Positions 1-64,000 of a DNA stretch of 64,000 nt are shown piece after piece (the stretch's first letter is position 1; every line of letters starts with the position of its first letter). The stretch lies in NCBI GenBank assembly GCA_003660235.1, contig QGON01000058.1, forward strand, positions 1 to 64,000, given 5' to 3'. The stretch comes from a bacterium endosymbiont of Escarpia laminata. Its GTDB lineage: Bacteria; Pseudomonadota; Gammaproteobacteria; Chromatiales; Chromatiaceae. The translations under genes and the position numbers were made by a program. The notes under the pieces are model-generated. The model saw only the letters and a list, made by a program, of their open reading frames with translations. It had not been told where the DNA came from and did not search any database.

Positions 1-387
1 ATGCGTACCAATATTCAAGTCCTGCACAACAAAATCTCGATAGCCTTTAAATCGTGAACCCGGTGGAACGGGCACATCAGGCTTAATCACTTTATCTTCA
101 TGAATCACCAGCTTCTGGGTCTTTTTCTTTTTGCGAGACCCTGGACGTTTTTTAGGGGGTGATTCTGATGAGGTATCGGGTTCGGTGTTTTTGTCCAGTT
201 TGCTACCTTTAAAGACGGGCCGTTTTTTCTCACCCTTAAGAATATTGACTTCATCTTTAAGCAAGGCTATTTCTTCATCCTGTTGCTGCACACGTTCAAT
301 TAACTGCTCAACCAGACCGAGTAACGCCTTAACAACAGGCGTTTGATCTTGTTCTGGAATGTCGGGTAGAGGAGGCAGCTTTTTCAC
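1..387 (-). CDS. Transposase N-terminal part (IS66-like), cut by window edge
   Basis: A minus-strand reading frame opens with GTG at 387 and runs off the window without a stop (129 residues seen). It begins VKKLPPLPDIPEQDQTPVVK, continues into a charged coiled segment with an EVNILKGEKKRPVFKGSKL motif, then a lysine-rich linker. This resembles the N-terminus of IS66-type transposases; the DDE catalytic part would lie outside the window. No ATG is available, so GTG is the likely start. The element abuts the replication end of the phage-like region and may have truncated it. Family assignment is from memory of the N-terminal motif only. Confidence 0.6.
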   Translation of the reverse strand, partial: MKKLPPLPDIPEQDQTPVVKALLGLVEQLIERVQQQDEEIALLKDEVNILKGEKKRPVFKGSKLDKNTEPDTSSESPPKKRPGSRKKKKTQKLVIHEDKVIKPDVPVPPGSRFKGYRDFVVQDLNIGTH

Positions 388-575
388 GGACTTTTAAAGT
401 AATCACTGAATAAGCCTTATTCTACCACCGGTTTTGAAACTCAAATTTGACTTCGCAGGAGTCATTTTAAGGAGATAAAAAAAGCATTCCTCAAGCCTGT
501 ACGAAATAAGAATGAAAATGGCATAGTGCGCGCTACAAGATCAGCCATGACAGTTTCCAAACCAGAGTTGTGCCA

Positions 576-613
576 TGACAGGATTTTTAGTTTTTTGCCC
601 CAAAATCCTGTCA
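576..613. repeat. 12-bp perfect inverted repeat
   Basis: TGACAGGATTTT at 576-587 is repeated in inverse at 602-613 with a 14-base loop. It could be an operator, a weak hairpin or an element boundary. There is no GC-rich stem or T-tract, so it is not a standard terminator. Confidence 0.6.
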
Positions 614-658
614 AGTGCTTTTTGTAATTATTTACTGCTTGCCACGGGTTTTTGAGAA

Positions 659-853
659 GTTACATGTAACAGATGTAACGGGTAAATATACGTGCGCGGG
701 AAAAAAACACGTGAGTCCGTGCACGCGTTGCGTTATGTGTTTACGTGCGCGCGGGCGGGAAAGCCTGTTACATCTGTTACACCTGTTACAGCCCCCGTGG
801 TTGCTGGGTTTAGGCGTTTTGGAGCCTGTTACGTTGCCTGTTACGTCTGTTAC
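659..853. repeat. TGTTAC iterons, direct and inverted
   Basis: Six direct copies of TGTTAC start at 766, 775, 784, 827, 839 and 848, mostly 9 bases apart. Inverted copies occur at 659-679, including the perfect palindrome GTTACATGTAAC at 659-670. GTAACAGATGTAAC at 666-679 is the exact inverse complement of GTTACATCTGTTAC at 767-780. Between the arms are two CGTGCGCGGG-type copies. This is typical of replication-initiator binding arrays (inference). Confidence 0.7.
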
Positions 854-857
854 GTTT

Positions 858-2354
858 TTAGGCATTTTCGAGTTCCTGATGGAATCTGAACCAACAATCG
901 GTTAGCCATTGGCTCTGTGTTTGGTCTGGCTGGGGAGCTTCTCCGGCTTTTTCGAGTGCCTGTTCGTTCGGTAGGACGATACGTTTGGGTTTTGTGTCTC
1001 CATTATAAAAAGTGTTGTCGTAGATGCGCCGGAGTTTGTTACTCCATCCAGGCAGTCGGTTGATGCGCCCCAGAAACTGGTTGCTCTCCCTGGGGTTTCT
1101 GACGCCGTTGTCCCGGCAATAACGAGCATAGGCGGTGTAAAGTTGCTGGCTGCCGCAGGGGATCACCGGATAACCTGCCTCCCCGTTCAACCAGTCATCC
1201 ATAAAACGCTCTTCACTGGGTTTTGACAGGTTGATGAGCTCGCGCTTGGCTTCTGTCATCGGTGGGCGTTTCTTGGGGTGGAAATCCCCCAGATCGAGGT
1301 GGAGCAGGTAGTAATAGAAGGCGGCGACACCGCCATTTTCTATTTGTGTCCAAACTTCATCGTAGAATTTTTCGCCGAGGGCGGGTGGTGTCCAGATGAC
1401 AAGGTGACGCCGGTCATCGTTATCAAGTGGCAGGGGTTGCCCTTCATTCGATAGGTAGATGATGTTGACCTGGTTGCGCTGACGATAGGCTGCGACGTTT
1501 TTCGGGTTGACGCGGATCCACTCGCCGGTGACCAGCTCTTTGAGTTCGTTTTTGATATGCCACATTTCGGCACGGGTCACGACCTCTTCGGCCAGTATGA
1601 ATAGTTTTGAATCTACCCAGTCCGAGTTAAATTTGTCTTCTAACCCGCGCTGGTTGAGTACGGTTGAATATTCGCCGTAGATTTTCGCCAGGGTTTGAAA
1701 TACGGCTGATTTACCTGTGCCCTGCGGTCCGTGCATGATGACGGCGCTGGACATCTTCGCGCCTGGATGTTGCAGCGGATAGGCCATCCAACGTAGCACC
1801 CAGGCGGCTATTTCGGCGTCTCCGCATAGGTAGTGCAGCAGGTCGACGATGTGCTGACAGTCTCCCTCGACCGGTTCCATTGGCCAGCCATCCCATGTGT
1901 TGAGTTTTACTGCTTTGTCGCTGCCACCTGGGTCGAATCCGACTTGATCGAGGTAGTAGGCGCCACGGGTGACCCATACCGGGTGGCGCTTTATATCGTC
2001 ACCGCGCACACCGGCAGGCAGGATGGATACCATCTGCTCTTTCATGACGACTTTGTTGGTCCACTGGTCAAACAGGTATTTGCCCGTTCCGTCATCGAGA
2101 GGGACGAACCGCTCTATTGTTTCATCGAGAGAGAGTATCGATACAGCATCACGGCGAGAGTCCTCCCCCTCCCCCTTGTTACGCGCCACACCGCCTAGTG
2201 CGGCCTGCCCAATATTCCAACCTGCATCCATGATGGAGGTCTCGATCTGGGTTCGCACGATTTGCCCTCCCCCATCAGGAAACGCCATCAGATCGTTGTA
2301 GTCGGTTAGTTTTTTGTTGTTTCGATCTGATGGAAACAACGGTTTTTGCACCAT
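858..2354 (-). CDS. Phage/plasmid primase-helicase, D5/DUF5906-type ATPase
   Basis: 498-residue SF3-like helicase of the phage P4/poxvirus D5 type, expected to unwind the element's origin. Walker A GPQGTGKS is at residues 209-216. Downstream come an acidic Walker B-like FILAEE, an NPK sensor-like stretch and a DDRRH motif. The ATG at 2354 lies inside the end of the upstream Toprim gene (49-bp overlap, -1 frame); an internal ATG at 2288 falls just after that gene's stop. The first residues include LTDYNDL, a motif normally found at the C-terminal end of Toprim primases, so the two genes may be one protein split by a frameshift. It is the last gene of the leftward replication operon. Confidence 0.88.
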   Translation of the reverse strand: MVQKPLFPSDRNNKKLTDYNDLMAFPDGGGQIVRTQIETSIMDAGWNIGQAALGGVARNKGEGEDSRRDAVSILSLDETIERFVPLDDGTGKYLFDQWTNKVVMKEQMVSILPAGVRGDDIKRHPVWVTRGAYYLDQVGFDPGGSDKAVKLNTWDGWPMEPVEGDCQHIVDLLHYLCGDAEIAAWVLRWMAYPLQHPGAKMSSAVIMHGPQGTGKSAVFQTLAKIYGEYSTVLNQRGLEDKFNSDWVDSKLFILAEEVVTRAEMWHIKNELKELVTGEWIRVNPKNVAAYRQRNQVNIIYLSNEGQPLPLDNDDRRHLVIWTPPALGEKFYDEVWTQIENGGVAAFYYYLLHLDLGDFHPKKRPPMTEAKRELINLSKPSEERFMDDWLNGEAGYPVIPCGSQQLYTAYARYCRDNGVRNPRESNQFLGRINRLPGWSNKLRRIYDNTFYNGDTKPKRIVLPNEQALEKAGEAPQPDQTQSQWLTDCWFRFHQELENA

Positions 2355-3193
2355 GCACCATTGACTGCCAGCGCTGCGGCTTCTGCAGCTATGCAGCCTG
2401 GATTGCCGTCTGTCAGGTAGTCGTCATCGGCACAGATAAGTATTTTGGTGGATTTGTAGGCGGCCCGAATGGCTTGCGCGACCGGCAGGAGGTTACCGGC
2501 ATCGTATGCCACGGCGACTGGTCTGCCAGTCTCCTCATGCAGGGTGGCTGCGGTGGCGTAGCCTTCGGCGATCAGCAGGATATCTACGGGCGATCCAATC
2601 AAGTGGAACTTGCCGCGCTTGTTGAGTCCTGCCGGCCAGTATTGTTTCTCCAGCTTTTTGCCGCGATCCTTACCCCGGATGATCTGCAATCCCCAGACCC
2701 GCCCTGCGGTATCGCACATGGGGATTGCCATGGTGCCGTTACCCGATGGGGCGAACCTGACGCCGTGGGCTTGGCAGTGTTTCTTGTCGAGGTAGTCAGA
2801 GTGGCCGTCTGGTAGATACTGGCGCCAGGCGTTCGCGGCTTTTGCCCCCGCCTTCGCGGCCTGGGCTGCGCGCATGGCCTTTGCCCGTTTGGCATTCTCT
2901 CTGTGTCGGGCTGCAATCGCCTGGCGTTGTTCCTGGGTCAGCGCCTTGGCCTTTTTGCCCAGCGCAACCTTCATCTTGCCGGAGTCGTTGCCCCGGTAGA
3001 TCCCGTAGCTGCCGACGATGTAGAGATCACCCTCGATGCTGATATCGGATAGCCAGTACCAGCCGCGTTTTTCCCTGTCGCCTTTGATCTCAAAACAGCG
3101 GACTGGCTTATGCGTGCCGATCTCCAGGTGCTGAACCTCAAGCCCCGCACTCTGCAGCTGATCCATCACCTCGTCGTAGTTGGCCCAGCTCAT
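2306..3193 (-). CDS. Toprim-domain DNA primase
   Basis: 295-residue phage-type primase with a C-terminal Toprim fold. The catalytic glutamate is in LLIAEGYATAATL (E210) and the DxD motif in LICADDD (D256-D258). Residues 1-80 form an unrecognised N-terminal domain, and 80-125 is an Ala/Lys/Arg-rich linker. It should make RNA primers for the neighbouring helicase. The frame leaves the homologous path after GAWCK and ends in KNRCFHQIETTKN, while the expected continuation is encoded in the -1 frame. This suggests a frameshift or slippage at the A5 run around 2345. An alternative is that the two are simply separate overlapping genes. Confidence 0.88.
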   Translation of the reverse strand: MSWANYDEVMDQLQSAGLEVQHLEIGTHKPVRCFEIKGDREKRGWYWLSDISIEGDLYIVGSYGIYRGNDSGKMKVALGKKAKALTQEQRQAIAARHRENAKRAKAMRAAQAAKAGAKAANAWRQYLPDGHSDYLDKKHCQAHGVRFAPSGNGTMAIPMCDTAGRVWGLQIIRGKDRGKKLEKQYWPAGLNKRGKFHLIGSPVDILLIAEGYATAATLHEETGRPVAVAYDAGNLLPVAQAIRAAYKSTKILICADDDYLTDGNPGCIAAEAAALAVNGAWCKNRCFHQIETTKN

Positions 3194-3355
3194 ATTGTTG
3201 CCTTACTGCCGCCACAAAAAACTAGCGGTATTCCGCGCGCTTTGTACCCGCAGTGGGCTAGGTCCAGGGAGGACCCACGCATCGGATAGCCATTTATGAT
3301 TGTTGTTTCGTGTGACAATTCGACCTGCTTTATTCTTCTCTGGGGGTACGGGGAT

Positions 3356-3700
3356 TTATGTTGCCGGTCTGCTATCGAGCATCTGCATCCAGTCGGCTAC
3401 GATCTCTGTGGTGTATCTGTCCTGGCCATCATCACCCTGCCATTTGCGGGTGCGGAATGCGCCTTTGATCATCACCTTGCTACCCTTGCTCAGGTAGCGA
3501 TCTGCCACGTTTGCCAACGGACCGAAGAAGACCACGGGCACCCACTCGGTACGTTCCTGCCGGTTGCCGTTATCGTCATTCCACCGGCGACCCACTGCGA
3601 TGCGGATGTTGCAGACGTTGCTGCCGTCCGGCATCTGTCGTGTGTCAGGCTCTGCACCCAACCTGCCGATGAAGTTGCAATCATTCAGATCATTGGCCAT
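3356..3700 (-). CDS. ssb: Single-stranded DNA-binding protein
   Basis: 114-residue OB-fold SSB. It opens MANDLNDCNFIGRLGAEPDT and contains the typical WVPVVFFGPLANVADRYLSKGSKVMIKG core. It ends LDSRPAT and lacks the acidic DDDIPF-like tail that recruits host repair proteins in chromosomal SSBs, which fits a small mobile-element SSB. It overlaps the stop of the dNMP kinase gene by 11 bases and lies in the same leftward replication operon. The 160-base gap to the primase contains an imperfect hairpin (GGTCC/GGACC at 3261-3275). Confidence 0.93.
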   Translation of the reverse strand: MANDLNDCNFIGRLGAEPDTRQMPDGSNVCNIRIAVGRRWNDDNGNRQERTEWVPVVFFGPLANVADRYLSKGSKVMIKGAFRTRKWQGDDGQDRYTTEIVADWMQMLDSRPAT

Positions 3701-4271
3701 TGACTTTCCCTATCTGTTTATCGTCGATTGTGTCCCGCAGGCGATGGAACAACTCATCCACCGTGCCGTGATTGGAGACCACCGGATCACCACCGACACG
3801 ACCGACACCGAACTCACTCTCATGCTCCCGCACAGTAGGCGCCTGCCGGCGGTCGAGGTGTATCACCACCCCGCCCCGTTCCCGAATCCAGTTGGCCTCG
3901 TTATCGAAACGGACATCAGAGAACACGCAGCCATGCCAGCGCACACCCTGAGATTGATAGGTATCCCGGTAACGCTGCAGGGTGACACCGGCCACATGCA
4001 GCCAGACATCCGGGTGAACAAGGTGGCGGCCCCATTGGCTGCCAATCGTTTGAAACAGAAAGCGTGGGGAACAGCCCAGTTCCGGGATGAGTTCTTCCTT
4101 TTCAGTCCCGTCCATCTGTGACGGGGTGAGGTTGAACATCTCCTGAACAGCCTGTTTGAACGGTGCGGCGAACGATAACGGCGACAGCTCATACCAATCC
4201 TTAATAAAACGCGCGGCCGTGTCTTTGCCTACACGCGCCTTGCCCGCCAACCCGATAATCAACTCACTCAT
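3690..4271 (-). CDS. Deoxynucleoside monophosphate kinase, phage type
   Basis: 193-residue P-loop kinase similar to T4 gene 1 type dNMP kinases, which phosphorylate dNMPs to dNDPs for viral replication. The P-loop is GLAGKARVGKDTAARFIKDW at residues 7-26. A later VFSDVRFDNEANWIRE segment matches the family's nucleotide-binding region. It follows a 68-residue gene by about 20 bases and overlaps ssb, so it is part of the leftward operon. Its presence argues for an element that supplies its own nucleotide precursors. Confidence 0.85.
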   Translation of the reverse strand: MSELIIGLAGKARVGKDTAARFIKDWYELSPLSFAAPFKQAVQEMFNLTPSQMDGTEKEELIPELGCSPRFLFQTIGSQWGRHLVHPDVWLHVAGVTLQRYRDTYQSQGVRWHGCVFSDVRFDNEANWIRERGGVVIHLDRRQAPTVREHESEFGVGRVGGDPVVSNHGTVDELFHRLRDTIDDKQIGKVNGQ

Positions 4272-4292
4272 TAAAACACCCCAACAGACGAC

Positions 4293-4499
4293 TTATCCAC
4301 AGTTCCACTGAACGCGTGATTTATAATTCAAAATCGCGCAGACAGTGAAATAGTTCGCGTTGAACTTACGTGCTATTACCGCCTTTTTGAGACCATGCAC
4401 CTCATGCAGCTCCCGCATCAGATCCACATCCACATCTGACAGCCGCGCCTTTTGATGCGATTCGCCGACACGGAAACCCTTTTCGTTACGCTGGATCAA
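4293..4499 (-). CDS. Small phage-type protein, 68 aa
   Basis: Probably starts at TTG 4499, whose bases overlap the TGA of the preceding cII-like gene; AAGG lies about 10 bases upstream. The protein starts (M)IQRNEKGFRVGESHQKA and has a helix-rich middle (DVDLMRELHEVHGLKKAVIA) that looks like a short helix-turn-helix. Such small proteins are frequent between cII-like genes and replication genes of phages. Function is unknown. A perfect DnaA-box sequence TTATCCACA lies over its stop region (4293-4301). Confidence 0.6.
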   Translation of the reverse strand: MIQRNEKGFRVGESHQKARLSDVDVDLMRELHEVHGLKKAVIARKFNANYFTVCAILNYKSRVQWNCG

Positions 4500-4849
4500 C
4501 GAGCTGCCGCCTTCAACAGTCCCTCGATCTGCGGCATCATCACTGCCAACTGCGCCAAGGCCTGCTTTTGCGCGATACCGGAATCCACCAGAAACCGCTC
4601 CACCAGCCATAAAACAGGGCGTTGATCTCCGGTTGATTCGACCAACTCATCCACCCGATCTGCCGGAAAATTGATTTTGTCGTTCGGGTTATCCGCCAGC
4701 ATGCGTGACAGTTTCGAGGCGCTCATATCCAGGTCAGCGGCAACGTGTTTGAACGGCCGCCCGCAGCCATAGACCGAGGCGCCCAGCACGTCGCGGAACT
4801 TCGGGAACTGCTCCAGCAGCCCTGCCTCAAACGACAAATCAAACTGCAC
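4496..4849 (-). CDS. Phage regulatory CII-like HTH protein
   Basis: 117-residue protein with a GTG start at 4849 preceded by a G-rich Shine-Dalgarno. The segment HVAADLDMSASKLSRMLADN is a helix-turn-helix, and PADRVDELVESTGDQRPVLWL matches the phage regulatory CII family (PF06892-type). In phages these proteins activate early or lysogeny promoters. It is third in the leftward operon from cro. No DNA target can be named from the sequence alone. Confidence 0.75.
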   Translation of the reverse strand: MQFDLSFEAGLLEQFPKFRDVLGASVYGCGRPFKHVAADLDMSASKLSRMLADNPNDKINFPADRVDELVESTGDQRPVLWLVERFLVDSGIAQKQALAQLAVMMPQIEGLLKAAAR

Positions 4850-4983
4850 CTGAAACCCCCTGAATAAAAGTTTCAGTGAGTTTCAGCTCCGAAATCAGGT
4901 AAATTTTTTTCATGAACGGAGCAACCGAAATAAAAAAGGCCCAACCCAGCGAAAAGGGGTACGCCGAGAAGAGCCGAGGAAAC

Positions 4984-4998
4984 GCCGTCAGTGACGGC
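4984..4998. repeat. Perfect 15-base palindrome
   Basis: GCCGTCA-G-TGACGGC lies in the 170-base gap between the 44-aa gene and the cII-like gene. It may be an attenuating hairpin in the leftward transcript or a regulator site; no T-tract follows. Confidence 0.5.
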
Positions 4999-5022
4999 AT
5001 GGGGAAGAAATGGGTAAAACGG

Positions 5023-5157
5023 TTAGATTCCATAACCACCGAACTCAATCATTCTGTCCCACTCGAAATCAGACAGGGACTGGCGACTGCCGGTGAGAAA
5101 CCACAGCTCCGTGCCTTGCGCGCGCCAGAGGCTGGGAGTGGGCTGGCGGATATTCAT
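5023..5157 (-). CDS. Small phage protein, 44 aa
   Basis: An ORF of 45 codons whose ATG (5157) overlaps the TGA of cro as ATGA, a classic translational coupling. It begins MNIRQPTPSLWRAQGTELWF and ends EFGGYGI. Tryptophan-rich proteins of this kind are found beside cro in prophages of gammaproteobacteria. Function is unknown; the coupling and operon position support its being a gene. Confidence 0.65.
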   Translation of the reverse strand: MNIRQPTPSLWRAQGTELWFLTGSRQSLSDFEWDRMIEFGGYGI

Positions 5158-5396
5158 GCGGCCTTCCCTGGCGCAGCTTCGTCACACTGATTTGCGGTTG
5201 CTGGTAGATCATCAAATGACAAATACTCCAGAGGAATTTTCTTTCCGCAGCGAAGCGCTGCACCGATTACGCGGTCTGCTTGGTCTTGTGACAAATCATC
5301 CTGCCACTGGTAAATGGCCTGCCTTGAAATGCTCAGTGCCTTCGCGATATCAGGAATTGATCCTCCAAAAATATCGACAGCCTCTCTCTTGCGCAT
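5154..5396 (-). CDS. Cro-like transcriptional regulator
   Basis: 80-residue Cro/YdaS-type HTH protein: DIFGGSIPDIAKALSISRQA is the helix-turn-helix, followed by IYQWQDDLSQDQADRVIGAA. It is transcribed divergently from the cI-like gene across a 92-base switch region. Its start is preceded by TAGGAG. It should repress cI in the lytic-type state and is the first gene of the replication operon. Identity rests on size, HTH, and position. Confidence 0.85.
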   Translation of the reverse strand: MRKREAVDIFGGSIPDIAKALSISRQAIYQWQDDLSQDQADRVIGAALRCGKKIPLEYLSFDDLPATANQCDEAAPGKAA

Positions 5397-5488
5397 GGTT
5401 GCTCCTAATTGATCTCAATAACAAGAGTAAGACAGCTTACCTATTCATGTCAACCTGTCTTACTGCCTAAATTGGTAAGGTTGCTTAC
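5397..5488. promoter_or_regulatory. cro/cI switch: promoters and three operators
   Basis: Two perfect operators of form GTAAG-N4-CTTAC are at 5427-5440 and 5475-5488, with a half-site (CTTAC arm only) at 5450-5463; centres are 23-25 bp apart, as in lambda OR. On the minus strand TTGACA (5453-5448) is followed 7 bases later by the operator GTAAGCTGTCTTAC, giving the cro promoter. The operator at 5475-5488 directly abuts the cI start codon and contains its AAGG Shine-Dalgarno. The same TTGACA-N7-operator layout recurs at 7251-7277. Confidence 0.82.
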
Positions 5489-5965
5489 ATGGATTGGAAA
5501 AAAAGAACATTTGCTGAGCGGTTCATGTGGGCCAGGAAGGAAAAAAGCCTCACCCAAATAGCAGTCGCCAAGAAAATAGGTCTAACAAGGAACGCTATTT
5601 CCTATTGGGAAAATGGCCAAAATGAAGCTGAGGGAAGGAATCTTGAACGAGCTGCAGAGGCCCTGGAGGTAAGCAAAGACTGGCTAGACACAGGAAAGGG
5701 ATCCCCAAATGACCGTCTTGTTTTTGTTTCGGACCATGGCACAGCCGAAGAAAAAATCAGCACGGCAATCAGCGTAAGCACCTCCGACGCAGGAATCGGC
5801 GAAGAGCATAGCACATACCACACGACCGCGAGTGCAAATCAAATGGAGGAACAGATATACCTGGAAAAATATAGAAAGCTCTCTCCTGATGACCGCACTC
5901 GCCTGCACGCGATTATTGACGCGCTGGATTCAGCCATGAAAACAGACGCAAACGAGAAAAACTAA
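5489..5965 (+). CDS. CI-type repressor, XRE family, without peptidase domain
   Basis: 158 residues. Residues 8-67 are an XRE helix-turn-helix (ERFMWARKEKSLTQIAVAKK, then NAISYWENGQ). The C-terminal part (YLEKYRKLSPDDRTRLHAII) is a short helical dimerisation region. No S24 Ser/Lys autoprotease domain is present, so RecA-triggered self-cleavage is unlikely and induction must work otherwise (an antirepressor, or derepression by a helper phage; inference). It is presumed to bind the GTAAG-N4-CTTAC operators around it and further right. Confidence 0.85.
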   Translation: MDWKKRTFAERFMWARKEKSLTQIAVAKKIGLTRNAISYWENGQNEAEGRNLERAAEALEVSKDWLDTGKGSPNDRLVFVSDHGTAEEKISTAISVSTSDAGIGEEHSTYHTTASANQMEEQIYLEKYRKLSPDDRTRLHAIIDALDSAMKTDANEKN

Positions 5966-5968
5966 ACT

Positions 5969-7174
5969 TTAGGCTGCCTTCATAATCATCCAGATAATAA
6001 CAACCGCTACGAGCGCCAAAAAGCCAATGAAGGAAACTTGCTTGTAAAAAGGCTTTTTATCTACCACTGAAATTTCAATTTTGAACTTCGAATCTAATCT
6101 ATCGGTTGTGATTATTTTCTTTTTTTGCCCCTTTGACTCACGCATTAAAAACAGCACACTTGCCTGCTCTCTTTCAACATCAGGCAACGTATCATCTTCT
6201 TCTACCTGCTTCCAAACAGCCGCGTGATACGCATCAGGCAAATCTAAGCTTTTTAGCGTTTCCTTCAAATCTAAAATGTAATCTCCAGCTATTTTATCAA
6301 TAAGCCCATAAAGCCGATCTGATGGAACAGCAAACTTAAACGGCAATTTGTCTATATTAGGGATCAGATGATCTATAAGTTCAGCTTTCTTTAAACTGGA
6401 CTTAATTCCAATCTTCTTTGCCTCTGGAGCTAATTGATCTTTACGAAGACTTGATAAAAGCTCGCGCAGCTTTGCTGCATCATAATCCGTCACTTCATCA
6501 AGAAACCCCTGAGATAAGGCATTCTTGAGGGCTGGAGTATCAATGTAAATAGCACCTTCCATTTTGCCGTAAGTTAAATCTTGAATTACCCCAACCAGTT
6601 CCGATAAGTCACTCAATCCAAGTTTATTTAGATTATTCGCATTAATTATTTCTTCAAATATTTGCACTTCAATATCGAGAGAACTCCATTCAAGCTCTTC
6701 AAGAAAGTCATCCTCGCTGTAAGCACGCCGCTCATCCGGCTCTATCCATGACAAAAAATCGCTTCTGTAGTCAGTATCATCACTGATCTTTACCAATGAA
6801 TTTGAAGGTGAAAATAAAAGAGGAAAAGAAAAGCCACTTGCTGCCTTTACTTGCTTACGTCGTCTGGGTTTGCCTGCGTTCCGACTGGATCTATCTATAG
6901 GTGTCCCCTTTTCCTTTCCTACCAGATATTCAGCTGGAATATTGAGGATATCGGAAAGCGTCCCTGTTTGCCCTGTTTCAACATCAACAATGTCACCACT
7001 TATACGATCAAATCGAAAAGTTCGCTCCTCTTCTCTCAGATAAGAATATCCCTGCAAATAAATAGCTAAACCATCGTCATAGACCTGCCTGAGAAGCAAA
7101 TCTCTATCTGTATGATTACCTTGGCTATCTACATAATGGAATCGAATATTTTTCCCGCCTTTCCAGATGCTCAT
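5969..7174 (-). CDS. WYL-domain, SAP-like, membrane-anchored protein
   Basis: 401 residues from ATG 7174, chosen because AGGAGG (7190-7185) sits 10 bases upstream; an ATG at 7207 has none. Residues 1-75 look like a WYL ligand-sensing domain (IRFHYVDSQG, then GYSYLREEERTFRFDRISGD). A basic linker follows, then an acidic helical middle, a SAP-like stretch (GIKSSLKKAELIDHLI) and a C-terminal membrane segment (SFIGFLALVAVVIIWMIMKA). WYL domains usually regulate phage-defence systems, but there is no HTH here. The gene is AT-rich, convergent with cI and flanked by repressor operators: the place where prophages carry lysogenic-conversion genes. Superinfection exclusion or defence is an inference. 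Confidence 0.6.
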   Translation of the reverse strand: MSIWKGGKNIRFHYVDSQGNHTDRDLLLRQVYDDGLAIYLQGYSYLREEERTFRFDRISGDIVDVETGQTGTLSDILNIPAEYLVGKEKGTPIDRSSRNAGKPRRRKQVKAASGFSFPLLFSPSNSLVKISDDTDYRSDFLSWIEPDERRAYSEDDFLEELEWSSLDIEVQIFEEIINANNLNKLGLSDLSELVGVIQDLTYGKMEGAIYIDTPALKNALSQGFLDEVTDYDAAKLRELLSSLRKDQLAPEAKKIGIKSSLKKAELIDHLIPNIDKLPFKFAVPSDRLYGLIDKIAGDYILDLKETLKSLDLPDAYHAAVWKQVEEDDTLPDVEREQASVLFLMRESKGQKKKIITTDRLDSKFKIEISVVDKKPFYKQVSFIGFLALVAVVIIWMIMKAA

Positions 7175-7240
7175 TAGCTGATTTCCTCCTATGAAATTCC
7201 GGCGCATTACTCATCACAAGACATATTAAAACAAAAAATG

Positions 7241-7280
7241 GTAAGAAGACTTGACACATAGGGGTAAGCTGTCTTACTCT
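7241..7280 (+). promoter_or_regulatory. Repressor-controlled rightward promoter
   Basis: TTGACA (7251-7256) is followed 7 bases later by operator GTAAGCTGTCTTAC (7264-7277), identical in sequence and spacing to the cro promoter. A weaker operator copy GTAAGAAGACTTGA lies at 7241-7254 (centres 23 bp apart). The region is divergent between the WYL gene and the rightward operon, so the CI-like protein probably controls both. Confidence 0.75.
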
Positions 7281-7362
7281 TTAAGTCACACATCCGAAGC
7301 CAAGGCCCAGAGATGACAAGCACATGAAAACCAAACCACCACCCACCGACATGGAGACTGAT

Positions 7363-7713
7363 ATGTCAATCCGTCAAGACTTGTTCACGCATGTCGTGAA
7401 CAACTTGCGCTACGGCGCAGCCCAGGCCGATCTCAGTGAGGCCCTGAACGACTGCGTGAACCGCAGCCGGGAGACCGGCAAACAGAGCACGCTGACGCTC
7501 ACCATCAAGATCAAACCCAATGGCAGCACCGGCCAGTATCACCTCTCTGAAGAAGTGAAAACCAAACTGCCGAACCTGGATAAAGGCGAGACCATTATGT
7601 TCGGCACGCCAGAGGGCAATCTGCAACGGGAAGACCCCGCACAGAGCGACCTGGACTTGCAGGCAGTACCCGACGACAGGCCCACCGACTTCCAAAAAGT
7701 GGAGAACAATTAA
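7363..7713 (+). CDS. Conserved phage hypothetical protein, 116 aa
   Basis: First gene of the rightward operon. ATG 7363 is preferred over ATG 7324 because GGAG lies six bases before it. The protein starts MSIRQDLFTHVVNNLRYGAA and has a central beta-rich part (STLTLTIKIKPNGSTGQYHL) and an acidic tail. It immediately precedes the DUF2303 gene (no gap), an arrangement recurrent in prophages. Function is unknown. Confidence 0.75.
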   Translation: MSIRQDLFTHVVNNLRYGAAQADLSEALNDCVNRSRETGKQSTLTLTIKIKPNGSTGQYHLSEEVKTKLPNLDKGETIMFGTPEGNLQREDPAQSDLDLQAVPDDRPTDFQKVENN

Positions 7714-8517
7714 ATGGAACAGTTAAACGGCATCCAAGCCGCAATTGAAGCGGGAAAAGCCCTCGGCACCCACGCCATCACCGATGTTGAGGGCGTTCCA
7801 ACACTGATAGTGCCTGAAGGTTTTACCGCCAAACAGTATCCCGACTTGATGGAGCACCCGAAACGCACAGAGCAGGTCGTGCGAACCGATACCGCAGGCT
7901 CTTTCATCGAATATTTCAACCGCTTCGGTGACGATAACTCCGCCATTTTCTGCGACCTTGAAGACGCCTACTTTCTCGGGATCATCGATTATCACAGCGA
8001 AGACCACGCCAAGTGGCTGAACCATCAGGTCAAATTTACCTGCAAACAAACCCCGGAATGGAGCGCCTGGGAGAGGGGCTCCGGCCAGCGCATGGATCAG
8101 CTGAAGTTCGCCTTCTTCATCGAGGAGAACCTCGAAGAGATCATCAATCCACCCGGTGCCGAGATGCTGGAGATCGCCACCACGCTGAAGGCAAAAACCA
8201 AGATCAATTTCACCTCAGCCCAACGTCTCGACAACGGCCAGACCCAATTCCAGTACGTGGAGGAGATCGACGGTTCTGCCGGCATCAAAGGGCAGATCTC
8301 AATCCCTGAGACCATCAAACTCGGCATGCGCCTGTTTGAAGGCGGCGATGCCTACGAGATGGAAGCACGCTTTAGGTACCGCATCAAAGAGGGCCAGGTG
8401 GCCATGTGGTACGACCTGGTGCGCCCGCACAAGGTCCACCGCGCTGCAGTCGACTCTGTGTTCGAACAGATCAAGAAACAAGCGAAGTGCCAGCTGATCA
8501 TCCACGGATCAACCTAA
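7714..8517 (+). CDS. DUF2303 (YfdQ-like) phage protein
   Basis: 267 residues. The stretch TDTAGSFIEYFNRFGDDNSA followed by IFCDLEDAYFLGIIDYH is characteristic of DUF2303/YfdQ, a family found in early regions of many prophages, including a cryptic E. coli prophage. The biochemical role is not established. It starts at the stop of the preceding gene and is followed by a cluster of very small genes. Full length for the family, no anomalies. Confidence 0.88.
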   Translation: MEQLNGIQAAIEAGKALGTHAITDVEGVPTLIVPEGFTAKQYPDLMEHPKRTEQVVRTDTAGSFIEYFNRFGDDNSAIFCDLEDAYFLGIIDYHSEDHAKWLNHQVKFTCKQTPEWSAWERGSGQRMDQLKFAFFIEENLEEIINPPGAEMLEIATTLKAKTKINFTSAQRLDNGQTQFQYVEEIDGSAGIKGQISIPETIKLGMRLFEGGDAYEMEARFRYRIKEGQVAMWYDLVRPHKVHRAAVDSVFEQIKKQAKCQLIIHGST

Positions 8518-8581
8518 TCCCCGCCCGGTTGGCAGGTGATAACCCGGCAGGGACGCCGGGCCACTCTTCAGGAGCAGACAG

Positions 8582-8785
8582 ATGAAACGATTCATGCAGC
8601 AGCACTACAAACCCAGCAGCGAGGAGATGCGCCTGATCTCCCAGTTGGTTTTCAACCAACGACGCCTGGCCAATCACGAACGCAAGCAGGCCGAACGGCA
8701 TGGCAACGGCACCGTCGTTAAATTCCCTCGTAGCAGTCGCCAAATCATCGGCGCTGATCTGCCCACCGGACCGGAGGCAGCGTGA
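8582..8785 (+). CDS. Small basic phage protein, 67 aa
   Basis: Begins MKRFMQQHYKPSSEEMRLIS; basic and helical, with FNQRRLANHERKQAERHG in the centre. AGGAG lies upstream. Its TGA overlaps the ATG of the next gene (TGATG), so the two are coupled. No family recognised. Confidence 0.65.
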   Translation: MKRFMQQHYKPSSEEMRLISQLVFNQRRLANHERKQAERHGNGTVVKFPRSSRQIIGADLPTGPEAA

Positions 8786-9009
8786 TGAGACCGTCAACCC
8801 TCAAAACAGGTGCAAAACTGAGGATCACCACCACGCTGGGTGACGACACATACACCGCATTTTTCGTCCGCAGACAACCCGCCAGGGCGGGCCGAAAGGC
8901 GACCAATCACCTGAGATCCACCGACTTCGCCGAGCTCGAAAGCTCTGACGAGATCGGCTCGTTCGTGATGAGTGATTACGACCTGTCACGCCGTGGAGAG
9001 ATCGTCTGA
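8785..9009 (+). CDS. Small phage protein, 74 aa
   Basis: ATG at 8785 overlaps the preceding stop and has GGAGG eight bases before it. The protein starts MRPSTLKTGAKLRITTTLGD and looks like a small beta-barrel. Its stop overlaps the start of the HD-domain gene. No family recognised. Confidence 0.65.
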   Translation: MRPSTLKTGAKLRITTTLGDDTYTAFFVRRQPARAGRKATNHLRSTDFAELESSDEIGSFVMSDYDLSRRGEIV

Positions 9010-9731
9010 TGGATGCCAGCGCAACACTGCCGGCGCAGCTACAGGAGACCGAGACCTGCCACTGCTGTGTCAGATTCGAATCACCGCAGCCCACACTGGA
9101 CATCCACGCCCGCACCTGGTCGGTGAGGTGTCCCTGTGGCAACCAGACCGAAGAGTTCGACGAGATCACCGCCGCCATCGCGGCCTGGAATCTACAGAAT
9201 GCGTCTGATGGGGACTGGATACTGACCCACTCCGGTCAGCCCGTTTATCCCATTGACCCATCGCATTCGAGCATATTCATTGAGGATATCGCCCACGCAT
9301 TGAGCCACATCTGTCGCTTCAACGGCCATGTCGACCGGTTTTACAGCGTGGCGCAACATAGCGTATTGGTCGCCTTAAACGTTCCCAGGGAGGACGCACT
9401 GAGCGCACTGCTACACGATGCGACAGAGGCCTATATCAGCGACGTGACCACCCCGGTAAAACGCAATCTGAAGGGCTACAAAGAGATAGAGCAGCGCTTG
9501 TGGACTGTCATCGCCGGACGCTACCAGGTGCCACCTGCCCTGCCTTCATCGGTTAAACACGCCGATCTGCGCGCACTGGCAACAGAACGCCGGGACCTGA
9601 TGCCGGCGCATGCGGCAGAGTGGACCGCCCTGGAGGGGATCGAACCCTACGAACAACCCATCAACCCACTTCCACCCACACTCGCCAAAACTCAGTGGAT
9701 GGATATGTATGAGGATCTGACCAATGGATGA
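9009..9731 (+). CDS. HD phosphohydrolase with N-terminal Lar-like zinc ribbon
   Basis: 240 residues in two parts. Residues 15-61 carry CHCC and CPCG pairs ending AAIAAWN, the signature of Lar-type restriction-alleviation zinc ribbons. Residues 75-240 are an HD-domain hydrolase with H117, H136-D137 (ALLHDATEAYISD) and a later VKHADL aspartate, resembling YfbR-type 5'-deoxynucleotidases. The likely substrates are nucleotides (inference). The fusion is unusual and could be anti-restriction plus nucleotide-pool control. Start and stop are both coupled to neighbours. Confidence 0.78.
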   Translation: MDASATLPAQLQETETCHCCVRFESPQPTLDIHARTWSVRCPCGNQTEEFDEITAAIAAWNLQNASDGDWILTHSGQPVYPIDPSHSSIFIEDIAHALSHICRFNGHVDRFYSVAQHSVLVALNVPREDALSALLHDATEAYISDVTTPVKRNLKGYKEIEQRLWTVIAGRYQVPPALPSSVKHADLRALATERRDLMPAHAAEWTALEGIEPYEQPINPLPPTLAKTQWMDMYEDLTNG

Positions 9732-10563
9732 CATTAAAAACTTTCTTTGTCTCTACCATGCAAACTGTGCCGACGGATTTGGAGCAGCGTGGGCGGTACG
9801 ACACGCCCTTGGCAACATCGTCGATTTTCATCCGGCCAAATACGGATTACCGCCACCAGACGTGACAGACCGAGACCTGATCATCGTGGATTTTTCTTAT
9901 CCGTGCGACACGTTACGGGAAATGGCAAAACTTGCTGCCAGCATCCTGGTCCTGGATCACCACAAGACCGCGCTGGAGGATCTTCAACCCCTCCTTGAGG
10001 ACGGAATCGTATTAGGTACGTTCGACATGGACAAGAGCGGCGCGATGCTGGCCTGGGAGCACTTCAACCCACACCAGGCCCCCCCCGCGCTACTGCGCCA
10101 CATCGAGGACCGCGACCTTTGGCGGTTCGAACTGGCAGGCACCCTTGAAATTCAGGCTGCCCTGTTCTCCTACCCTTACGATTTCCAGGTATGGGATCAA
10201 CTCATGGCAACGGACACCGAAATACTACGCCGTGATGGTGCAGCCATCTCCCGAAAACACACAAAGGACGTGCATGAATTGATAGACGCTGCCGCCTACC
10301 GCATCATCATCGCCGGTCATGACGTGCCAGTGCTGAACGCGCCCTATTTTCACTCCAGCGAAGCCGGTCATGCCATGGGCGCCGGAGAGCCGTTTGCGGC
10401 CTGCTATTACGACACTGAACACCATCGGGTATTTAGTCTCCGGTCAGATAAAGACGGAATGGACGTATCGGAGATTGCTGCCGGCTTTGGTGGTGGCGGC
10501 CACCAGCATGCAGCCGGATTTCGCCTGGCGCATGATGAGCTGCAGCGCCTGGCTTCTTGTTGA
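9724..10563 (+). CDS. DHH/DHHA1 family phosphoesterase
   Basis: 279 residues. The N-terminus has HANCADGFGAAWAV, a VDF metal motif near residue 55 and the signature LDHHKT (D78-H79-H80). The C-terminal DHHA1 substrate loop is GGGGHQHAAGF near residues 256-266. Family members cleave short RNAs, pAp or cyclic dinucleotides; the actual substrate is not visible. It overlaps the HD gene by 8 bases. A role in nucleotide turnover, or in removing cyclic-nucleotide defence signals, is possible (inference). Confidence 0.88.
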   Translation: MDDIKNFLCLYHANCADGFGAAWAVRHALGNIVDFHPAKYGLPPPDVTDRDLIIVDFSYPCDTLREMAKLAASILVLDHHKTALEDLQPLLEDGIVLGTFDMDKSGAMLAWEHFNPHQAPPALLRHIEDRDLWRFELAGTLEIQAALFSYPYDFQVWDQLMATDTEILRRDGAAISRKHTKDVHELIDAAAYRIIIAGHDVPVLNAPYFHSSEAGHAMGAGEPFAACYYDTEHHRVFSLRSDKDGMDVSEIAAGFGGGGHQHAAGFRLAHDELQRLASC

Positions 10564-10637
10564 CCGGCCGTTGATGTGTCGCCCCGTGCATCGAACGAGA
10601 ACAGACAACGGGGCAACCAATTACAGGAACAGCAGAG

Positions 10638-10874
10638 ATGATTGCAGCGATCAGTGACGAACATCAGGTTGTATGGGGTATTGGCCGAACAGAGGCCGAA
10701 GCGGTTTCCGATGCAAACAAAGAGGCTGCCAAAAAATCACGCTGCATCAAAATGGGAAAACTGCGCTGCGTTCCGTTGAAAAAGAATGCGCCAGTTGAAT
10801 TCGACGGCGCCAGCTTGTGGCCTTACTGCGAACTCGACACGGCAAACCAAACCACCCAACTAGATCTGATATGA
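10638..10874 (+). CDS. Small phage protein, 78 aa
   Basis: Begins MIAAISDEHQVVWGIGRTEA, with alternating strands and an alanine-rich helix (EAVSDANKEAAKKS). Its stop overlaps the next start (ATGA). No family recognised; kept because of coupling and codon use like its neighbours. Confidence 0.6.
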   Translation: MIAAISDEHQVVWGIGRTEAEAVSDANKEAAKKSRCIKMGKLRCVPLKKNAPVEFDGASLWPYCELDTANQTTQLDLI

Positions 10875-11074
10875 ATAAACCGACCCATGAAGAGATAAAA
10901 ACTTACGCCAAGCGGCTGGGGATCACCACCAAATCAATGCGGGAACGAATCAGGACAATGGGATTGACGGCTGCACTGAATACAAAACGAAGATCGAAAT
11001 CTGAGTGTGGACGCATGGGTAAAGCGGCATCCCCCTGGGGCAACAACCTGAATCTGCCCGGGTCTCTCAACTGA
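10871..11074 (+). CDS. Small phage protein, 67 aa, HTH-like
   Basis: ATG 10871 overlaps the preceding TGA. It begins MNKPTHEEIKTYAKRLGITT and has a short helix-turn-helix-like segment followed by a basic tail. Its TGA overlaps the next ATG (TGATG). It may bind nucleic acid; function unknown. Confidence 0.6.
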   Translation: MNKPTHEEIKTYAKRLGITTKSMRERIRTMGLTAALNTKRRSKSECGRMGKAASPWGNNLNLPGSLN

Positions 11075-11445
11075 TGAAGAAAATCATCTACATATTAATA
11101 CCCAGGTTTCTTACCGAAGAAGTCGCCATGATCAAAATGGATGGAGAATATCATCCAGTTTGCAGCGCAAAGGATCTTGATGAATATGATCATTACGACC
11201 GAATCGTAAAGGTCAGGGCTTTCAATTTCTTCGGATTCGGTCTGTTTCCCAGGGTTGTTTACGATGAGGAGAAGCCGACCGCTAAACCAACACGGTTACC
11301 CTGCCAATTTTGTGGTGGGGAGGATCTTGTTGAGGTGACGATGTTCTGTGAAGACTGGGAAGGTGATTGTATTGAATGCAGAGACTGTCGCGCCCAGGCG
11401 CCGGTTTCTGTTTGGCAGAATCGCATCATAAAACCGACGGCATAA
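11074..11445 (+). CDS. Lar-like zinc-ribbon protein
   Basis: 123 residues. The C-terminal half has CQFCGG and CIECRDC pairs ending APVSVWQN, the Lar restriction-alleviation-type zinc ribbon. The N-terminal half (MKKIIYILIPRFLTEEVAMI) is unrecognised. Lar proteins modulate type I restriction; whether this one does is not shown by the sequence. Confidence 0.65.
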   Translation: MKKIIYILIPRFLTEEVAMIKMDGEYHPVCSAKDLDEYDHYDRIVKVRAFNFFGFGLFPRVVYDEEKPTAKPTRLPCQFCGGEDLVEVTMFCEDWEGDCIECRDCRAQAPVSVWQNRIIKPTA

Positions 11446-11456
11446 AGTCAAACATC

Positions 11457-12098
11457 ATGCAAATGAAACGAAAAACCTGGACAAAAGCGGATATTGAATT
11501 GCTTAGGCGCGACTACCCGGACACGCCGTCAAAGATCCTTGCTGATCGTTTCGACTGTACCGTGCGAGCGGTTTATGGTAAGGCTCGGGCTCTTGGTGTC
11601 TGCAAAACGCAGGCATACATGAATAGTCCACACGCCTATAAATTTCGCCAGGGCGACAATACTGGAAACGCATTCAAATTTAAGCCAGGCCACCGTCCAC
11701 ACAACAAAGGAAAGAAGGGCTGGCAGGCTGGCGGTAATGCTCACAAAACACAGTTCAAGCCAGGTTACAGGTCGCACACATGGCAGCCGATCGGCACTGA
11801 GCGCATCTGCAAAGATGGATACCTGCAACGCAAGGTGACCGACACGAGGCACTCACCGCGAGACTGGGTAGGCGTTCATATCATCCTGTGGAAAGAACAC
11901 CGGGGCGAGATACCGAAAAATCACATGGTGGTGTTTCGCAATGGCGACAAAAAGGATCTGCAGATTGATAATTTAGAGCTAATTACTCGCGCCGAAAACA
12001 TGCAGCGCAACAGCATACACAGATACCCACCAGCTCTTAAAGAAACGATTAAGTTAGCCGGGAAATTACGGAGAACGATTCATGAAAAACAAAATTGA
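11457..12098 (+). CDS. HNH endonuclease with N-terminal HTH
   Basis: 213 residues from ATG 11457 (ATG 11463 also possible). Residues 4-50 (MKRKTWTKADIELLRRDYPD, then a helix-turn-helix) are a DNA-recognition domain. The core YLQRKV..DWVGVHIILWKEHRGEIPK followed by VVFRNGDKKDLQIDNLELIT is the HNH_3 nuclease fold of phage homing-type enzymes. Such genes often travel inside phage operons. It overlaps the next gene by 17 bases. Confidence 0.85.
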   Translation: MQMKRKTWTKADIELLRRDYPDTPSKILADRFDCTVRAVYGKARALGVCKTQAYMNSPHAYKFRQGDNTGNAFKFKPGHRPHNKGKKGWQAGGNAHKTQFKPGYRSHTWQPIGTERICKDGYLQRKVTDTRHSPRDWVGVHIILWKEHRGEIPKNHMVVFRNGDKKDLQIDNLELITRAENMQRNSIHRYPPALKETIKLAGKLRRTIHEKQN

Positions 12099-12336
12099 AG
12101 ATCTTAGAAACCATCTGTTTGCCACCTTGGAGGCACTCCAGGATAAAGAAGATCCTATGGATATAGATCGCGCCAAGGCCGTCGCCGATGTTGCGCAGAC
12201 GCTGATTGAGTCAGCTAAAGTGGAAGTGAAATTCATGGAGATCACGGGATCAACGAACGGCAGTGGATTTATCCCCGCCGCTCCGAGAGAGAACACACTC
12301 CCAGCACCGGTCTCGAAGTTAGTAAGGAACTCATGA
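12082..12336 (+). CDS. Conserved phage hypothetical protein, 84 aa
   Basis: Begins MKNKIEDLRNHLFATLEALQ with GGAG eight bases upstream. A helical middle (DIDRAKAVADVAQTLIESAK) is typical of small proteins seen next to phage HNH nucleases. Function unknown. It is the last gene before the cassette-like region. Confidence 0.7.
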   Translation: MKNKIEDLRNHLFATLEALQDKEDPMDIDRAKAVADVAQTLIESAKVEVKFMEITGSTNGSGFIPAAPRENTLPAPVSKLVRNS

Positions 12337-12413
12337 TTCATAGCTGCCAAAAATAGTGGACCCGCATTGAACGGATATATCTGCGCAGTTTCTAATTAAA
12401 TACGAGGTGAACT

Positions 12414-12758
12414 ATGGAATGCTATTGCGATTATGAGCCAGCGGAAATGTATTTTAAGTCAACACCAAAGGCCCGCAAGGAGCATAAATGCTATGAATGT
12501 GGCGGCACCATAAAGCCCGGCGAGATGTACGAGCGGGTGCGCGCAAAATGGGATGGCGAAATGATGGTGATTAAGACCTGCCAAGACTGCGTGGAGATCC
12601 GGGACGCACTAAGCGAAATGGAGTGTTTCTGCTGGAGCCACGGCGGATTATATGAAGAAGTGCAAACGCAGTTCCAAGAAGCGTACTTTTATCCAGGACT
12701 CCGCTTTGCATTTTTACGGATACTGGCGAGCCACAGGAAGTACGGCAAGAGTATTTAA
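12414..12758 (+). CDS. Zinc-binding phage/cassette protein, 114 aa
   Basis: Cysteine pairs are visible as CYCDYEP, KCYECGGTIKPGEMYERV and CQDC, suggesting one or two zinc sites. AGGTG precedes the ATG. The TAA stop lies inside the outer box of the first attC-like site (ATTTAAC at 12753-12759), just as cassette genes end. No attC-like site is visible on its left, so it may be the last phage gene or the most distal cassette. Confidence 0.7.
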   Translation: MECYCDYEPAEMYFKSTPKARKEHKCYECGGTIKPGEMYERVRAKWDGEMMVIKTCQDCVEIRDALSEMECFCWSHGGLYEEVQTQFQEAYFYPGLRFAFLRILASHRKYGKSI

Positions 12759-12820
12759 CGACAGCATAACCCGACAAAAAAGCTGCGCTTTTTTGGTCGG
12801 CGTTTATGCACTTGTTATGT
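12753..12820 (-). repeat. attC-like site A
   Basis: Read on the minus strand it begins ACATAACAAG and ends GTCGTTAAAT. Complementary inner arms are GCATAAA/TTATGC and CGCCGAC/GTCGG, with unpaired bases on the TAACAA side. The central hairpin is AAAAAAGC/GCTTTTTT. This is the layout of integron attC sites. It is the outermost recognisable site of the array. Confidence 0.7.
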
Positions 12821-12830
12821 GCTTTATTGA

Positions 12831-12877
12831 AAATAGTTTTAAATTATGGTTGCTTATTACAAATAGTTTGCTATAAT
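12831..12877 (+). promoter_or_regulatory. Promoter with tandem AAATAGTTT repeats
   Basis: TTGCTT (12850-12855) and TATAAT (12872-12877) with 16-base spacing form a plausible sigma-70 promoter for the two genes that follow. AAATAGTTT occurs at 12831-12839 and 12861-12869, 30 bp apart, flanking the -35 and overlapping the spacer. That spacing fits an autoregulatory operator, for instance for the HTH gene two positions downstream (inference). Confidence 0.6.
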
Positions 12878-12910
12878 TAACTTAACAGCAAAGCAAACAG
12901 GAACAAGGAA

Positions 12911-13276
12911 ATGACAGCCATCACTTTTCAAGAATACTGCGAAGACATTCTGGATCAGCATACCGCGCTGATGAGCATCGAGGAGCGCAGACAAGCATAC
13001 GCTGGTTACCGCAAGATGGTGGCCCCGAAAGCAAAAACTGAGCGCCACCCTGACGCAAAGCTGAAGCTGGCGGAACTGAGAGCAAAGGTTGAGCGGTTTA
13101 TGGTTTCTCAGAAGGTCACGATTGAACGCAACGCGGGCAAAGATCTTTCGATTGCAACAGCGTTCGTAGAGCAGGCAGAGACGGCACTGAACGGCAAAGC
13201 CAAGAAGGCCGATTTTCTTGCACTGATCACGCTTAACAGCGAAGCCAGCCGTCACATCAACGGACAGATGAAATGA
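12911..13276 (+). CDS. Cassette hypothetical protein, 121 aa
   Basis: Begins MTAITFQEYCEDILDQHTAL and is almost wholly helical and lysine-rich in its middle. It has its own promoter and AAGG ribosome site. Its stop overlaps the next start (ATGA). No family recognised. It is co-transcribed with an HTH gene and lies beside the CRISPR-repeat-like RNA, the neighbourhood expected of an anti-CRISPR or toxin-antitoxin operon, but this is association only. Confidence 0.6.
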   Translation: MTAITFQEYCEDILDQHTALMSIEERRQAYAGYRKMVAPKAKTERHPDAKLKLAELRAKVERFMVSQKVTIERNAGKDLSIATAFVEQAETALNGKAKKADFLALITLNSEASRHINGQMK

Positions 13277-13701
13277 AAGCTGCGGAGCAGGCGAAAGCAG
13301 AGGGGCTGAAAAGCCTCTCCCAGGTTTCCGAAATGACCGGGGTCAGTTTGCAGACCCTCGGCAACTGGGCAAAGAACAAGCCAGCGCTTTTTAGTGTAGT
13401 GCTGGCTGGATGCAAAGCAACTCAAGGGGCAATAGAAATGAAAAGAACTACAGCGGCAATAGTAAGCGAACTGGGCGTGGTCGCACTCGTAAAAACAAAC
13501 GGCAAAAATGGAGAAAATGTCCGTTACGGCTTCAACTTAACAAACAATGCGCTTGACGCGAACAGAGAAAAAGACCTGGTGTCAGTGGGTGAAGGGAAGA
13601 TCAGCAGGGCAAAAAAATATCTAGCCGATGATGAGCGGATGGAGTGTGTAGATTCGGGGTATTGCGAGGACGGATCGGCCACGCTTGAAGCAAACGATTG
13701 A
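13273..13701 (+). CDS. HTH DNA-binding cassette protein, 142 aa
   Basis: The N-terminal SLSQVSEMTGVSLQTLGNWA is a clear helix-turn-helix, followed by KNKPALFSVVLAGC, a pattern seen in small phage proteins. A C-terminal lysine/aspartate-rich tail has no match. It overlaps the preceding gene by four bases and ends at a strong hairpin. It could autoregulate the operon, as anti-CRISPR-associated (Aca) proteins do; that comparison rests on context only. Confidence 0.62.
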   Translation: MKAAEQAKAEGLKSLSQVSEMTGVSLQTLGNWAKNKPALFSVVLAGCKATQGAIEMKRTTAAIVSELGVVALVKTNGKNGENVRYGFNLTNNALDANREKDLVSVGEGKISRAKKYLADDERMECVDSGYCEDGSATLEAND

Positions 13702-13706
13702 AAAAG

Positions 13707-13733
13707 AAAAGCCTCCATAAAATGGAGGCTTTT
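13707..13733 (-). terminator. Intrinsic terminator, usable from both sides
   Basis: AAAAGCCTCCA, loop TAAAA, TGGAGGCTTTT forms an 11-bp stem. On the minus strand it is followed by TTTTCTTTTTC, a good uridine tract, so it ends the repeat-like small RNA. On the plus strand it closes the 142-aa gene. Confidence 0.88.
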
Positions 13734-13759
13734 CTGAGCTGCCTATGCGGCAGTGTAAC
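13731..13759 (-). repeat. I-F repeat-like unit 1 (near-consensus)
   Basis: On the minus strand it reads GTTACACTGCC, GCATA loop, GGCAGCTCAGAAA. Relative to the type I-F consensus there is a single inserted A. The Cas6f (Csy4) stem CTGCC/GGCAG and the AGAAA handle end are intact. Confidence 0.75.
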
Positions 13760-13772
13760 TGATTAGCTACCT

Positions 13773-13800
13773 TTTCTGAGCTGCTTGTTCAGCAGTGAGG
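13773..13800 (-). repeat. I-F repeat-like unit 2 (diverged, stem conserved)
   Basis: Minus strand: CCTCACTGCT, loop GAACA, AGCAGCTCAGAAA. About 22 of 28 positions agree with the type I-F consensus; the stem keeps five pairs through a C-G to U-A change. The loop and first two bases have drifted. Confidence 0.65.
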
Positions 13801-13802
13801 TG

Positions 13803-13831
13803 AAAATAGCAAGTCATCTTACTTATTGCAA
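13803..13831 (-). promoter_or_regulatory. Promoter of the small RNA with embedded repressor operator
   Basis: On the minus strand TTGCAA (13831-13826), a 17-base spacer and TATTTT (13808-13803) form a good sigma-70 promoter. The spacer is almost filled by GTAAGATGACTTGC (13822-13809), matching the GTAAG-N4-CTTAC operator at 9 of 10 defined bases. A start 6-8 bases past the -10 would place the RNA 5' end inside the first repeat unit. Confidence 0.65.
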
Positions 13832-13856
13832 GCGGGAAGGTAGGCGATGGCTGATA

Positions 13857-13929
13857 CACATAACGCCTGCAATCACCCGTGCGAAAGGAGCGTAGCGACT
13901 GTAGCATCGGGTGCATTGCATTGTTATGC
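13857..13929 (-). repeat. attC-like site B
   Basis: Minus strand begins GCATAACAAT and ends GGCGTTATGT. Inner arms TGCAATGCACCCG and CGGGTGATTGCA pair with one extrahelical G on the TAACAA side, the classical attC asymmetry. This is the best-formed site of the array. Confidence 0.85.
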
Positions 13930-14313
13930 CTTTTTGCTCATGTTTGGAGTAACTGTTCTATGCCACTTTTTATGACACTCAGGGCACAAAAAGGACTTTG
14001 GCCATTTTTCAGATTCATCTCCAAAAAGATGCGTTGGTGCCCAATGATGTTGTTCTGCTCCTTCCTTGTCGCATACCTCACAAATAAATGGCAGCAATCT
14101 AGGATAAAGCTCTTTGATTTCTATATTAGATTTCTCTACCGCTTTGCGTTTAGCAAAGCCTGGAATTCTTTTGCCGCAATTCAAACAATAAAAAGGGTAT
14201 TTAGGGTTACCCCCTGCATCAACGTAGTGACCCACGCCCCAACCAGTTGCACCACAATGCTTGCATGGGTGATCTGGATAATTAATTTCATTTTTCCAAG
14301 AGGTATTAACCAT
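13924..14313 (-). CDS. HNH-like zinc endonuclease in a cassette
   Basis: 129 residues from ATG 14313 (AGGA nine bases upstream; an upstream ATG at 14334 is possible). Cysteine pairs CKHC and CLNC form an N-terminal zinc site. CEVC..AEQHHWAP..SFLCPECHKKWH is an HNH-type metal site. Its TAA stop lies inside TAACAA of attC site B, the canonical position for a cassette gene. It is the only cassette ORF with the polarity that the attC sites predict. Its start codon is interlocked with the next gene's start (CATG at 14311-14314). Confidence 0.7.
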   Translation of the reverse strand: MVNTSWKNEINYPDHPCKHCGATGWGVGHYVDAGGNPKYPFYCLNCGKRIPGFAKRKAVEKSNIEIKELYPRLLPFICEVCDKEGAEQHHWAPTHLFGDESEKWPKSFLCPECHKKWHRTVTPNMSKKA

Positions 14314-14524
14314 GAAGAAATGTCCTTTTTGCAATAGTTCTGATGTTGGTTATTCATACGGAACTCATCCAGACGGCAGAGAACTATCATTTATCGCCTG
14401 TGGTGGATGTGGCGCCCGTGGCCCAGTTAGAACATATGGCAGTATATATGATGATGACGAATCAGAGGCATCTTGGAATGCTCGCGCAATTGATGCAGCA
14501 CTGAGACCTTTTTTAGAGGCATAA
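14312..14524 (+). CDS. Lar-type restriction-alleviation zinc ribbon, 70 aa
   Basis: MKKCPFCNSSDVGYSYGTHP...CGGCGARGP...ASWNARAIDAA is the complete Lar signature (two cysteine pairs and a W-N motif). Lar proteins of Rac-like prophages relieve type I restriction by enhancing methylation. AGAGGT precedes the ATG. Its TAA overlaps the outer box of attC site C. It is divergent from the HNH-like gene and shares start-codon bases with it. Confidence 0.82.
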   Translation: MKKCPFCNSSDVGYSYGTHPDGRELSFIACGGCGARGPVRTYGSIYDDDESEASWNARAIDAALRPFLEA

Positions 14525-14590
14525 CGTCGCAAATCAGCGGCGTGGAGCGAGGCACGAGCGGAGCGTCCGACTGGATTTACCTTGTTAGCG
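14519..14590 (-). repeat. attC-like site C
   Basis: Minus strand begins CGCTAACAAGG and ends GCGACGTTATGC. Arms AAATCCAGTCGG and CCGCTGATTT pair with two extra bases on the TAACAA side. Confidence 0.82.
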
Positions 14591-14595
14591 GAGCG

Positions 14596-14850
14596 ATGGC
14601 ACTAAGCATGAAAAACACATTCCAGCGTAACGGAGACATGACGCCCCCAGGCGAATCAATACTCCGACTGACTATCCAGGATGACGGTGACGTGATTATT
14701 GCTATTGACAGCACCAATCCATTAACCGAGAAACCCACATACGCAACTATTGAATTTTGTGAACCCGGCCAAGGCGGCGGGAAAAGCTCAGCGACGTGGA
14801 CTGCTCTGCACAATCTTGCAGCAGCAATGGAGCGGGATTCGTCTCGCTAA
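14596..14850 (+). CDS. Cassette protein, 84 aa, conserved small phage type
   Basis: Start taken at ATG 14596, five bases after the attC box; ATG 14608 is an alternative. The C-terminal half IEFCEPGQGGGKSSATWTAL resembles small conserved proteins found in phages and environmental cassettes. The middle (LRLTIQDDGDVIIAIDSTN) is a beta-sheet. The TAA stop overlaps the next attC box. Function unknown. Confidence 0.65.
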   Translation: MALSMKNTFQRNGDMTPPGESILRLTIQDDGDVIIAIDSTNPLTEKPTYATIEFCEPGQGGGKSSATWTALHNLAAAMERDSSR

Positions 14851-14967
14851 CGATTAGCTAACCGGCGCTGAGCAACTGGAGATTGAAAAATATGAGTGAA
14901 GATACCGAAGATTATAAAAGCGAGGCGGGTAGACGCGAAGCGTCGGACGTTGAGCGACTTGTTAGCA
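14845..14967 (-). repeat. attC-like site D (long, less certain)
   Basis: Minus strand begins TGCTAACAAGTCGCTCAACG and ends in a doubled GTTAGC box (14862-14856 and 14851-14845). Inner arms GCTCAAC/GTTG..AGC pair only with a bulge. The long variable segment contains the likely start of the next ORF. Weaker than the other sites. Confidence 0.5.
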
Positions 14968-15221
14968 GTTGCCGCACTCTCGAAATAGACCACATGCCTG
15001 ACGGCTGGCCAGCTATAAAGATGCGCGACGTGTCAGCCCTCTGCGACGCGGTAGAGAGCGTAGTGCCAGGCATTGACCGCCTGGAGGATAGGTTGCTGGC
15101 TGGCTGTGAAATCACGCGGCAAGACTCTCGGTGGTACCTGTATGACCGCAGTGGGGAATATGTGACCAGCGGCGACACGCTGAGGAAGATGATTATCAAT
15201 GTGGTTTTTTCAGACTGCTAA
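14892..15221 (+). CDS. Cassette hypothetical protein
   Basis: ATG 14892 has GGAGA nine bases upstream and gives 109 residues, but its first 30 codons lie within attC-like site D. ATG 14994 (75 residues, MPDGWPAIKMRDVSALCDAV) starts just past the box, as in the other cassettes, yet lacks a ribosome site. The end (DSRWYLYDRSGEYVTSGDTL) is beta-rich. The TAA overlaps attC site E. Function unknown. Confidence 0.55.
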   Translation: MSEDTEDYKSEAGRREASDVERLVSSCRTLEIDHMPDGWPAIKMRDVSALCDAVESVVPGIDRLEDRLLAGCEITRQDSRWYLYDRSGEYVTSGDTLRKMIINVVFSDC

Positions 15222-15281
15222 CGTCGCCAATAAGCAGAGAGGAGCGGCAGCGACGAATCTGCTTGATTGGCCTTGTTATAC
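15216..15281 (-). repeat. attC-like site E
   Basis: Minus strand begins GTATAACAAG and ends GCGACGTTAGCA. Arms GCCAATCAAGCAGA and TCTGCTTATTGGC pair fully except for one extrahelical C, a textbook attC arrangement. Confidence 0.85.
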
Positions 15282-15312
15282 GCTTTATTTTTTAATATTT
15301 GGAGAAAGAGTC

Positions 15313-15798
15313 ATGATTGAATTAGGTTATTTTGTAAAGGATAAGGTCACCGGTTTAATGGGCGTTGCTGAAAATCGAGCAACATTTTTATTTGGTTGTG
15401 ATAGGTACTTTGTGCAGCCACAAATAAAGGAGGATGGCACTGTGCCAGAAGGTGTCATGATTGACGAACCCCAGCTTGAAGTGCTTAAAGATAAAGATAG
15501 GGTTATGACTCCTGCGGGATTGCCTGAGCAAACTATAAGCCTCGGCCAGTTGGTAGATGACCCAGTAACAGGAATGACTGGCACAGCTACTGGCCGCGCA
15601 GTTTACCTAAACGGCTGTTCAAGAATTTTTGTAGAGCCAAAAACTACCAGTGAAAAACATGAGTCTTGGTGGGTTGATGAAAAACAGCTAACGGGTAAGA
15701 AGACATTAATCGGTAGAGATAAGAAAACTATCGAGCCTAATGAACCACAAGCAGTGCGCAGAACGGGCGGCCCTGCTAGAAGCTGCTCAAAGTATTGA
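15313..15798 (+). CDS. Cassette protein with internal duplication, 161 aa
   Basis: ATG 15313 has GGAG eight bases before it. Two tandem modules of about 50 residues are visible: LGYFVKDKVTGLMG..FLFGCDRYFVQP..DEPQL and LGQLVDDPVTGMTG..YLNGCSRIFVEP..WVDEKQL. Single-module proteins with VTGxxG and YLNGC motifs are common small phage proteins of unknown function. The duplication suggests a dimer-like fold in one chain. It ends three bases before attC site F. Confidence 0.78.
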   Translation: MIELGYFVKDKVTGLMGVAENRATFLFGCDRYFVQPQIKEDGTVPEGVMIDEPQLEVLKDKDRVMTPAGLPEQTISLGQLVDDPVTGMTGTATGRAVYLNGCSRIFVEPKTTSEKHESWWVDEKQLTGKKTLIGRDKKTIEPNEPQAVRRTGGPARSCSKY

Positions 15799-15800
15799 GC

Positions 15801-15864
15801 GTATAACGTCTTAAATAACAGGACGTAGCGAAGCGGAGTTCCGCGTTAATTTAACTTGTTATAT
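15801..15864 (-). repeat. attC-like site F
   Basis: Minus strand begins ATATAACAAG and ends AAGACGTTATAC. Arms TTAAATTAACGCGG and CCTGTTATTTAA pair imperfectly; the loop carries GCTTCGC. Confidence 0.78.
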
Positions 15865-15886
15865 TTTTTATTTAATGGAGAGAACA

Positions 15887-16144
15887 ATGGGTGAAATTAC
15901 TGATAAAGACCGTATTGATTTCATAGATCGTATGTTGGTAGAAAACGGCCCAGGTGGAGGATGTGGTATAAAAATACAACAAAATACATTAATTGGTAGC
16001 CAGCCAAACATGGATAAAGTACCTGTTGAAATATTTTCTATCCCTTCACAACATCAGTACGGAAAAACAGCAAGGGAGGTGATTGATATTGCTATTGCCT
16101 TTGAAATAGGTGACAGAAATTGGGAAAAGGAAAACGGGGAGTAA
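15887..16144 (+). CDS. Cassette hypothetical protein, 85 aa
   Basis: ATG 15887 is preferred over 15875 because GGAG sits six bases before it. Begins MGEITDKDRIDFIDRMLVEN, a helix, then a glycine-rich turn (GPGGGCGIKI). No family recognised. Ends within three bases of attC site G. Confidence 0.62.
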   Translation: MGEITDKDRIDFIDRMLVENGPGGGCGIKIQQNTLIGSQPNMDKVPVEIFSIPSQHQYGKTAREVIDIAIAFEIGDRNWEKENGE

Positions 16145-16229
16145 ATATAACGACCAAATAAGCGGGCGCGTGATCGACCGCAGGAAACACGCGGAGTCTA
16201 GCCGCTCCGGCTTAATTTTCTTGTTAGTT
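16145..16229 (-). repeat. attC-like site G
   Basis: Minus strand begins AACTAACAAG and ends GGTCGTTATAT. Arms AATTAAGCCGGAGCG and CGCCCGCTTATTT pair with extra bases on the TAACAA side; a second hairpin (CCGCGTGTTTCCTGCGG) fills the loop. This is the site nearest intI. Confidence 0.78.
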
Positions 16230-16253
16230 TTCGTAATTACGACGGAGTAATAA

Positions 16254-16442
16254 ATGACAATCCAATCTATTGATTTCCACACTGACAAATATCGGGTCAG
16301 AATCGGCGAAGGCGTTTTTTTGATATGGAAGCGAGGTGGTTACGAAGAGAAGCCGATTGAGTTTAAAGCTACCGAAATATCCCGAATGTTGCGGGTTGCT
16401 AGTGAGCAACTGGATGATCCGATAAACAATTACGAGGTTTGA
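16254..16442 (+). CDS. Cassette hypothetical protein, 62 aa
   Basis: Begins MTIQSIDFHTDKYRVRIGEG with GGAG seven bases upstream. Beta-rich first half (RVRIGEGVFLIWKRGGYEE), helical end. It shares the intI-proximal cassette with a tiny membrane protein two bases downstream. Confidence 0.62.
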   Translation: MTIQSIDFHTDKYRVRIGEGVFLIWKRGGYEEKPIEFKATEISRMLRVASEQLDDPINNYEV

Positions 16443-16444
16443 TT

Positions 16445-16549
16445 ATGGAATGGTGGCATTGGTTAATCGTGGCGTGGATAGCTATGCCGGGTTGGGTGGC
16501 CGTCGGCCTTATATGGCGGATTATGGATAATGATGAAAGTGGTGTTTAG
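16445..16549 (+). CDS. Tiny membrane protein, 34 aa
   Basis: ATG 16445 lies two bases after the previous stop, so it is translationally coupled. It begins MEWWHWLIVAWIAMPGWVAV and ends with an acidic DNDESGV tail: a single membrane helix. Small membrane proteins of this type are common in cassettes and phages, but no function can be assigned. Confidence 0.5.
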   Translation: MEWWHWLIVAWIAMPGWVAVGLIWRIMDNDESGV

Positions 16550-16587
16550 AAAACTAACAGATATTAACCGGAACGAGGCAAATATAG
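16550..16587 (-). promoter_or_regulatory. Candidate attI site in front of intI
   Basis: On the minus strand CTGTTAGTTTTC (16560-16549) gives a G/TTAGTTT crossover box, and a second GGTTAAT box lies at 16569-16563. It sits directly upstream of intI and beside the last cassette, the expected attI position. The boundary is judged by eye only. Confidence 0.5.
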
Positions 16588-17553
16588 ATGAAAATGCACG
16601 AGGCGATGGATCGCGTCAGAAACGTGATGAGATTCAAGCATCTGTCTATCAGAACAGAGAAATCCTACCTGCACTGGATTGGTAGGTACGGGCGCTGGTG
16701 CGCGAAACATCCAGACGGGACACACGCAGACAAACTGCGCGGTTATCTCACTCATCTGGCTGTTGATCGTCACGTCTCAAAATCGACACAGCACCAGGCA
16801 TTGAACGCTATAGTTTTCCTCTACCGGCAGGCACTTGATATTGATATCGGAGATATCGGCGCGTTCCGTCCGGCAACCGCACCTAAACGCCTGCCCGTTG
16901 TGCTCTCTCAGCACGAGGTAGCAACACTCCTGCACCACATGCGCGGCACCCCTAAACTGGTTGCGTCTCTACTCTACGGCAGTGGTTTACGACTGAACGA
17001 GGCGCTATCGCTACGCATCCAGGACGTTGATCTGCAACGACACCTGATAACTGTCAGGTCAGGCAAGGGCGACAAAGATCGCGCCGTCATGCTGCCGTCA
17101 TCACTAATCGACGACCTTACTCTGCAAATCCATCAATCTGAGATCACCCACAAACGTGACCTGGCTAATGGATTCGGGGAGGCCTACCTGCCAAACGCTA
17201 TCGAGCGTAAATACCCCAACGCCTCGAAAGCGACAGGTTGGCAGTATCTGTTTCAGTCCACCCGGATCGCAGCCTGCCCCCGCACTGGAGTAATGCGCCG
17301 GCACCATTTGCACGACTCTGCCGTGAGCAAAGCGATCAAGCAGGCTACAAACAGAGCGGGCATTAAAAAGCGGGTTGGCGCACACATTTTGAGACACAGT
17401 TTCGCGACCCATCTATTAGAGAGTGGAATCGATATCCGTACCATCCAGCAGCTACTAGGTCACGCCCATGTCAGCACGACGCAAATCTATACTCACGTCG
17501 CCACCACTGGCGCTGCTGGGGCAGTCAGCCCACTGGAGCGACTGGCCGGATGA
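16588..17553 (+). CDS. intI: Integron integrase
   Basis: 321-residue tyrosine recombinase. Catalytic residues are present: R135 (GSGLRLNEAL), H266 and R269 (HILRHSFATH), H292 and Y301 (LLGHAHVSTTQIYTH). The insert at residues 205-245 (ERKYPNASKATGWQYLF followed by PRTGVMRRHHLH) is the IntI-specific patch that separates integron integrases from other tyrosine recombinases. GAGG lies ten bases before the ATG. It should recombine attI with folded single-stranded attC sites and probably built the adjacent array. It is oriented away from the cassettes, as usual, but lies in line with the phage operon and the phage int. Confidence 0.93.
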   Translation: MKMHEAMDRVRNVMRFKHLSIRTEKSYLHWIGRYGRWCAKHPDGTHADKLRGYLTHLAVDRHVSKSTQHQALNAIVFLYRQALDIDIGDIGAFRPATAPKRLPVVLSQHEVATLLHHMRGTPKLVASLLYGSGLRLNEALSLRIQDVDLQRHLITVRSGKGDKDRAVMLPSSLIDDLTLQIHQSEITHKRDLANGFGEAYLPNAIERKYPNASKATGWQYLFQSTRIAACPRTGVMRRHHLHDSAVSKAIKQATNRAGIKKRVGAHILRHSFATHLLESGIDIRTIQQLLGHAHVSTTQIYTHVATTGAAGAVSPLERLAG

Positions 17554-17587
17554 CCAACAAATTCACGACACAGAGAGCTAAACAGCA

Positions 17588-17938
17588 ATGCTACTGACCA
17601 AAAAACAGGCGGCTGAAGAGCTGGCAGTCAGCCCGAGGACTATTCAGCGGATTATTGACTCCGGCGCTCTGAGAGTGATAAAGGTGACCGAATCAAAAAA
17701 GGGGGAGCGCATCCACCCGGATGATCTCGCCGCATACATACAGGGGCAGAGATGGCAATCAGGCGGCACAAAAACGGCTGGGAGGTCGATGTCACCAGCC
17801 GCAGGGCAGGCGTCAGGATTAAGAGAATTGTTGGGACTAAAAAAGAAGCCACTGCGCTCGAAGCGGAGATCCGCCAGCAAATCATCAGAGACACCCTCGT
17901 TGACCGTGGTATCGAGCAAGCCCTTGATAGATACCTGA
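17588..17938 (+). CDS. Excisionase-like HTH protein
   Basis: The first 55 residues, MLLTKKQAAEELAVSPRTIQ through ERIHPDDLAAYIQG, form a MerR/Xis-type winged helix-turn-helix (HTH_17). The rest is low-complexity and lies over the first 187 bases of int in another frame. Such proteins direct excision or activate int. The long overlap suggests either tight coupling or lost termination of an originally shorter gene. Confidence 0.68.
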   Translation: MLLTKKQAAEELAVSPRTIQRIIDSGALRVIKVTESKKGERIHPDDLAAYIQGQRWQSGGTKTAGRSMSPAAGQASGLRELLGLKKKPLRSKRRSASKSSETPSLTVVSSKPLIDT

Positions 17939-18702
17939 AGGGCGAAGCTACTGGACTGAAGAGCTACAAGAGCCTGTGGTCGATCTCCCGCGCTATAATG
18001 CAATACATTGAGGGGCGCACGTTTAGCCAGGTCGGCGAAGTGGCCGACAATATCAAAACCACAATGCTGGCTGACGGGCTGGCAAAAGCCACGATTAATC
18101 GCCGCCTCGCACTACTCCGTCGCCTCTGCAATCTCGCGTTCGATTGGGGATGGACAAGCCAGAACCAATCCCGTCGGGTCAAGCTCCTACCAGGCGAGAC
18201 AGAGCGCCACTACTACCTGACACCAGACCAGGTAGAATCCATAGCGGCAAACTGCCCGCACACTGGAGACCTGATCAGGATTGCTGCCTACACGGGACTA
18301 AGGAGAGGGGAGTTGCTGGGCCTGAAACCTGACCAAATCAGCGAGCAATTTATAATACTGGGCACTGACACGAAAACCGCTCGCCCAAGACTCGTACCGA
18401 TCCCTGAGCAGATTGCACAGATTGTTGATCATTTGCCGTTACCACTGCCACCGAATACCAATCACCTACTACGCACGGAATTCGAGGCTGCCAGAGCATC
18501 AGCAGGTATGCAGCACATCCGGTTTCACGACCTCAGACACACCTATGCCAGCCTACTGGCTCAGGCAGGGGCTACGTTGCATTTGATAGGAAAGGCGATG
18601 GGACACTCCACCCCGACAATGACGAGCCGCTATGCGCATTTAGTGAGCGACAACCTGCTGGATCTCGCTCGTCGCCTCGATGGGTTGGGGGCGGCTAAAT
18701 GA
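17752..18702 (+). CDS. Phage-type tyrosine integrase
   Basis: 316 residues with an N-terminal arm-binding domain (MAIRRHKNGWEVDVTSRRAG) and a complete catalytic domain: R184 (AAYTGLRRGELLG), H259-R262 (FHDLRHTYASLLA), H285 and Y294 (GHSTPTMTSRYAHL). It lies 75 bases from the 3' end of an intact tRNA-Leu gene on the opposite strand, the classical attL arrangement. It should integrate and excise the element at that tRNA. Confidence 0.9.
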   Translation: MAIRRHKNGWEVDVTSRRAGVRIKRIVGTKKEATALEAEIRQQIIRDTLVDRGIEQALDRYLKGEATGLKSYKSLWSISRAIMQYIEGRTFSQVGEVADNIKTTMLADGLAKATINRRLALLRRLCNLAFDWGWTSQNQSRRVKLLPGETERHYYLTPDQVESIAANCPHTGDLIRIAAYTGLRRGELLGLKPDQISEQFIILGTDTKTARPRLVPIPEQIAQIVDHLPLPLPPNTNHLLRTEFEAARASAGMQHIRFHDLRHTYASLLAQAGATLHLIGKAMGHSTPTMTSRYAHLVSDNLLDLARRLDGLGAAK

Positions 18703-18777
18703 ATGCAATGCGTAGTTCTGCGCGTAGTCATCGAACCGAAGGTTCAGCACCAAATCCACCTAAGCTATTGTTTTATA

Positions 18778-18864
18778 TGGTGCCCGGAGCCGGAATCGAA
18801 CCGGCACGACCCAAAGGTCGAGAGATTTTAAGTCTCTTGCGTCTACCAATTTCGCCATCCGGGC
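18778..18864 (-). tRNA. tRNA-Leu (UAA), with encoded CCA
   Basis: Minus-strand cloverleaf begins GCCCGGATGGCGAAATTGG and ends CCGGCTCCGGGCA-CCA. Anticodon loop CTTAAAA gives UAA. The acceptor stem and T-arm are intact. Its 3' end faces the phage integrase, so it is the likely integration site. A Cys gene remnant lies 33 bases upstream, as in the common Gly-Cys-Leu tRNA cluster. Confidence 0.95.
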
Positions 18865-18896
18865 GGATGAGCGGGACAGCAAGTTACAAAAAGTAA

Positions 18897-18949
18897 TGGA
18901 GGCTGAGGTCGGAATCGAACCTGCGTCCACGGCTTTGCAGGCAACCACT
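18897..18949 (-). pseudogene. Truncated tRNA-Cys (3' part only)
   Basis: The minus strand retains CTGCAAAGCCGTGGACGC, the T-arm GGTTCGATTCC and acceptor CCTCAGCC-TCCA of a tRNA-Cys(GCA). The 5' half and D-arm are missing: no GGCTGAG partner is found upstream. tRNA genes split in this way are usually scars of element integration, so 18,950 may be the edge of a second island (inference). Confidence 0.6.
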
Positions 18950-19423
18950 GTCCTTATATGTCAATGGGTTAGCATTTTACCACACCAAATACCACACGAA
19001 TTCACTCAATGCGGGTTGAAATTTTACACGCAAAAAAGCGCTGCGACAATGCGCGGTTAAAGACACTGCTATCCCGCTAACAGGTGATTAAGGAGGACTG
19101 ATTCAAGCGTGATTTATACAATGAGTTTGGTAACTACTCAGCGAAATTAGCGAAAAAAGTGCTTGATAGATTTTTCGCCACTTTTTTCAATGTACTGGAA
19201 TCCTGGTAGCCGTTGCCTGAGCGCTTCACCGTATTATTGCTGGTACAGCTGAGGACGCCGGATAGCATCCATGGAGTTACTGGCAAAATACCAGTTTTCC
19301 TGGGTGTTGCCGGGCCACGGACAACGCATTCAGTTATCGGAGAAGAAGATGAAGGATGCACTACAGCAATGCATTGACTGGATGAAGAGAAGAAAAAAGC
19401 AGCGTGCTGTATAACCTGCTGTA
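18950..19423. other. Non-coding stretch, nothing recognised
   Basis: No gene with plausible coding features was seen. Short open frames here are low-complexity or lack ribosome sites. It lies between the tRNA-Cys remnant and the acnA pseudogene. Confidence 0.5.
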
Positions 19424-21983
<2,560 letters not shown>

Positions 21984-22259
21984 AACGAACCCTTTCGCGC
22001 TGATGACGAGGGCGTTCGGTCGCTTTATTCGATTGCGCACGAACCTTCATCGCCGATGAAAGACTACACTGAAACTAGACCTCAGAGCGACGGCGAAGTT
22101 CAGCCACACAACGAGAAAAACACCATGACTAATGCCATCAGAGCTGCAACTTTACGTTAATCTCAATCAGCGTCAGGAAACGCCAATCAGTTGCAGCAAC
22201 TATCTCAGGGATAGGGACTATACTTTGCCAATACCTTAGGAACAGCAGATCATAGCATC

Positions 22260-23459
22260 ATGTCGGGACATCAGACCGTCTTGATCATCGTAACAGCCCT
22301 CGTCGTGGTAACGAGTGACCTCCTTAGTACTCACTCTACCCAGGCAGACGATAGTGCTAATCCACCCCACAAAACAGAAGTCATCAACTCGCTGCAAAGC
22401 AGATTACCTCAACAACAAGAAACAGTAAAACAGAGCGAAATGAATCGCATCAGCCGCGCGGAGGTAGAGCACGAGCACGGCACAGATCCTGACCGGATCT
22501 GGTATCCGAAAAGCGCTATTGATACCTCCGATGCCCCTAACATTGTCATCAAGGAGTCGGATGAACCTGATGCACCGTTACATACCTATCAGTTGAATGA
22601 TCGTACCTGGTTTCTGTTTGGTAACATTGCAGAAACGGATCAATACAACCGTGGCTGGAACGGTAATGCCGGTTTTGTAGTTACCGATGACGCAGTCGTT
22701 GTCATCGACTCCCTCGGCACTCCAAAACTAGGTAAGCGCTTAATCGCCACCATACAATCAATCACCGACAAACCAATTCGATATCTAATCGTGACCCACA
22801 ACCACCCAGATCATGCCTATGGAGCGGTAGCCTTCAAACAACTGGGTGGCGTGACAATCCTGACCCATGAGGGCGCAGCACAGTATCTCAACTCTGGTCG
22901 TTGGGAATCTTCAGTGGAATTTCGTCGTGCTTTCATTGCACCGGACATGGAAGGGTTTGAGGTTATATTGCCGGACATTGCGATTGCTGGGGAGATATTC
23001 TCCAGTCGTTCAATTCACACGGGGGGAGTAACGTTTAACATATACAACGCCGGACCCCACCACTCGTTTGGTGATTTGGTAGTACATCAGGTCGAAGATA
23101 ATATCGTCTGGGTGTCAGACCTAGCGTTCAACGGGCGCACGACCTTCATCGGCGATGGTAACAGCATACAGGCCCTAGAATCGATCGACTGGCTGAGCAA
23201 AACATTCCCGGATGCATGGCTCATGGTACCGGGTCATGGCAGCGCGCAAACCGCCCCTTTTCCAATGATCGAAAAGACACGTTCCTATATAGAAGAGTTG
23301 CGCAACATTATGACACAAGCCGTAGAGGACGGAATGGACTTGCAGGACGCTGTTGATCAGGCTGAATTTGAGGAATGGAAAGAGACACGATTGTACGAAC
23401 TTAATCACCGGTCAAATGCCAACTTCATGTATCGAGAGATGGAACAGGAAATATTCTGA
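22260..23459 (+). CDS. Periplasmic metallo-beta-lactamase-fold hydrolase
   Basis: 399 residues. Residues 1-30 look like a signal peptide (VLIIVTALVVVTSDLL, then THSTQADD). The MBL zinc motif is THNHPDH (H180, H182, D184, H185), with later GPHHSFGD and VPGHG metal ligands. Proteins of this layout include SoxH-like and quinoprotein-associated hydrolases. The substrate is unknown. It stands alone, with no operon partner, in a decayed region, but its own frame is intact. Confidence 0.8.
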   Translation: MSGHQTVLIIVTALVVVTSDLLSTHSTQADDSANPPHKTEVINSLQSRLPQQQETVKQSEMNRISRAEVEHEHGTDPDRIWYPKSAIDTSDAPNIVIKESDEPDAPLHTYQLNDRTWFLFGNIAETDQYNRGWNGNAGFVVTDDAVVVIDSLGTPKLGKRLIATIQSITDKPIRYLIVTHNHPDHAYGAVAFKQLGGVTILTHEGAAQYLNSGRWESSVEFRRAFIAPDMEGFEVILPDIAIAGEIFSSRSIHTGGVTFNIYNAGPHHSFGDLVVHQVEDNIVWVSDLAFNGRTTFIGDGNSIQALESIDWLSKTFPDAWLMVPGHGSAQTAPFPMIEKTRSYIEELRNIMTQAVEDGMDLQDAVDQAEFEEWKETRLYELNHRSNANFMYREMEQEIF

Positions 23460-23554
23460 CTTTAAAGACAACCATGGATAGCGTAATAAGGAGTGTACCA
23501 ACGTTTTTCACTTTTTCACTAAGTGAAATACAAACAACTTGATCCATAGAAACA

Positions 23555-23911
23555 ATCATAAGAAAAACAGTAGATGAAGTCTTATCTGCAAACAAAGCTT
23601 ATGCAGCCAATTTTGGTGATGAAGGTAATCTGCCTATGCCACCTGGGCGGCAATTTGCCATTCTCACCTGCATGGATACCCGTCTCGACCCTGCAAAATA
23701 TGACGGTCTCTCTGAAGAGGATACCCATGTAATCTGCAATGCTGGTGGACGTGCGAATGGTGATGCCATTCGCTCCCTGGTAATTTCATACAAATTACTG
23801 GGCACAAGAGAATGGTGTGTTCTCCACCACACCGACTGTGGAATGGAAACATTCAACAATGAAATCATGGGGGATTTACTCGCCAGTAGTCTTAAAACAT
23901 CAACTGTTTGA
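23555..23911 (+). pseudogene. Beta-carbonic anhydrase-like gene, truncated
   Basis: The frame contains the zinc ligands of the beta class: CMDTRLDP and HHTDCGM, with [20 protein letters not shown] between. Family members run about 190-210 residues. Here the reading frame has no normal start (ATG only at 23636, inside the conserved part) and ends about 70 residues short, joined to the end of a slipin remnant. Probably non-functional. Confidence 0.72.
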
Positions 23912-24198
23912 CTGTCGAGGATGGTCTGAATATTGCGGTTCAGGAAGTCGGGGACATTGATAATCGCTTTCTGAAAATCTATTACCCGGCAGTAGACCAC
24001 CGCATTCACCTGTACCGAGACACTATCTCATGAGATCACATCCTGGGTGGGAACATCCATCACGACGATGCGAATATCCACCTTCACTATCTGCTGGATA
24101 AAAGGAACAACAATGATCAGTCCAAGCCCCTTTACACGGTAAAAACGTCCAGGCAAGAAGATCATACCGCGTTCATACTCACGCAGAATCCTGAACAT
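23905..24198 (-). pseudogene. Slipin/stomatin (SPFH) gene remnant
   Basis: Minus strand begins [20 protein letters not shown] and continues [19 protein letters not shown], then an in-frame TGA (24030-24028) where arginine is expected. It resumes DSVSVQVNAVVYCRVIDFQK and runs into the carbonic anhydrase remnant. Slipins normally pair with NfeD; the neighbour upstream is exactly that. Confidence 0.8.
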
Positions 24199-24206
24199 AT
24201 TAATAA

Positions 24207-24950
24207 TCAGATGACAATCAGATCAAGGACCCAAAAGCTGGGCAATATCATCTCGACCACCCTCAATGTAAGACCCAGTACAATGAGTGTTAAACCAATA
24301 TAACTGCTCGGCACAGGTGCAGGGCGAAAAGTGCCACCAATGGCAGATTGCACCAAGGATACCGGGCAGTCCCATGCCTTGATTATAAAACTCCAGCAGT
24401 AAGCCATAGACCCCGATCAACATCATGATATGGGCAACGACATCACTGACGACCTTGTGTTGCATCGCATTGGCCCCGTCACTTGATTTGTCTTTATCAT
24501 CCTCCCCCCTCTTCTGTAGTTGTGATGAAGGCATGGTGGGGATACTGATCTTAATTGGTGTCGCCGTTCCAAGATTGACATAGAGGATGGAGGATATAGG
24601 CACCGGCACTGGCCGCCTGGGACCCTTGGGGATAGACAAAGGTCATGACGGGTAGCGGCGAGGCGAGGATGCGCCGGATGATGTCACGCATCAAACGGCT
24701 CAACCCACCCGGGGCATTCATTTCGATGAGCATAAGATGGGCATTGCCTTATGCGGCTTTATCCAGAGTCCAGCTGATGTAATCGCTGTTTGCCGGCCCA
24801 ATCGCTCCCGACAGTTTGAGACTCCAAGCTTGCTGTCCAGTGGCAACAGTGGCCGATTTGGCAATTGTTAGTAATATCAACGACAACACCCCCCACACAA
24901 TCGATAAACGCCACAGTAGAGAGAGTCTTTATGCCAAACAAGGTATGCAG
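24207..24950 (-). pseudogene. NfeD membrane serine protease remnant
   Basis: Fragments in order on the minus strand: a signal-like start (LSIVWGVLSLILLTIAKSA), WSLKLSGAIGPANSDYISWT, an in-frame TAA (24751-24749), LIEMNAPGGLSRLMRDIIRR, the ClpP-like ASAGAYIL, a frameshift, GTATPIKI, and the C-terminal membrane part (LIGVYGLLLEFYNQGMGLPG). With the adjacent slipin it is a dead nfeD-slipin operon of membrane quality-control genes. Confidence 0.8.
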
Positions 24951-25219
24951 TATGTTTCTCAGCATATCTCACGCTGCATAAATAAGCATAATACAGAACG
25001 GTTGCACCCCATGCTTTGCTATCTACAACCGTACCAGACGAACAGCAAGGTTGAGAAATTGAGCTGTGAAACAATGAGTTACTCTCGCAGAGAAAGCGTT
25101 GATCTACCTCTTGCATCCCGGCAGTTGATTTCGGTTGTTGAAATTATCCGGCTGCGAACCCTCCACGGCCTCCCATGCTGCTATGGTTTAAGGGAGATCA
25201 GGAAAGAGACTGCGTTTCC

Positions 25220-26110
25220 ATGCGCAAGAGTAAGCAAATGACCATCAGCGCCGACCTGAAAAGCGAGCTTCTCCAGTACCAGCGCAATGAAATAACCGAG
25301 CACTATTTCTACCAACGATTGATTAAGAATATCAGCTCGGAGAAAAACCGGCAGGTTCTGCTAAAGATCTCCAGACAAGAACTCCAGCACTATTACACAT
25401 GGCGAAAATACACCGGGATCGATATAGGGCCGGATCGCTACAAACTGTGGAAATACCTGATCCTGGCCCGTGTGTTCGGTTTTACCTTTACCATTAAATT
25501 CATGGAGCTTTCCGAAGAGGCCGCGCAACACAGGTATGCCGCACTCTGTGATTCCATCCCGGAAGCCAAATCTATTGTTGATGACGAACGTCGCCACGAA
25601 AATGAACTGATTGAGCTACTGGATGAGCGGCGGCTCCGTTATTTGGGCTCGATTGTCCTGGGACTCAATGACGCCCTCGTAGAACTTACCGGGGTGCTGG
25701 CTGGTCTTACCTTGGCGCTCCAAAACACTAACCTGATCGCATTGGCCGGACTGATCACCGGTATTGCCGCAGCCATGTCTATGGGTGCCTCGGAATACTT
25801 GGCGAAAAAATTGGAAGAGAGCGACAAAAATCCTCTACGCGCCGCCTTCTATACTGGAATCACCTATCTTTTCACGGTCGGATTTCTGGTACTGCCGTTT
25901 CTTGTCATCGAGGACTACCTACTCGCCCTACCCCTGAGTCTGACCACAGCAATCCTTATAATTGGTGTCTTTAACTACTACATCGCCGTGGCGAAAGAGG
26001 TTTCGTTCAAAAAGCGCTTCCTTGCAATGGCCGGCCTCAGCCTCGGAGTTTCCGCACTCAGTTTCCTGCTCGGCCTAGGAATACGGACACTGCTTGGTGT
26101 TGAGATCTAG
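25220..26110 (+). CDS. VIT1/CCC1-family metal transporter with ferritin-like domain
   Basis: 296 residues from ATG 25220 (25238 also possible). Residues 10-140 are a rubrerythrin/ferritin-like helical bundle with ExxH-type ligands (NEITEHYFYQ, ISRQELQHYYTW, DDERRHENELIELL). Residues 150-296 form five membrane helices with the VIT1 signature GLNDALVELTGVLAGLTLAL and MSMGASEYLA. Such fusions move iron or manganese across membranes. The IS630-type element is inserted at the TAG stop codon but leaves it intact. Confidence 0.85.
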   Translation: MRKSKQMTISADLKSELLQYQRNEITEHYFYQRLIKNISSEKNRQVLLKISRQELQHYYTWRKYTGIDIGPDRYKLWKYLILARVFGFTFTIKFMELSEEAAQHRYAALCDSIPEAKSIVDDERRHENELIELLDERRLRYLGSIVLGLNDALVELTGVLAGLTLALQNTNLIALAGLITGIAAAMSMGASEYLAKKLEESDKNPLRAAFYTGITYLFTVGFLVLPFLVIEDYLLALPLSLTTAILIIGVFNYYIAVAKEVSFKKRFLAMAGLSLGVSALSFLLGLGIRTLLGVEI

Positions 26111-27334
26111 TACTCCATCAACATTGTATTGATGGATAGAGTGATTTCAACTTGATTCGTGCGTCCGCCGTCGTAAATCTCCAGTTCACGCGTACAGCTT
26201 TTCGGTTTCGTTGTTCTTGCCATGCATTTATTTCTCTTCGCAAGGTTTTCTGGTCGGGTATTCTTCGATTAAGGCACTGCCGACTCATTACGCCAATTTC
26301 TATTTCCGCCATATCCAACCAGCTGCCATGCTTGGGCGTATAATGTAGCTCTAGGCGTTCGGCGATTCGTCTGGCTTCTGCTGGCTCAAATGCTTCATAC
26401 AAAGAACCCAGTTTATGGGTATTCAAATTGTCCATCACCAGGGTGACTTTCTTGTCAGGATAATGCTCATCGACTAATTCCTTGATTAAATGCGCCCAAT
26501 CTATTTTCGTGTGTCGGTCCGTGACCTTGACGTGCCGCCAACCATCAAGTGGTGCGAATAACATGAACAAATTACTGACGCCGTTTCGTTCGTATTCGTA
26601 ATCAAATTTCTCCAGGTTTCCGGCTTTCGGTGCCAATGGTATACGGGTTTCTTTCACCTGTTGCTTGCGGGTTTCATCCATACAAACCAATACTTCATCT
26701 TCACCATAGGTTCGTTGATAGACTTCCAGTATATCTTCCATGGCACAGACAAAGTCTGCGTTCGCCTTTGGCGGAATACACCAGCATTCTTTTAGCCAAG
26801 GTTTAAGTTGGTTTTTTTTAACGTCTTTCTGATGGTTTCTCCTGATATCGAGTCCACGATCTCACACTCAACCAGTCGTTCAGCCAATAAATTCAGTGTC
26901 CAATCGTTATATCCTTCCGGTGCGCTTGAACAGGCGGTCGCCACTAAAAAGGCCTCAGCCTCCCCATCCAGTTTTTTGGCTCGGCGCCGGTTTTGTACTT
27001 TGGGATTGAGCGCAGACTCCAACCCTTCTTCGACGAACCGTTTACGCACCCTCTCAACTGTCAGTGGGCTGATGTGTATGGCTTTGGCAATATCCGCATC
27101 TTTCAATGAACCCGTTACCGCTTCATCCGCATGGATTAGCACGTTGGCATGTATTATTTTACGAGCCGATGCTTTTCCTTTGGATATGAGTATTTTTAGA
27201 TAGTTACGTTCATCTTCAGTTAACTTAACCCGGTACTTTTTTGCTGGCATGTTTTAATCTCAGGTATCATCTGGTTAAAATAGACACTTAAGAGTTTACA
27301 TTAACTATCCATCAGAGCAAAATTGTCAGAGTAC
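26110..27334. mobile_element. IS630-family insertion sequence
   Basis: 33-bp imperfect terminal inverted repeats begin CTAGTACTC at both ends (26107 onward and 27337 backward), and TGATGGATAG closes each arm (26130-26139; inverse at 27305-27314). TA dinucleotides at 26108-26109 and 27335-27336 fit the TA target duplication of the family. About 1.22 kb with one transposase. The ends look complete, so the copy may still be active. Confidence 0.85.
26118..27250 (-). CDS. IS630 transposase in two frames (-1 frameshift)
   Basis: The first frame (27250-26792) holds the HTH region (MPAKKYRVKLTEDERNYLKI, SPLTVERVRKRFVEEGLESA) and stops at NLNLG. The second frame carries the DDE domain: CMDET, LVMDNLNTH, and SWLDMAEIEIG. 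Read through a -1 slip at an A8 run (complement of 26812-26819), the join reads LKKNQLKPWLKECWCIPPKA, as expected for the family. A-AAA-AAA is a perfect slippery heptamer, so programmed frameshifting is plausible; a simple mutation is the alternative. Confidence 0.8.
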
Positions 27335-27337
27335 TAG

Positions 27338-27979
27338 TATACTTTTTGAAAATCGTACTGGAAGTACCAGGTGTGCCCCATGAAACTGAGGTCTCAAGGC
27401 TTTCAAATGGCTTGAATATGAAGGCTGGCGTGTACTTCATCGTTCCGGATAAACTCTCCGAGTACGGATTGTGGTTGCTCACTGCTAGACAACGAAATGA
27501 AAGGAGAAATAATCGAAACTCAAAGAGGTGGTGACCAAAACAGGAAAATTATTGCGAGAGCAAGTTATGTAGTGAGGTACACCAAGTTCATCAAGCCAAG
27601 TATATCATCCACAAGGATTCAATAGGCTCTCGCTATTACCAACATAGCCATTATCACACCGAGCCCCAAGACAAGGCCATGGGAATTTTCTATATCCAGG
27701 CAAGCCAAAAACGCCATTCTTCTTCATCAAGATACTCGTTAAATATCAGCACTCGCATTGTGCTACTACACATAAAGAATCTCCCACGAAAGTCTAATGT
27801 ATTCCCTTTTATATCTGTCGTTTACACGGAAACGACCGACCAAATTTTGACCATATTGACAATCTCCCCCTCAATATCTTGTTGAATAATCCATTCGTTC
27901 GTATATCATTAATTAATAATATTTCTTACTACCGAATCTACCCATGGATACGGTACCGCCTGCCAAATGAGGAAAAATC
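27338..27979. other. Non-coding stretch, nothing recognised
   Basis: About 640 bases, AT-rich towards the right. A 62-codon frame at 27346-27534 has a TTG start only and no recognisable motifs. AGGA before 27980 serves the next gene. Confidence 0.5.
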
Positions 27980-29542
27980 ATGGCCAAGCCGTTCCATGCA
28001 ACCGAAAATTCTATCACCTCCGATGACGCCACAAACCTAAACGGGCGGGACAATCTGATCCAGCTCGAGGAAGTCGGACCCGTTAGCGCCTTGCCGAAAG
28101 AACTCAACCAGAAGATCGGCGATATCGACACCGAACTGGATGACCTGAGAAGCGAACTGCGAAAGACAAACAAGAGGCTCAAGAGCAGTCTTTCCAGACT
28201 TTCCGACAAAGATTCGGATCTCAACACCAAGGTATCTGATGCCTATCAGCAACTTGGCGACCTCGACAACGCCTACCAATCCCTGTCGAAAAAATCGTCG
28301 CATATCAGCAAAGAGATCAAGGCTGTATCAAAATCCATCGATCATGTCAGAGAGAAATCCGAATCCGATATCGGATCACTGAACGAAGGATATGTAGGAC
28401 TGATCGCCCGCACCGAGGAACTGGCAAAGAAATCCAAACTGACAATCCAGAACCTTAACCGCAGCATCAAACAGAACGCCAAGGCGATGACGGATCTGGA
28501 GCAGCAGCTGCAGGCCGAGATCGAATCACTGGCCAAAATTACCAAGGAACGCGATGACGCCCTAAGCGACACCACAGACGAGATCAGCAATGACCTGAGC
28601 CGAGCAAAGAAGGAGATCAGAAGCAGCCAGGCTCGCATGCTAAAAATGCAGGCTGTGGACTTGGCCCTGGAGAAACGCTCGGAGGCTCTTGAAGCAACTA
28701 CCAATGAACTGACAAACCGCAGCCGTGAACTCTCACGCTCGGTAACGACACTCAACAAGCGTACTTCCGAATTGTCCGCGGCCATTGAGACGCTGCAGCG
28801 AAAGACCGAGGATCAAGACAGAAAGATTTCTGATCTACAGGAAAACACCGACCAGACGAAAAGGTCCCTTCTCCTCCTCGCCACATTGGAAAATCGCCAT
28901 TTTCGCATCGTCGCTGCCATCATCGTCCTAGTAATTCTATTGGCTACGGCTTTCATTTTTCATGAACAGGCAAACTGGAGATCAGAAGAACAGAACAATG
29001 CCTCACTGCAAACCGATATTGACGGTCTGAACTCCAACCTACACACCTCGGACACCCGACTTACGGAACTGGATAGCAGAGTGACGAAATTGGATACACT
29101 GATCAGTGAGATGGACAGCCGGGTCACTGGAATGGACGACTCGGTGCAAGAGAGGCTAAACAGCATCGACGACCAGGCAGAGAGTCTAGATGGACGCGTA
29201 ACCAACCTGCGCCCCCATCGGCAGTTCGGCAAAGACAACGTGATCCATGGATCGAAGTGGCTGGCAAGCCAGCCAGCGGACCACCACGTGGTTCATATTG
29301 CTACGGTCAGCAATAAACAGGATCTCTACAAGTTCTCCGAGCGCTACGGCCGTTACCTGAAAGAGGATCTCTCCTACCTGCCCCTGCAGTCTGGAGGATC
29401 ACAGCACTTTGCGCTGGTCTACGGCAGCTTTGCCACTCGCTCGGAGGCAAAGACCGCGCTCTATCGCCTGCCCCGTTACTTGGGGGGCCGACAACCATCA
29501 ATCGAGTCGATGCAAACAATTCAGCGTCATATCTCCGAGTGA
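27980..29542 (+). CDS. Coiled-coil membrane protein with C-terminal SPOR domain
   Basis: 520 residues. Residues 40-295 are nearly continuous coiled coil, 308-327 a single membrane helix (FRIVAAIIVLVILLATAFIF), 335-420 a second coiled coil with repeated LDSRVTKLD units. Residues 440-520 resemble a SPOR domain (HVVHIATVSNKQDLYKFSER, FALVYGSFATRSEAKTAL). SPOR domains bind septal peptidoglycan, so a role at the division site or in envelope architecture is likely (inference). The large cytoplasmic coiled coil is unusual for SPOR proteins. Followed by a strong hairpin. Confidence 0.72.
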   Translation: MAKPFHATENSITSDDATNLNGRDNLIQLEEVGPVSALPKELNQKIGDIDTELDDLRSELRKTNKRLKSSLSRLSDKDSDLNTKVSDAYQQLGDLDNAYQSLSKKSSHISKEIKAVSKSIDHVREKSESDIGSLNEGYVGLIARTEELAKKSKLTIQNLNRSIKQNAKAMTDLEQQLQAEIESLAKITKERDDALSDTTDEISNDLSRAKKEIRSSQARMLKMQAVDLALEKRSEALEATTNELTNRSRELSRSVTTLNKRTSELSAAIETLQRKTEDQDRKISDLQENTDQTKRSLLLLATLENRHFRIVAAIIVLVILLATAFIFHEQANWRSEEQNNASLQTDIDGLNSNLHTSDTRLTELDSRVTKLDTLISEMDSRVTGMDDSVQERLNSIDDQAESLDGRVTNLRPHRQFGKDNVIHGSKWLASQPADHHVVHIATVSNKQDLYKFSERYGRYLKEDLSYLPLQSGGSQHFALVYGSFATRSEAKTALYRLPRYLGGRQPSIESMQTIQRHISE

Positions 29543-29552
29543 AGCCAGATTC

Positions 29553-29580
29553 GCGCCTCCACCGCTCCCGGTGGAGGCGC
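29553..29580. terminator. Hairpin after the SPOR gene
   Basis: GCGCCTCCACC, loop GCTCCC, GGTGGAGGCGC: a perfect 11-bp GC-rich stem ten bases after the stop codon. No uridine tract follows, so it may be a factor-dependent terminator or RNA-stabilising hairpin. Confidence 0.65.
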
Positions 29581-29642
29581 CGAGTCCAAATTGATCAAAG
29601 AGATGGCACTATCGGCTAATGACGGCCAAATTAGTGCGTTGT

Positions 29643-30389
29643 CTATATATCGATGCTCAGTTGCCTATTGAACTCCCGATTTCTTTCATCAGGATAACCA
29701 CGCGGATTGCATATTATCCGGCAGTTGCCTATCAAATAATCCGAGCTATTGTGAAGGTGTCCGTGAATCCAATAGCTTGGTTGACGTTGTTCAATCAGGC
29801 CTTCCAGATTCGAGACATAGGCAGCATTTGAAACATCATTCATACCTGTTCTAGGCAATGATCTAGGGCTTGGCCCATGATGTGTCACGACTATGTTCAA
29901 TTCCCCCGCTCTCTTCGCCAACTCGTTATCCAGCCAGCGTAGCGATTGCCGATGAATCGAGGCGACATCAATCGAACGCAGCTTTGAGAATTTTGGGGAG
30001 AGGCGAATCTTTTTATATTCGGTCATGATTTGCTGGCATTCGTACCCGGTCAGGCGCGCATCAGCAAACAGCTCAAAATCCGTCCAGAGTGTACAGCCGA
30101 GAAAGTTCACGCCGTTCATCGTGAATACACTGTTTTCCAGAATATGCACATTAGTACCGGCGGACCTTTCCTTCATGTCATGAACTAGCTTAGGATAGGC
30201 CTTGCCATAATACTCATGGTTGCCGAGCACATAGATAATCGGTACATCTCTGATATTCTCCCGCATCCACGAAAGCCCCCTCTCCTTGACATGAATGTCA
30301 CCAGCAAGAATTACCACATCGACATCACGCTGGGCGATATCAAACGCCTCGAATTCAATATGCAGATCACTCAGTACCAACAGTTTCAT
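29643..30389 (-). CDS. Calcineurin-like metallophosphoesterase
   Basis: 248 residues with the complete metal signature: SDLHIEF (D, H), LAGDIHV (GD), LGNHEYYGKAYP (GNHE), VVTHHGPS and IHGHLHNSSDY (GHxH). Family enzymes hydrolyse phosphomono- or diesters; the substrate is not predictable. It is a single gene, convergent with the SPOR gene and just downstream of a decayed STAND NTPase on the same strand. Confidence 0.85.
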   Translation of the reverse strand: MKLLVLSDLHIEFEAFDIAQRDVDVVILAGDIHVKERGLSWMRENIRDVPIIYVLGNHEYYGKAYPKLVHDMKERSAGTNVHILENSVFTMNGVNFLGCTLWTDFELFADARLTGYECQQIMTEYKKIRLSPKFSKLRSIDVASIHRQSLRWLDNELAKRAGELNIVVTHHGPSPRSLPRTGMNDVSNAAYVSNLEGLIEQRQPSYWIHGHLHNSSDYLIGNCRIICNPRGYPDERNREFNRQLSIDI

Positions 30390-30440
30390 CTCGACGCTTA
30401 ATTCTCATCCGCTACGCAAAGTGAATACAGTAAAAAATAG

Positions 30441-31929
30441 CTATTGGGCACTGTTGTTTGGCCCATCTTCCTGGTCTTTTGACCCAGCTAAACGGCCATC
30501 AAGATAATCGATGGCTTGTAATGTATCAATGGTATCTGGATGCTTCTCGCCCAGGATGCGGATCTGCTCTGTCAGCAGGACATTGAACTGTTCCAGGGCA
30601 GTCTCCACCTGACCCGATTCACGGAGTAAAGAGGCGTTGTTGTGGCGGGTTGCGCCTCTTTCGGCAGGGCTTTCCACAATTCTCGATAGAGGTCTTCGAC
30701 CTCTATCGGCAAGGCATTGATCTCCTGTGCTGACAGTTTCAGTCTGCCGTTGGCAGCAAAATTATCTTGGTAAACCGGCATGGCACAAACCAGTTCCAGC
30801 GGTAATGGGTTGTTGTAACGGCTCGCCAGCTGTTCCAGGGTCTCTTCATCGGTATGGGGATAATATGAGAGGATGATTTTACGCAGGGCCTGTGTGGGTA
30901 GCTCATCCATAGATGCGCCCGAGTGAAATAACTCGGGCAGCTTAGCACCCGTCTGTATCCGCAGGATGCGGGATTTCAGGAAATCATCGACAAACAGTTT
31001 CTGCGGTGTTCTACCCAAGCCGAGTTCACTAGGCCAGGATGTGGTAATGATCAGCAGTGCGGCATTGGTCCGTACAAGACGCTCGACAAGCTCCTCCATC
31101 AGGGTCGTCGCCTTGTGGAAATCCTCCACAAAGACCACTGTCGACAGTCTGGGTCGGGCCATTTTGGCAACCGTGACGACGATATCTTCCAGCAAATCGT
31201 CACGATTACCGCCGGCAAGCAGTTTTTTCTTTGTTTCGCGTGACGTTTTTGTCTTTCCAATACCCCATCGGCCTAGCTTGACGATAAGACCAAGCCCTGG
31301 AACGGTGGCACCGGAAACTTGTTCGATTACCCCCTCAAGACTCGCACTGGCCACTTCCTCTACGACATCCGATAGGGCTTGTTTGGCCACAGCCAGCGTC
31401 GGAAAGCTTTTTTCCTTGAATGATGCATGGGCTGCCCATGCTGCCTCCAGATGGATTTTGTGGGCTGGAGGTCTTCCAGCAAGGTTTGTGATGCCACGCC
31501 ATTACGCATGTCGCAGGCAATACCCCACCACATATAGTTCGGCAATGAACCGGGGGGGCGTTTGAAGTATAGGGGGGAAAAACCCGTTTCCGGCGTGCAC
31601 TGACGTCGAGGCTATCGACATTGGATGCCTCCAGTATGGTGGCTGGCCAATAGTGTTGTTCTTGGCGAGCGGCCAGACGCGCGTAAAACTCCTGGGCCAC
31701 CCGTGTCTTGCCCCATACAGAGGGGGCCTCGATCGAAACCCAGGAGGATTCGTTCCTCTCGTTTACCTGATCGAAAAGGGTGACCAGTCCGTCGACCAGG
31801 AGGACCCGGGATAGTCAGTTCATATTCAATCAAAACCTTTCGAACGGTCAGGCCATCGTTCTCATTCTGAAGAAACGCTTCTGGAACGATCCCCTGATCC
31901 AGAAGCCCCTCAAGGTGGGAGCAATACAC
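30441..31929 (-). pseudogene. STAND-type NTPase with TPR repeats, frameshifted
   Basis: Pieces in order on the minus strand: an N-terminal segment (MYCSHLEGLLDQGIVPEAFL), a P-loop (APSVWGKTRVAQEFYARLAA), NYMWWGIACDMRNGVASQ, an ATPase middle (LSTVVFVEDFHKATTLMEEL, LLIITTSWPSELGLGRTP) and a TPR end (ESGQVETALEQFNVLLTEQI, ILGEKHPDTIDTLQAIDY). The pieces lie in different frames, so at least three frameshifts have occurred. Intact relatives include signalling and antiphage STAND proteins. No intact effector domain is visible. Confidence 0.7.
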
Positions 31930-31943
31930 CTTTGAATCAAAGG

Positions 31944-32288
31944 TTAGACGGTGAACAGGCCTGGGCCGCTCTTCTCCAGTAGCACTGCCGAGTCACCCTC
32001 TTCTATTGCCTGCTCGTAGACATCCACGGCCTCTGATCTTGGCTGGACTACCCCCGTCAAGGTCTCACCATTGAGCTCCAGAGTCAGCTCCAACAGCACG
32101 GCATCAAGCGGTAGAGGAAAAGTGTAAACCGCCTCAATGTTGATCTCTTCAAGATTGCGGTAGACCTGAGTCATCGTCACCTCAGAGAACAATCCCTGCA
32201 GTGTGGCCTCCACCTCTACCGACTCCAGGGCGATCTGCCCTCCACCAATGGATTCCATAACAGCTGTAGCAACGATAGACATGATCAT
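31944..32288 (-). pseudogene. VIT-domain (von Willebrand-type) protein, truncated
   Basis: 114 residues matching the N-terminal VIT (inter-alpha-trypsin) domain: VEATLQGLFSEVTMTQVYRN, then EAVYTFPLPLDAVLLELTLE. Complete proteins continue into a VWA domain, but here the frame stops at GPGLFTV and abuts the STAND remnant. It overlaps the upstream MerR gene by four bases, so the two once formed an operon. Confidence 0.7.
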
Positions 32289-32713
32289 GACTCCTCTTTT
32301 GATCGGATATTTTCGTAGAGCGCCATCACCCCTTCGGCCAGTGCCCGAACCTGCTCTGGCGTCAGATTGGCGCGACCAGCCTCAATGACCAGTTCAACCC
32401 CCTCGTCGACCACCAGATGACTCCAGACCTCCAGGCTGCCACGTTGGCGAGGCAAAGACGGAGGAACTAGCCCCTCTGGCCCACCAGAGGCATGAAGCAG
32501 TTCGCGAATGCGCTCCAGCGACAACCCAGCCTGCTGCCATTTGCGGATCTCAAGCAACTGCTCCAGGTGAAGTTGGGAATAGTGGGCGCCACGTCCAAGT
32601 CCTTCCGGCTTTTCTATCAGCCCAATTTGGATGTAGTAACGAACGGTTCGCCGTGGCAAATCGACCAGGCCAACCAGCTCATCCAGGGTGAAATTACGCT
32701 CTTGACCTTTCAT
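32285..32713 (-). CDS. MerR-family transcriptional regulator
   Basis: 142 residues from ATG 32713 (an ATG at 32734 is also open; neither has a strong ribosome site). LDELVGLVDLPRRTVRYYIQ followed by IGLIEKPEGLGRGAHYSQLH is the MerR winged helix. No metal-binding cysteines are seen, so the signal is unknown. Its target was presumably the linked VIT-domain operon, now broken. Confidence 0.78.
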   Translation of the reverse strand: MKGQERNFTLDELVGLVDLPRRTVRYYIQIGLIEKPEGLGRGAHYSQLHLEQLLEIRKWQQAGLSLERIRELLHASGGPEGLVPPSLPRQRGSLEVWSHLVVDEGVELVIEAGRANLTPEQVRALAEGVMALYENIRSKEES

Positions 32714-32734
32714 GACAGTTAATATAGACAGCAT

Positions 32735-33099
32735 TACTGTTCATTTCAAGTGTCACGTAAAATAACCACACTTTTCAGGTCAGGATCACCACCTGTTCGG
32801 CGAACCCTATCGCCACGCGCTCTTTAACCGCTTGTGTAGAGGTAGGGGACACTACAATCCTGTTGCATGTGGTGATGCCTTTCAGACAATTCCTACAGTA
32901 ATATCGGATTTTTCTCATTCGCCATCCCAATGCAGAATAGTATATTAGTTCCCAGCAAGGACGACCGATGAGAATCGGATGGGCGCAAGGATGTTCCCCC
33001 TTGTATCAAGGCTGCCCTCAAGGATGATGGGGAGCCAGACGCCAGGGATGGTGTCGACATCTCGAAAGCCCGCCCAGGGATTGGTGCGGGCTTTCTTCT
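32735..33099. other. Non-coding stretch between MerR gene and IS remnants
   Basis: No credible gene. Codons resembling transposase text (LFGEPYRHALFNRL) appear on the plus strand near 32790-32830 but no frame is sustained. Likely decayed insertion-sequence DNA. Confidence 0.45.
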
Positions 33100-33175
33100 T
33101 TCTGGATTCTCCGCCGGATTGTTATCGATATTCAGGCGGCCATCCACCGGGTAATTCTACTTTGTCAGATTCCAT
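33100..33175 (-). pseudogene. IS66 transposase C-terminal scrap
   Basis: The minus strand encodes PVDGRLNIDNNPAEN, matching the DGRLxIDNNxAEN block of IS66 transposases, and loses similarity within about 20 residues. Too short to function. Confidence 0.6.
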
Positions 33176-33553
33176 CAGCCAGTAACCAACTGTTTCAGTG
33201 ACTGTTTTCGATATTGCGCATCAATAGCTGCCTGTCGTTTTCGATGTCGTTTCATCATTTGCCGGAGAATTTCATCGTGTTCAACATCTCGTCGTGGCAG
33301 GAAGGCGCGCAATAACGATTCGATGTCTGAACAACTCAGTAATGGGTGCTCATCTTTTTGTAGGATGCGCTCTTCCAGCATGAATAACATTGCCATCATG
33401 ACCAAGGCCATATGGTGATGCCAGGATTTCCTCCATGCGTTCCATGTTCTTTTTCTGCGCTTGCATCAGGCCTTTTAGGTAATGTGTCGCTGGTTGGAAG
33501 ACGGACCTCGTTTTGCTTCGAAAATGTGATTCGAAACGGTGCTGAAAATTCAC
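33175..33553 (-). pseudogene. IS701-like transposase remnant
   Basis: The N-terminal text FESHFRSKTRSVFQPATHYL followed by KGLMQAQKKNMERMEE is joined, in another frame, to the C-terminal text LVMMAMLFMLEERILQKDEH and FLPRRDVEHDEILRQMMKRH. The whole DDE core is gone. It is an internally deleted copy. Confidence 0.72.
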
Positions 33554-33762
33554 GAATCGCTTCGCAATACAATCAATACTGCTTATGCATCTATTAGGTA
33601 ATTCAAATGACCTTGGTGGTTGTCATTTGACCTCTTCCCTTCAATAATCGTTTATGAGTTTCACGACATATATTTTATATTATTCAGCTAGTTACGTCAT
33701 GGTGTAATCTGAAAAAGTAGAATTAAGTAACGTCAATCAGGACACTCCGCTTCACGCATCAT

Positions 33763-33939
33763 TCAGAACACCACATCGCCGTTGTCTTCCTTGAAGGCAG
33801 TAATCCTCTCCTCCTTCATCAGCTCAATCAGTTGCAGATCGTAGCGGTTCCAGATGGCATCACGGATGTCATCGATGAACTCGTAGACGGTCAAGGCTTC
33901 TCGCGGAGACCAGTCCCCCGGTATCCTGGGTGGTGCCAT
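33763..33939 (-). CDS. Small conserved protein, 58 aa
   Basis: An uninterrupted 59-codon frame, ATG 33939 to TGA. It begins MAPPRIPGDWSPREALTVYE and continues FIDDIRDAIWNRYDLQLIEL, ending DNGDVVF. Small acidic proteins with the PxIPGDWSPxxALxVxExxDD motif are recurrent in gammaproteobacteria; function unknown. Confidence 0.65.
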   Translation of the reverse strand: MAPPRIPGDWSPREALTVYEFIDDIRDAIWNRYDLQLIELMKEERITAFKEDNGDVVF

Positions 33940-34372
33940 GATTTGGCGCCCTTTTTCGATGACGCTGTGGTTTTCTGCCTTCGCTTTAGCGCCTGCCGCT
34001 ATTGCCGCTCCTTCGCCTCTTTAGAAACGGTAGGACTCCCCATTGATAATTCTGAGTCGCTTGCGCCTCAGACGACAGTTTGTGTGGTAATCAACTCTTC
34101 GCCAGATAGGCTCGGTTTTTTACAACCATCTACATCGGCCGGATGAAAATAGGTCGTTTCTGGACGAACACTAGGTAAACAAAAGAAGGGGTACAGACTT
34201 CTCTACAGCCCCTAGATTTCCAATGGGAACAGGCCTGATAGGATATTATCATCCTACTCGAAGATACCATCTTGCTGTTTTGCACAGCTTTACTTAGGGG
34301 AACAAAATGGGGGGCTACACGGATATTTACAAATAAAATATCTACTTACATCAGCAAGTTAGCATTTACATA
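33940..34372. other. Non-coding stretch before tRNA-Ser
   Basis: Minus-strand frames around 33960-34146 contain several stops and look like decayed coding sequence (KKPSLSGEELITTQTVV). No intact gene seen. Confidence 0.45.
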
Positions 34373-34463
34373 TGGCGGAGAGGCAGGGATTCGAACCCTG
34401 GGTGGGCTACAAACCCACGCCGGTTTTCAAGACCGGTGCATTCAACCGCTCTGCCACCTCTCC
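34373..34463 (-). tRNA. tRNA-Ser (UGA), with encoded CCA
   Basis: Minus-strand cloverleaf begins GGAGAGGTGGCAGAGCGG and ends CCCTGCCTCTCC-G-CCA. Anticodon loop CTTGAAA gives UGA; the long variable arm (GTGGGTTTGTAGCCCAC) is typical of serine tRNA. It marks the right edge of the decayed island. Confidence 0.96.
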
Positions 34464-34635
34464 AGTGCGGCGCTAGGATACCACCAGATTACTCCTTGAA
34501 AAAGCCCGAGTTCGCCTATATTTCTACTATTGATCTTTCAGATGATACAGGTATCCTTCCCTGAACTAATATGGATGTACTTTGTCATATATTAAACGTT
34601 CGATTTCAGGCATTTACCCAGGAGGCAAAGCCGAC

Positions 34636-35307
34636 ATGAACCAATTCGATCTTAGCACCGCCCGTTCCCAGGAATCGGTACTGGAAACCAATAAGGTGCT
34701 CAAGAACACCTATATGCTGCTGTCTGCAACGCTGGTCTTCAGCGCGATCATGGCTGCAGTCTCTATGGCGATGGCGATGCCACCTATGGTCTATATGATC
34801 TCGGTGATTGGCGCCATGGTGCTCGGCATTTTTGTTCTGCCCCGCACCGCCAACTCTTCCAAGGGCATTGGGGTCATCTTCCTGATTACCGGCCTTATGG
34901 GTTTTGGACTGGGCGCTATACTCACCCAATACCTTGCCCTGCCGAAAGGTCCTGAGATCATCGGCACCGCTTTTGGCGGCACCGGCATCATCTTCCTTGG
35001 TCTCTCCGGTTACGCGCTGACCTCCAAACGTAATTTCAGTTTTATGGGCGGATTCCTGTTTGCCGGCATGATGGTTGTCCTGCTCGCGGTACTCGCCAAT
35101 CTCTTCATGGATCTGCCCGCACTTTCACTGGCGATCTCCGCAGGCATCATCCTGCTGATGAGCGGCTTTATCCTGTTCGACACCAGTCGCATTATCAGCG
35201 GTGGCGAAACCAATTACATCATGGCCACTTATGGCCTCTATCTTGCCATCTTCAATATCTTCATCAGCCTGTTGCATCTGTTGGGGGCGTTTTCCGGTGA
35301 CGATTGA
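34636..35307 (+). CDS. Bax inhibitor-1 family membrane protein (YccA-like)
   Basis: 223 residues from ATG 34636, chosen because AGGAGG lies about ten bases upstream. Seven hydrophobic segments are visible, beginning NTYMLLSATLVFSAIMAAVS and ending with the family motif FDTSRIISGGETNYIMATYG and LYLAIFNIFISLLHLLG. E. coli YccA inhibits the FtsH membrane protease; the same role is likely. Followed by an intrinsic terminator. Confidence 0.9.
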   Translation: MNQFDLSTARSQESVLETNKVLKNTYMLLSATLVFSAIMAAVSMAMAMPPMVYMISVIGAMVLGIFVLPRTANSSKGIGVIFLITGLMGFGLGAILTQYLALPKGPEIIGTAFGGTGIIFLGLSGYALTSKRNFSFMGGFLFAGMMVVLLAVLANLFMDLPALSLAISAGIILLMSGFILFDTSRIISGGETNYIMATYGLYLAIFNIFISLLHLLGAFSGDD

Positions 35308-35333
35308 GTAGCCGCTTGATGTAGCATCTTAAA

Positions 35334-35358
35334 GCCCCGGCCTGTGCCGGGGTTTTTT
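35334..35358 (+). terminator. Intrinsic terminator after yccA-like gene
   Basis: CCCCGG, loop CCTGTG, CCGGGG followed by TTTTTT. Confidence 0.9.
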
Positions 35359-35496
35359 CTTGCTGTACAGAAATAGCAAACAGAGGCCAATTCAAACATG
35401 GCGGAAGCAGCAACACCATGAATTCTCTTCCGGGAGTGCCCGATCCGCTAAGCTTGATCGAGCCTACATCTGAAATGGGACAAGAGTAAAACAATT

Positions 35497-35679
35497 ATGG
35501 ATTGGATGAAGATACTTGCCGCAGCAGGCGTTGTGATGATGCTGTTTTTCATGTGGCCAGCCTACAAACACTGGAGCCAAAACGGCCCAAAGGCGGAGAA
35601 AGGTGATTGGCAGGCCGTAGTGCTGCCACTGGCAGCGATAGTGGGGTTTGTGGTCCTGCTGATCATGATGGTGAGATAG
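35497..35679 (+). CDS. Small inner-membrane protein, 60 aa
   Basis: Two membrane helices (MDWMKILAAAGVVMMLFFMW and WQAVVLPLAAIVGFVVLLIM) joined by a charged loop KHWSQNGPKAEKGD. Small proteins of this layout occur in many gammaproteobacteria without known function. Confidence 0.72.
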   Translation: MDWMKILAAAGVVMMLFFMWPAYKHWSQNGPKAEKGDWQAVVLPLAAIVGFVVLLIMMVR

Positions 35680-35686
35680 CCCCGCA

Positions 35687-36928
35687 TCAAATGCTCTGAC
35701 GGTGCCCGAAGGGTTTCCAAGAGGGTGCGATAACATTCGGCATATCAGATCGTTTGAGCAGGCGGGCGGGTGCAATAGCAAACTCGCCATAGCGTGCGTT
35801 GGTTTGATCCACCACCTGATGCAACGCGCCTGACTCCACCTGCTCATCCATGCCAAAAAGCTCCAGCTGTTCGCAAACCGGTCGAGGATCCAACGCCGTG
35901 ACCTGAACCTGAGAGACACCCTCTCCCTGCCACTGCTCACACAAGGTTTCGCGGCACAATGCCATGATCCGCCTCCCGTCACTCGTCGGCAGGGGGGTAG
36001 CCCGCTTGGCGCCAATCCACCCCCACCCCGCCCGGAGTCCCACAAAGAAGCGACTGGCCCGCAGTTCATGCCTGCGTAACCGGGCTGCCACCTTCTCGCT
36101 CATATGCAGAAAAAATATCTGGATTGTCTCCAGATCCCGTGTATCCGGCGGCATCACCTTGCCGTGACCGATGGACTTTGGCGGTGCCACCTGGGTCTCC
36201 ACCCGTTCCGGATCTTCCCCCTGGCACATATACCAGATGCGCCTTCCCTGATTGCCGAAACGCCGTCCAAGTTCACCGATCGGCAGCCGTGCCATATCAC
36301 CGCAACGATAGACACCCCGCTCCGCCAGATAACGGCCTACTCCATCTGCAATACCACAGAGTTCCGTGACCGGCACTTCCCGCAGGCGATATCTGGCCTC
36401 CCAGGGCGGAATCAGCACAAACCCATCCGGCTTACCCTGCTTGGCTGCCCACTTCGCCGTTGTCTTATCCCCGCTCACACCCACTGAGCAGCGCACGCCA
36501 GAAGCCATCTCCACCCGCGTTTTTACCAGACGCCCTATCCTCTCCGGCGATCCATAGAGCCGCTGACAATGTGTGACATCAAGGAATGCCTCATCTACGG
36601 AGAAGACCTCCAGATCCGGCGTGATCGTCCGCAGGACATGCATGATGCGGGTGGAAACTGCGGCGTACCGTTCAGGGGAGGCAGGTACCTGGATAAAATC
36701 CGGACAGATCTGTAGCGCCTCCCTGACCCGCATGCCGGTTTTTATCCCCAGGGCACGCGCCTCGTAAGAGCAAGTGATGATGCAGGTGCCACGCTGGCCG
36801 TTGGTGATACCGATCGCCCGTCCCCGCCACTCTGGATGATCCCGTTGCTCCACCGAAGCAAAGAAGGCATCCATATCCATCAAAATGATGACACGCCGCC
36901 AGCGCCTATTCTCCAAGGTCGTCATCAA
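35687..36928 (-). CDS. dinB: Y-family DNA polymerase (DinB/Pol IV-like)
   Basis: 413-residue translesion polymerase. Palm motifs LMDMDAFFASVEQ and SVDEAFLDV supply the metal-binding acids. A helix-hairpin-helix-like TELCGIADGVGRYL and a little-finger domain follow. QLELF near residues 354-358 is a sliding-clamp binding motif. Its ATG overlaps the stop of lexA (ATGA), so both are made from one SOS-controlled transcript. Such lexA-dinB pairs drive damage-induced mutagenesis. Confidence 0.85.
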   Translation of the reverse strand: MMTTLENRRWRRVIILMDMDAFFASVEQRDHPEWRGRAIGITNGQRGTCIITCSYEARALGIKTGMRVREALQICPDFIQVPASPERYAAVSTRIMHVLRTITPDLEVFSVDEAFLDVTHCQRLYGSPERIGRLVKTRVEMASGVRCSVGVSGDKTTAKWAAKQGKPDGFVLIPPWEARYRLREVPVTELCGIADGVGRYLAERGVYRCGDMARLPIGELGRRFGNQGRRIWYMCQGEDPERVETQVAPPKSIGHGKVMPPDTRDLETIQIFFLHMSEKVAARLRRHELRASRFFVGLRAGWGWIGAKRATPLPTSDGRRIMALCRETLCEQWQGEGVSQVQVTALDPRPVCEQLELFGMDEQVESGALHQVVDQTNARYGEFAIAPARLLKRSDMPNVIAPSWKPFGHRQSI

Positions 36929-37530
36929 CGCTTACCATAGGTACGCAGCTGCCCCACCACCACACCCTGAATACGCACCCGTTCTGCGGCATAAACCATG
37001 GGCGCCATCGCGCTGTTGGCGGGAATCAGACTGATGTCACCCTGCGGATTCCGCCGCAGGTATTTCAGCGTTGCCTCTTCATTGTCAATCAGTGCCACCA
37101 CGATGTCGCCATCGGCAGCGTGCTCCTGTTGCGCAACCACCACCATATCGCCATCGAGGATACCGGCCTCCTCCATCGAATCACCACAGACCTGCAGCGC
37201 AAAACGCCCAGGGCCAATAAAAAAGGCGGCCAGATCCACCCGTACCTGATCCTCAATCGCCTCAATCGGCCGCCCCGCTGCAATGCGCCCAGCCAGCGGC
37301 AGCGTCATATCCCGCGCTTTATTCGGCTCCGGCAAGGTAATGCCCCGCTTGCGCCCGGCATGCAGTTCGATGGCCCCTTCTTGGGCCAATGCCTGCACAT
37401 AACGATGCACCACACCTTTGGAGCGGATACCAATCCCCAGCGCAATCTCGCTCAAAGTCGGGGCATAACCTTCGTGAACGATAAATTCACGAATAAAATA
37501 CAGTGTCTTCAGGTGACTTTTGCTCAACAT
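36925..37530 (-). CDS. lexA: LexA repressor
   Basis: 201 residues. N-terminal winged helix (MLSKSHLKTLYFIREFIVHE, APTLSEIALGIGIRSKGVVH). Cleavage site A80-G81 (PLAGRIAAG). Catalytic dyad S118 (CGDSMEEAGI) and K156 (EEATLKYLRR). It should repress itself and dinB until RecA-stimulated self-cleavage. The recognition helix differs from that of E. coli LexA, in line with the unusual operators found upstream. Confidence 0.93.
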   Translation of the reverse strand: MLSKSHLKTLYFIREFIVHEGYAPTLSEIALGIGIRSKGVVHRYVQALAQEGAIELHAGRKRGITLPEPNKARDMTLPLAGRIAAGRPIEAIEDQVRVDLAAFFIGPGRFALQVCGDSMEEAGILDGDMVVVAQQEHAADGDIVVALIDNEEATLKYLRRNPQGDISLIPANSAMAPMVYAAERVRIQGVVVGQLRTYGKR

Positions 37531-37534
37531 AATC

Positions 37535-37583
37535 GTTCTCTAAATGTTCTCCACCCTAAAATAATAGAGAACATTTAGAGAAC
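37535..37583 (-). promoter_or_regulatory. LexA operators, direct-repeat type
   Basis: GTTCTCTAAATGTTCTC at 37535-37551 and its exact inverse complement at 37567-37583 are 15 bases apart and sit four bases from the lexA start. Each is a direct repeat GTTC-N7-GTTC, the class known from alphaproteobacterial LexA, not the CTG-N10-CAG box usual in gammaproteobacteria. Confidence 0.8.
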
Positions 37584-37732
37584 CGTAAACAGATAATGGC
37601 GTTTCCAATTGATCATGAGCAACCACACCGCTGTTTCCCGTAATTGCTGATAGCGATTCATCCCGTAAGCAACTAACCTTAAGTGTTCGTCCTGAAACAT
37701 GGATTACAGACTGAGCCCCAGGAGAGAGCGCC

Positions 37733-39268
37733 ATGTTCGAAGCCACTAAAGTCGGCCGAAAAGTCACTAAAGAGGACTACAAGGCGGAAGAACCCGATCT
37801 GCGCACCGAACTTCTTCATGTACAACGGGAGATCCGAAAGACCAATACTTCCGTTGTAATTATCGTTGCGGGGGTTGAAGGGGCGGGTAAAGGTGGGGTG
37901 GTCAATCGCCTCAATGAGTGGCTCGACTCCCGTAATGTGCAGACCTTCGCCTTCTGGGACCAGACCGATGAGGAGCAGGCACGTCCCCGCTATTGGCGTT
38001 TTTGGCGCACCCTGGCACCGAAAGGGGATATCAGCATCCTCTTCGGCGGCTGGTATCTGGCACCCATCGAACACAGATTCCGCAACCAGTGTGACGATGC
38101 GCAACTGGATGCGGAGTTGAACCGTATTGCCGACTTTGAACGCATGCTCACGGAAGATGGCACGTTGATACTGAAGTTCTGGTTTCACCTGCCGGAAACG
38201 GTGCAGAAGAAGCGGCTGAAAATCCTCTCCAGAGATGACAAGAGCCGCTGGAAGATGCTGCCCAAAAAAGCCCGTTTCAGCCAGCAGTACCGCCATTTTG
38301 AAAAGGTGGCGGAACGTGTCATCCGGCACACGGACACAGGCGCCACCCCCTGGTATATGATCGAGGCCACGGACAAGCGTTACCGTGATCTTACCGTTGG
38401 CCGGACACTGTTGGAGACGATGAAATCCCGCCTGGAGACGCCTCAACTTCTTTGCATCCCGGCCACATCTCATGCCCCCACACTACCAAATCAGGCGTCG
38501 GCGCAGATTACCCTGCTCGATCAAGTCAATCTCTCAAAAACGAAGGAAAGAGACCTCTACAAATCCGAGCTCAAAAAACTACAAGACGAAGCCAACGAAC
38601 TGGCCTGGAAGGCCTACCAGAAAAAACGTTCCTGTGTATTGGTCTTCGAGGGCGTCGATGCCGGGGGTAAGGGCGGCGCCATCCGGCGTCTTACCAGCGC
38701 AGTTGATGCCCGTCTCTATCGAACCATTCCCATTGCTGCACCCACCGATGAGGAGAAGGCGCACCACTATCTATGGCGTTTCTGGCGTCATCTGCCCCGG
38801 GCTGGACGTATGACCATCTTCGACCGTTCCTGGTATGGCCGTGTGCTGGTGGAACGGGTCGAAGGGTTTGCCAGCGATCCCGAGTGGCAGCGCGCCTATT
38901 CAGAGATCAATCAGTTCGAGCAGCAGATGTCGGAAAGCGGCATCATCGTCATGAAATTCTGGCTACACATCAACGCCGACGAACAACTCGCCCGTTTTGA
39001 GGCCCGCAAGACCACGCCATACAAACAGCACAAAATAACCGATGAAGACTGGAGAAACCGGGAAAGGTGGGCAGACTACAAGCTGGCGGTCAACGAGATG
39101 GTGATCCGCACAAGCACAGAATTTGCGCCTTGGCATCTGATCCCGGGAAACGACAAAAAATATGCCCGTGTCACCGTACTGCGAACGATTGTCGAACGAC
39201 TGCGAGCAGAGTTGAAAAGCGATGACAAAGCGAGCGGCTATATCCCCTGTGGGCCACTCAAAGTATGA
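37733..39268 (+). CDS. pap: Two-domain polyphosphate:AMP phosphotransferase (PPK2 family)
   Basis: 511 residues with duplicated PPK2 domains. The C-terminal domain is complete: Walker A GVDAGGKGGAIRRL and Walker B-type TIFDRSWYGRVLVERVEG. The N-terminal domain keeps GVEGAGKGGVVNRL but has FGGWYLAPIEHRF in place of the DR-containing Walker B, so it is probably non-catalytic. Class II PPK2 enzymes use polyphosphate to turn AMP into ADP. It is a single gene, divergent from lexA. Confidence 0.88.
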   Translation: MFEATKVGRKVTKEDYKAEEPDLRTELLHVQREIRKTNTSVVIIVAGVEGAGKGGVVNRLNEWLDSRNVQTFAFWDQTDEEQARPRYWRFWRTLAPKGDISILFGGWYLAPIEHRFRNQCDDAQLDAELNRIADFERMLTEDGTLILKFWFHLPETVQKKRLKILSRDDKSRWKMLPKKARFSQQYRHFEKVAERVIRHTDTGATPWYMIEATDKRYRDLTVGRTLLETMKSRLETPQLLCIPATSHAPTLPNQASAQITLLDQVNLSKTKERDLYKSELKKLQDEANELAWKAYQKKRSCVLVFEGVDAGGKGGAIRRLTSAVDARLYRTIPIAAPTDEEKAHHYLWRFWRHLPRAGRMTIFDRSWYGRVLVERVEGFASDPEWQRAYSEINQFEQQMSESGIIVMKFWLHINADEQLARFEARKTTPYKQHKITDEDWRNRERWADYKLAVNEMVIRTSTEFAPWHLIPGNDKKYARVTVLRTIVERLRAELKSDDKASGYIPCGPLKV

Positions 39269-39340
39269 CGGGAAGTCCGGAAAGGGTTACCACAACAAAG
39301 CAGTAACAGAGAAAACGACCCACTAGCGGGCCACAGGCAG

Positions 39341-39634
39341 CTACTCTTGCTCAATAGCGCTGTTCACGCGCTCGCGCAGCTCCTTGCCCGGTTTGAAATG
39401 GGGAACATACTTTCCTGAAAGCGCGACTGTTCTGCCGGTCTTTGGATTGCGTCCCATGCGCGGCGGCCGATAATGAAGTGAAAAACTGCCAAAACCCCTG
39501 ATCTCGATGCGTTCGCCAGATGAGAGAGACTGGCTCATCTGCTCGATCATGCACTTTACCGCAAGCTCCACATCCCGGTAGGCAAGGTGGCTCTGCGCCT
39601 TAGAGATTATCTCGATCAACTCGGATTTTGTCAT
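39341..39634 (-). CDS. ihfB: Integration host factor, beta subunit
   Basis: 97-residue HU/IHF protein. [20 protein letters not shown] and the DNA-arm text [20 protein letters not shown] are diagnostic, with the intercalating proline in RNPKTG. It lies directly downstream of rpsA, as in most gammaproteobacteria. It bends DNA at promoters, phage att sites and origins. Confidence 0.95.
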
Positions 39635-39712
39635 TCTTATCAGCTTCCCAGTGATTCTTGGGGGCCGGCAACCCCGGCCCCCACATTGTCAGACTACGTG
39701 ATTTATCAAAAA

Positions 39713-41389
39713 TCAGTCGCCCTGATTATCCATCTGCTCTTTCAGCAAATCACCGAGGGTCGGTGCGCTGGTGGCCGCATCACGGGCATAACCCTTGATA
39801 GCTGCACTCTCTTCATCCACATCCTTCGCCTTGATAGAGAGAGAGAGGGTACGGTTTTTGCGATCGACACCAAGGAACTTCGCCTCAATCTTGTCACCCT
39901 CTTTTAACACACTGCGAGCATCTTCGACGCGGTCGCGGGAGAGTTCAGAGGCACGCAAGTAGCCTTCAACGCCATCAGCCAGAGTGATGACAGCGCCTCG
40001 TGGGTCAACTTCGGCAACCACACCGTTCACAAGGCTACCCTTGGTATTGGCGGCAACGAAAGAGGAGAAGGGATCTTTCGCAAGTTGCTTGATGCCGAGG
40101 GAGATGCGCTCACGCTCAGGATCGACGGAAAGAACAACGGTTTCAACCTCATCACCCTTCTTGAAGTCACGCACTGCCTCTTCGCCGACATCATCCCAGG
40201 AGATATCGGAGAGATGTACCAGACCATCGATGCCACCGTCCAGACCGATGAAGATACCGAAATCGGTGATCGACTTGATCTTGCCGGAGACATGATCGTT
40301 CTTGTTGTGGGTAGCAGCAAACTCATCCCAGGGATTGGATTTGCACTGCTTGATGCCGAGGGAGACACGACGACGCTCTTCGTCGATATCCAGCACCATG
40401 ACTTCAACTTCGTCACCCAGGCTGACAACCTTGGAGGGGTGGATGTTCTTGTTGGTCCAATCCATTTCGGAGACGTGAACCAGGCCTTCGACACCCTCTT
40501 CGATCTCCACGAAACAGCCGTAATCGGCGATGTTGGTGATCTTGCCGAACATGCGGGTGTTTTCCGGATAACGGCGAGCCAGATTGACCCACGGATCGTC
40601 GCCCATCTGCTTCAGACCCAGGGAGACACGGTTGCGCTCGCGGTCGAACTTGAGCACTTTGACATCGATCTCATCACCGATCTCAACCACGTCGGAAGGA
40701 TGCTTGACGCGTTTCCAGGCCATGTCAGTAATGTGCAGCAGGCCGTCGATACCACCCAGGTCCACGAAGGCGCCGTAGTCGGTAAGGTTCTTGACGATAC
40801 CCTTGATCTGCTGGCCCTCTTCCAGGGTCTCCAGCAGCTTCTCGCGTTCTGCACTGTACTCCTGCTCCACCACGGCGCGGCGGGAAACCACAACGTTGTT
40901 GCGGCGCTGATCCAGCTTGATCACCTTGAATTCGAGGTCCTTGCCCTCAAGATACGCGGTGTCGCGGACCGGACGCACATCCACCAGCGAACCAGGCAGG
41001 AATGCACGGATATCGCCGAGCTCGACGGTAAATCCACCCTTGACCTTGCCGTTGATACGGCCGTGAATGGTCTCCTCTGCTTCAAATGCCGTCTCCAGCA
41101 CTTTCCAGGCCTGGTTGCGCTTGGCCTTTTCGCGGGAGAGCCTGGTCGCGCCGAAGCCGTCTTCCACGGCATCCAGGGCAACTTCCACCTGATCGCCGAT
41201 GTTAACCTCGATCTCACCATCCAAATTAAGGAATTGGGAACGCGGGATCACGCCTTCGGACTTGAGTCCGGCGTTGACGATGACGGATTCGGAGGTGATG
41301 TCCAACACCGTGCCGATAACGATGGCACCGGGACGAAGCTGGGTATTGGAGAGGCTCTCCTCAAATAATTCTGCAAAACTTTCGGTCAT
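39713..41389 (-). CDS. rpsA: 30S ribosomal protein S1
   Basis: 558 residues with six S1 OB-fold repeats, e.g. [20 protein letters not shown] and [20 protein letters not shown]. It binds mRNA on the small subunit and helps initiation. Length is normal. It sits in the cmk-rpsA-ihfB block. Long plus-strand frames over this gene are antisense shadows. Confidence 0.97.
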
Positions 41390-41513
41390 GGGTTTGAATT
41401 TCCTGCAACGCTGAACGGTTGCACAGACAGTTGTAAAAACCTGCCGGGTTAATGGTTAAAAAATAGCTGGTCGATCCAGCTGGCTATGCGGCTACTGCCG
41501 CTGCCATCAATGG

Positions 41514-42188
41514 TCAGACGTTGAGATCGGAAAAGGTGAAACGCACCTTTTCCATCACCTTCTCGACAACCTCATCAATGGTCATCTCAGTGGAATCCAG
41601 TTCCAACGCCGTCTCCGACGCTACGAGTGGAGCCACGCTACGATTTCTGTCGCGTTCATCACGCTCCCGGATCTCCGTAGTGAGACGGGCGAGATTAACA
41701 CTCAATCCCTTGTCTTTCAACTGTTTATAGCGACGGCGGGCACGTTCTTCGGCACTCGCGGTGAGGAAAATTTTGACCTCCGCTGCGGGGAAAACGACCG
41801 TCCCCATATCCCTCCCATCAGCCACCAGACCAGGCGCTTGTGCGTAGTTGCGTTGCCACTGCAGCAGTGCGGTGCGCACTTGCGGTACCGCAGCCACCTT
41901 GGAGGCCGCATTTCCCGCAGTCTCGGTGCGAATCGCATCAGTGACATCCTCGCCATCCAGCGAAACCCGCGCTCCATTGAAGGAGAGCGGCATATTTTCC
42001 GCCATTTCGGCAAGTTTGCCGACATGATCGACGCTGATGCCAGCACGCTCTGCCATCAGACCCAGCACACGGTAGATCGCACCGCTGTCCAGAATGCGCC
42101 AGCCGGTGGCCTCTGCCACCTGTTGAGTAATGGTGCCCTTGCCAGACCCGGAGGGCCCATCGATAGTAATCACCCGAACCATGGTCAA
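41514..42188 (-). CDS. cmk: Cytidylate kinase
   Basis: 224 residues. P-loop [14 protein letters not shown] near residues 7-20, [20 protein letters not shown] and [13 protein letters not shown] are family signatures. It phosphorylates CMP and dCMP. Start overlaps the aroA stop by four bases, indicating coupled translation. Confidence 0.96.
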
Positions 42189-43510
42189 GCATCCTCCGAA
42201 CTGCTGATCCGCAACCCTGCCCCGCCGGCCAGACCGGTAAAGCCGGGAAACGAGGTATTCACATTGGCGCAGTCGTCGATGTGGATATCTCCTGTGGCAC
42301 GCAGCGCCGCCATGGCAAAGGACATGGCAATCCGGTGATCGCCATGACTGTCGACCCTGCCACCCTGGATCGTCCCACCCTGTATGACAATACCGTCAGG
42401 CGTCGCCTTGGCATCTATGCCCAACGTATTCAGCCCATCGGCCATCACCTGTATGCGGTCACTCTCCTTGACCCGCAGCTCTGCGGCGCCGGTCAGGATG
42501 GTCTCCCCTTCGGCACAGGCGGCAGCAACAAAGATTGCCGGAAATTCGTCAATGGCCAGGGGCACCTGATCTTCAGGAATCGGGATACCTTTGAGCCGGC
42601 TGGAACGCACCCGGATATCCGCCACCGGCTCACCACCCACGGTTCGCTCATTGAAGACCTCGATCTGCGCCCCCATCAGTCGCAGAATATTGATGATGCC
42701 ATCCCGGGTCGGGTTGATACCGACATGCTCCAGGGTGACATCCGAACCTTCGGCGATGGTCGCGCCAACCATAAAAAAGGTGGCGGAAGAGATGTCCGCC
42801 GGGACATCGATATTGCAGGCGGACAGCTTTCCTCCGCCAGTCAGGCAGACCCGCGCCCCTTCACGCCTGATCTCGTAACCGAACCCCTCCAGCATGCGTT
42901 CGGTATGGTCACGGGTCGGCGCCGGTTCGGTGACACAGGTTTCACCTGCCGCATAGAGTCCTGCCAGCAGCACACAGGATTTCACCTGGGCGCTGGCCAT
43001 CGGCAATCTGTAGTCCATGCCCTGCATCGAGCAATTGGCATGGATGACCAAGGGAGCAGTTCTCCCTTCGGCGGTATCGATCTTTGCCCCCATCTGCGTC
43101 AGGGGTTCGGTAACCCGTTTCATCGGCCGTCCGGAGAGAGAGCTGTCGCCGCTGAGGGTCACTTCAAAGCCCTGTCCTGCCAGCAGACCGGAGAGCAGCC
43201 GCATCGAGGTCCCGGAGTTGCCCAGATCAAGAGGGGCATCCGGCGCCTTGAGTCCGTGTTTGCCGACGCCGCGGATCACTACCTTGCCTGCGTCCGGCCC
43301 CGCTATTTCAACCCCCATCCGGCGAAAGGCGTTGAGGGTCGCCAGACTGTCCTCTCCTTCAAGAAAACCGGTCACTTCAGTCACACCCTCGGCCAGAGAA
43401 GCGAGCATGATGGAGCGGTGGGAGATCGATTTATCACCCGGCACCCGCAGACTGCCGGTGAGACTGCCGCCAGGCTTGACGTGAAATTTGATATTCGATG
43501 ATGCGTTCAA
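42185..43510 (-). CDS. aroA: 3-phosphoshikimate 1-carboxyvinyltransferase (EPSP synthase)
   Basis: 441 residues. Substrate-binding motifs [36 protein letters not shown] and [10 protein letters not shown] are intact. Sixth step of the shikimate pathway. It follows tyrA after a 92-base gap that carries a dispersed-palindrome fragment and is coupled to cmk. Confidence 0.97.
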
Positions 43511-43602
43511 CTATTTTTCTCTCAATATATTTGAACAGTTGGAGGGATAGCGAAAACGCCCAATCCGCTGCGCTTGATCAGGCCTACAGTTGGATAGAGA
43601 CT

Positions 43603-44469
43603 CTACTCCACCCCATCGATATAACGATCCCGCGCTGCCTTGGCGCGCTCAAAGGTTTCAAGCAGGCCCTCTGCATCGCCTTTTTCCAGCGCGTCCGCCA
43701 TGTCATGCAACTCGTCAGCAAAACGTTTCAACATACCGCCCAGCGCCTCACGATTTGCCAGACAGATATCCCGCCACATGACCGGATTGCTGGAGGCGAT
43801 ACGGGTAAAGTCCCGAAAACCGCCCGCTGCATAGCGAAAGATCTCGTCGTTCTCTTTCATGCGCGCCAGACTATCCACCAGGCTGTAGGCCAGCAGATGG
43901 GGAAGATGACTGGTCGCAGCCAGCACCTCATCGTGATGCGCCACAGCCATGTAACTGAGATCGGCACCACAATGCCGCCAGGCCTGCTCGACCTTCTGCA
44001 ACGCTTGCGGATCGGTGTTTTCCAACGGCGTCAGGATGACCCGGCGGTTGCGAAACAGCTCCGGAAACGACGCCTCTACACCACTCCTTTCGGTACCGGC
44101 AATAGGGTGGCCCGGCACCAGGAAGGGAGGCGCCTCACCAAAGACTTTGACGGCGTCCTCGACAACACTGCCTTTTACGCTGCCCACATCGGTAATCACC
44201 GCATCGTCTGCAAGGTGGCCCAGCATGGCGCGAAAAGTCGCTTCCATTGCCCCCAGCGGCACTGCCAGGACAATCAAATCCGCCCCGCTGACAGCTTCAC
44301 CGATGTCATGGGTATAGTGATCGATAACACCCAGTTTAACCGCCCGCTCCAGGTTAGGCTTGCTACGCCCGCAACCGACGATCTCCTGTACCACACCCTC
44401 TTCACGCAAGGCGCGGGCCATGGATCCGCCAATCAAACCGACTCCGATGATGGCAAGTTTTCTGATCAC
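43603..44469 (-). CDS. tyrA: Prephenate/arogenate dehydrogenase
   Basis: 288 residues from GTG 44469, which overlaps the TGA of hisC (GTGA). The Rossmann motif IIGVGLIGGSMARAL begins at residue 6; VGSVKGSVVEDA and HPIAGTERSGVEA are substrate-site signatures. It makes the tyrosine precursor. There is no fused chorismate mutase, unlike the enteric enzyme. Confidence 0.93.
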   Translation of the reverse strand: MIRKLAIIGVGLIGGSMARALREEGVVQEIVGCGRSKPNLERAVKLGVIDHYTHDIGEAVSGADLIVLAVPLGAMEATFRAMLGHLADDAVITDVGSVKGSVVEDAVKVFGEAPPFLVPGHPIAGTERSGVEASFPELFRNRRVILTPLENTDPQALQKVEQAWRHCGADLSYMAVAHHDEVLAATSHLPHLLAYSLVDSLARMKENDEIFRYAAGGFRDFTRIASSNPVMWRDICLANREALGGMLKRFADELHDMADALEKGDAEGLLETFERAKAARDRYIDGVE

Positions 44470-45566
44470 CGTCCCAGCACCTTTTTCAGAGCGTCCAGAA
44501 AACGCTGATTCTCTTCCGGCAACCCCACGGTGACCCGCAGGTGGGTCGGCATACCATAGTTGGCCACCGGCCGTGCGATACAACCCTCCCGCAACAGAGC
44601 CTGATCGATCTCCACGCCGGAACAGCCCAATTCAACCGTGATGAAATTACCTACCGAGGGGATGTAGCCGAGACCCAGCGATTCAAAACCATCAATTAAT
44701 TGCGCCATGCCCACCAGATTGGCCTCTACCGATGATTGGATAAATGCCTGGTCCTCCAGCGCTGCCAATGCACCCACCTGAGCAAAACTGTTCACATTGA
44801 AAGGTTGGCGCACCCGGTTGAGCAGTTCCGCCACGTCGGGATGACTGATGCCGTAACCGACCCTCAGGGCAGCCAGCCCATAGGCCTTCGAGAAGGTACG
44901 GGTGACGATCAGATTGGGAAAATCCTTGAGCCACTGTGAAACATCCGGATAGGCTTCCTGAGCCACATACTCGCTGTAGGCCTCATCCACCACAACAATG
45001 ACATTCTCCGGAACAGCAACGATAAACGCCTTGAGTTCATCAGCTTCGAGCCAGGTGCCGGTGGGGTTGTTGGGGTTTGCAATCCAGATGACACGGGTAG
45101 AGTCGCTAATGCGTAGCCGCATCGCATCCAGGTCGTGGCCGTAATCATCGGCAGGTGCGACCACAAGTTTCGCCCCCGCAGCCTGACTGCTGATGGGATA
45201 GACAGCGAAGGCATACTGGGAGAAGAGAGACTCGCTTCCTGGCGCCAAAAAGACCCGGGCGATCATATCCAGCACATCGTTGGAGCCGTTGCCAAGGGTG
45301 ATGCATGCTGGATCTATGTCATGCTTTACCCCCAATGCTGACCGCAAGTCATGGCCTCCACCATCGGGGTATCGGGCCAGTTCAGACATCGACCGCCCGA
45401 TCGCCTCCGCCACGTTAGAACTGGCACCCAACGGGTTTTCATTGGAGGCAAGTTTTACCGAGTGGCTGATTCCCAACTCCCGCTCCAGTTCGGAGATGGG
45501 CTTCCCTGGAACATAGGGCGTCAGTTCAGCGATACCGGGAGCGGCAATATCAATGAAACGGTTCAT
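44466..45566 (-). CDS. hisC: Histidinol-phosphate aminotransferase
   Basis: 366-residue PLP enzyme: NPNNPTGTWL, VDEAYSEYV and the lysine motif TRTFSKAYGLAALRVGYG. In this gene order it probably serves both histidine and aromatic aminotransferase steps (inference from the pheA-hisC-tyrA context). Confidence 0.95.
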   Translation of the reverse strand: MNRFIDIAAPGIAELTPYVPGKPISELERELGISHSVKLASNENPLGASSNVAEAIGRSMSELARYPDGGGHDLRSALGVKHDIDPACITLGNGSNDVLDMIARVFLAPGSESLFSQYAFAVYPISSQAAGAKLVVAPADDYGHDLDAMRLRISDSTRVIWIANPNNPTGTWLEADELKAFIVAVPENVIVVVDEAYSEYVAQEAYPDVSQWLKDFPNLIVTRTFSKAYGLAALRVGYGISHPDVAELLNRVRQPFNVNSFAQVGALAALEDQAFIQSSVEANLVGMAQLIDGFESLGLGYIPSVGNFITVELGCSGVEIDQALLREGCIARPVANYGMPTHLRVTVGLPEENQRFLDALKKVLGR

Positions 45567-45671
45567 GACCTATTGAAAACTCGTGCAGTGAAAGGGGTCG
45601 GTGCCAAATGGCACTGCCTTAAGGCAACAATATTCGTATTGTCAATGACTTGCAAAATACCTTAAAAAACA

Positions 45672-45756
45672 GTAGGTCATGTTAGCGTAGCGTAACACGA
45701 TAATAATGGCGCATATTGTTGGGTTACGGCCAAAAAGGCAGCCTAACCCAACCTAC
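45672..45756. repeat. Dispersed GTAGG...CCTAC palindrome
   Basis: GTAGGTCATGTTAGCG..CGTAACA..TTGGGTTACG..GCCTAACCCAACCTAC: imperfect nested inverted repeat in the gap between hisC and pheA, related to those at 48172 and 56090. A REP-like element. Confidence 0.6.
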
Positions 45757-45782
45757 CCAAGTTGGGTCGGTACCCATTCCCT

Positions 45783-46868
45783 TTACAAAACAGCCTTTGG
45801 ATAGGAGCCCAGCACTTTGAACAGGCTCGCTTTCTTTTCCAGCTCAGCCAGCGCCTCTGCTATCGATTGATCAGTACGATGACCATTGATGTCGACAAAA
45901 AAGACGTAGTCCCATCTGCCACGTCTTGACGGTCGTGATTCGATGCGCGTCATGCTGATGCCATGTTCGGCAAAAGGGGAGAGGATCGTGTGCAGGCCAC
46001 CGGCCACGTTGCGAATGGAAAAAAGCAGACTGGTTTTATCCTCACCGCTCGCTGCCGCATCCTTGTTGCCAATGACCAGGAAACGGGTGGTATTGCCCGG
46101 CTCATCCTCAATATTGCTCGCCAGCACCGGCAGTGCATAGATTTCCGCAGCGGTCTCTCCGGCGACAGCCGCACAACCCGGCGCTTCCGCAGCCATCTTC
46201 GCCGCTTCTGCGTTACTGCCCACAGCAACGCGTTCAGCGTGCGGCAGATGGTGATCAAGCCAGCTGCGGCATTGAGCCAGGGATTGCTGATGCGAATAGA
46301 CAGTTATGATCGCATCCAAGCCGGCCTCATGGCTCAACAGATTGTGGTTGATACGCAGGGAGACCTCCCCACAAATCATCAATGGAGAGGAGAGAAAGGT
46401 ATCCAGTGTGTGACTGATCACCCCCTCTGTGGAGTTCTCCACCGGCACCACGCCGTATTGGCAGATACCGGATTCCACCTCTCGAAACACATCGGGGATA
46501 GAACCCAGGGATGTCGTTTTGACCGAGTGACCAAAGTGTTTGAGGGCTGCCGCCTGGGTAAAGGTGCCTTCCGGACCGAGAAATGCAATCTTGAGCGGCT
46601 GCTCCAGTGCCAGACAGGCGGACATGATCTCGCGAAACAGGCGCGCCATCTCTTCCCCATCCAGCGGACCGGCATTGCGGGCCTTGACCCGGCGCAGCAC
46701 CTCCGCCTCGCGTTCCGGACGGTAGAACTGTGCATTGGGATCTGCTGCCAACTTGATGTCGGCAACCTCCTGGACCGCTGCTGCGCGGGCATTTATCAGT
46801 TGCTGAATCTGCTGATCCAGGGAGTCGATACGCTCGCGAATTTCCTCCAGCTTATCGTCGTCACTCAT
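45783..46868 (-). CDS. pheA: Chorismate mutase / prephenate dehydratase
   Basis: 361 residues: AroQ mutase domain (1-90, LEEIRERIDSLDQQIQQLIN), dehydratase domain (95-270, FLGPEGTFTQAAALKHFG, GVVPVENSTEGVISHTLD) and ACT regulatory domain (ESRPSRRGRWDYVFFVDING) for phenylalanine feedback. Twenty bases downstream of serA. Confidence 0.96.
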   Translation of the reverse strand: MSDDDKLEEIRERIDSLDQQIQQLINARAAAVQEVADIKLAADPNAQFYRPEREAEVLRRVKARNAGPLDGEEMARLFREIMSACLALEQPLKIAFLGPEGTFTQAAALKHFGHSVKTTSLGSIPDVFREVESGICQYGVVPVENSTEGVISHTLDTFLSSPLMICGEVSLRINHNLLSHEAGLDAIITVYSHQQSLAQCRSWLDHHLPHAERVAVGSNAEAAKMAAEAPGCAAVAGETAAEIYALPVLASNIEDEPGNTTRFLVIGNKDAAASGEDKTSLLFSIRNVAGGLHTILSPFAEHGISMTRIESRPSRRGRWDYVFFVDINGHRTDQSIAEALAELEKKASLFKVLGSYPKAVL

Positions 46869-46888
46869 GTGCGCAGTCCGGCCTGGCC

Positions 46889-48070
46889 TTACTTGTTGCA
46901 GCCCAGACAGCGCACGGAGAGTACTCCGTCGATGGCTGCCAAGTCATCCAGTGTGGACTGTTGTGGCTCGCTATCCACATCCAGAAGTGTAAAGGCGATG
47001 TCACCGCGGGACTTGTTGAGCATATCGATGATATTCAGCCCGGCATTGCCCAGATCGCTGGAGATCTGACCCACCATATTTGGCACATTGCTGTTGACCA
47101 CAGCAATCCGGTATCCACCATCACCGTTGCGCGGCAGGTTGATCTCGGGAAAATTCACCGAATTGGTAACATTTCCATTCTCAAGATAGTCACTGACTTC
47201 ATCGGCCACCATGATGGCGCAGTTCTCCTCCGCCTCTTTGGTGGATGCACCCAGGTGCGGCAGCGTAATCACCCGGGGATGATTCTTTAGCAGATTGCTG
47301 GGAAAATCGCAGACATAGGCGTAGAGCTGTCCGCTATCCAGCGCCGCTACGGCAGCCTCATCATCGATGATGCCGTTGCGGGCGAAGTTAAGCAGTACCG
47401 ATCCCCGCTTCATCAGCTTGAGACGGTCCTCATTGATCATGTTGGAAGTGGCATCATTCAGCGGCACATGGAAAGTGACAAAATCCGCTTTGGATAACAG
47501 GTCATCCACGCTCAGCGCCTGTTCCACATCAGCCGCCAGTTTCCAGGCGCTCTGCACGGTGATCGTCGGATCGTAGCCAATGACGTTCATGCCCAGCGCA
47601 CGGCAGGCGTTGGCCACCTTAACGCCGATGGCACCCAGACCTATGACACCCATGGTGCGCCCAGGCAGTTCAAAGCCGACAAAATTCTTTTTGCCCGCCT
47701 CCACATCCTTTGTGATGGCGGCATCTTCGCCGCCAAGGCCGGTTGCGAACTGCCAGGCCTGGCCAAGATTACGTGCGGCGATAAGCGTGCCGGCAATCAC
47801 CAGTTCCTTCACCGCATTGGCGTTGGCACCCGGTGCATTGAAGACGGCGATGCCCTTCCCCGTCATCTTATCGACCGGGATGTTATTCACACCAGCGCCA
47901 GCGCGGCCGATTGCTTTCACCGTCTGCGGAATCTCCATATCGTGCATCTTGTAGGAGCGAAGCAGGATTCCATCGGGGTGAGTGATCTCGGAGGCCACTT
48001 CATACTTTTCGCGCGGAAGACGATCCAGCCCGGCCACAGAAATATTGTTTAATGTCAGTATCTTATACAT
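46889..48070 (-). CDS. serA: D-3-phosphoglycerate dehydrogenase
   Basis: 393 residues, the short form with a C-terminal ACT-like domain. NAD motif GVIGLGAIGVKVANACRALG, catalytic text ARNGIIDDEAAVAAL and LPHLGASTKEAEENCA. First step of serine synthesis; operon with serC upstream and pheA downstream. Confidence 0.95.
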   Translation of the reverse strand: MYKILTLNNISVAGLDRLPREKYEVASEITHPDGILLRSYKMHDMEIPQTVKAIGRAGAGVNNIPVDKMTGKGIAVFNAPGANANAVKELVIAGTLIAARNLGQAWQFATGLGGEDAAITKDVEAGKKNFVGFELPGRTMGVIGLGAIGVKVANACRALGMNVIGYDPTITVQSAWKLAADVEQALSVDDLLSKADFVTFHVPLNDATSNMINEDRLKLMKRGSVLLNFARNGIIDDEAAVAALDSGQLYAYVCDFPSNLLKNHPRVITLPHLGASTKEAEENCAIMVADEVSDYLENGNVTNSVNFPEINLPRNGDGGYRIAVVNSNVPNMVGQISSDLGNAGLNIIDMLNKSRGDIAFTLLDVDSEPQQSTLDDLAAIDGVLSVRCLGCNK

Positions 48071-48171
48071 GTTACTTCAACCTTGGTGCTATCAACGCGG
48101 AGGCCGCTGAGACGAGGAGAACGCAAAGAAATATGTAACTATTCAGCTTAGTCATGAATTTGTGCTTTTTT

Positions 48172-48327
48172 GTAGGTTGGGTTAGATGCGCATTGCTCCA
48201 AACTATCATTTTGCCGCCAAGCTTCGTGCGCATCGTAACCCAACAGCAGTTTGTCGGGTTACGTCGCGCACAAGGTGCAGTACCATATTTCAGCCTTGTA
48301 CTGTCGCGCGACTAACCCGACCTACAG
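48172..48327. repeat. Composite dispersed palindrome between serC and serA
   Basis: Two adjacent imperfect inverted repeats: GTAGGTTGGGTTAGATGCGC...GTAACCCAAC and GTCGGGTTACGTCGCG...CGACTAACCCGACCTAC. Same family as the unit at 45672. Likely transcribed hairpins within the ser operon. Confidence 0.65.
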
Positions 48328-48367
48328 TGAATTGTACTGAGCGCTCTTTGCGTTCCTTAATTTTTAA

Positions 48368-49447
48368 TCAACCGTGAGTCCGTTCAAACTCGGCCATATA
48401 ATCGATCAGGGCCTTCACCCCCTCTTCCGGCATGGCGTTGTAGATACTGGCACGCATGCCGCCTACAGAACGATGCCCTTTGAGGGTCTTGAGACCCACA
48501 GCGGCAGCCCCTTCCAGAAACTTTCCGTCCAGTTCAGCGTTGGCCAGGGTAAACGGCACATTCATCCAGGAGCGGCTCGCGATCTCCACCGGGTTGGCAT
48601 AGAAGTCAGAATCGTCGATAGCGGCATATAAGGCAGCGGCCTTACGCTGGTTGATCTCGGCCATCGCCGCCAGTCCACCCTTGCCTTTGAGCCACTTGAA
48701 GACCAGTCCGGCCAGATACCAGCCATAGGTCGGTGGGGTGTTGTACATGGAACCCGTTTTGGCGTGAGTCCCATACTGGAACATCACCGGCGTACCGTCG
48801 ATGGCCTCCCCGATCAGATCCTCACGGACAATGGCCAGAGTCAGACCGGCAGGGCCGATATTCTTCTGCGCGCCGGCATAGATGATGCCGAATTTCGACA
48901 CGTCCAGCGGACGGGAAATAATGGTGGAGGAGAAATCACCCACCAGCGGCACATCACCTGTGTCCGGGATATAGGAAAACTCCACGCCCTCGATGGTCTC
49001 GTTGGGCGTGTAGTGGACGTATGCAGCATCACTGCGGAGATTCAGTTCGGACTGCGTCGGGGCACGGGTGAAACCACCGGTGAGATCCGCGGCCAAATTG
49101 ACGTCACAGTAGCGTTTCGCCTCGGCGATCGCCTTCTTCGACCAGGAGCCTGTGTTGATGTAGTCGACCTTGTTGTTATCCCGGGTCAGATTCATCGGCA
49201 CCATGCCGAACTGACTGGAGGCGCCGCCCTGCAGAAAGAGCACCTTGTAGTTGTCAGGCACCGCCAGCAACTCCCGCAGATCGGCCTCTGCCGTTTCCGC
49301 GATAGACATGAATTCCTTGCCCCGGTGGCTCATCTCCATGACCGACATGCCTGCATCATGCCAGTCGAGAAGCTCCTCCTGCGCCTGCTGGAGAACGGTT
49401 TCCGGCAGCGCCGCAGGACCGGCGCTAAAGTTAAAGACACGTGACAT
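48368..49447 (-). CDS. serC: Phosphoserine aminotransferase
   Basis: 359-residue PLP enzyme: [20 protein letters not shown] start, [16 protein letters not shown] and the lysine motif [17 protein letters not shown]. Second step of serine synthesis and needed for pyridoxal phosphate. Directly downstream of gyrA, as in Pseudomonas-like gene orders. Confidence 0.97.
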
Positions 49448-49524
49448 CTTTGCCTCTCAATCTACTGATATTTAAGTTAATAATATTGACATCACGCCTG
49501 TCAAAGTCGGCGTGATCTGAATCC

Positions 49525-52110
49525 CTATTCGTTCTCGTCCTCAGCGGACGCTGCTGCATCCTCATCCTCCGCGTCCTCTGTCTCGTCGAGACTTTCGACG
49601 CGCTCGATGCCGATCAGTTTTTCTTTCTTGCTCAGGCGGATCATTATGACACCCTGGGTGTTACGGCTCATCCGGGAGACATCGGCGACCCGGTTACGCA
49701 CCAGCGTCCCACCGTCAGTGATCATCATCACCTCATCACCATCATCGACCGGCACTGCGCCAACCACCCGGCCATTGCGCTCCGAAGTCTGAATAGAGAT
49801 AACCCCCATGCCGCCACGGCCATGCACCGGGTACTTCTCTACCGATGTGCGCTTGCCGAAGCCGTTTTCGGTCACGGTCATGATGTCGCCATGCTCCGCA
49901 ACAATCAGGGAGACCACTTCGTGCCCTTTCCCAAGCTTGATTCCACGTACGCCACAAGCGGTACGCCCCATGGCTCGTACATTGGACTCATTGAAGCGCA
50001 CTGCCTTGCCGGAACTGCTGAAGAGCATCACATCCTGGTCGCCGTCGGTGATATCGACGCCGATCAGTTTGTCCCCATCGCGCAGATCCACGGCAATAAT
50101 GCCGTTGGCCCGAGGCCGGGAGAAGGCCTCCAGCGGCGTCTTTTTCACCGTACCGGAACTGGTCGCCATGAAGACATTGCGGTCATTGGAATATTCACGC
50201 ACCGGCAGGATGGCGTTGATGCGCTCATCCCCCTCCAGGGGCAGCAGATTGACCATCGGCTTGCCACGCGCGTTGCGGCCCGCCTGGGGCAATTCATAGA
50301 CCTTCAGCCAATAGATCTTGCCGCGATTGGAGAAGCAGAGAATCGTGTCGTGGGTGCTGGCAACGAACAGTTTATCGATAAAATCCTCGTCCTTGGTCGC
50401 TGTCGCCATCTTACCCTTACCACCCCTGCGCTGGGCCTGATAAGTGGTGATGGGCTGCGCCTTGGCGTAACCTCCGTGAGAGAGAGTCACCACCACGTCC
50501 TCTTCGGTAATCAGGTCTTCCAGGGTCAAATCCAGCCGGTTCTGCAGAATCTCGGTACGCCGCTCATCACCATACTGCTCGCGAATAGCCAGCAGCTCAT
50601 CACGGATCACTTGCATCAGGCGGTTCGGATTACCGAGGATGTCGAGCAGATCGGCAATCTTCTCCAGCAGCTCCTCGTACTCCTTGATGATCTTATCCTG
50701 CTCAAGGCCGGTCAGACGATGCAGCCGCAGGTCGAGAATCGCCTGGGCCTGTACCTCAGTAAGACGATAACCCTCATCGGTCAGACCAAATTCCGGCGCC
50801 AATCCTTCCGGTCTGGTGCTCCCGGCACCGGTCCGTTCGAGCATCGACTCCAGCGCCCCGGATTTCCAGTGTCGCGCCAGCAACGCCTTTTTGGCATCGG
50901 CAGGACTGGAAGCCTTTTTTATCAGTTCGATGACTTCGTCGATGTTGGCAAGCGCAACCGCCAGGCCTTCGAGCACATGCGCGCGGTCGCGCGCCTTACG
51001 CAGCTGAAACAGGGTTCTGCGGGTCACCACCTCACGGCGGTGACGAATGAAGAATTCGAGCAGTTGCTTGAGATTCAACAGGCGGGGCCGGCCATCCACC
51101 AGCGCAACCATGTTGATGCCGAATACACTCTGCATTGCGGTGTGCTGGAAGAGATTATTCAGCACCACCTCCGCCACTTCGCTACGGCGCAGGGTGATGA
51201 CCACGCGCATGCCGTCCTTGTCGGACTCGTCGCGCAGCTCGGTAATGCCTTCGATCTTCTTCTCTTTCACCAGTTCGGCGATGCGCTCCAGCATGCGCGC
51301 CTTATTCACCTGGTAGGGTAATTCATGGACGATGATCGATTGCCGATTGTTGGACGGATCAGTCTCGATCTCGGTGCGTGCCCGCATATAGATGCGGCCA
51401 CGGCCTGTATGATAGGCCTCGTGAATGCCCAGGGCGCCGTTGATAATGCCCGCCGTCGGAAAATCAGGACCGGGCACAAACTGCATCAGCTCATCGATGG
51501 TGATCTGGTCGTTGTCGATCAGCGCCACACAGGCGTCGATCACCTCGGTCAGATTGTGAGGCGGCACATTGGTGGCCATGCCCACGGCGATACCGGCAGA
51601 GCCATTGACCAGCAGATTGGGAACCCTGGCCGGCATGACACTGGGCTCATGTTCCGTCTCGTCATAGTTGGCAACGAAATCGACCGTATCCTTGTCCAGA
51701 TCGTCCAACATGGTGTGGGCGATCTTCGACATGCGAACTTCGGTATATCGCATGGCCGCAGGTGAATCCCCGTCCACCGAGCCGAAGTTACCCTGACCAT
51801 CCACCAGCAGGTAGCGCATGGAGAAGGGCTGAGCCATACGCACCATGGTGTCATAAACCGCAGTGTCGCCGTGGGGATGGTATTTACCGATGACGTCGCC
51901 AACGATACGCGCCGATTTCTTATAGGGCTTGTTCCAGTCGTTGCCGAGTTCGTTCATGGCGTAGAGAACGCGGCGGTGGACCGGCTTGAGGCCGTCGCGG
52001 ACATCCGGCAGGGCGCGCCCCACAATTACGCTCATGGCGTAATCGAGATAGGACTGACGCATCTCGTCTTCCAGGTTGACCGGCAGGATTTCTTTGGCGA
52101 ATTCGCTCAT
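49525..52110 (-). CDS. gyrA: DNA gyrase subunit A
   Basis: 861 residues. Active-site tyrosine Y122 (RYTEVRM), quinolone region HGDTAVYDT with threonine at position 83 and aspartate at 87, GyrA box QRRGGKG near the start of the C-terminal wrapping domain, and an acidic tail. Introduces negative supercoils with GyrB. Threonine 83 is the natural residue in pseudomonads too, so it is not by itself evidence of resistance. Confidence 0.98.
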
Positions 52111-52274
52111 GGGCGTCTGCTATCTTTCGCGGGTACGAATTTAGACGTTTGTCCCAAGGCAATCAATACCTGAACAGACGTCTAAGGGGCGTTATAAAAA
52201 GCAAATTGTACCATAGCCACTGCCCCTGCTGCTGTATAAAAAACGTCTGAAATCGGTTTTCAGGCCGTCTCAGC

Positions 52275-53306
52275 CTATTCTTCCATCAATTCACGCATCT
52301 TTTTTGCGTTCGGCGAGTGGACAACCCCCTTCTCGGTGACGATGGCGTCGACCAGTCCGGCCGGCGTCACATCAAAAACAGGGTTCCAGACCTCTGCCCC
52401 TTCTGCACCAATGCGTCTACCCCCGCAGGAGAGAACCTCGTTCCCATCCCTGACTTCAATGGGGATATCCTTCCCGGAAACCGCCTGCATATCGATGGTG
52501 GAGGTCGGCGCCGCAACGGCCAGACCATAGGTGCCGATCTTGTTTGCCACATCCCCGTTTGCGGCAATGCGGTCGGAACCGACGATAATCCAACCTATGC
52601 CCCCTTGGGACATACGGCTCGCCGCCGCACCATCAGTCAGCAGGGTCACGGGGATTCCATCCTGCAGCAACTCCCAGGCAGTGAGGCGCGATCCCTGCAG
52701 CCAGGGCCGCGTCTCATCCGCGAACACCTGATCGATCAAGCCGGCAGCATGGGCACTGCGAATCACCCCAAGGGCGGTACCATATCCACCGGTGGCGAGC
52801 GCCCCGGCATTACAGTGGGTAATGACCCCGGTGGGTCCATCGATCAGCGAGGCGCCCAACGCCCCCATGCGCTGATTTGCCGCCACATCCTCTTCATGGA
52901 TGGCCACGGCTTCCCTCAGCAGGGCGGCTTCCGGGTTCTCTGCCTCAGGCAGATCGTCTATCAACGACTGCATCCGATCGAGCGCCCAAAAGAGATTCAC
53001 GGCGGTAGGCCGTGACTGGCGCAGTTTCTCCAGTCCCGGGCCAATCCGTTGTTTCCACTTCGATGCCGCAGACGCAAATGCCTCCCTGCCCGCCAGCACC
53101 ACGCCGTAAGCCGCTGTAACGCCGATTGCCGGTGCGCCACGAACCACCATATTCCGAATGGCATCTGCCGTTGCAGCAGCACTGTTCAGCGCCAGATAGT
53201 CTGCTGCTGCAGGCAGATAACGCTGGTCCAATAACCAGAGCCGGTTTTCACGCCAGACGATCGCAGTATCGGGTGTGGGCTCAATCTTTCTATCTGGTGC
53301 TTCCAT
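52275..53306 (-). CDS. mtnA: Methylthioribose-1-phosphate isomerase
   Basis: 343 residues of the eIF2B-like fold: [59 protein letters not shown]. Methionine salvage isomerase. Divergent from mtaD, with which it shares the pathway. Confidence 0.95.
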
Positions 53307-53373
53307 CTTTTGGGTTCCCGTGGCAAATTTGGCGCTGTTTAGACAAATTCAATAAAAAAGGCAAGACTACCCT

Positions 53374-54693
53374 ATGCCCTCTACTGTCGATACCCTGATC
53401 CACGCCCAGTGGATCATCCCTGTCGTGCCGGAAAACCTGGTACTGGAAAACCATACACTGGCCATAGAGGGAGGCCGCATTCACGACATCCTGCCGAGCG
53501 TTCAGGCACGGGAAAAATATTTGGCCGCCAATGAGCTTGAATTGACCGGGCATGCGCTTATCCCCGGCCTGATCAACGCCCATACTCATGCTTCCATGTC
53601 GCTCTTGCGGGGCCTGGCCGACGATCTCCCCCTGATGACCTGGCTCAACGAGCATATCTGGCCTGCCGAGGGGCGCTGGATAAGCGAAGAGTTTGTCCAC
53701 GACGGCACCCAGCTCGCAATAGCGGAGATGCTGCGCGGCGGCACCACCTGCTTCAATGACATGTATTTTTTCCCGGATGTCGCGGGGCGCGCTGCCGATG
53801 TGGCGGGAATACGGGCCGTTGTGGGACTCATCGCCATCGATTTTCCTTCGGCCTGGGCCACGGATGCCGATGACTATCTGCATAAAGGGCTGGAGGTACA
53901 TGACCAGTTTCGCGGTAATAACCTGATCCACACCGCCTTCGCCCCTCATGCCCCCTACTCCGTCTCCGACGAACCCCTGGAGCGCATCCGGGTACTGGCT
54001 GACGAACTAGAGATTCCGGTACATATCCATCTGCACGAAACAAACGACGAGATTGTGCAGGGGCTGCAGAATCACGGAAACCGCCCGATGCAGCGCCTGC
54101 AGGCGCTGGGACTGCTCACCCCTTCGTTGATGGCCGTGCATATGACCCATCTGGAAGCGGGTGAGATCGAGACCTTTGCTGACGGAGGCGGCCACGTCGT
54201 CCACTGCCCTGAATCAAACCTCAAACTGGCCAGCGGCTTCTGCCCGGTAAACCGACTGATGAAAGCCGGAGTGAATGTCGCCCTGGGTACCGATGGCGCC
54301 GCCAGCAACAACGACCTCGACATGTTCAGCGAGATGCATACCGCCGCACTGCTGGCAAAGGGCGTGGCGGAGGATGCCAGTGCCGTACCAGCCGCAAGCG
54401 CACTCTCCATGGCGACCATCAACGGCGCCCGGGCACTGGGCCTGGGTGACGTGACCGGCTCACTGGAGAGCGGCAAGTCGGCGGATCTGGTGGCTGTGGA
54501 CCTGCAACGGCTCAACACTCAGCCGGTGTATCATCCTATCTCCCAGCTGGTTTATGCGGCGAGCCGCGAACAGGTCAATCACGTCTGGGTTGCCGGCCGC
54601 GAACTGCTGCGTGATGGAGCGCTTACGACCATCGACGAGGCCAGCGTCATTTCACGCGCCAATCACTGGCAGCAGAAAATCGCCGAAGCTTGA
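53374..54693 (+). CDS. mtaD: 5'-methylthioadenosine/S-adenosylhomocysteine deaminase
   Basis: 439-residue amidohydrolase: zinc motif NAHTHASMSLLRG, HLHETNDEI, HCPESNLKLASG, GTDGAASNNDLDMF. Converts methylthioadenosine to methylthioinosine, feeding MtnA after phosphorolysis. In pseudomonads ubiG follows this gene; here a WecB-like gene follows instead. Confidence 0.9.
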   Translation: MPSTVDTLIHAQWIIPVVPENLVLENHTLAIEGGRIHDILPSVQAREKYLAANELELTGHALIPGLINAHTHASMSLLRGLADDLPLMTWLNEHIWPAEGRWISEEFVHDGTQLAIAEMLRGGTTCFNDMYFFPDVAGRAADVAGIRAVVGLIAIDFPSAWATDADDYLHKGLEVHDQFRGNNLIHTAFAPHAPYSVSDEPLERIRVLADELEIPVHIHLHETNDEIVQGLQNHGNRPMQRLQALGLLTPSLMAVHMTHLEAGEIETFADGGGHVVHCPESNLKLASGFCPVNRLMKAGVNVALGTDGAASNNDLDMFSEMHTAALLAKGVAEDASAVPAASALSMATINGARALGLGDVTGSLESGKSADLVAVDLQRLNTQPVYHPISQLVYAASREQVNHVWVAGRELLRDGALTTIDEASVISRANHWQQKIAEA

Positions 54694-54930
54694 TCTATGT
54701 CGATGATTCCCTTATTTTCTGGCGACTGTCGGACTTGATCACATTCAAGTTCTGGAGCCGAGGACCGATACTGAGTGGTATTCCATACTTCTATCCTTAC
54801 AAAAAATAACATTACCACCCGACCCCAGACATTAAAATAAACCTTCTTCCTTATTGCTGCCGGGCAGCCATACCCATAGTCAGCAAAGGGAAGATCCAGG
54901 ACGAAACAATAATCGGAGCGACCTTAGTCA

Positions 54931-56061
54931 ATGAAACGGAACATACACCTGATCGCAGCAGCCCGGCCCAACTTTATGAAGATCGCACCGCTCTACCACG
55001 CGCTCGCCAAAGAGTCGTGGGCCGATCCGAAAATCGTGCATACGGGCCAGCACTATGATCTGAACATGTCCGATGCCTTTTTCCATGACCTGCAACTCCC
55101 GGAGCCCCACATCCACTTGGGCGCAGGCACCGGCAGCCATGCAGAACAGACGGGCAAGGTCATGATGGCCTATGAGAAGGTCGTGCTGGAACACAAACCA
55201 GACATGGTGGTGGTGGTCGGCGACGTCAACTCCACCATCGCCTGCACGCTGGCAGCCACCAAGGTAGTCTACGATCCCGATGACACCAGCAGCTTGAATC
55301 GTCCGCTGGTCGCTCACCTCGAGGCAGGCCTGCGATCTTTCGACCGCAGCATGCCTGAAGAGGTAAACCGTCTGGCAACAGACGTGCTGGCGGACATTCT
55401 CTGGACCCCCTCTTCAGACGGGGACGAACACCTGCTGCACGAAGGCATCGCCAGGGAGAAGATCATCCGGGTCGGCAACATCATGATCGATTCACTGGAG
55501 ATGATGCGAGACAAGATCGAAGCTGACCCGGCTTATACCGATTTGGGACTGGAAAAGGGGAAATATGCCGTCGTCACCCTGCACCGACCGGCCAATGTGG
55601 ATAACCCGACATCCTTGAAGTCACTCTGCGACATGTTGACCCATCTTGCCAAAGCGCTGACCATCGTCTTCCCGGTTCATCCAAGAACCCGCAAGAATCT
55701 GGAGAACACCGGTCTGCTGGCATCGATTTCCGACAATCCCAACATCAAATTGCTGGAGCCGCAGAACTACATCAGTTTCATGAACCTGGTCTTCAACTGC
55801 CGTATCGCCATCACTGACTCCGGCGGTCTGCAGGAGGAGACAACCTATCTCGGCATCCCCTGTCTGACCCTTCGCCCCAATACTGAACGGCCGATTACCA
55901 TCACCCAGGGCACCAACCAGCTCAGCACTCTGGAGAGCATCGAAGGACAGATCGACGCAGTGCTCCGAGGCGAATCAGGAAAAGGCAGCGCACCCGATCT
56001 CTGGGACGGCAAGACCGCCGGCCGGGTGGTCGATTCGATCAAATCGATCCTGAATGTGTAG
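54931..56061 (+). CDS. wecB: UDP-N-acetylglucosamine 2-epimerase (non-hydrolysing)
   Basis: 376 residues: AARPNFMKIAPLYHAL, HTGQHYDLNMSDAF, VGDVNSTIA, HLEAGLRSFDRSMPEEVNR, TDSGGLQEETTYLGIPCLTL. It makes UDP-ManNAc for surface polysaccharides. It stands alone, 240 bases from mtaD, without other glycan genes nearby. Confidence 0.9.
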   Translation: MKRNIHLIAAARPNFMKIAPLYHALAKESWADPKIVHTGQHYDLNMSDAFFHDLQLPEPHIHLGAGTGSHAEQTGKVMMAYEKVVLEHKPDMVVVVGDVNSTIACTLAATKVVYDPDDTSSLNRPLVAHLEAGLRSFDRSMPEEVNRLATDVLADILWTPSSDGDEHLLHEGIAREKIIRVGNIMIDSLEMMRDKIEADPAYTDLGLEKGKYAVVTLHRPANVDNPTSLKSLCDMLTHLAKALTIVFPVHPRTRKNLENTGLLASISDNPNIKLLEPQNYISFMNLVFNCRIAITDSGGLQEETTYLGIPCLTLRPNTERPITITQGTNQLSTLESIEGQIDAVLRGESGKGSAPDLWDGKTAGRVVDSIKSILNV

Positions 56062-56089
56062 ATAGCGCAAAAAAATGTAGGCTGAGGAT

Positions 56090-56152
56090 GTAGGCCCGAT
56101 CAAGCGTAGCGGATCGGGTGTTGCCGGTTCCGCTACGCTTGAACCGGCCTAC
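56090..56152. repeat. Double dispersed palindrome
   Basis: GTAGGCCCGATCAAGCGTAG...GATCGGG and CCGGTTCCGCTACGCTTGAA...CCGGCCTAC form two hairpins and pair with each other. Single related units occur near 35446 (CCGATCCGCTAAGCTTGATC) and 43562. Lies between convergent wecB and the FliK-like gene, where it may act as a terminator. Confidence 0.6.
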
Positions 56153-56162
56153 ATTCCAGCGC

Positions 56163-57143
56163 CTAAGCATAATCATCGACCAAACCATCTGACATAAGCC
56201 TTATCACATCTGAACTGCCGGGTTCAGGCAAGTCTGTCGAACCGGTCATACTCCCCCTGCCCCCTCTGCCGCTATTGCCATTGGCATCAGCAAATGACTC
56301 CCGGCTCTCACGCTGCCCCACGTCCACGTTGGCCAGGTTCAGGTTGGCTTCGCCCAACATATCACGCAAACGGGGTATCGCAGCCTCCAGGGCCTCCCTC
56401 GTCAGGGGTTGCTGAGCGATGAAACTTACGCTGGCCTGGTCATTTTGCACGGAGATACGGATCTCCATCGGCCCCATATTCGGCGGTGTCAGTTTTATTT
56501 CAGCACTCTGAATATTGCGGCCGAGCATCCACTGAATGCGTTTTCCTACAGCCTGATCCCACCCCGGCTGACTGACCGGCACATCGACCCGCAGCATCTC
56601 CATGCCTGGTCGGGCAACAGTGCCGCCACCCACTGCCTGGAATCCGGCCAGATTGAATCCACCGGTAATTTCTCCAGCTGTCTTGCCCTCAAGGGCAACA
56701 CCTGTTGAGACCATGCCCAAACCGGCCAGATCACCTTTCTCCGCTCCCTGGACCAGTTGTCCGAGCAGCAACGCAGTTTTCATGTCAGCCTGGGCGTTTG
56801 TACCGATGGGAGGCAAAGCTGTCTGCAGACCAGCGGTGTCTGTCAATTGGATAGCGGCTTGCGGCATTGTCTTGCCGTTTGCAATGGGGTTGAACGGCAG
56901 CAGGTTGCCGCCGGTAACTATAAACGGTGACAGCTTGTCACTCCCCTCTACACCCGGCGTCAGCGGCAGGGCAATGACAACCCCCTCTTCGAGGTCGTCG
57001 ATCATCTCCTGCATCTGCTGATCAAAAGGGTTTTCCGGCGCGCTGTCCGGAGATACAGCTGGCTGATTACCGCCTTTTCCTGATGAGGCACCCGAGAGCG
57101 TGGCTGCTGCCTGGCTGGCGGGTAGTGCGGGTAACTGAAGCAT
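56163..57143 (-). CDS. FliK-like flagellar hook-length control protein
   Basis: 326 residues. The C-terminal third (SAEIKLTPPNMGPMEIRISV, QNDQASVSFIAQQPLTREAL, IPRLRDMLGEANLNLANVDV) is the Flg_hook domain that triggers the export-specificity switch. The N-terminal part is low-complexity, as usual. No other flagellar genes are close, so it may be an orphan copy. Confidence 0.75.
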   Translation of the reverse strand: MLQLPALPASQAAATLSGASSGKGGNQPAVSPDSAPENPFDQQMQEMIDDLEEGVVIALPLTPGVEGSDKLSPFIVTGGNLLPFNPIANGKTMPQAAIQLTDTAGLQTALPPIGTNAQADMKTALLLGQLVQGAEKGDLAGLGMVSTGVALEGKTAGEITGGFNLAGFQAVGGGTVARPGMEMLRVDVPVSQPGWDQAVGKRIQWMLGRNIQSAEIKLTPPNMGPMEIRISVQNDQASVSFIAQQPLTREALEAAIPRLRDMLGEANLNLANVDVGQRESRESFADANGNSGRGGRGSMTGSTDLPEPGSSDVIRLMSDGLVDDYA

Positions 57144-57255
57144 AAACGCGGCCTGTCATATGAATCCTGACAGATAACCAGCATAAACCAGGCCAGATTA
57201 TAAGACTGAGAGGAGAAACGGCTCTTAGGGGAATAGGGAGAGCCGGTATTTCATG

Positions 57256-57729
57256 CTACAAAATATCTTTTTTGCTCGCCCGGCGCCACTTGGCCGACTG
57301 GAGGCGCCACTGCTCATCACTTTCCAGTGCCACCAGCAGCTCAATGCGCAACAGTTCACCACGCCATTGGCTCAGCGCCTCACTACCCACAGGAGCGGTA
57401 CCGGCAATACCTGCAAACAGCACGACCCGCACCTGTGCATCCTCAAGCAACTCTATCTGGTCGATCCGGTAGACGATATGAATCGATTTGTGGCGTAGAA
57501 AATAACCTGCCAGCAGGCGTCTGATCTCATGTCGGGTGCCCCTTCTGCCATCAGAATACTGCTCCGAGATCAGTGCTGCGGCACCGATCAGATCCCGGCC
57601 CTCCACCGCAACTTCACCTCTGGCAACGAATTGCCGGACCTGATCTTCCGGTGACAGGTAGGGGGTATCGCTGCATCCTGCCAGCAATATCAGTACCCAA
57701 AATAACGGCAGGCGAAGCAGCCAGTCCAC
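57256..57729 (-). CDS. Lipoprotein with NTF2-like domain
   Basis: 157 residues. Signal peptide with lipobox (LFWVLILLAGC, Cys19). The rest (VRQFVARGEVAVEGRDLIGA, then AGYFLRHKSIHIVYRIDQIE) resembles small NTF2-like conserved proteins. Six bases from dapB and on the same strand, so likely co-transcribed. Function unknown. Confidence 0.72.
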   Translation of the reverse strand: MDWLLRLPLFWVLILLAGCSDTPYLSPEDQVRQFVARGEVAVEGRDLIGAAALISEQYSDGRRGTRHEIRRLLAGYFLRHKSIHIVYRIDQIELLEDAQVRVVLFAGIAGTAPVGSEALSQWRGELLRIELLVALESDEQWRLQSAKWRRASKKDIL

Positions 57730-57735
57730 AAGGCG

Positions 57736-58551
<816 letters not shown>

Positions 58552-58603
58552 TCAGTTGCCCGGTTAACCAGCGGATCATCAGCCCGTTATGGCAGTTATA
58601 TAA

Positions 58604-59749
58604 CTAAAAGCCCATTCCTTCAAAAAACTTCTTTACACCATCCACCCAGGTGCTGGACTGAGGACTGTGCTTACTGCCACCTTTTTTCATGGTTTCATCA
58701 AATTTTCTCAGCAACTCCTGTTGCTCTTCAGTCAGGTTTACCGGTGTCTCCACCTGCACCTTGCAGAGCAGATCACCCACCGCACCGCCACGTACCGGCT
58801 TCACCCCCTTGCCGCGCATGCGGAACATACGATCGGTCTGGGTCCCTGCCGGGATCTTGAGCATTACCTTACCACCGAGGGTCGGTACTTCAAGCTCCCC
58901 ACCCAGCGCCGCGATGGAAAAACTGATCGGCACTTCACAATAGAGGTGGTTATCCTCCCGTTTGAATATCCCATGGGGTTTGACCACGACCTGCACATAG
59001 AGGTCGCCCGAAGGACCGCCATTCTCACCGGCCTCACCCTCACCGGAAAGACGGATACGGTCACCGGAATCGACCCCTGGCGGCACTTTCACCGAGAGGG
59101 TCTTGTGCTCCTGCACCCGACCCTGGCCATGACAGCTTGTACACGGGTTATCGATGACGGAGCCCTTGCCATGACAGCGCGGACAGGTCTGCTGCACAGA
59201 GAAGAATCCCTGCTGCATACGTACCTGACCCTGTCCTCCGCAAGTATCGCAGATCTTGGGCTTGGAACCCTTCTTTGCACCCGTGCCACCACATGTATCA
59301 CACTTGACCAGTGTGGGCACCCGAATCTTCACGGTGGTGCCGGAGACGGCATCCTCCAGTGAAAGCTGCAGGTTGTAACGCAGATCGGAACCACGCTGTA
59401 CACGAGGACCGCCGCCGCCTCGGGCACCACCGAAGATATCGCCGAACACGTCGCCGAAGATATCGCTGAAATTTGCGTTGCCACCGCCGAATCCTCCCGG
59501 GCCGCCGCCCATACTGGAATCGACACCGGCATGTCCAAACTGGTCAAAGGCGGCCCTCTTTTGGGCATCTGAGAGAATCTCATAGGCCTCTTTGGCCTCC
59601 TTGAAACTCTTTTCAGCCTTACCCGCCTCGTCTCCGGTATTCCGGTCAGGATGGTGCTTCATGGCGAGGCGCCGGTAGGCCTTCTTTATCTCGGCCTCAC
59701 TGGCGTTCTTTTGTACGCCCAGTACTTCATAGTAATCGCGTTTAGACAT
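58604..59749 (-). CDS. dnaJ: Chaperone DnaJ
   Basis: 381 residues: J domain with HPD ([20 protein letters not shown]), Gly-rich region, four zinc repeats [32 protein letters not shown], and the C-terminal substrate domain. Co-chaperone that stimulates DnaK ATPase. Confidence 0.98.
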
Positions 59750-59778
59750 GCGCTGTTGAACCGAACTTCAATCTCAAT

Positions 59779-59895
59779 TGTTTTTGGAGCGCAAAGTACG
59801 CAAAGGAACGCCAAGGGCGCAAAGTATGTTTAAAACAGATAAAAACCTTTGCGTTCTTTGCGTATTCTTCGCCTTCTTCGCGTTCCCCCTAAAAA
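59779..59895. repeat. CGCAAAG-rich repeat in the dnaK-dnaJ gap
   Basis: The gap of about 200 bases holds GCGCAAAGTACGCAAAGG...GGGCGCAAAG on one side and TTTGCGTTCTTTGCG on the other, able to fold into a long hairpin. A similar TTTGCGTTCCTT unit is at 48346. Dispersed intergenic repeat, possibly uncoupling dnaJ from dnaK. Confidence 0.55.
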
Positions 59896-59956
59896 AACCA
59901 AAACCGCGCACCAATCCAAAGATCGATGCGCGGTGTTTCAACAAGGCAATCCGGCC

Positions 59957-61900
<1,944 letters not shown>

Positions 61901-61965
61901 GTCTCTCTATCTCCGAATTCTATATCTAAAATTAATATCGTAATTCTTGCTAACTGACTCTATAG

Positions 61966-61991
61966 GTGGGGTCAGCCGAAAAAACTTCAAG
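61966..61991 (-). promoter_or_regulatory. Sigma-32-type promoter of dnaK
   Basis: On the minus strand CTTGAA (61991-61986), 14 bases, CCCCACCT (61971 on): close to the heat-shock consensus CTTGAA-N13-CCCCATNT. The -35 overlaps the grpE stop codon. Confidence 0.75.
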
Positions 61992-62598
61992 CCTTTTCAT
62001 CAACGGGTGCGGACGGCACCTTGGAAACCATCACCATTGCCGGACGAATGAGGCGGCCATTCAGGCGGTAACCCTTCTGCACAACAGCCACCACCGTATT
62101 GGGCTCCACGTCATCCCGTTCCTGCATCGACATCGCCTGATGGAATTCCGGATTGAAGATCTCACCCGTAGGATCGACCTGCTCCACACCATTCTTCTCC
62201 ATCACGCTGCTGAGCAGCCTGAGCGTCAGCTCCGTGCCTTCCCGCAGCTTCCCCACATCGGTGTTCTCTTCCAGCGCGGCCTGATGACCCAGCTCCAGGC
62301 TATCCCAGACCTGCAGCAGGTCCTGGGAGAATTTGTCCAGCGCGAATTTATGGGCATTTTCCAGATCGCGTTCCTGGCGCTTGCGCAGGTTGTCGATCTC
62401 GGCCCGGGAGCGCATCAGTTGATCCCAGTGATCGTCGGCCTTGCTGCGGGCGTCTTCAAGCAACCTCGTTAGCCCCTCCGGGGAGGCTTCTTCGGCAACG
62501 GTCTCATCCTCAATCACCACTTCAACATCCGGGGCTTCGCTCACACCCTCTGTCTTCATTACCTCTTCGCTGGACTCTGCCGGCTGATCCTTATCCAT
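61987..62598 (-). CDS. grpE: Nucleotide exchange factor GrpE
   Basis: 203 residues: acidic N-terminal tail, long coiled coil (DHWDQLMRSRAEIDNLRKRQ), then EFHQAMSMQERDDVEPNTVV and VVQKGYRLNGRLIRPAMVMV. Releases ADP from DnaK. It begins about 60 bases after the hrcA end and has its own heat-shock promoter. Confidence 0.97.
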   Translation of the reverse strand: MDKDQPAESSEEVMKTEGVSEAPDVEVVIEDETVAEEASPEGLTRLLEDARSKADDHWDQLMRSRAEIDNLRKRQERDLENAHKFALDKFSQDLLQVWDSLELGHQAALEENTDVGKLREGTELTLRLLSSVMEKNGVEQVDPTGEIFNPEFHQAMSMQERDDVEPNTVVAVVQKGYRLNGRLIRPAMVMVSKVPSAPVDEKA

Positions 62599-62650
62599 CT
62601 CTCACTTAACCTCTGAATCTCAATATTTTGGTCTGATTTACCCGACAAAT

Positions 62651-62674
62651 TGGGGTTGCTATCTGTTTTTCAAG
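62651..62674 (-). promoter_or_regulatory. Sigma-32-type promoter of grpE
   Basis: CTTGAA (62674-62669), 13 bases, CCCCAATTT (62655 on) on the minus strand: a near-perfect heat-shock promoter, overlapping the last codons of hrcA. Confidence 0.78.
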
Positions 62675-63995
62675 GCCGCACCCAAAATCTTTGCCGTGAC
62701 ATCGACAATGGGGATCACCCTTTCATACTCCATGCGGGTTGGACCAATCACGGCCAGCATGCCCACCACATCTTCATCCACCTGGTAAGGGGCAGTCACG
62801 ATCGAACAACCGTTGAGTATCTGAAAACCCGACTCCTCGCCGATAAAGATCTGCACCCCATCAGCATTGTGAAACTGATCGAGCAGATGGAGGATCAAGT
62901 GAGTCTTCGACCTCGTGATAGATTTTGGGACATCCCAGTCCCCAAAATCGACTCGGCCTTCGACAACCTGTTTGTGCCCCGGCCGTCCCGGTCACTGGCA
63001 CTACGCGACAACCTCGCAAGCTCGTTGCCGCTCCGTTGCCAGCTCCCGATGACTGGACGCCGCGCTCGGATGCCTACTTTGCTTCCCCTCTGGCGCAAGG
63101 CACGCCGGGTAAGCAGTGCGGCCTCGCGGCTACCGGGGACTACCAGCCTTCGCTTCGCTCTCCATGGCTGGCAGCGTTCGCGCTTCTCGGCAAAGGCATC
63201 GAACAGTTTGCGCAACTGCTGCAGACTGGCCAGATCCTCGAACTCCATCAGATTGGTCTGTCCGGCAATGAGACAATCTTCGCGCGGTGTGCTCGCATCG
63301 ACCACCTCTCCCGCCATCTCCAGTGCCTGGGCCATGGTCTGATCAAAACTTTTACGGGCAGCATTCAGCTCTTCCAGCACCCGGCTACGCACTTTCTTCA
63401 TCTCCAGCCCGGAGAAGGAGTGGTTGAGAAAATTGGCTGCCTGATCCAACTCCAGGCGGGTAAAATCCCGATGGGTATTGAGGATGCGGTTAGCCACCTC
63501 GCCATCATTGGTTACCAGAATTGCCAACACCCGATTTTCGGATAGCGGCAGGAACTCGATCTGACGGAATGCCGTGCGTTCCCGCCTCGGGATCGTCACA
63601 ATCCCGGCCATGTGCGTCACGCCGGAGAGCAGCTGCGAAGCCGAGGCCAGCAGATGGCCCGCATCACCGGAGTAAGCCAGCTCCGTGCGAATGCGTTCAA
63701 TCTCTCCCGCCTGCAGCCGCTGCACCGTGAGCAGAGAGTCGATGAACATACGAAAACCGGTCACAGTGGGAATTCGCCCGGCCGAGGTATGTGGCGACGC
63801 CACCAGCCCGAGATCCTCCAGATCGCACATCACATTGCGGATGGTCGCAGGACTCAGATCCATCCCGGCATCCTTCGCCAGTGTTCTGGAACCCACGGGC
63901 TGACCATCACGGATATAGCGTTCAATCAGCACTTTGAGAAAGTGCTGGGCACGTTCGCCAACCCCGCTTTCACTGATTACCTTCTTTGCTGCCAA
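62659..63995 (-). pseudogene. hrcA: Heat-inducible repressor HrcA, interrupted by an insertion
   Basis: From ATG 63995 the frame matches HrcA (ERYIRDGQPVGSRTLAKDAG, SPATIRNVMCDLEDLGLVAS, PHTSAGRIPTVTGFRMFIDS) down to LQQLRKLFDAFAEKRE near 63177. It then enters unrelated arginine-rich text and stops at 62895. The true C-terminus (LHLLDQFHNADGVQIFIGEE, VDEDVVGMLAVIGPTRMEYE) is encoded in another frame at 62898-62659. About 275 bases have been inserted. The altered protein keeps its DNA-binding domain but loses the conserved end, so it is probably inactive. Confidence 0.82.
62900..63176. mobile_element. Short insertion inside hrcA
   Basis: About 275 GC-rich bases with no coding sense of their own. 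One end carries the inverted repeat GATTTTGGGA/CCCCAAAATC (62918-62951 region) and the other CCAGCC..GGCTGG around 63143-63173. No transposase, so a MITE-like or REP-like unit. Exact ends and target duplication are not clear by eye. Confidence 0.55.
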
Positions 63996-64000
63996 AAAGC

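What the first reader, a model, noticed from the sequence alone, without database searches (positions are those of the whole stretch)
13700..13831. Repressor-controlled small RNA built from two CRISPR type I-F repeat-like hairpins
Seen: two I-F repeat-like units 13 nt apart on the minus strand, one near-consensus with a single inserted base, one diverged but with a compensatory stem change (CTGCC/GGCAG to CTGCT/AGCAG). Directly upstream is a good sigma-70 promoter, directly downstream an intrinsic terminator, giving an RNA of about 95 nt with almost nothing else in it. Known: solitary CRISPR repeats in phages can act as RNA anti-CRISPRs (Racr) by capturing Cas6f and Cas7f subunits. Inferred: this is a two-unit Racr against a host type I-F system. 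The 13-nt gap excludes a normal CRISPR spacer.
Basis: partly seen in the sequence, partly recalled or inferred. Interest (0 to 1): 0.92.

Follow-up and report, generated by a model that had tools for sequence, protein, structure and literature searches.

The report
Prophage RNA copying host CRISPR self-repressor
A virus dormant in a bacterium carries a tiny RNA gene that looks like a shortened CRISPR guide and aims at the same switch that the bacterium seems to use to turn its own CRISPR immunity down, so it probably tricks the defence into silencing itself.

Summary
In detail: two type I-F repeat-like hairpins lie 13 nt apart on the minus strand, followed by a strong terminator.

The Racr-decoy reading misses the main point: the gap is a guide. 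Cas6f cuts in both hairpins would release a 42-nt mini-crRNA with an intact 8-nt handle and a 14-nt guide. The host genome has a complete type I-F system. Upstream of cas8f it carries its own two-repeat element, whose guide is identical at 13 of 14 positions; the one difference is at a flipped position (12). Both guides match a CC-PAM site next to the -35 box of the cas8f promoter. Two host spacers match this prophage perfectly with a CC PAM, so the lysogen needs an anti-CRISPR. An HTH-AcrIF8 gene converges on the RNA gene.

Best explanation: a prophage-borne mimic of the host cas autorepressor (CreR type), making Cascade repress its own operon. Across 132 clusters of such elements, guide lengths cluster at 14, 20 and 26 nt (6N-4), lengths reported to build Cascades that bind but do not cut. 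Phage mini-arrays of this kind were, as I recall, predicted by Shmakov 2023 (not held here). No expression or activity was tested.

The parts
13826..13831 (-). candidate -35 (TTGCAA)
   Evidence: read; 4 of 6; not found by the scan at its threshold
13803..13808 (-). candidate -10 (TATTTT, with TGn before it)
   Evidence: read; 4 of 6; start site not measured
13773..13800 (-). first I-F repeat-like unit (stem CTGCT/AGCAG, handle CTCAGAAA)
   Evidence: Rfam CRISPR-DR4 30.9 bits
13759..13772 (-). 14-nt guide AGGTAGCTAATCAG
   Evidence: 13/14 identical to the guide of the host cas-locus element; 11 of 12 non-flipped positions at the CC site in the host cas8f promoter
13731..13758 (-). second I-F repeat-like unit (stem CTGCC/GGCAG, one inserted A on its 5' side)
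   Evidence: Rfam CRISPR-DR4 34.8 bits
13739..13780 (-). predicted mini-crRNA after Cas6f cuts at the 3' base of both stems: 8-nt handle + 14-nt guide + hairpin
   Evidence: inferred from the I-F cleavage site described in PMC10651486; not measured
13705..13735 (-). intrinsic terminator, 14-bp stem
   Evidence: fold
13273..13701 (+). HTH-AcrIF8 fusion gene (142 aa), convergent; its stop codon lies just beyond the terminator stem
   Evidence: Pfam AcrF8 34.2 bits, cut-off 27, aa 59-123; PDB 6vqw_A AcrF8 E 3.6e-6; N-terminal regulator phrog_409 aa 1-78
14312..14524 (+). Lar-like restriction alleviation gene (neighbouring anti-defence gene)
   Evidence: phrog_599 E 4e-7; Pfam below its cut-off
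8693..8724 (+). protospacer, 32/32 match to a host spacer, PAM CC
17801..17832 (+). protospacer in the integrase gene, 32/32 match to a host spacer, PAM CC
   Evidence: integrase
8744..8775 (-). protospacer, 31/32 match to a host spacer, PAM CC
4245..4276 (+). protospacer, 30/32 match to a host spacer, PAM CC

Best explanation
The element is a prophage-encoded crRNA-like regulatory guide that mimics the host's own cas autorepressor (CreR type). A short minus-strand RNA of about 95 nt is made (inferred). Cas6f binds and cuts both hairpins and releases a 42-nt mini-crRNA: 8-nt handle, 14-nt guide, hairpin (inferred from anatomy). Cas8f, Cas5f, three Cas7f and Cas6f assemble on it (inferred; 14 nt is the reported lower limit of assembly). 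The complex binds the CC site beside the -35 box of the cas8f promoter, the site matched by the host's own element (match shown; binding inferred). It cannot fire Cas2/3 because the guide is 18 nt short. Cascade genes stay repressed and Cascade subunits are tied up, so the lysogen survives although its array holds perfect spacers against the prophage.
For: Anatomy and Rfam scores. Complete I-F operon, 76 array spacers, two of them perfect CC-PAM matches to the prophage. Host element between cas3 and cas8f with a guide 13/14 identical in register, conserved with its target in a same-genus genome. Target 11 of 12 at the cas8f promoter; shuffled guides do this in 23 of 200,000 and reach 13/14 to the host guide in 0 of 200,000. 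Class: 61 of 66 cas-linked elements score at least 10 of 12 against their own cas8f upstream region, versus 0.6% of comparisons with other regions. Spacing 42 gives a guide of 14 = 6x3-4, the rule and lower limit in PMC7296934; 6-nt periodicity over 132 clusters. Two more prophages, in Azonexus and Pantoea, have a guide that matches their hosts' cas8f upstream region. Adjacent HTH-AcrIF8 gene.
Against: No expression data. The promoter is a weak match. A 14-nt guide is at the lower limit, and Cascades shortened by 18 nt gave no measurable phage block in vivo in PMC7296934, so repression may be weak and subunit capture may matter as much. The neighbouring AcrIF8 domain, which I recall blocks Cascade's DNA binding, would oppose guided repression if made at the same time. 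Genome-wide, near matches to the guide are no commoner than to the reversed control (15 against 20 places); the case rests on where they lie. Of five genomes with an element away from cas genes and a cas8f, two show no match, and two of the three Azonexus guides do not reach 10. 77 guides from 54 viral contigs show no excess at 11 of 12 or better against 119 cas8f upstream regions, whose genomes were not known to be their hosts.
Confidence: 0.78

Rival explanations
1. Repeat-mimic decoy (Racr) of which two copies are joined: the RNA only sequesters Cas6f, Cas7f and perhaps the whole Cascade; the gap sequence is irrelevant.
For: Two intact I-F hairpins in a prophage; the RacrIF1 precedent; short guides give Cascades that do not interfere; some viral elements repeat nearly the same unit many times, for example six in L014.
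Against: The guide equals the host cas-locus guide at 13 of 14 and fits its promoter target. Different guides within one viral or unlinked element tend to share the seed but not the distal part, though copying followed by drift could do this too. A handle-bearing crRNA is not what RacrIF1 makes.
Confidence: 0.13
2. CreA-like antitoxin of a phage toxin module (CreTA or CrePA): the guide silences a neighbouring toxin promoter.
For: Two degenerate repeats with a partly matching guide is the CreA layout (recalled; partly in the passages); a type I-F CreTA is known in Acinetobacter (start of the abstract of PMC10097628); a short frame of about 33 codons lies just upstream (13922-13820, read).
Against: None of 8881 CC sites in the window matches the guide at 10 of 12 or better, while the cas8f promoter matches at 11 of 12.
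Confidence: 0.02
3. A decayed fragment of a CRISPR mini-array or of a host cas-locus element picked up by the phage, without function.
For: Weak promoter; one inserted base in the second repeat; a diverged first repeat.
Against: The terminator, both stems (one by a compensatory change) and the guide are intact. Outside the guide the sequence differs from the host element, so the guide was kept while the rest changed. Spacing falls on the 6-nt grid of the class.
Confidence: 0.05

Closest known systems
CreR / CRISPR-derived regulatory mini-arrays, and phage mini-arrays proposed to inhibit effector expression (Shmakov 2023 NAR, gkad495: not held, recalled; Liu 2023 Cell Host Microbe: seen only as a citation in the PMC12737573 passages)
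   Same: Two degenerate repeats around a short, partly matching guide aimed at the cas promoter. The host element found here (L002 9340-9475) is of this kind, and so, by guide, is the prophage element.
   Different: The prophage copy is outside the cas locus, has a 14-nt guide instead of about 18 in the host copy, has repeats of different sequence, and sits beside an HTH-AcrIF8 gene.
Racr / solitary repeat units (RacrIF1, PMC10651486)
   Same: Type I-F repeat mimicry, prophage-borne, host with the same subtype, next to an acr gene.
   Different: Two units, not solitary; the guide matches the cas promoter; the released RNA would carry the 5' handle. By my reading of its rules the published search would discard it.
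CreTA / CrePA antitoxin RNAs
   Same: crRNA-like layout with degenerate repeats.
   Different: No toxin promoter target found in the prophage.
Viral CRISPR mini-arrays against competing viruses (PMC11656645 passages)
   Same: Few repeats carried by a virus.
   Different: Most of those spacers target related viruses; here the guide has 14 nt and matches the host cas promoter.
AcrIF24 and other Acr-Aca dual proteins (PMC9638941, PMC9001735; search listing only)
   Same: A DNA-binding domain and an I-F anti-CRISPR in one protein, as in the neighbour 13273-13701.
   Different: Here the anti-CRISPR domain is AcrIF8-like; the dual function is untested.

Membership tests
Racr (RNA anti-CRISPR, solitary repeat unit) | repeat unit is solitary (no other repeat or partial repeat within 100 bp) | tested here: not met
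   two units with stems 42 nt apart, 21 of 28 identical; rule read
Racr (RNA anti-CRISPR, solitary repeat unit) | similar to the repeat of the host's CRISPR subtype | tested here: met
   CRISPR-DR4 34.8 and 30.9 bits; host repeat of the same type
Racr (RNA anti-CRISPR, solitary repeat unit) | trapped RNA lacks the 5' handle, so Cas5f and Cas8f are left out | tested here: not met
   by sequence only: the second fragment keeps CTCAGAAA; no biochemistry
Racr (RNA anti-CRISPR, solitary repeat unit) | inhibits CRISPR-Cas when expressed | not testable with these tools
   needs an assay
CreR-type cas autoregulatory guide | repeat-like units around a short guide | tested here: met
CreR-type cas autoregulatory guide | guide partly complementary, with PAM, to the promoter of the cas effector operon | tested here: met
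   11 of 12 with CC PAM next to the -35 box
CreR-type cas autoregulatory guide | encoded inside the cas locus of the host | tested here: not met
   the window copy is in a prophage; the cas-locus copy is a separate gene. So it works like a CreR but is not the host's CreR
CreR-type cas autoregulatory guide | represses cas transcription with Cascade | not testable with these tools
   needs a reporter assay
Phage mini-array inhibiting effector expression (Shmakov 2023, recalled) | phage-borne mini-array with a guide to the host cas promoter | tested here: met
   the paper itself was not readable
CreTA antitoxin (CreA) | guide targets the promoter of an adjacent toxin | tested here: not met
   0 of 8881 CC sites in the window at 10 of 12 or better
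Ordinary CRISPR array or mini-array | 32-nt spacers at 60-nt spacing | tested here: not met
   spacing 42 against 60 in the host array, 76 of 76 extracted spacers 32 nt
AcrIF8 (neighbour gene) | passes the curated Pfam cut-off of AcrF8 | tested here: met
   34.2 bits, cut-off 27

The most novel reading that the evidence does not exclude
Phages of type I-F hosts widely carry guides cut to 6N-4 lengths (14, 20, 26 nt) so that they build complete Cascades that bind but cannot fire Cas2/3, and they point these at the cas promoter by copying the host's autorepressor guide: a guide-based anti-CRISPR that turns the immune complex into its own repressor. The length grid is then a general signature of binding-only Cascade guides in hosts and phages.
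Probability: 0.45. Interest if true: 0.87.

Novelty: new member of a known kind. Interest (0 to 1): 0.76.

Why it matters
Here guide, host twin, promoter target, self-matching spacers and an adjacent acr gene lie in one genome, so phage hijacking of CRISPR autoregulation becomes directly testable. It also suggests that some repeat pairs, excluded by design from the Racr catalogue, are guides rather than failed solitary repeats. The 14/20/26-nt length grid gives a simple rule for recognising binding-only Cascade guides, in hosts and in viruses.

Tried and rejected
Pure Racr decoy: demoted when the gap proved to match the host cas locus. CreA antitoxin: no matching CC site in the prophage. Relatives of the RNA by DNA similarity in 210 genomes of the order: matches in 24 genomes, own included, but only the own copy matched along its length; the others for which I saw lengths cover 26-86 nt (the list was cut). 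I looked closely only at G078. Relatives of the HTH-AcrIF8 protein: 2 of 19 candidate viral stretches and 1 genome besides the own in 369, all three matching only within residues 1-50. Viral guides against 119 cas8f upstream regions: 77 guides from 54 loci; one at 12 (its matches are repeat DNA, an artefact) and one at 11, against 0.04 and 1.96 expected from shuffles; 38 at 10 against 22.9 expected, not interpreted. More prophage-host pairs in 369 genomes of the class: 7 genomes with a pair, own included; I took none further. Acr genes near viral elements: of 144 ORFs (up to three per element, chosen mechanically) around 49 clusters, 1 Aca2-like; no AcrIF among the 25 of 66 families shown, so no enrichment is claimed.

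Rows dropped before the length statistics: from 174 loci, 24 with a regular array in the held stretch, 4 others without a pair whose first unit has a strong handle, and L165 (unpaired stem); 145 kept. Periods 5.5 and 6.5 score nearly as high as 6 (R 0.43 and 0.45 against 0.46), because only about three steps are sampled. In one search, 11 near-identical guide pairs (10 in L014, 1 in L006) were left out.

Full report
WHAT IS THERE. On the minus strand two type I-F repeat-like hairpins lie at 13800-13773 and 13758-13731 (Rfam CRISPR-DR4, 30.9 and 34.8 bits, E 5e-5 and 3e-6 in a 501-base search; gathering score 35). The first keeps its stem by a C-G to T-A change, the second has one inserted A before the stem. 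A 14-bp terminator follows at 13735-13705, and the region folds far better than shuffles (z -6.3). The promoter is a weak match, 8 of 12 with a TGn extension, read by eye; the scan finds none at its threshold. The pair pattern occurs once in the 4.25-Mb genome.

HOST AND NEED. The part up to about 18.8 kb looks like a prophage early region running off the contig start: primase, dNMP kinase, DHH phosphoesterase, a phage-type regulator and two integrases, beside a tRNA-Leu. On contig C16 the genome has a type I-F operon, all six genes open and above the NCBIfam cut-offs: Cas1f, Cas3f, Csy1 (Cas8f), Csy2 (Cas5f), Csy3 (Cas7f) and Csy4 (Cas6f). Beside it lies an array from which I extracted 76 spacers, all of 32 nt, repeat GTTCACTGCCGTATAGGCAGCTCAGAAA (only the first 20 kb of C16 were read). 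Two of the 76 spacers match the prophage at 32/32, one at 31/32 and one at 30/32, all four with a CC PAM; the next best are 23/32 or less, without CC. A working I-F system should cut this lysogen, so some inhibition is expected.

THE GAP IS A GUIDE. If Cas6f cuts after each stem (the site described in PMC10651486), the second product is CTCAGAAA + AGGTAGCTAATCAG + hairpin, 42 nt, with stems 42 nt apart against 60 in the array. Searching the genome for CC plus this guide (positions 6 and 12 free, at most 2 mismatches) gave 15 places, the prophage's own copy included, no more than the reversed control (20); but two of them lie in the 383-nt cas3-cas8f intergenic region. One, L002:9375, is the guide of a host element: CTACCGCATAGGTAG-TTTAGAAA, then AGGTAGCTAATTAG..., then CTGCCGTATAGGCAG and, by eye, a terminator-like hairpin. 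The host guide equals the prophage guide at 13 of 14; the single difference is position 12, every sixth position being flipped out in Cascade (recalled). The other, CC at 9281-9282 followed by AGGTATCTTATTAG, adjoins the -35 box of the likely cas8f promoter (TTGACA 9280-9275, 17 nt, TATTAT; read). The prophage guide matches it at 11 of 12 non-flipped positions. Composition-preserving shuffles of the guide reach this in the intergenic region in 23 of 200,000 and reach 13/14 to the host guide in 0 of 200,000; no CC site of the window reaches 10 of 12 (0 of 8881), and in the first 20 kb of C16 only the promoter site does (1 of 2690). A same-genus genome, G078, has the same element, guide and target. 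Outside the guide, the prophage element and the host element differ.

THE CLASS. After dropping 24 loci with regular arrays, 4 more without a strong handle and L165, 172 pairs in 145 loci and 132 clusters remain. Stem spacing is highest at 48 and 54, with a smaller peak at 42, shoulders one or two bases short (46, 47, 52, 53) and one long (49), and few at 43-45, 50 and 51; weighted counts modulo 6 are 52, 18, 5, 6, 21 and 29 for residues 0 to 5. The 6-nt vector strength is 0.464; 0 of 20,000 draws from each of five smoothed versions of the same data reach it, and 21 odd spacings inside true arrays give 0.126. It holds in viral (0.44, 49 clusters), unlinked genomic (0.55, 15) and cas-linked (0.48, 70) elements; 35 of 49, 11 of 15 and 53 of 70 weighted clusters lie within one base of 42, 48 or 54. 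PMC7296934 (passages) reports for a type I-F1 Cascade that guide length L = 6N-4 for N Cas7f, that guides shortened by 6, 12 and 18 nt assemble with a lower limit of about 14 nt, and that none of them triggers Cas2/3. Spacings of 42, 48 and 54 are guides of 14, 20 and 26 nt.

WHAT THE CLASS TARGETS. For 66 cas-linked elements (the host's included; some are close relatives of each other) I scored the first guide against up to 760 nt upstream of cas8f, requiring CC; the element's own guide copy follows the handle, not CC, and cannot score. 61 of 66 reach at least 10 of 12 in their own region, 54 at least 11, two reach 9 and three 7; in other elements' regions 0.6% reach 10. These look like autoregulatory guides of the CreR kind. 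Of the 15 genomic loci without cas genes in the held stretch I searched the genomes of 14 (by its record title L157 shares its genome with L145): 4 have cas8f. In Azonexus R2A61 (L141; DNA methyltransferase and portal genes of phage type nearby) one of three guides matches the host element's own target site at 10 of 12, reached in the pool only by that same genome's region, L126; another shares its first eight bases with that site but scores 7. In Pantoea sp. 18069 (L192; integrase, endolysin, spanin and tail genes nearby) the guide matches at 11 of 12, reached by none of 119 pool regions. The guides in Azohydromonas (L145, L157) and Piscinibacter (L169) do not match. With the window that is 3 of 5 genomes. 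For viral contigs the hosts are unknown and a pool of 119 regions shows no excess at 11 or better. Within viral and unlinked elements, different guides of one element agree more at positions 1-5 (52-70% per position, against 27-47% between elements), and not clearly beyond position 10 (27 pairs, not independent, near-identical pairs left out). A kept seed is what a shared target predicts; copying followed by drift is the other possibility.

HOW IT MOST LIKELY WORKS. Shown: structure, guide identity with the host element, match to the cas8f promoter, self-matching spacers, neighbouring HTH-AcrIF8 gene (Pfam AcrF8 34.2 bits, cut-off 27; PDB 6vqw_A). Inferred: transcription, Cas6f processing, assembly of a three-Cas7f Cascade, binding to the promoter, and repression of the Cascade operon plus capture of subunits. 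A tension remains: AcrIF8, as I recall, blocks DNA binding by Cascade and would relieve guided repression, so the two may act at different times, for example the RNA in lysogeny and the protein in infection. The -18 length also gave no measurable phage block in the cited study, so capture of subunits may contribute as much as promoter repression.

COMPARISON AND NOVELTY. It works like a CreR and, by guide and location, is a phage-borne mimic of one. It fails the defining feature of a Racr (solitary repeat; PMC10651486, parts 1-3 of 9 read, passages), and by my reading of that survey's filter it would have been removed. In the listings and passages I saw (searches; passages) I met no description of such a phage element, but the closest paper, Shmakov 2023 (gkad495), is not held; from memory its abstract says that mini-arrays in phages could inhibit effector expression and that a type I-F1 mini-array was shown to regulate. 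I therefore file this as a new member of a known kind. A search for shortened type I-F spacers with Cas7 found no paper. Whether the 6N-4 length grid of regulatory and phage guides is in print I could not establish.

Noticed in passing
window 13273-13701 (+): 142-aa gene joining an N-terminal phage HTH (a small separate frame in viral loci L198 and L199) to an AcrIF8-like domain: a possible self-regulating anti-CRISPR fusion.
   Followed up: partly
window 858-3193 (-): Phage primase spread over two overlapping frames that match successive parts of the same profile (phrog_2249); described only, nothing mended.
   Followed up: no
window 16588-17553 and 17752-18702 (+): Two different integrases in a row beside tRNA-Leu; the first resembles an integron or Xer-type integrase by eye.
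   Followed up: no
L058 and L141: A viral contig and the Azonexus prophage carry four-unit elements whose first guides agree in the 20 bases compared apart from positions 6 and 19.
   Followed up: partly
L014 from 680, L006 from 7781: Viral elements with six and five I-F units at constant 44- and 48-nt spacing, some guides nearly identical; L014 (44) is off the 6-nt grid.
   Followed up: partly
L141 2403-3125, L192 3336-4136: The gene just upstream of the element is homologous in both prophages (47% identity over 189 columns; phrog_8351, unknown function); by eye L157 has a similar end too. Possibly a shared regulator or anti-defence gene.
   Followed up: partly
window 13825-13834 / 13864-13873: 10-nt inverted repeat, 90% complementary, overlapping the candidate -35; possible operator.
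   Followed up: no
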